DNA of 10,186 bases from Planctomycetota bacterium (GTDB lineage Bacteria > Planctomycetota > Phycisphaerae > UBA1845). The notes below the pieces were generated by a model that did not search any database, was not told the DNA's origin, and worked only from the letters and a program-made list of their open reading frames with translations. The translations under genes and the position numbers were made by a program. Where the stretch lies: the NCBI GenBank assembly GCA_022561415.1, contig JADFRH010000059.1, forward strand, positions 1 through 10,186, written 5' to 3'. Below, piece by piece: positions 1-10,186 of the stretch; position 1 is the first letter of the stretch; each line of letters begins with the position of its first letter.

Positions 1-1
1 C

Positions 2-532
2 GTCACGGCCGGTGCGCCGGCGGCGATTTCGCGCCGCGGCATCGATGCCACCGTGTCGATCGAACGCGACAAGGGCTCTTGGGTCGCGCGGCTCACGAAC
101 CGATCCGACCGGGCTCTGCGGATCAACACGAACTTCGGTGCGTCGCCGCCCTTTGCCCAGGCGCGGTGGGTGCATGAGCTGGCGGCTCAGCGCCATGAGG
201 TTCCGGTCGAGCGACGGGCCGGTGCGTCCTGGCACGACTTCGATCCGGCGAAACTCGTATCCCTGCCGGCGGGTGAGTCCTTGACGCTGGCCCGCATCGG
301 CGGCGATGCGCTGCGTCGCGCCCTCACAGACGCCGGGGCGATATTCGAGGGCGACCGGTGGACCCTGCACTTCGAGTATGACAACCTCTGCGGCCGAAGA
401 TGGCAGAAGCGCCAGGGCACCGCCCTGATCGGAAACGACGATGCGCCGCGGATTTTTCAGAGTCTTCTGCCGCGAAACATCCTGACCCATCGTCAGGTCA
501 GCGAACGATTGCCGGCACCGCTGTCGAAGTGA
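2..532 (+). CDS. 3' part of an unrecognised protein, cut by the left window edge
   Basis: An open frame runs from the first bases of the window to a TGA at 530-532. The frame is also open upstream of the GTG at 53, with residues reading ISRRGIDATVSIERDKG across it. I therefore treat the gene as starting outside the window rather than at 53. About 176 residues are visible. They are mixed polar and hydrophobic with no membrane segment, and the stretch near DNA 50-140 (VARLTNRSDRALRINTNFG) reads like a beta-strand-rich domain of a secreted or envelope protein. I do not recognise the family. It ends 48 bp before tatC, which has its own promoter, so the two need not be co-transcribed. The reading frame is probably real because it stays open over the whole 5' part and ends just before a promoter, but the function is unknown. 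Confidence 0.6.
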   Translation, partial: VTAGAPAAISRRGIDATVSIERDKGSWVARLTNRSDRALRINTNFGASPPFAQARWVHELAAQRHEVPVERRAGASWHDFDPAKLVSLPAGESLTLARIGGDALRRALTDAGAIFEGDRWTLHFEYDNLCGRRWQKRQGTALIGNDDAPRIFQSLLPRNILTHRQVSERLPAPLSK

Positions 533-543
533 GGGCGGTGTGT

Positions 544-572
544 TTGACGCCATGATCGGGCATTTCTAGAAT
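544..572 (+). promoter_or_regulatory. sigma70-type promoter of tatC
   Basis: TTGACG at 544-549 (-35) and TAGAAT at 567-572 (-10) are separated by exactly 17 bp, close to the housekeeping consensus. The expected transcription start, about 6-8 bases after the -10 box, falls at 578-580, directly on the tatC start codons (TTG 578, ATG 581, ATG 584). That leaves no room for a Shine-Dalgarno site. Confidence 0.6.
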
Positions 573-580
573 CCGGCTTG

Positions 581-1588
581 ATGATGACTGAAGCGGTACT
601 CGATGAGCCGAAAACGCAACCCTCCACCGAGGAACCGAGTGACGGCTCACGCATGTCATTCGGCGATCATCTCGAGGAGCTGCGCTCGTCGTTGATTCGA
701 GCGCTACTCGGTGTTCTCCTGACGACCATCGTTTGCCTCGTTTTCGGCACGGAAATCCTGGAGATACTCTGCCGTCCGCTCTTCGCCGCACAGCACGCCA
801 ACGGCCTGCCCCCGCTGCTTCAGGCTCTGGCGCCGACGGCCGTGTTCGTAGCGTATCTCAAGGTCGGCTTCCTCGGCGGGCTGGTCGCGGCCATGCCTTG
901 GGTGATCTATCAGGCGTGGCGCTTCGTACAATCCGGCCTGTACGGAACAGAACAGCGGTTCGTTCGGTTTCTCGTTCCCGCGTCGTTCGGCCTGTTCGCA
1001 ACGGGCGTGCTGTTTCTCTATTTTCTCGTTCTTCCGCTGGTCTTCAACTTTTTCATCAAGTTCAATCAGGGTTTCGATGTGCCGGCCTTTGCCGTCGTCG
1101 CGGAGGCACCGACCGACGCGCCCATCAAAGGCAGCGTCCCGCTGAAACTGCCGGTTTATCACAGCGATGCGACCGATACCCGCCTCGGTGACATGTGGGT
1201 CGATGGCCGAACGAATCGCGTGGTGGTCGATACGGGGAACGGCCATTGGTATATGACGCTCACGCGCACGACGGCCGCATCATCGATGCAGAGCCAGTTC
1301 GCGATCGATTACTACGTATCGTTTGTCTTGCTCTTGGCGCTGGCGTTCGGCATCGCTTTCGAGACGCCGATCGTGGTGTTCTTTCTCTCCTGGACGGGCA
1401 TCGTTTCGACGACGGTCATGGCCCAAGGACGGCGCTATGTGGTTCTGGCCGTGATCCTCTTGGCCGCCATCCTCACGCCGCCCGACATCATCAGCCAGAT
1501 GCTCCTGGCCATACCGATGTACCTGCTGTTCGAGCTCGGACTCCTCGCCGCCCGACTCGCGGATCGAAAGACATCGGCCGCAGGATAG
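581..1588 (+). CDS. tatC: Sec-independent protein translocase TatC with a large extracytoplasmic insertion
   Basis: TatC is the inner-membrane receptor of the twin-arginine system. It binds the RR signal peptide together with TatB and recruits TatA for export of folded proteins. From ATG 581 the protein has 335 residues, against a usual 240-260. The family signature HLEELRSSLIRA lies at about residues 30-41, just before TM1. Conserved FGIAFETP is at about 256-263 in TM4, where the glutamate is a family-typical residue. LTPPD follows at about 298-302 and TM6 is near the C terminus. The extra length is mostly a hydrophilic segment at about 163-238, between TM3 and TM4, which faces the periplasm in TatC topology. 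A polar N-terminal extension of about 25 residues precedes the signature. The start is uncertain: TTG 578, ATG 581, ATG 584 or ATG 653. I prefer 581 because the promoter predicts a leaderless message there. No tatA or tatB is visible in the window. Confidence 0.93.
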   Translation: MMTEAVLDEPKTQPSTEEPSDGSRMSFGDHLEELRSSLIRALLGVLLTTIVCLVFGTEILEILCRPLFAAQHANGLPPLLQALAPTAVFVAYLKVGFLGGLVAAMPWVIYQAWRFVQSGLYGTEQRFVRFLVPASFGLFATGVLFLYFLVLPLVFNFFIKFNQGFDVPAFAVVAEAPTDAPIKGSVPLKLPVYHSDATDTRLGDMWVDGRTNRVVVDTGNGHWYMTLTRTTAASSMQSQFAIDYYVSFVLLLALAFGIAFETPIVVFFLSWTGIVSTTVMAQGRRYVVLAVILLAAILTPPDIISQMLLAIPMYLLFELGLLAARLADRKTSAAG

Positions 1589-1740
1589 CGTTGCGGATCG
1601 GCAGCCCCCCGAACTCTTGTGCAGCGAAGAACGTAGACAACTCAGCGTGTTGTCGGTGGAACCTCGATAGAACATCGGGACGCAGAACAGCCGTTGGCTT
1701 GTAGGATGAAGACGCTTCGTTAGGATAGGCATCGCATAGT
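1589..1740. other. non-coding spacer after tatC
   Basis: I find no convincing gene here. A small inverted repeat (GACAAC at 1636-1641, GTTGTC at 1649-1654, 7-base loop) is present but lacks a T-run, so it is a poor terminator candidate. A TAGAAT box at 1740-1745 sits at the border of the heptamer repeat, but no good -35 box stands 16-18 bp upstream, so I do not call a promoter. Confidence 0.4.
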
Positions 1741-1817
1741 AGAATTACGAGTTACGAATTACAAGTTACTGCTGACAGACGCGTAATTTGTAACTCGTAA
1801 TTCTTAGTTCGTAGTTC
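1741..1817. repeat. inverted array of 7-bp repeats forming a long hairpin
   Basis: Four tandem heptamers of type GAATTAC/GAGTTAC (units starting 1742, 1749, 1756, 1763) are followed by a 13-bp spacer (1770-1782). Five heptamers of the complementary type GTAATTC/GTAACTC then follow (units starting 1783, 1790, 1797, 1804, 1811). Positions 1741-1762 pair with 1783-1804 over 22 positions, with a single C-to-T change that still allows a G-U pair in RNA. The remaining 20 bases form the loop. The element is AT-rich in a GC-rich neighbourhood and sits just before the ribosome binding site of the epimerase gene. It resembles the short tandem heptamer repeats known from cyanobacteria and other bacteria. 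It could be a mobile-type repeat, an mRNA hairpin, or both. Confidence 0.85.
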
Positions 1818-1834
1818 TGACGCTTCCTGGCTAC

Positions 1835-1838
1835 AGGA
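1835..1838 (+). promoter_or_regulatory. ribosome binding site of the epimerase gene
   Basis: AGGA stands 7 bases before the ATG at 1846 and fixes that start. The next upstream structure is the heptamer hairpin, which ends 17 bases earlier. Confidence 0.6.
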
Positions 1839-1845
1839 CGATTTT

Positions 1846-2817
1846 ATGAAAGCACTCATCACCGGCGGGGCCGGGTTTATCGGGTCGCACCTCGCGGAGC
1901 GATTGCTCGAGCGCGGCGACGAGGTCATCGCGCTGGACGACCTGAGCACCGGCAGTCTGGGCAACCTCGCCGGCGTGATGGACCACGATCGCTTCCGCTT
2001 CGTCCACGACGACGTCCGACATGCCGACACGATGCACATTCTCATCGAGCAGTGCGACGTGGTGTTTCACCTTGCGGCCGCCGTCGGTGTCCAGCTCATT
2101 GTCGATCACCCGGTGCGCACGATCGAAACGAACATTCACGGCACCGAGGTCGTGCTGTCCGTGGCCAACAAGTTCCGCAAGAAGCTCCTGCTCGCATCGA
2201 CCAGCGAGGTCTACGGCAAGAGCGAGGCGGTTCCGTTTCGCGAGGACGACGACACCGTGCTGGGCTCGACGAAGTTCTCGCGCTGGTCCTACGCCTGCTC
2301 GAAGGCGATCGACGAATTTCTCGGACTGGCCTATCACGAGGAGTACGGCCTGTCCGTCGTCGTCGTGCGATTTTTCAACACCGTCGGGCCTCGACAGACC
2401 GGGCAATACGGCATGGTGATCCCGCGATTCGTCGAGCGGGCCTTGCGCAACGAAACGCTTGAGATCTACGGCACCGGCGAGCAGAGCCGCTGCTTCGGGT
2501 ACGTCGGCGACGTGATCGACTGCGCGCTGGAGCTGATGGACAGCCCGAAGGCCGCGGGACGCGTCTACAACATCGGCAGCACCGAGGAGATCACCATCTC
2601 CGCCCTGGCCGACAAAATTATCGAGATGACCGGCAGCAAGAGCGAAAAGAAGTTCATCTCCTATGAGGAGGCCTACGGTCGGCCGTTCGACGACATGATG
2701 CGGCGCGTTCCCTGCCTGGATCGCGTACGCGAGGCCGTGGGTTACGAGCCGAAGGTTAATCTCACGCAAACCCTCGAACACGTCATTGCGGACATCCGGA
2801 AGAGAAGTTGTCAGTGA
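1846..2817 (+). CDS. NAD-dependent nucleotide-sugar epimerase/decarboxylase (extended SDR family)
   Basis: This 323-residue protein is a full-length extended short-chain dehydrogenase/reductase. The Rossmann motif GGAGFIG is at residues 7-13. The acidic pair D31-D32 at the end of beta 2 points to NAD rather than NADP. The active-site serine region ASTSEVYG is at 117-124 and the catalytic YxxxK is Y149-K153 (YACSK). NTVGPRQTGQYGMVIPRF follows at about 178-195. The WSYACSK context and the TSEVYG motif recall UDP-glucuronate decarboxylase and ArnA-type dehydrogenases, but UDP-glucose 4-epimerase-like enzymes share most of these motifs, so I leave the substrate open. It probably supplies a nucleotide sugar to the downstream glycan genes. 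The last two codons and the TGA stop lie in a heptamer repeat array. The gene is bracketed by two different heptamer arrays, one on each side. Confidence 0.9.
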   Translation: MKALITGGAGFIGSHLAERLLERGDEVIALDDLSTGSLGNLAGVMDHDRFRFVHDDVRHADTMHILIEQCDVVFHLAAAVGVQLIVDHPVRTIETNIHGTEVVLSVANKFRKKLLLASTSEVYGKSEAVPFREDDDTVLGSTKFSRWSYACSKAIDEFLGLAYHEEYGLSVVVVRFFNTVGPRQTGQYGMVIPRFVERALRNETLEIYGTGEQSRCFGYVGDVIDCALELMDSPKAAGRVYNIGSTEEITISALADKIIEMTGSKSEKKFISYEEAYGRPFDDMMRRVPCLDRVREAVGYEPKVNLTQTLEHVIADIRKRSCQ

Positions 2818-2838
2818 TCAGTTTTCAGTCATCAGTCA
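2811..2838. repeat. tandem 7-bp repeats (TCAGTNA type), four units
   Basis: Four consecutive heptamers start at 2811, 2818, 2825 and 2832. Units 1, 3 and 4 fit TCAGTNA and unit 2 is TCAGTTT. The sequence is unrelated to the GAATTAC-type array at 1741-1817. The first unit supplies the TGA stop codon of the epimerase gene (2815-2817), so the array has fused to the end of the reading frame. The stretch is AT-richer than its neighbours. Confidence 0.85.
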
Positions 2839-2844
2839 CGGGAG

Positions 2845-2864
2845 GGCGCGGCTCTTGCCGCGCC
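2845..2864. repeat. perfect GC-rich hairpin before the asparagine synthase gene
   Basis: GGCGCGGC at 2845-2852 and GCCGCGCC at 2857-2864 are exact reverse complements, giving an 8-bp GC stem with a TCTT loop. No T-run follows, so it is not a classical intrinsic terminator. It sits 10 bases before the ATG at 2875, where an RNA hairpin could hinder initiation or separate expression of the epimerase from the next gene. A dispersed GC-rich repeat is equally possible. Confidence 0.5.
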
Positions 2865-2874
2865 ATGTCACTGC

Positions 2875-4761
2875 ATGTGCGGAATCGCCGGGATTTGGGG
2901 TGACGCCGGCGTCGAGCGCCTTGCCGCGATGGCCGATGCCCTGCGCCACCGCGGACCCGACGACGAAGGCACGTGGCGCAGCGACGACGAGCGTCTCGGT
3001 CTGACCTATCGCCGGTTGGCCGTCATCGATTTGGAAGGCGGGCGGCAGCCGATCGCCAATGAAGACGGCCGGGTCGTGGCCGTGTGCAACGGTGAGATCT
3101 ACAACTATCGCGAATTGCGCCAAGAACTCTTCTCACGCGGCCACCGCCTCACGACCCACGGCGACACCGAGGTCATCGTCCATCTCTACGAGGACTACGG
3201 CGATGCGTTCGTCGACAAGCTCCGGGGCATGTTCGCCATCGCCGTCTGGGACGACCGCGAGCGACGTCTGGTCCTGGTCCGTGACCGCGTCGGCAAAAAG
3301 CCGCTCTATTTCAGTGAGTCAAACGGCGAGTTTCTGTTCGCGTCGGAGATCAAGGGTCTGCTCGCCGCGCTGCCGACCGCCCCGGCCCTGGACGAACAGG
3401 CCATCGCGGACTACCTGCGGTGGACCGTCATTCCCGCACCCGGCACGATCTATCAGGGTATTCGCAGCCTGCGACCGGGCGAACGCATGGTCGTACAGGA
3501 CCGTAGCGTCGTTCACGTCGAGCGCTATTGGCAGCAGCGGATGCTGCCCAAGACGCACATGTCGCGTCGCCAGGCCGTGGAACGCGTCGACGATCTGCTC
3601 CGCGAGTCGATTCGGTTGAGGATGCGATCGGACGTTCCGGTCGGCTGTTTTCTGTCCGGCGGAATCGACAGCGGAATCATCACGGCCATCGCTTCGGGCA
3701 TGGCACCTGCGAAGCTGATGACCATGACGATCGGCTTCGAGGACGACGCGTTCGATGAACGCCCGCTCGCCCGGCTAGTCGCCAGGCAATACGGCACGGA
3801 CCACCACGAACTGGTCGTGCGCCCGGACCTGGAGACCGATCTGCCCAAGATCCTCGCCGCGTACGATCAGCCGTTTGGAGACTCATCGGCCATTCCATCG
3901 TTCTACGTCGCCCGGGCCGCCCGTGAGTTGGTCAAGGTGGTACTGACCGGTGACGGTGGCGACGAACTCTTCGCGGGGTACCGGCGATACGTGGCTGCGA
4001 GAATCGGTGGGCACCTTCCCGCTGGACCCTGGAGCGCACTCGCCGGTGCGATGCCCAGCCCACGCGGGTATCGCTCGCCCTACGCGTTCGCGCACCGTCT
4101 CGTTCGGGGAATGTCTTTGCCCCCGATCGAACGCTATCTTTCCTGGTCGGTCGATGCGTTCGGAGCCGACGACGTCAGTGCCATGTGGCGAGCGGATTCG
4201 CAAGACGCCAGGGCGTCATTGGGTGAGCGCTGTGATCGATTCGCGCGGGTGTCACTCGACGATCTACGAGACTGCGGGCCGGTCGACCGAATGCTCGGCA
4301 TGGACTTCGCCACCCTACTCCCGAACGACCTGCTGGTGAAGATGGACATCGCCACCATGGCCCACGGGTTGGAGGCGCGGTCGCCCTTTTTGGATCACGA
4401 ACTGGTCGAGGCCGTCAGTCTTCTGCCCGACGACGTCAAGCTCGGGGGCCTGACCACCAAGCCATTGCTCCGCGACCTCAGTGCCCGGTACGTTCCCAAA
4501 CCCATTCGCACGGCGCCCAAGCGCGGCTTCGAGGTGCCCCTCGTCCGGTGGCTGCGACACGACCTGGCGCCACTGTGCGAGGACGTTGTCCTGTCGCGAA
4601 GTGGGCTTCTGGCTAACCTCTTCGATCGTCGGGCGCTCGAGCGCATCATTCGCGAGCGAGACGGGCTCGATCCCGCGCGATGGGCTCGGCGAACGTGGCT
4701 GCTCCTGACGCTCGGCCTGTGGGACGCCGGTGCTTCGGCGGATCGGACACGCGGTCGATGA
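2875..4761 (+). CDS. asnB: glutamine-hydrolysing asparagine synthase-type amidotransferase
   Basis: The 628-residue protein has the two-domain layout of AsnB. The N-terminal class II glutamine amidotransferase domain begins MCGIAGIWG, and Cys2 becomes the N-terminal nucleophile after Met removal, which fixes the start at 2875. RHRGPDDEG (24-32), RRLAVID (46-52), CNGEIYN (71-77) and GDTE (96-99) line the glutaminase site. The C-terminal ATP-pyrophosphatase domain has the PP-loop SGGIDS at 261-266 and TGDGGDELFAGY at about 358-369. Length and motifs look complete, so it should be active, making an amide from glutamine ammonia and an AMP-activated carboxylate. In exopolysaccharide clusters such proteins often act on sugar uronates or unknown acids rather than aspartate. 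The deacetylase downstream favours that reading, but free asparagine synthesis cannot be excluded. No Shine-Dalgarno site is evident. It overlaps the next gene by ATGA. Confidence 0.93.
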   Translation: MCGIAGIWGDAGVERLAAMADALRHRGPDDEGTWRSDDERLGLTYRRLAVIDLEGGRQPIANEDGRVVAVCNGEIYNYRELRQELFSRGHRLTTHGDTEVIVHLYEDYGDAFVDKLRGMFAIAVWDDRERRLVLVRDRVGKKPLYFSESNGEFLFASEIKGLLAALPTAPALDEQAIADYLRWTVIPAPGTIYQGIRSLRPGERMVVQDRSVVHVERYWQQRMLPKTHMSRRQAVERVDDLLRESIRLRMRSDVPVGCFLSGGIDSGIITAIASGMAPAKLMTMTIGFEDDAFDERPLARLVARQYGTDHHELVVRPDLETDLPKILAAYDQPFGDSSAIPSFYVARAARELVKVVLTGDGGDELFAGYRRYVAARIGGHLPAGPWSALAGAMPSPRGYRSPYAFAHRLVRGMSLPPIERYLSWSVDAFGADDVSAMWRADSQDARASLGERCDRFARVSLDDLRDCGPVDRMLGMDFATLLPNDLLVKMDIATMAHGLEARSPFLDHELVEAVSLLPDDVKLGGLTTKPLLRDLSARYVPKPIRTAPKRGFEVPLVRWLRHDLAPLCEDVVLSRSGLLANLFDRRALERIIRERDGLDPARWARRTWLLLTLGLWDAGASADRTRGR

Positions 4762-5357
4762 GCGTCAAGATTCAGCGCATGGATTTCCTTCATGTGGAGG
4801 AAGTGGCCGCGTTGCACCGGACCGGCATCGATCGCGGGTTCCTCACGCGGCTCGGCCCGAAGCTGCTCGCCGATCTCTACGGGGCCATCAACCGCAGCGC
4901 GCTGGGCTTCGTGTTCGTCGCCGTGGGTGGCGACGGCCGGATTGTTGGTTTCGTCAGCGGTACGACTCGAACCAAGGGGCTCTACCGGTCGATTCTACTG
5001 CGTCGGGGCTGGCGATACGCCGGGCTGGTACTGAAAAAGATGTTCAGTCCGGGCGTGCTGCGCGGGATTGTCCAGACGGTGCTCTATCCGGTTCGCGGCG
5101 CGTCCGATACTCCCGAGGCGGAGCTGTTGTCGATCGTCGTGAGCGAGGAGTTGCGCGGGACCACGGTGGCCGCCGACCTGCTCACGGTCTTGCTCGACGA
5201 GTTTCGGCGTCGGGGCTGCGATCGAGTCAAGCTCATGGTCGGCGAGTCGATGGGGCGAGCCCATGCGTTCTATCTAAAACACGGCTTTGTGTCGGCGGGG
5301 ACGATGCAGCAGCACGGCCATCGATCGGACATTCTGGTGATCGAACTGGCCGGCTAG
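4758..5357 (+). CDS. GNAT-family N-acetyltransferase
   Basis: From the ATG at 4758, which overlaps the TGA of the preceding gene as ATGA, the protein has 199 residues. The frame is open further upstream, but the overlap start gives a GNAT-sized product and suggests translational coupling. The acetyl-CoA-binding core is recognisable: a beta 4 strand ending AELLSIVVSEELRG, then TTVAADLLTVLLDEFRRRG in the position of the Q/RxxGxG/A loop and helix. RAHAFYLKHGF then gives the typical AxxFYxxxGF motif of the C-terminal half. The loop reads RGTTVA, lacking the second glycine of the usual motif, so acetyl-CoA binding may be variant. The acceptor is not predictable. Its place between amidotransferase and deacetylase suggests an amino sugar or a modified glycan precursor. 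Confidence 0.8.
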   Translation: MSVKIQRMDFLHVEEVAALHRTGIDRGFLTRLGPKLLADLYGAINRSALGFVFVAVGGDGRIVGFVSGTTRTKGLYRSILLRRGWRYAGLVLKKMFSPGVLRGIVQTVLYPVRGASDTPEAELLSIVVSEELRGTTVAADLLTVLLDEFRRRGCDRVKLMVGESMGRAHAFYLKHGFVSAGTMQQHGHRSDILVIELAG

Positions 5358-5367
5358 CAGTCCCGCT

Positions 5368-5372
5368 AAGGA
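5368..5372 (+). promoter_or_regulatory. ribosome binding site supporting a GTG start for the deacetylase
   Basis: AAGGA at 5368-5372 is 9 bases before the GTG at 5382. No equally good site precedes the in-frame ATG codons at 5397 and 5478, so this decides the start. Confidence 0.5.
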
Positions 5373-5381
5373 ATTACGCAC

Positions 5382-6284
5382 GTGTCCCTAGCTTTGATGC
5401 CAGAACCCGGCGTTTCAACGCCCGCGTCGCGCGGTACGACTCTCGTGGAGCCCGGCGGGACATCCGTCGTCAATGCGATGACGATTGATCTCGAGGATTG
5501 GGCGCAGGCGGTGCTCGGGACACACCTACCGATTACCGATCGGGTACTCAGAAACACCGAGCGCGTTCTGTCGTTGCTCGACGAGCATCGGATTCGCGCA
5601 ACGTTCTTCGCCCTGGGCAAGGTCTGCGAGAAGTTTCCGAGTCTTCTCGAGGCAATCGCCTCGGCCGGCCATGAGATCGGCACACACGGCTACGGGCACG
5701 ACCTGCTTCATCGAATCTCGCCCCGACAATTCCAGGACGACCTGTCGCGAAGCATGGACATCGTCGAGGCGCAAACCGGCCGGCGACCCATCGGTTATCG
5801 CGCACCGGCGTTTTCGATTACGCGCGAATCTCGGTGGGCGGGGCCGATTCTTGCTGAGGCGGGTATCCGATACAGCTCGAGCATCTTCCCCATCGCCGGG
5901 CGGCGCTATGGCATTGCGGACGCCGAGCGGTTCCCCCATCGGTGGGAGAGCTGCGACCTGATCGAGTTCCCGCTGTCGACGGTTCGGCGATTCGGGCGCA
6001 ACCTCCCGGTCGCAGGGGGCGGTTACCTTCGATTGTTGCCGCGACGCATCCTCGAAGCGGCCGTCCGTGAAACCAATCAGCAGCGACAGCCCTTCGTCAT
6101 TTACTTGCACCCCTATGAGTTGGACGTCAACGAGCTTGCCGAGCTCAAGCGCGACGGTTGGTCGATTGCGTGGCGAACCTTCGTGAATCAATCGCTGTTT
6201 CGCGGTCGGGTCCGCGTGAGGCTGGCCGGGCTCTTCCGCGAGTTCCGCTTCACGACCATGGCCGACGTGCTCGGTTTGGAATAA
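5382..6284 (+). CDS. polysaccharide deacetylase, XrtA/PEP-CTERM-locus type (NodB fold, DUF3473-like C-terminus)
   Basis: The 300-residue protein matches the exosortase-associated deacetylase group by motif. TIDLEDW at 34-40 carries the catalytic and metal aspartates (D36, D39) in the variant first NodB motif. THGYGH at 101-106 gives the metal histidines H102 and H106. GYRAPAFSIT is at about 138-147, YSSSIFPI at about 164-171 and GRNLPVAGGGYLRLLP at about 205-220. IYLHPYELD at about 240-248 provides the last catalytic histidine (H243). In the family these enzymes remove N-acetyl groups from a glycan, probably the exopolysaccharide made with exosortase systems. There is no clear signal peptide: the first 30 residues are polar and poorly conserved. 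It follows the acetyltransferase by 24 bp, so the two are likely co-transcribed. GTG 5382 is chosen from its ribosome binding site; the conserved domain only begins near residue 30, so a later start is possible. Confidence 0.88.
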   Translation: MSLALMPEPGVSTPASRGTTLVEPGGTSVVNAMTIDLEDWAQAVLGTHLPITDRVLRNTERVLSLLDEHRIRATFFALGKVCEKFPSLLEAIASAGHEIGTHGYGHDLLHRISPRQFQDDLSRSMDIVEAQTGRRPIGYRAPAFSITRESRWAGPILAEAGIRYSSSIFPIAGRRYGIADAERFPHRWESCDLIEFPLSTVRRFGRNLPVAGGGYLRLLPRRILEAAVRETNQQRQPFVIYLHPYELDVNELAELKRDGWSIAWRTFVNQSLFRGRVRVRLAGLFREFRFTTMADVLGLE

Positions 6285-6314
6285 GTCGCTCGGCTACCGG
6301 CAACCGACCTATCC

Positions 6315-6420
6315 ATAGCGTTTCTCCGCGCTGCGGCGTAGAATCGCTCTCCTCGCGATGGCAACGATGGGGCGCGAGGGGAGCGAGCAGCTTGAGTCCC
6401 CAGCAAATCACAATGGTCGA
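6315..6420 (+). repeat. left copy of a direct repeat: promoter, leader and first codons
   Basis: This stretch aligns with 7416-7520. Shared parts are ATAGCGTTTCT at the left end, TAGAATCG 24 bases further on, and a block of 40 bases (6381-6420 versus 7481-7520) that differs at only 2 positions. That block includes the ribosome binding region, the TTG start codon and the codons for MSPQQIT. Similarity stops abruptly after GGTCGA at 6420. The region between -10 box and ribosome binding site is less conserved and one base longer than in the right copy. Confidence 0.9.
6316..6344 (+). promoter_or_regulatory. candidate promoter of the methyltransferase gene
   Basis: TAGAAT at 6339-6344 is the -10 box, preceded after 17 bp by TAGCGT at 6316-6321, a weak match to a -35 box. 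The same two boxes with the same spacing occur before the wecA-like gene, which supports both. The weak -35 suggests an activator or a non-housekeeping sigma factor. The leader would be about 40 bases. Confidence 0.45.
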
Positions 6421-7231
6421 AAGCGTGCCGCCCCTGCCCTGGCGTTGGCAGGCGAGATCCCTCCTATGGCTTGACTTCCCGATGGGAAAGTTTCTCGACT
6501 ACGGCTGCGGTAGCGGCTGGCTGATGATCAGCGTGCAGGACCGCTGCGCCGAGTGCCACGGCGTAGACGTGCGAAGCGACAAACTTCGGACCTTGCGCAG
6601 GGAGCACTCTGATTTCACTCTCCGAAAAATCGATTTTGACGGCAAGACCGACTACCCGGACAACTTTTTCGATACCATCGCCATGATTGAAGTAATCGAA
6701 CATGTTGGCGATGAGCGCAAAACACTGCGGGAAATCGCTCGCATTCTGAAACCCCATGGGAAGCTCTTGCTTACCACTCCGCACAAGGGACTGCTCACTT
6801 TCCTTGACGTGGGCAACGTCAAATTCGCTTTTCCCCGCCTGCACCGCTTGGCGCATCGACTCAACCGTGACCCAACCTACTATCAAAAGCGATTCGGCGA
6901 CACCCATGGCGGCCAATTGGTAGGCGACATCACCGTCACCCGGAATCGCCGTCCGTGGCATCGCCACTACAAGCCGCACGAGATTCAGGCCCTTTGCCAG
7001 CACAATCTTGTGCTGCGCCGGCACGAGGTTTACTTCCCGGGCATGAGGGCGCTGATGTTTCTACGGGTGGCGCTGCGGGTCGCCTGTTTACGCCTATTCA
7101 AGCCCTTCCCACGGCCGTTGCCGTGGCTGGAACGGAGGCTATCCCAAGTCACGTCCCCTTGGGGCGATCAACTCGTGATGATGTTCGAAAAACTCCCGGA
7201 AGACGACCGGACGGCTGACTCGGAGGGATAG
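6392..7231 (+). CDS. class I SAM-dependent methyltransferase with a borrowed 5' end
   Basis: From TTG 6392 the protein has 279 residues. Motif I FLDYGCGSGWL is at 34-44 and the acidic residue ending beta 2 is D59 (HGVDV). The motif IV/post-I region FDTIAMIEVIEHV is at 93-105 and LKPHGKLLLTTP is at about 119-130. These are typical of Rossmann-fold methyltransferases of the UbiE/Methyltransf_11 type; the acceptor is unknown, plausibly a sugar of the locus. The TTG is chosen because GGGGAG (6378-6383) lies 8 bases upstream and because the same start is used by the downstream wecA-like gene. Residues 1-10 (MSPQQITMVE) match that protein's N-terminus, and methyltransferase-like sequence begins near residue 17. 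ATG 6413 is an alternative start. The core is clearly less GC-rich than neighbouring genes, suggesting transfer. Confidence 0.85.
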   Translation: MSPQQITMVESVPPLPWRWQARSLLWLDFPMGKFLDYGCGSGWLMISVQDRCAECHGVDVRSDKLRTLRREHSDFTLRKIDFDGKTDYPDNFFDTIAMIEVIEHVGDERKTLREIARILKPHGKLLLTTPHKGLLTFLDVGNVKFAFPRLHRLAHRLNRDPTYYQKRFGDTHGGQLVGDITVTRNRRPWHRHYKPHEIQALCQHNLVLRRHEVYFPGMRALMFLRVALRVACLRLFKPFPRPLPWLERRLSQVTSPWGDQLVMMFEKLPEDDRTADSEG

Positions 7232-7263
7232 GCGCCGTCTGAGAGTCACGCTGAACAAGCGAG

Positions 7264-7419
7264 ACATGGGCGACGCAGGATCCATAGCTGCTCGGGCTTA
7301 ACGCGTCGATACTCATCCTGTTTTTTTGCAGAGCCCATGTGGGTCGGTGGCTGCTCGCCTCGATCATGGTTCTCGGTCTGCCCCTGACAGACATGCTGCT
7401 GACGCTGGTTCGTCAATAG
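7264..7419 (+). pseudogene. decayed C-terminal fragment of a WecA/MraY-family gene
   Basis: Bases 7266-7413 align with 8251-8397 of the intact gene downstream, about three quarters identical in my hand alignment. Translated, the fragment gives MGDAGSI, then a frameshift from one extra base at 7287. It continues LLGLNASILILFF and RWLLASIMVLGLPLTDMLLTLVRQ to a TAG at 7417-7419. The intact protein has MGDAGSMLLGLNAAILILLF and RWLLASIMVFGLPLADMSLTLVRR. Many differences are in third codon positions, so the copy probably evolved as a working paralogue before decay. The N-terminal two thirds are absent and the methyltransferase gene occupies the place where they would be. Similarity fades left of about 7264. 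The TAG stop overlaps the promoter of the next gene. Confidence 0.88.
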
Positions 7420-7520
7420 CGTTTCTACACCCTTCCTCGTAGAATCGAATCCTTCGCAGCGCGAGGTGCATACGCGATCGGAGCGAGCAGCTTGAGTCCC
7501 CAGCAAATTACACTGGTCGA
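7416..7520 (+). repeat. right copy of the direct repeat: promoter, leader and first codons
   Basis: This is the partner of 6315-6420, about 1100 bp away. It belongs naturally to the intact wecA-like gene, so it is the likely origin, or a sister, of the left copy. It begins inside the last codons of the pseudogene. Confidence 0.9.
7417..7445 (+). promoter_or_regulatory. candidate promoter of the wecA-like gene
   Basis: TAGAAT at 7440-7445 and TAGCGT at 7417-7422 are separated by 17 bp, exactly as in the left copy. CGGAG at 7479-7483 then serves as ribosome binding site 8 bases before TTG 7492. The sharing suggests that the methyltransferase and the wecA-like gene respond to the same signal. 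Confidence 0.45.
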
Positions 7521-8679
7521 TATCGGTCGAACCTATTGGCCAATCCTGGCGGCGTCGTTCCTGGTGTCGGTGGTGGCCACGCCGATCTGCCGGCGCATCG
7601 CGTTGCGATGGAATCTGGTCGACCGCCCGGACGAATGGCTCAAACCCCACAAGAAGCCGGTCGCGTATCTCGGCGGGCTGGCGATCTTTCTCGGGTGGGC
7701 GGCCGGCGTGCTGCTCTCGTTCCACCTCTTCGAGGGTGTCGAGAACGTGCATTCCGTCGCGGGAACCGTGCCGACGGTCAACACGATCATGATGGCGGGA
7801 ATCTTCCTCGCCGGCCTCGGCGTGATGGTGCTCGGTCTGCTCGACGACCTCTCCGGGGTGTCCGCGAAGGTGAAGCTATTCGCGACGGTTGCGGCCGGCG
7901 CGCTGCTCATGCTCGTCGGCCTTGGAGATGACAGCATCCTCATGGTGCTTCGCTCCTCCGGACTGCCCGCCGAGGATATCCCGCCCTGGCTTCTCGTGGC
8001 GTACTCCGTTCCGCTGACGATCTTCATTACCGTCGGCGCCTGCAACGCGACGAATCTCATCGACGGCGTCGACGGGCTCTGCTCGGGTGTGCTGGGGATC
8101 ATCGCGGCCGGCTTTCTTGTCCTCTCGATCAATCACCACCTCTGGAGCGGGTGGCATCCCTGGACGGTTCAACAGGTCACGATCTCGCTCGCCATGATGG
8201 GGGCGGCGCTCGGCTTCTTGCCCTTCAATCGCAACCCCGCAAGAATTTTCATGGGCGACGCCGGGTCCATGCTGCTTGGTCTCAACGCAGCGATACTCAT
8301 ATTGCTGTTTCTCGAAGCCAACGTGCTGCGTTGGTTGCTCGCCTCGATTATGGTGTTCGGCCTGCCCCTGGCTGACATGTCGCTGACGCTCGTCCGGCGC
8401 TGGCGAAACGAGAGGCCGCTCATGAAAGGCGATCGCAGCCATTTCTACGATCAGCTTCTCGATCGAGGCTGGCCGGTGCATCGGGTGGTGAAGATCAGCT
8501 ACGCGCTGGCGGCTGTCTATGTTGTGTTCGGATGTCTGGCGATCCAGCTACGAACGCGGTACATCGTCTTTCTCTACGGATTGGTTGTCCTGGCCACCGT
8601 CTGGCTCATTGCCAAGTTCAAGATGGTACGTCTGGAAAAGCCTCGACAACCGGATCGCGCAGCAACGCGTGAAGCGTAG
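7492..8679 (+). CDS. WecA/MraY-family polyprenyl-phosphate sugar-1-phosphate transferase
   Basis: The 395-residue membrane protein would transfer a HexNAc-1-phosphate from a UDP-sugar to undecaprenyl phosphate, the first step in building a lipid-linked glycan. Family motifs appear in order. VDRPDEWLKPHKKPVAYLGG is at about 43-62 and LLDD at 116-119, where the aspartates bind Mg. NATNLIDGVDGL is at 185-196, the hallmark nucleophile and metal region, and FMGDAGS is at 253-259. A cytoplasmic loop with RWRNERPLMKGDRSHFYDQL is at about 303-322. Around ten hydrophobic segments separate them. The last loop has SHFYDQL where WecA proteins usually carry a His-rich motif, so the sugar is uncertain; WecA/TagO-like is more likely than MraY in this locus. 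The start is TTG 7492, supported by its ribosome binding site and by the duplicated leader. The gene converges with the minus-strand gene, only 9 bp away. Confidence 0.9.
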   Translation: MSPQQITLVDIGRTYWPILAASFLVSVVATPICRRIALRWNLVDRPDEWLKPHKKPVAYLGGLAIFLGWAAGVLLSFHLFEGVENVHSVAGTVPTVNTIMMAGIFLAGLGVMVLGLLDDLSGVSAKVKLFATVAAGALLMLVGLGDDSILMVLRSSGLPAEDIPPWLLVAYSVPLTIFITVGACNATNLIDGVDGLCSGVLGIIAAGFLVLSINHHLWSGWHPWTVQQVTISLAMMGAALGFLPFNRNPARIFMGDAGSMLLGLNAAILILLFLEANVLRWLLASIMVFGLPLADMSLTLVRRWRNERPLMKGDRSHFYDQLLDRGWPVHRVVKISYALAAVYVVFGCLAIQLRTRYIVFLYGLVVLATVWLIAKFKMVRLEKPRQPDRAATREA

Positions 8680-8688
8680 TCCGCGGGT

Positions 8689-10186
8689 TCACGACTCCGT
8701 CCGGCTTACCTGAAGAACAAAAAGGTCGCCGGCTCGCTGCCACTGTCCCAACCGCGTCGGCAGCTTGGTTCGGGGTGCGGCGCGGTTTTTCGGGACGATC
8801 ACGACAGGTCTTCCCGCACCGGCGGCGCTCTCGAGCTGCACTTCCGTCACCTTGTGAACGATGTGTACGCCCGGCCGGTCCGCCCGAAGCGCCCGGTAGC
8901 GTACGGCGAACAGGGCCATGGAATCCTCGACGATGATCAGCCCGGTCTCGCCGGCGAGTTCGACGGCGTGGCGACTCATTGTCTCGGCCGATCGCTCGAC
9001 CACGGACCAGGGCGTAAACACGTAGACGTAGTCGTCGCGATAGGGTTTGTGGCGCTCGACCGCGCGCAGCACGTTAAACCGGCGGGCGACGGTGGGCGTT
9101 AGTGCGTAAAGAACGGGCGTCGCGGCGAGCGTGATCGCGGCGAGCGCGAAAAGCCTCGAGGGGCTGCGTGCATTTCGCTCGACGACCGCGTAGCCGATTC
9201 CGCCGAAAACGGCGGCCAACACGTAGGCGAGCATGAAGAACGTGTGCTGGTCCACCACGTTGTAACGTACCGCGAAGAGCACGTGGATCGCGAGACCGGC
9301 CGACAACGCCCGCACAGCGATCACCGGGATTCCGAACCGGCGAGCACGGATCAAGCCATAGGCCGCGAGCGGTAGAAGTGCGTTTGGGAAACTCAGCAGC
9401 ACGAACCCGATCGTGATGAGCAAACCGCGAAGGGAAAGGGCTGTGTTCAGGACTTCGTCGGCGAATGACTGTCCGAAAAGGGCGGAGTGCAGCGTGCCGG
9501 CAAAGTCACCGGAGCGAAGCGTCGCTACCAGGATCAGAGCCGTATAGGGAAGCGAGCCGAGCAGCCACAGCCCGGCCGCCGCGACCGCGATGCGAAGCGA
9601 GACCCGCCGCGTGTAAACCGCGTGCAGCATCACACAAGCCAGGATCGGGGTGGTCAGGCCCGCCAGCAAATGGTTGGCGACGCCCAGCCCGTTCAGCATC
9701 AATGCCGTCAGGAGAGCCCCGCGCCGATGGGTCATGGCGTAAACCGCCAGGCACCAGCATTCCCCTGAAAAAAGAGCGGTGGCCAGGGTGTAGGTTTCCA
9801 CGAGCGTCGCGGCTTGCCAAAACGTGTGGGCGACGGCAAGCGCACCGGCCGCGAGCAGGGCGGCCCGGCGGTTGCCCGACAGTGTCACGATGCAGCCGAA
9901 GGTGTTGGCCACGGTCACCGCCCCCGCGACGGCGCTGATCAGCGTGATGGCGAAGGAGGGCTCGACGAAATCCATCGCCGCCGCGAGCCGCGCAAGCCAG
10001 TGGTGAAGCGGATGGACCAGCGCAAGTCCGTACGCACCGTAGAGGTCGCCCGTCACGGCGCGAAGGATGTGCATGCCCGAGTCCTGCCATTGAGCACCGC
10101 GCCGGGCGGTCAGAGCGTAGAGCACGGCAGCTCCGGCGAACACGGCCAGCCAGCTGCGCCAAGACGGCGCGACCCGGTCGGTTGCA
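8689..10186 (-). CDS. DUF2723/GT39-like multi-spanning membrane protein, 5' end outside the window
   Basis: On the minus strand the frame is open from the right edge to the stop at 8689-8691. A GTG at 10143 could start a 484-residue protein, but the upstream codons (reading RSWLAVFAGAAVLY across it) continue the first hydrophobic segment. The true start is therefore probably beyond the window. Just after that segment comes QWQDSG (10075 to about 10092), the short acidic motif that follows TM1 in DUF2723 and other GT-C type transferases such as the protein O-mannosyltransferase relatives. A HPLHHWLARL motif follows. About nine to ten hydrophobic segments occupy the first 340 residues. A soluble C-terminal part of about 140 residues ends the protein, containing RPVVIVPKNRAAP. 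It likely uses a lipid-linked sugar at the outer membrane face, but donor and acceptor are unknown. Confidence 0.7.
   Translation of the reverse strand, partial: ATDRVAPSWRSWLAVFAGAAVLYALTARRGAQWQDSGMHILRAVTGDLYGAYGLALVHPLHHWLARLAAAMDFVEPSFAITLISAVAGAVTVANTFGCIVTLSGNRRAALLAAGALAVAHTFWQAATLVETYTLATALFSGECWCLAVYAMTHRRGALLTALMLNGLGVANHLLAGLTTPILACVMLHAVYTRRVSLRIAVAAAGLWLLGSLPYTALILVATLRSGDFAGTLHSALFGQSFADEVLNTALSLRGLLITIGFVLLSFPNALLPLAAYGLIRARRFGIPVIAVRALSAGLAIHVLFAVRYNVVDQHTFFMLAYVLAAVFGGIGYAVVERNARSPSRLFALAAITLAATPVLYALTPTVARRFNVLRAVERHKPYRDDYVYVFTPWSVVERSAETMSRHAVELAGETGLIIVEDSMALFAVRYRALRADRPGVHIVHKVTEVQLESAAGAGRPVVIVPKNRAAPRTKLPTRLGQWQRAGDLFVLQVSRTES

Follow-up and report, generated by a model that had tools for sequence, protein, structure and literature searches.

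Sequence evidence for a methyltransferase gene that begins with the start of a wecA-like gene, beside the remnant of a diverged wecA homologue

In a 10,186-nucleotide stretch of DNA from an uncultured planctomycete-like bacterium (the whole of which we call the window), a methyltransferase gene opens with almost the same nucleotides as the wecA-like gene that follows it, and a broken piece of wecA-like coding sequence lies between the two. This arrangement raises the question of how the methyltransferase acquired its start, and of where the broken wecA came from. An earlier note on this DNA had proposed that a second copy of the neighbouring wecA had its centre replaced by the methyltransferase. 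The reading that we prefer, to which we assign a probability of roughly 0.6, is that the methyltransferase gutted a wecA-like gene of another lineage and took its start, and that two diverged wecA genes were joined illegitimately.

The locus

In the window, tatC is followed by a series of exopolysaccharide-type genes, encoding an epimerase, an asparagine-synthase-like amidotransferase, a GNAT acetyltransferase, a polysaccharide deacetylase, the methyltransferase, a wecA-like transferase and a convergent PMT/TMEM260-like glycosyltransferase. The genes at the centre of this analysis are as follows.

5382..6284, + strand: polysaccharide deacetylase / DUF3473, the upstream neighbour; a homologue is upstream of wecA in the relatives' loci L001, L002, L029 and L044
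6392..7231, + strand: class I SAM-dependent methyltransferase ORF of 279 aa (272 aa from the in-frame ATG at 6413), identified from Pfam, homologues and AlphaFold
7492..8679, + strand: intact wecA-like polyprenyl-phosphate sugar-1-phosphate transferase, 395 aa; Pfam Glycos_transf_4, 5.7e-33
8689..10143, - strand: PMT/TMEM260-like glycosyltransferase, the convergent downstream neighbour; the same neighbour is found in L001-L004 and L014

WecA-like enzymes (PF00953) load a sugar phosphate onto polyprenyl phosphate. The intact gene of the window lies well above the gathering score of the Pfam family (PF00953 Glycos_transf_4, 114.6 bits against a cut-off of 27). Its matches to the NCBIfam models ECA_wecA (3.7e-25) and mraY (2.3e-24) are both under cut-off; for ECA_wecA the score is 88.8 bits against 326, so that the gene is not a WecA equivalog proper and its sugar is not fixed by this assignment. 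Separately, the amidotransferase (2875-4761) and the deacetylase match the XrtA/PEP-CTERM models TIGR03108 and TIGR03006 below their cut-offs, which hints at a sister exopolysaccharide system.

The repeated start region

The similarity between the starts of the two genes is made up of the following elements.

6312..6346, + strand: upstream (promoter-like) block, copy A; 28/35 identical to 7413-7447
6378..6383, + strand: Shine-Dalgarno-like GGGGAG, read from the sequence, 8 nt before the TTG
6392..6420, + strand: wecA-derived start codon and leader (TTG, MSPQQITMV and part of codon 10); 27/29 identical to 7492-7520
7413..7447, + strand: upstream (promoter-like) block of the intact wecA, which begins directly at the remnant's end
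7473..7520, + strand: ribosome-binding site, TTG start and leader of the intact wecA; 44/48 identical to 6373-6420

As the earlier note had stated, 6381-6420 and 7481-7520 are identical at 38 of 40 positions. The repeat is longer than this: 6312-6420 pairs with 7413-7520 at a local alignment score of 88, where the best of 200 shuffles reaches 26, and the upstream block at 6312-6346 is an additional repeat that the earlier note had not named. Taken by itself, the upstream part (6312-6372 against 7413-7472) scores 35, compared with a maximum of 23 in 500 shuffles. At the 5′ junction, the match to wecA was also correctly described as ending abruptly; it stops at about position 6420, within codon 10, and methyltransferase sequence follows in frame.

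Within the upstream block, six of the seven differences fall in 6326-6336 and are flanked by the unchanged stretches ATAGCGTTTCT and CGTAGAATCG. Differences that are bunched between two kept stretches look like a promoter with a free spacer, and the methyltransferase is probably expressed from a putative promoter like that of the neighbouring wecA. We found no match to a sigma-70-like promoter in the block. A conserved promoter motif did not emerge from relatives either: the wecA upstream regions of eight relatives align with that of the window no better than shuffles do, TAGAAT occurs in 2 of 74 wecA upstream regions (1.0 expected), and the looser TANAAT occurs in 6 of 74 (2.9 expected), a count that 21 of 300 shuffles reach.

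The methyltransferase

Both its domain and its predicted fold identify the enzyme as a class I SAM-dependent methyltransferase. It matches the Pfam families Methyltransf_23 (2.1e-17) and Methyltransf_11 (3.7e-17), its score of 63.8 bits against a cut-off of 27 places it within the class I SAM domain, and it has 294 homologues at E<=0.001. The AlphaFold model has a mean pLDDT of 84.5, and its best PDB match is YcgJ (1xxl_A, Foldseek E 9.1e-13), with TM-scores of about 0.4-0.7 among the 50 matches listed. The body of the gene is unrelated in sequence to wecA, given that its alignment score with the wecA region (30) is within the range of 200 shuffles (maximum 31). Across 22 aligned methyltransferases, no column is invariant before W19, which lies past the fusion point, and residues 1-9 of the model have a pLDDT below 50. 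The fusion point therefore falls in an N-terminal tail that varies freely among these methyltransferases.

This methyltransferase has a patchy distribution. Within the order, it is found at E<=1e-40 in 16 of 114 genomes, in 17 places; in a class-wide draw of 397 genomes, 10 have it at E<=1e-60. Eight of the 16 genomes also have a wecA at E<=1e-40; in only one of these eight (G032) do the two share a contig, at a distance of 13 kb. Compared with genome G005, the window has 66% identity in the methyltransferase and 59% in wecA. Genomes G001-G004 are nearer by wecA (65-69%), yet hold only distant methyltransferases (best E 1.6e-8). The GC content of the gene is 58.5%, a mild difference from the 60.1-65.6% of the other seven genes measured. 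This distribution fits arrival by transfer, although it may instead reflect loss elsewhere, in genomes whose completeness is unstated.

Searches for a mobile carrier gave nothing close. In viral contigs, 29 loci match the methyltransferase, covering a portion of the SAM domain at only 23-34% identity, and none of 60 matching plasmid records covers 80% of the query. There is also no conserved neighbourhood in 10 loci with this methyltransferase, where we located ORF starts by eye and compared the loci with the eight genes of the window. L127 alone has a homologue of this window's glycosyltransferase adjoining the methyltransferase; L129 has a wecA 13 kb off, and L124 an epimerase at 31%. In L127 (4765-7015), the methyltransferase homologue (52%) is directly behind the glycosyltransferase homologue (49%). 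Together with the position of the window's gene in a glycan-type locus, L127 suggests that the substrate is a glycan or a lipid-linked glycan made by the locus. L126 and L127 have a similar further ORF in common.

Ownership of the leader and the start of translation

If the start of the methyltransferase gene was taken from wecA, its leader should be found among wecA proteins and be foreign to methyltransferases. Among the 120 wecA homologues listed of 1962 matched, five (P0121, P0122, P0123, P0124 and P0126) match MSPQQIT at 5 to 7 of its seven residues within their first 60; P0121 is the window's own intact wecA protein. P0203 matches four of the seven, and the other 114 match at most three. 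By contrast, the 120 listed homologues of the methyltransferase, out of 294 matched, each have at most three of these residues in their first 60. The earlier note had named as an opposing outcome that all homologues of the methyltransferase carry the same N-terminus and leader, and no such pattern exists among the 120 listed. As judged from these comparisons, the MSPQQIT leader derives from wecA. The 5′ region of the methyltransferase gene shares descent with the start of another gene, and in sequence the gene is a 5′ chimera.

A second record bears on this point. P0001, a separate protein record, is 99% identical to the methyltransferase, with four differences in 272 residues. It was called from the inner ATG and begins with MVES, so that it retains the end of the wecA-derived stretch; the window DNA that corresponds to MVES is partly wecA-derived. 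On sequence grounds, P0001 represents this chimera with its start placed at the inner ATG, and it may come from a related sample.

It is important to consider that no fusion protein might be made. Translation could begin at the in-frame ATG at 6413, leaving the wecA-derived stretch mainly as a 5′ untranslated region, which would be compatible with the history that we propose. Codon 8 is ATG where the wecA copy has CTG, and the gene caller began P0001 there. However, GGGGAG precedes the ATG by 29 nt and the TTG by only 8, and the frame from the TTG is open and in frame. We consider a start at the ATG possible but doubtful; in our preferred reading, translation of the methyltransferase probably begins at the TTG at 6392 and gives a short tail that is disordered in the model.

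The wecA remnant and its lineage

Two features lie between the methyltransferase stop codon and position 7413.

7232..7264, no strand: 33-nt spacer from the methyltransferase stop to the wecA remnant
7265..7412, + strand: frameshifted wecA remnant, approximately codons 254-302, of P0125-type lineage; 115/147 nt identical to 8250-8396

The remnant aligns to the intact wecA at 8250-8396 with a local alignment score of 129, compared with a maximum of 29 in 200 shuffles. An absence of relationship between these regions, which the earlier note had listed as a possible objection, is thus not what we observe. The alignment is in two pieces split by a single-base indel, which means that the remnant is frameshifted. 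The earlier note was right that a frameshifted C-terminal piece of wecA lies here, but its span of 7264-7419 ran slightly too far, since the second upstream block starts at about 7413.

Read in its two pieces, the remnant comprises 47 residues. Its longer piece matches the wecA homologue P0125 at 37 of 41 amino acids, P0126 at 34 of 41 and the neighbouring intact gene at 32 of 41. At the seven sites that discriminate P0125 from the neighbour, the remnant has the P0125 residue at five and that of the neighbour at none. In a maximum-likelihood tree of 29 wecA homologues and the remnant, the remnant groups with P0125 (UFBoot 99; FastTree support 0.925). Forcing it to be the neighbour's sister is rejected by the AU (p=0.0007), KH (0.012) and SH (0.013) tests. 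When it is forced into the neighbour's clade, AU rejects the placement (p=0.005), KH does so only narrowly (0.0496) and SH does not (0.054), all on these 47 residues. With the reservation of the last value, the remnant appears to belong to a lineage other than that of its intact neighbour, namely one of P0125 type, and the claim that the broken gene was a second copy of the neighbouring wecA is not supported.

The differences between the remnant and the neighbour number 11, 4 and 17 at codon positions 1, 2 and 3. This skew indicates that much of the divergence arose while the sequence coded. Part of the skew comes from the intact gene's side, as it is like that of the intact gene against its relatives.

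The leader gives a somewhat different indication. Leader residue I6 is common to the methyltransferase leader and the neighbour's clade, in contrast to the V of P0126 and P0127; the listed P0125 protein starts later than the leader position. The start block is more alike (44/48) than the remnant (115/147), at a borderline Fisher p=0.052, whereas the upstream block and the remnant do not differ in conservation (Fisher p=1.0). Given the more similar start block and the shared I6, the leader may have come from, or have been converted by, the neighbouring wecA. The leader and the remnant may therefore have different sources.

Junctions and comparison with relatives

The order that had been described, i.e., wecA 5′ end, methyltransferase, wecA 3′ remnant and intact wecA, holds. 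The methyltransferase and the 33-nt spacer occupy the place of 729 nt of the broken wecA, and the spacer does not resemble the lost wecA centre (score 13, where shuffles reach 27). At 7412/7413, the remnant breaks off at wecA codon 302 and is followed without a gap by the intact gene's upstream block. TC is common to all three ends at this border, which can be chance. In sequence, this geometry is what an unequal, non-homologous exchange involving two wecA loci would produce.

None of the relatives searched shows the arrangement. L001 and L002 keep the order of deacetylase, wecA and glycosyltransferase and have no methyltransferase in the interval. In L029 and L044, too, the deacetylase lies upstream of wecA, and nothing between the two matches the methyltransferase. 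We looked for a tandem wecA pair, a comparison that the earlier note had proposed, and found none in the 84 genomes that match wecA at E<=1e-40, out of 114 searched; this threshold would miss short wecA remnants, and many of the 114 genomes are fragmentary assemblies. Only one of the 84 has two wecA copies, which are on different contigs. Scanning genome contigs with the single wecA sequence gave no relative; an alignment-based scan gave 80 loci of 133 relatives, the best at 68% identity, and a scan of viral contigs gave no match. The nearest relatives, P0122-P0126 and P0001, were compared as proteins.

Two observations on these loci may be added. The deacetylase-wecA spacer of L002 (4364-5158, approximately 794 nt) contains short inverted-repeat-like stretches and no methyltransferase. 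A distant, other methyltransferase (31-33% identity) is directly convergent to wecA in L019 (9734-10237) and in a further genome (G041, contig C226, 25219-25734).

Proposed history and alternatives

We propose that, in a locus of exopolysaccharide type, the central part of a wecA-like gene gave way to a methyltransferase that came from elsewhere. The incoming gene would have been joined in frame to the wecA upstream region, ribosome-binding site, TTG and first 9 to 10 codons, and the 3′ part of the broken wecA would have been left as a dead remnant. The broken gene would be a diverged, P0125-type relative rather than one newly copied from the intact wecA beside it. An illegitimate junction at 7412/7413 would then have set the two wecA genes side by side, with the upstream region of one following directly on codon 302 of the other. 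The simplest route to this junction would be DNA of a related lineage recombining at the locus. If the partners were diverged relatives, one exchange would account for their adjacency as well as for their different lineages. Both the order of events and the transfer are what we infer from the arrangement.

An alternative is that the start region, the methyltransferase and the 3′ remnant of wecA came in as one block, or were put together as one, in a P0125-type lineage and were kept for expression matching that of the intact wecA. We regard this as unlikely. If it is true, two glycan-pathway genes would be matched by a duplicated, separately maintained start module instead of an operon.

The history put forward in the earlier note, in which this wecA was duplicated locally in tandem and the centre of the upstream copy was then replaced by the methyltransferase, would readily produce the 7412/7413 border, as a truncated gene joined to the next copy's upstream region with TC at three ends, and it agrees with a methyltransferase leader that is closest to the neighbour's own. 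However, it is a weaker reading, because the remnant places with P0125 (and is rejected as sister to the neighbour and, except by SH, from its clade) and because no tandem wecA pair was found among the relatives with a strong match. The codon-position differences also speak against it, though part of their skew is from the intact gene. We consider local duplication improbable.

A metagenomic assembly chimera, in which reads from two strains that differ in their wecA allele were merged, would account for a remnant and an intact gene from different lineages, and the methyltransferase-remnant and remnant-promoter joins are seen in this single assembly, but P0001, with its four amino-acid differences, has the same chimeric start from the inner ATG onward and the remnant is diverged and frameshifted, unlike a strain allele of the intact gene, so we judge this very improbable.

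Relation to known kinds of event

In xenologous gene displacement in situ, and in mosaic operons, diverged homologues of different lineages are found at one syntenic place. The window is alike in this respect, but the displacement here would be incomplete, in that a remnant of one homologue survives beside the other. Compared with planctomycete class I SAM methyltransferases (Methyltransf_11/23), the enzyme has the same domain and the conserved C-terminal GDQLV region; only the N-terminal tail differs.

Promoter capture by silent or horizontally acquired genes, via deletion or tandem duplication, has been described (PMC11111574, which cites Anderson and Roth 1978 and Li and Bock 2019). The likeness is that a foreign or promoterless coding region comes to lie behind another gene's upstream region through illegitimate junctions. 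The differences are that the event here is natural and known from sequence, and that the start and first codons were apparently also taken, within a wecA remnant of another lineage. Deletion-born fusion genes have been described across bacteria (PMC12803068); as in these, fragments of two genes form a new open frame, but here approximately nine codons come from the first gene, the second is essentially complete, and the join would be via insertion or replacement. The present case is a natural instance of this known promoter-capture or fusion kind of event.

The locus is a readable natural case of how an acquired gene may gain expression signals, in which one can still see the breakpoints, the captured start and what is left of the dead host gene. 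It also illustrates that a remnant adjoining an intact homologue need not be its duplicate; placing 47 residues phylogenetically changed the history. It is a small fossil of gene replacement, and has no bearing on a new biochemical system.

Other features of the window

Two repeat-like features occur elsewhere in the window. Between the epimerase and amidotransferase genes, the spacer at 2810-2840 is dispersed-repeat-like (CAGTGATCAGTTTTCAGTCATCAGTC). Between tatC and the epimerase gene is a 22-nt inverted repeat (1741-1804), 95% complementary with a 20-nt loop, that is made up of GTAATTCGTAACTCGT-like units.
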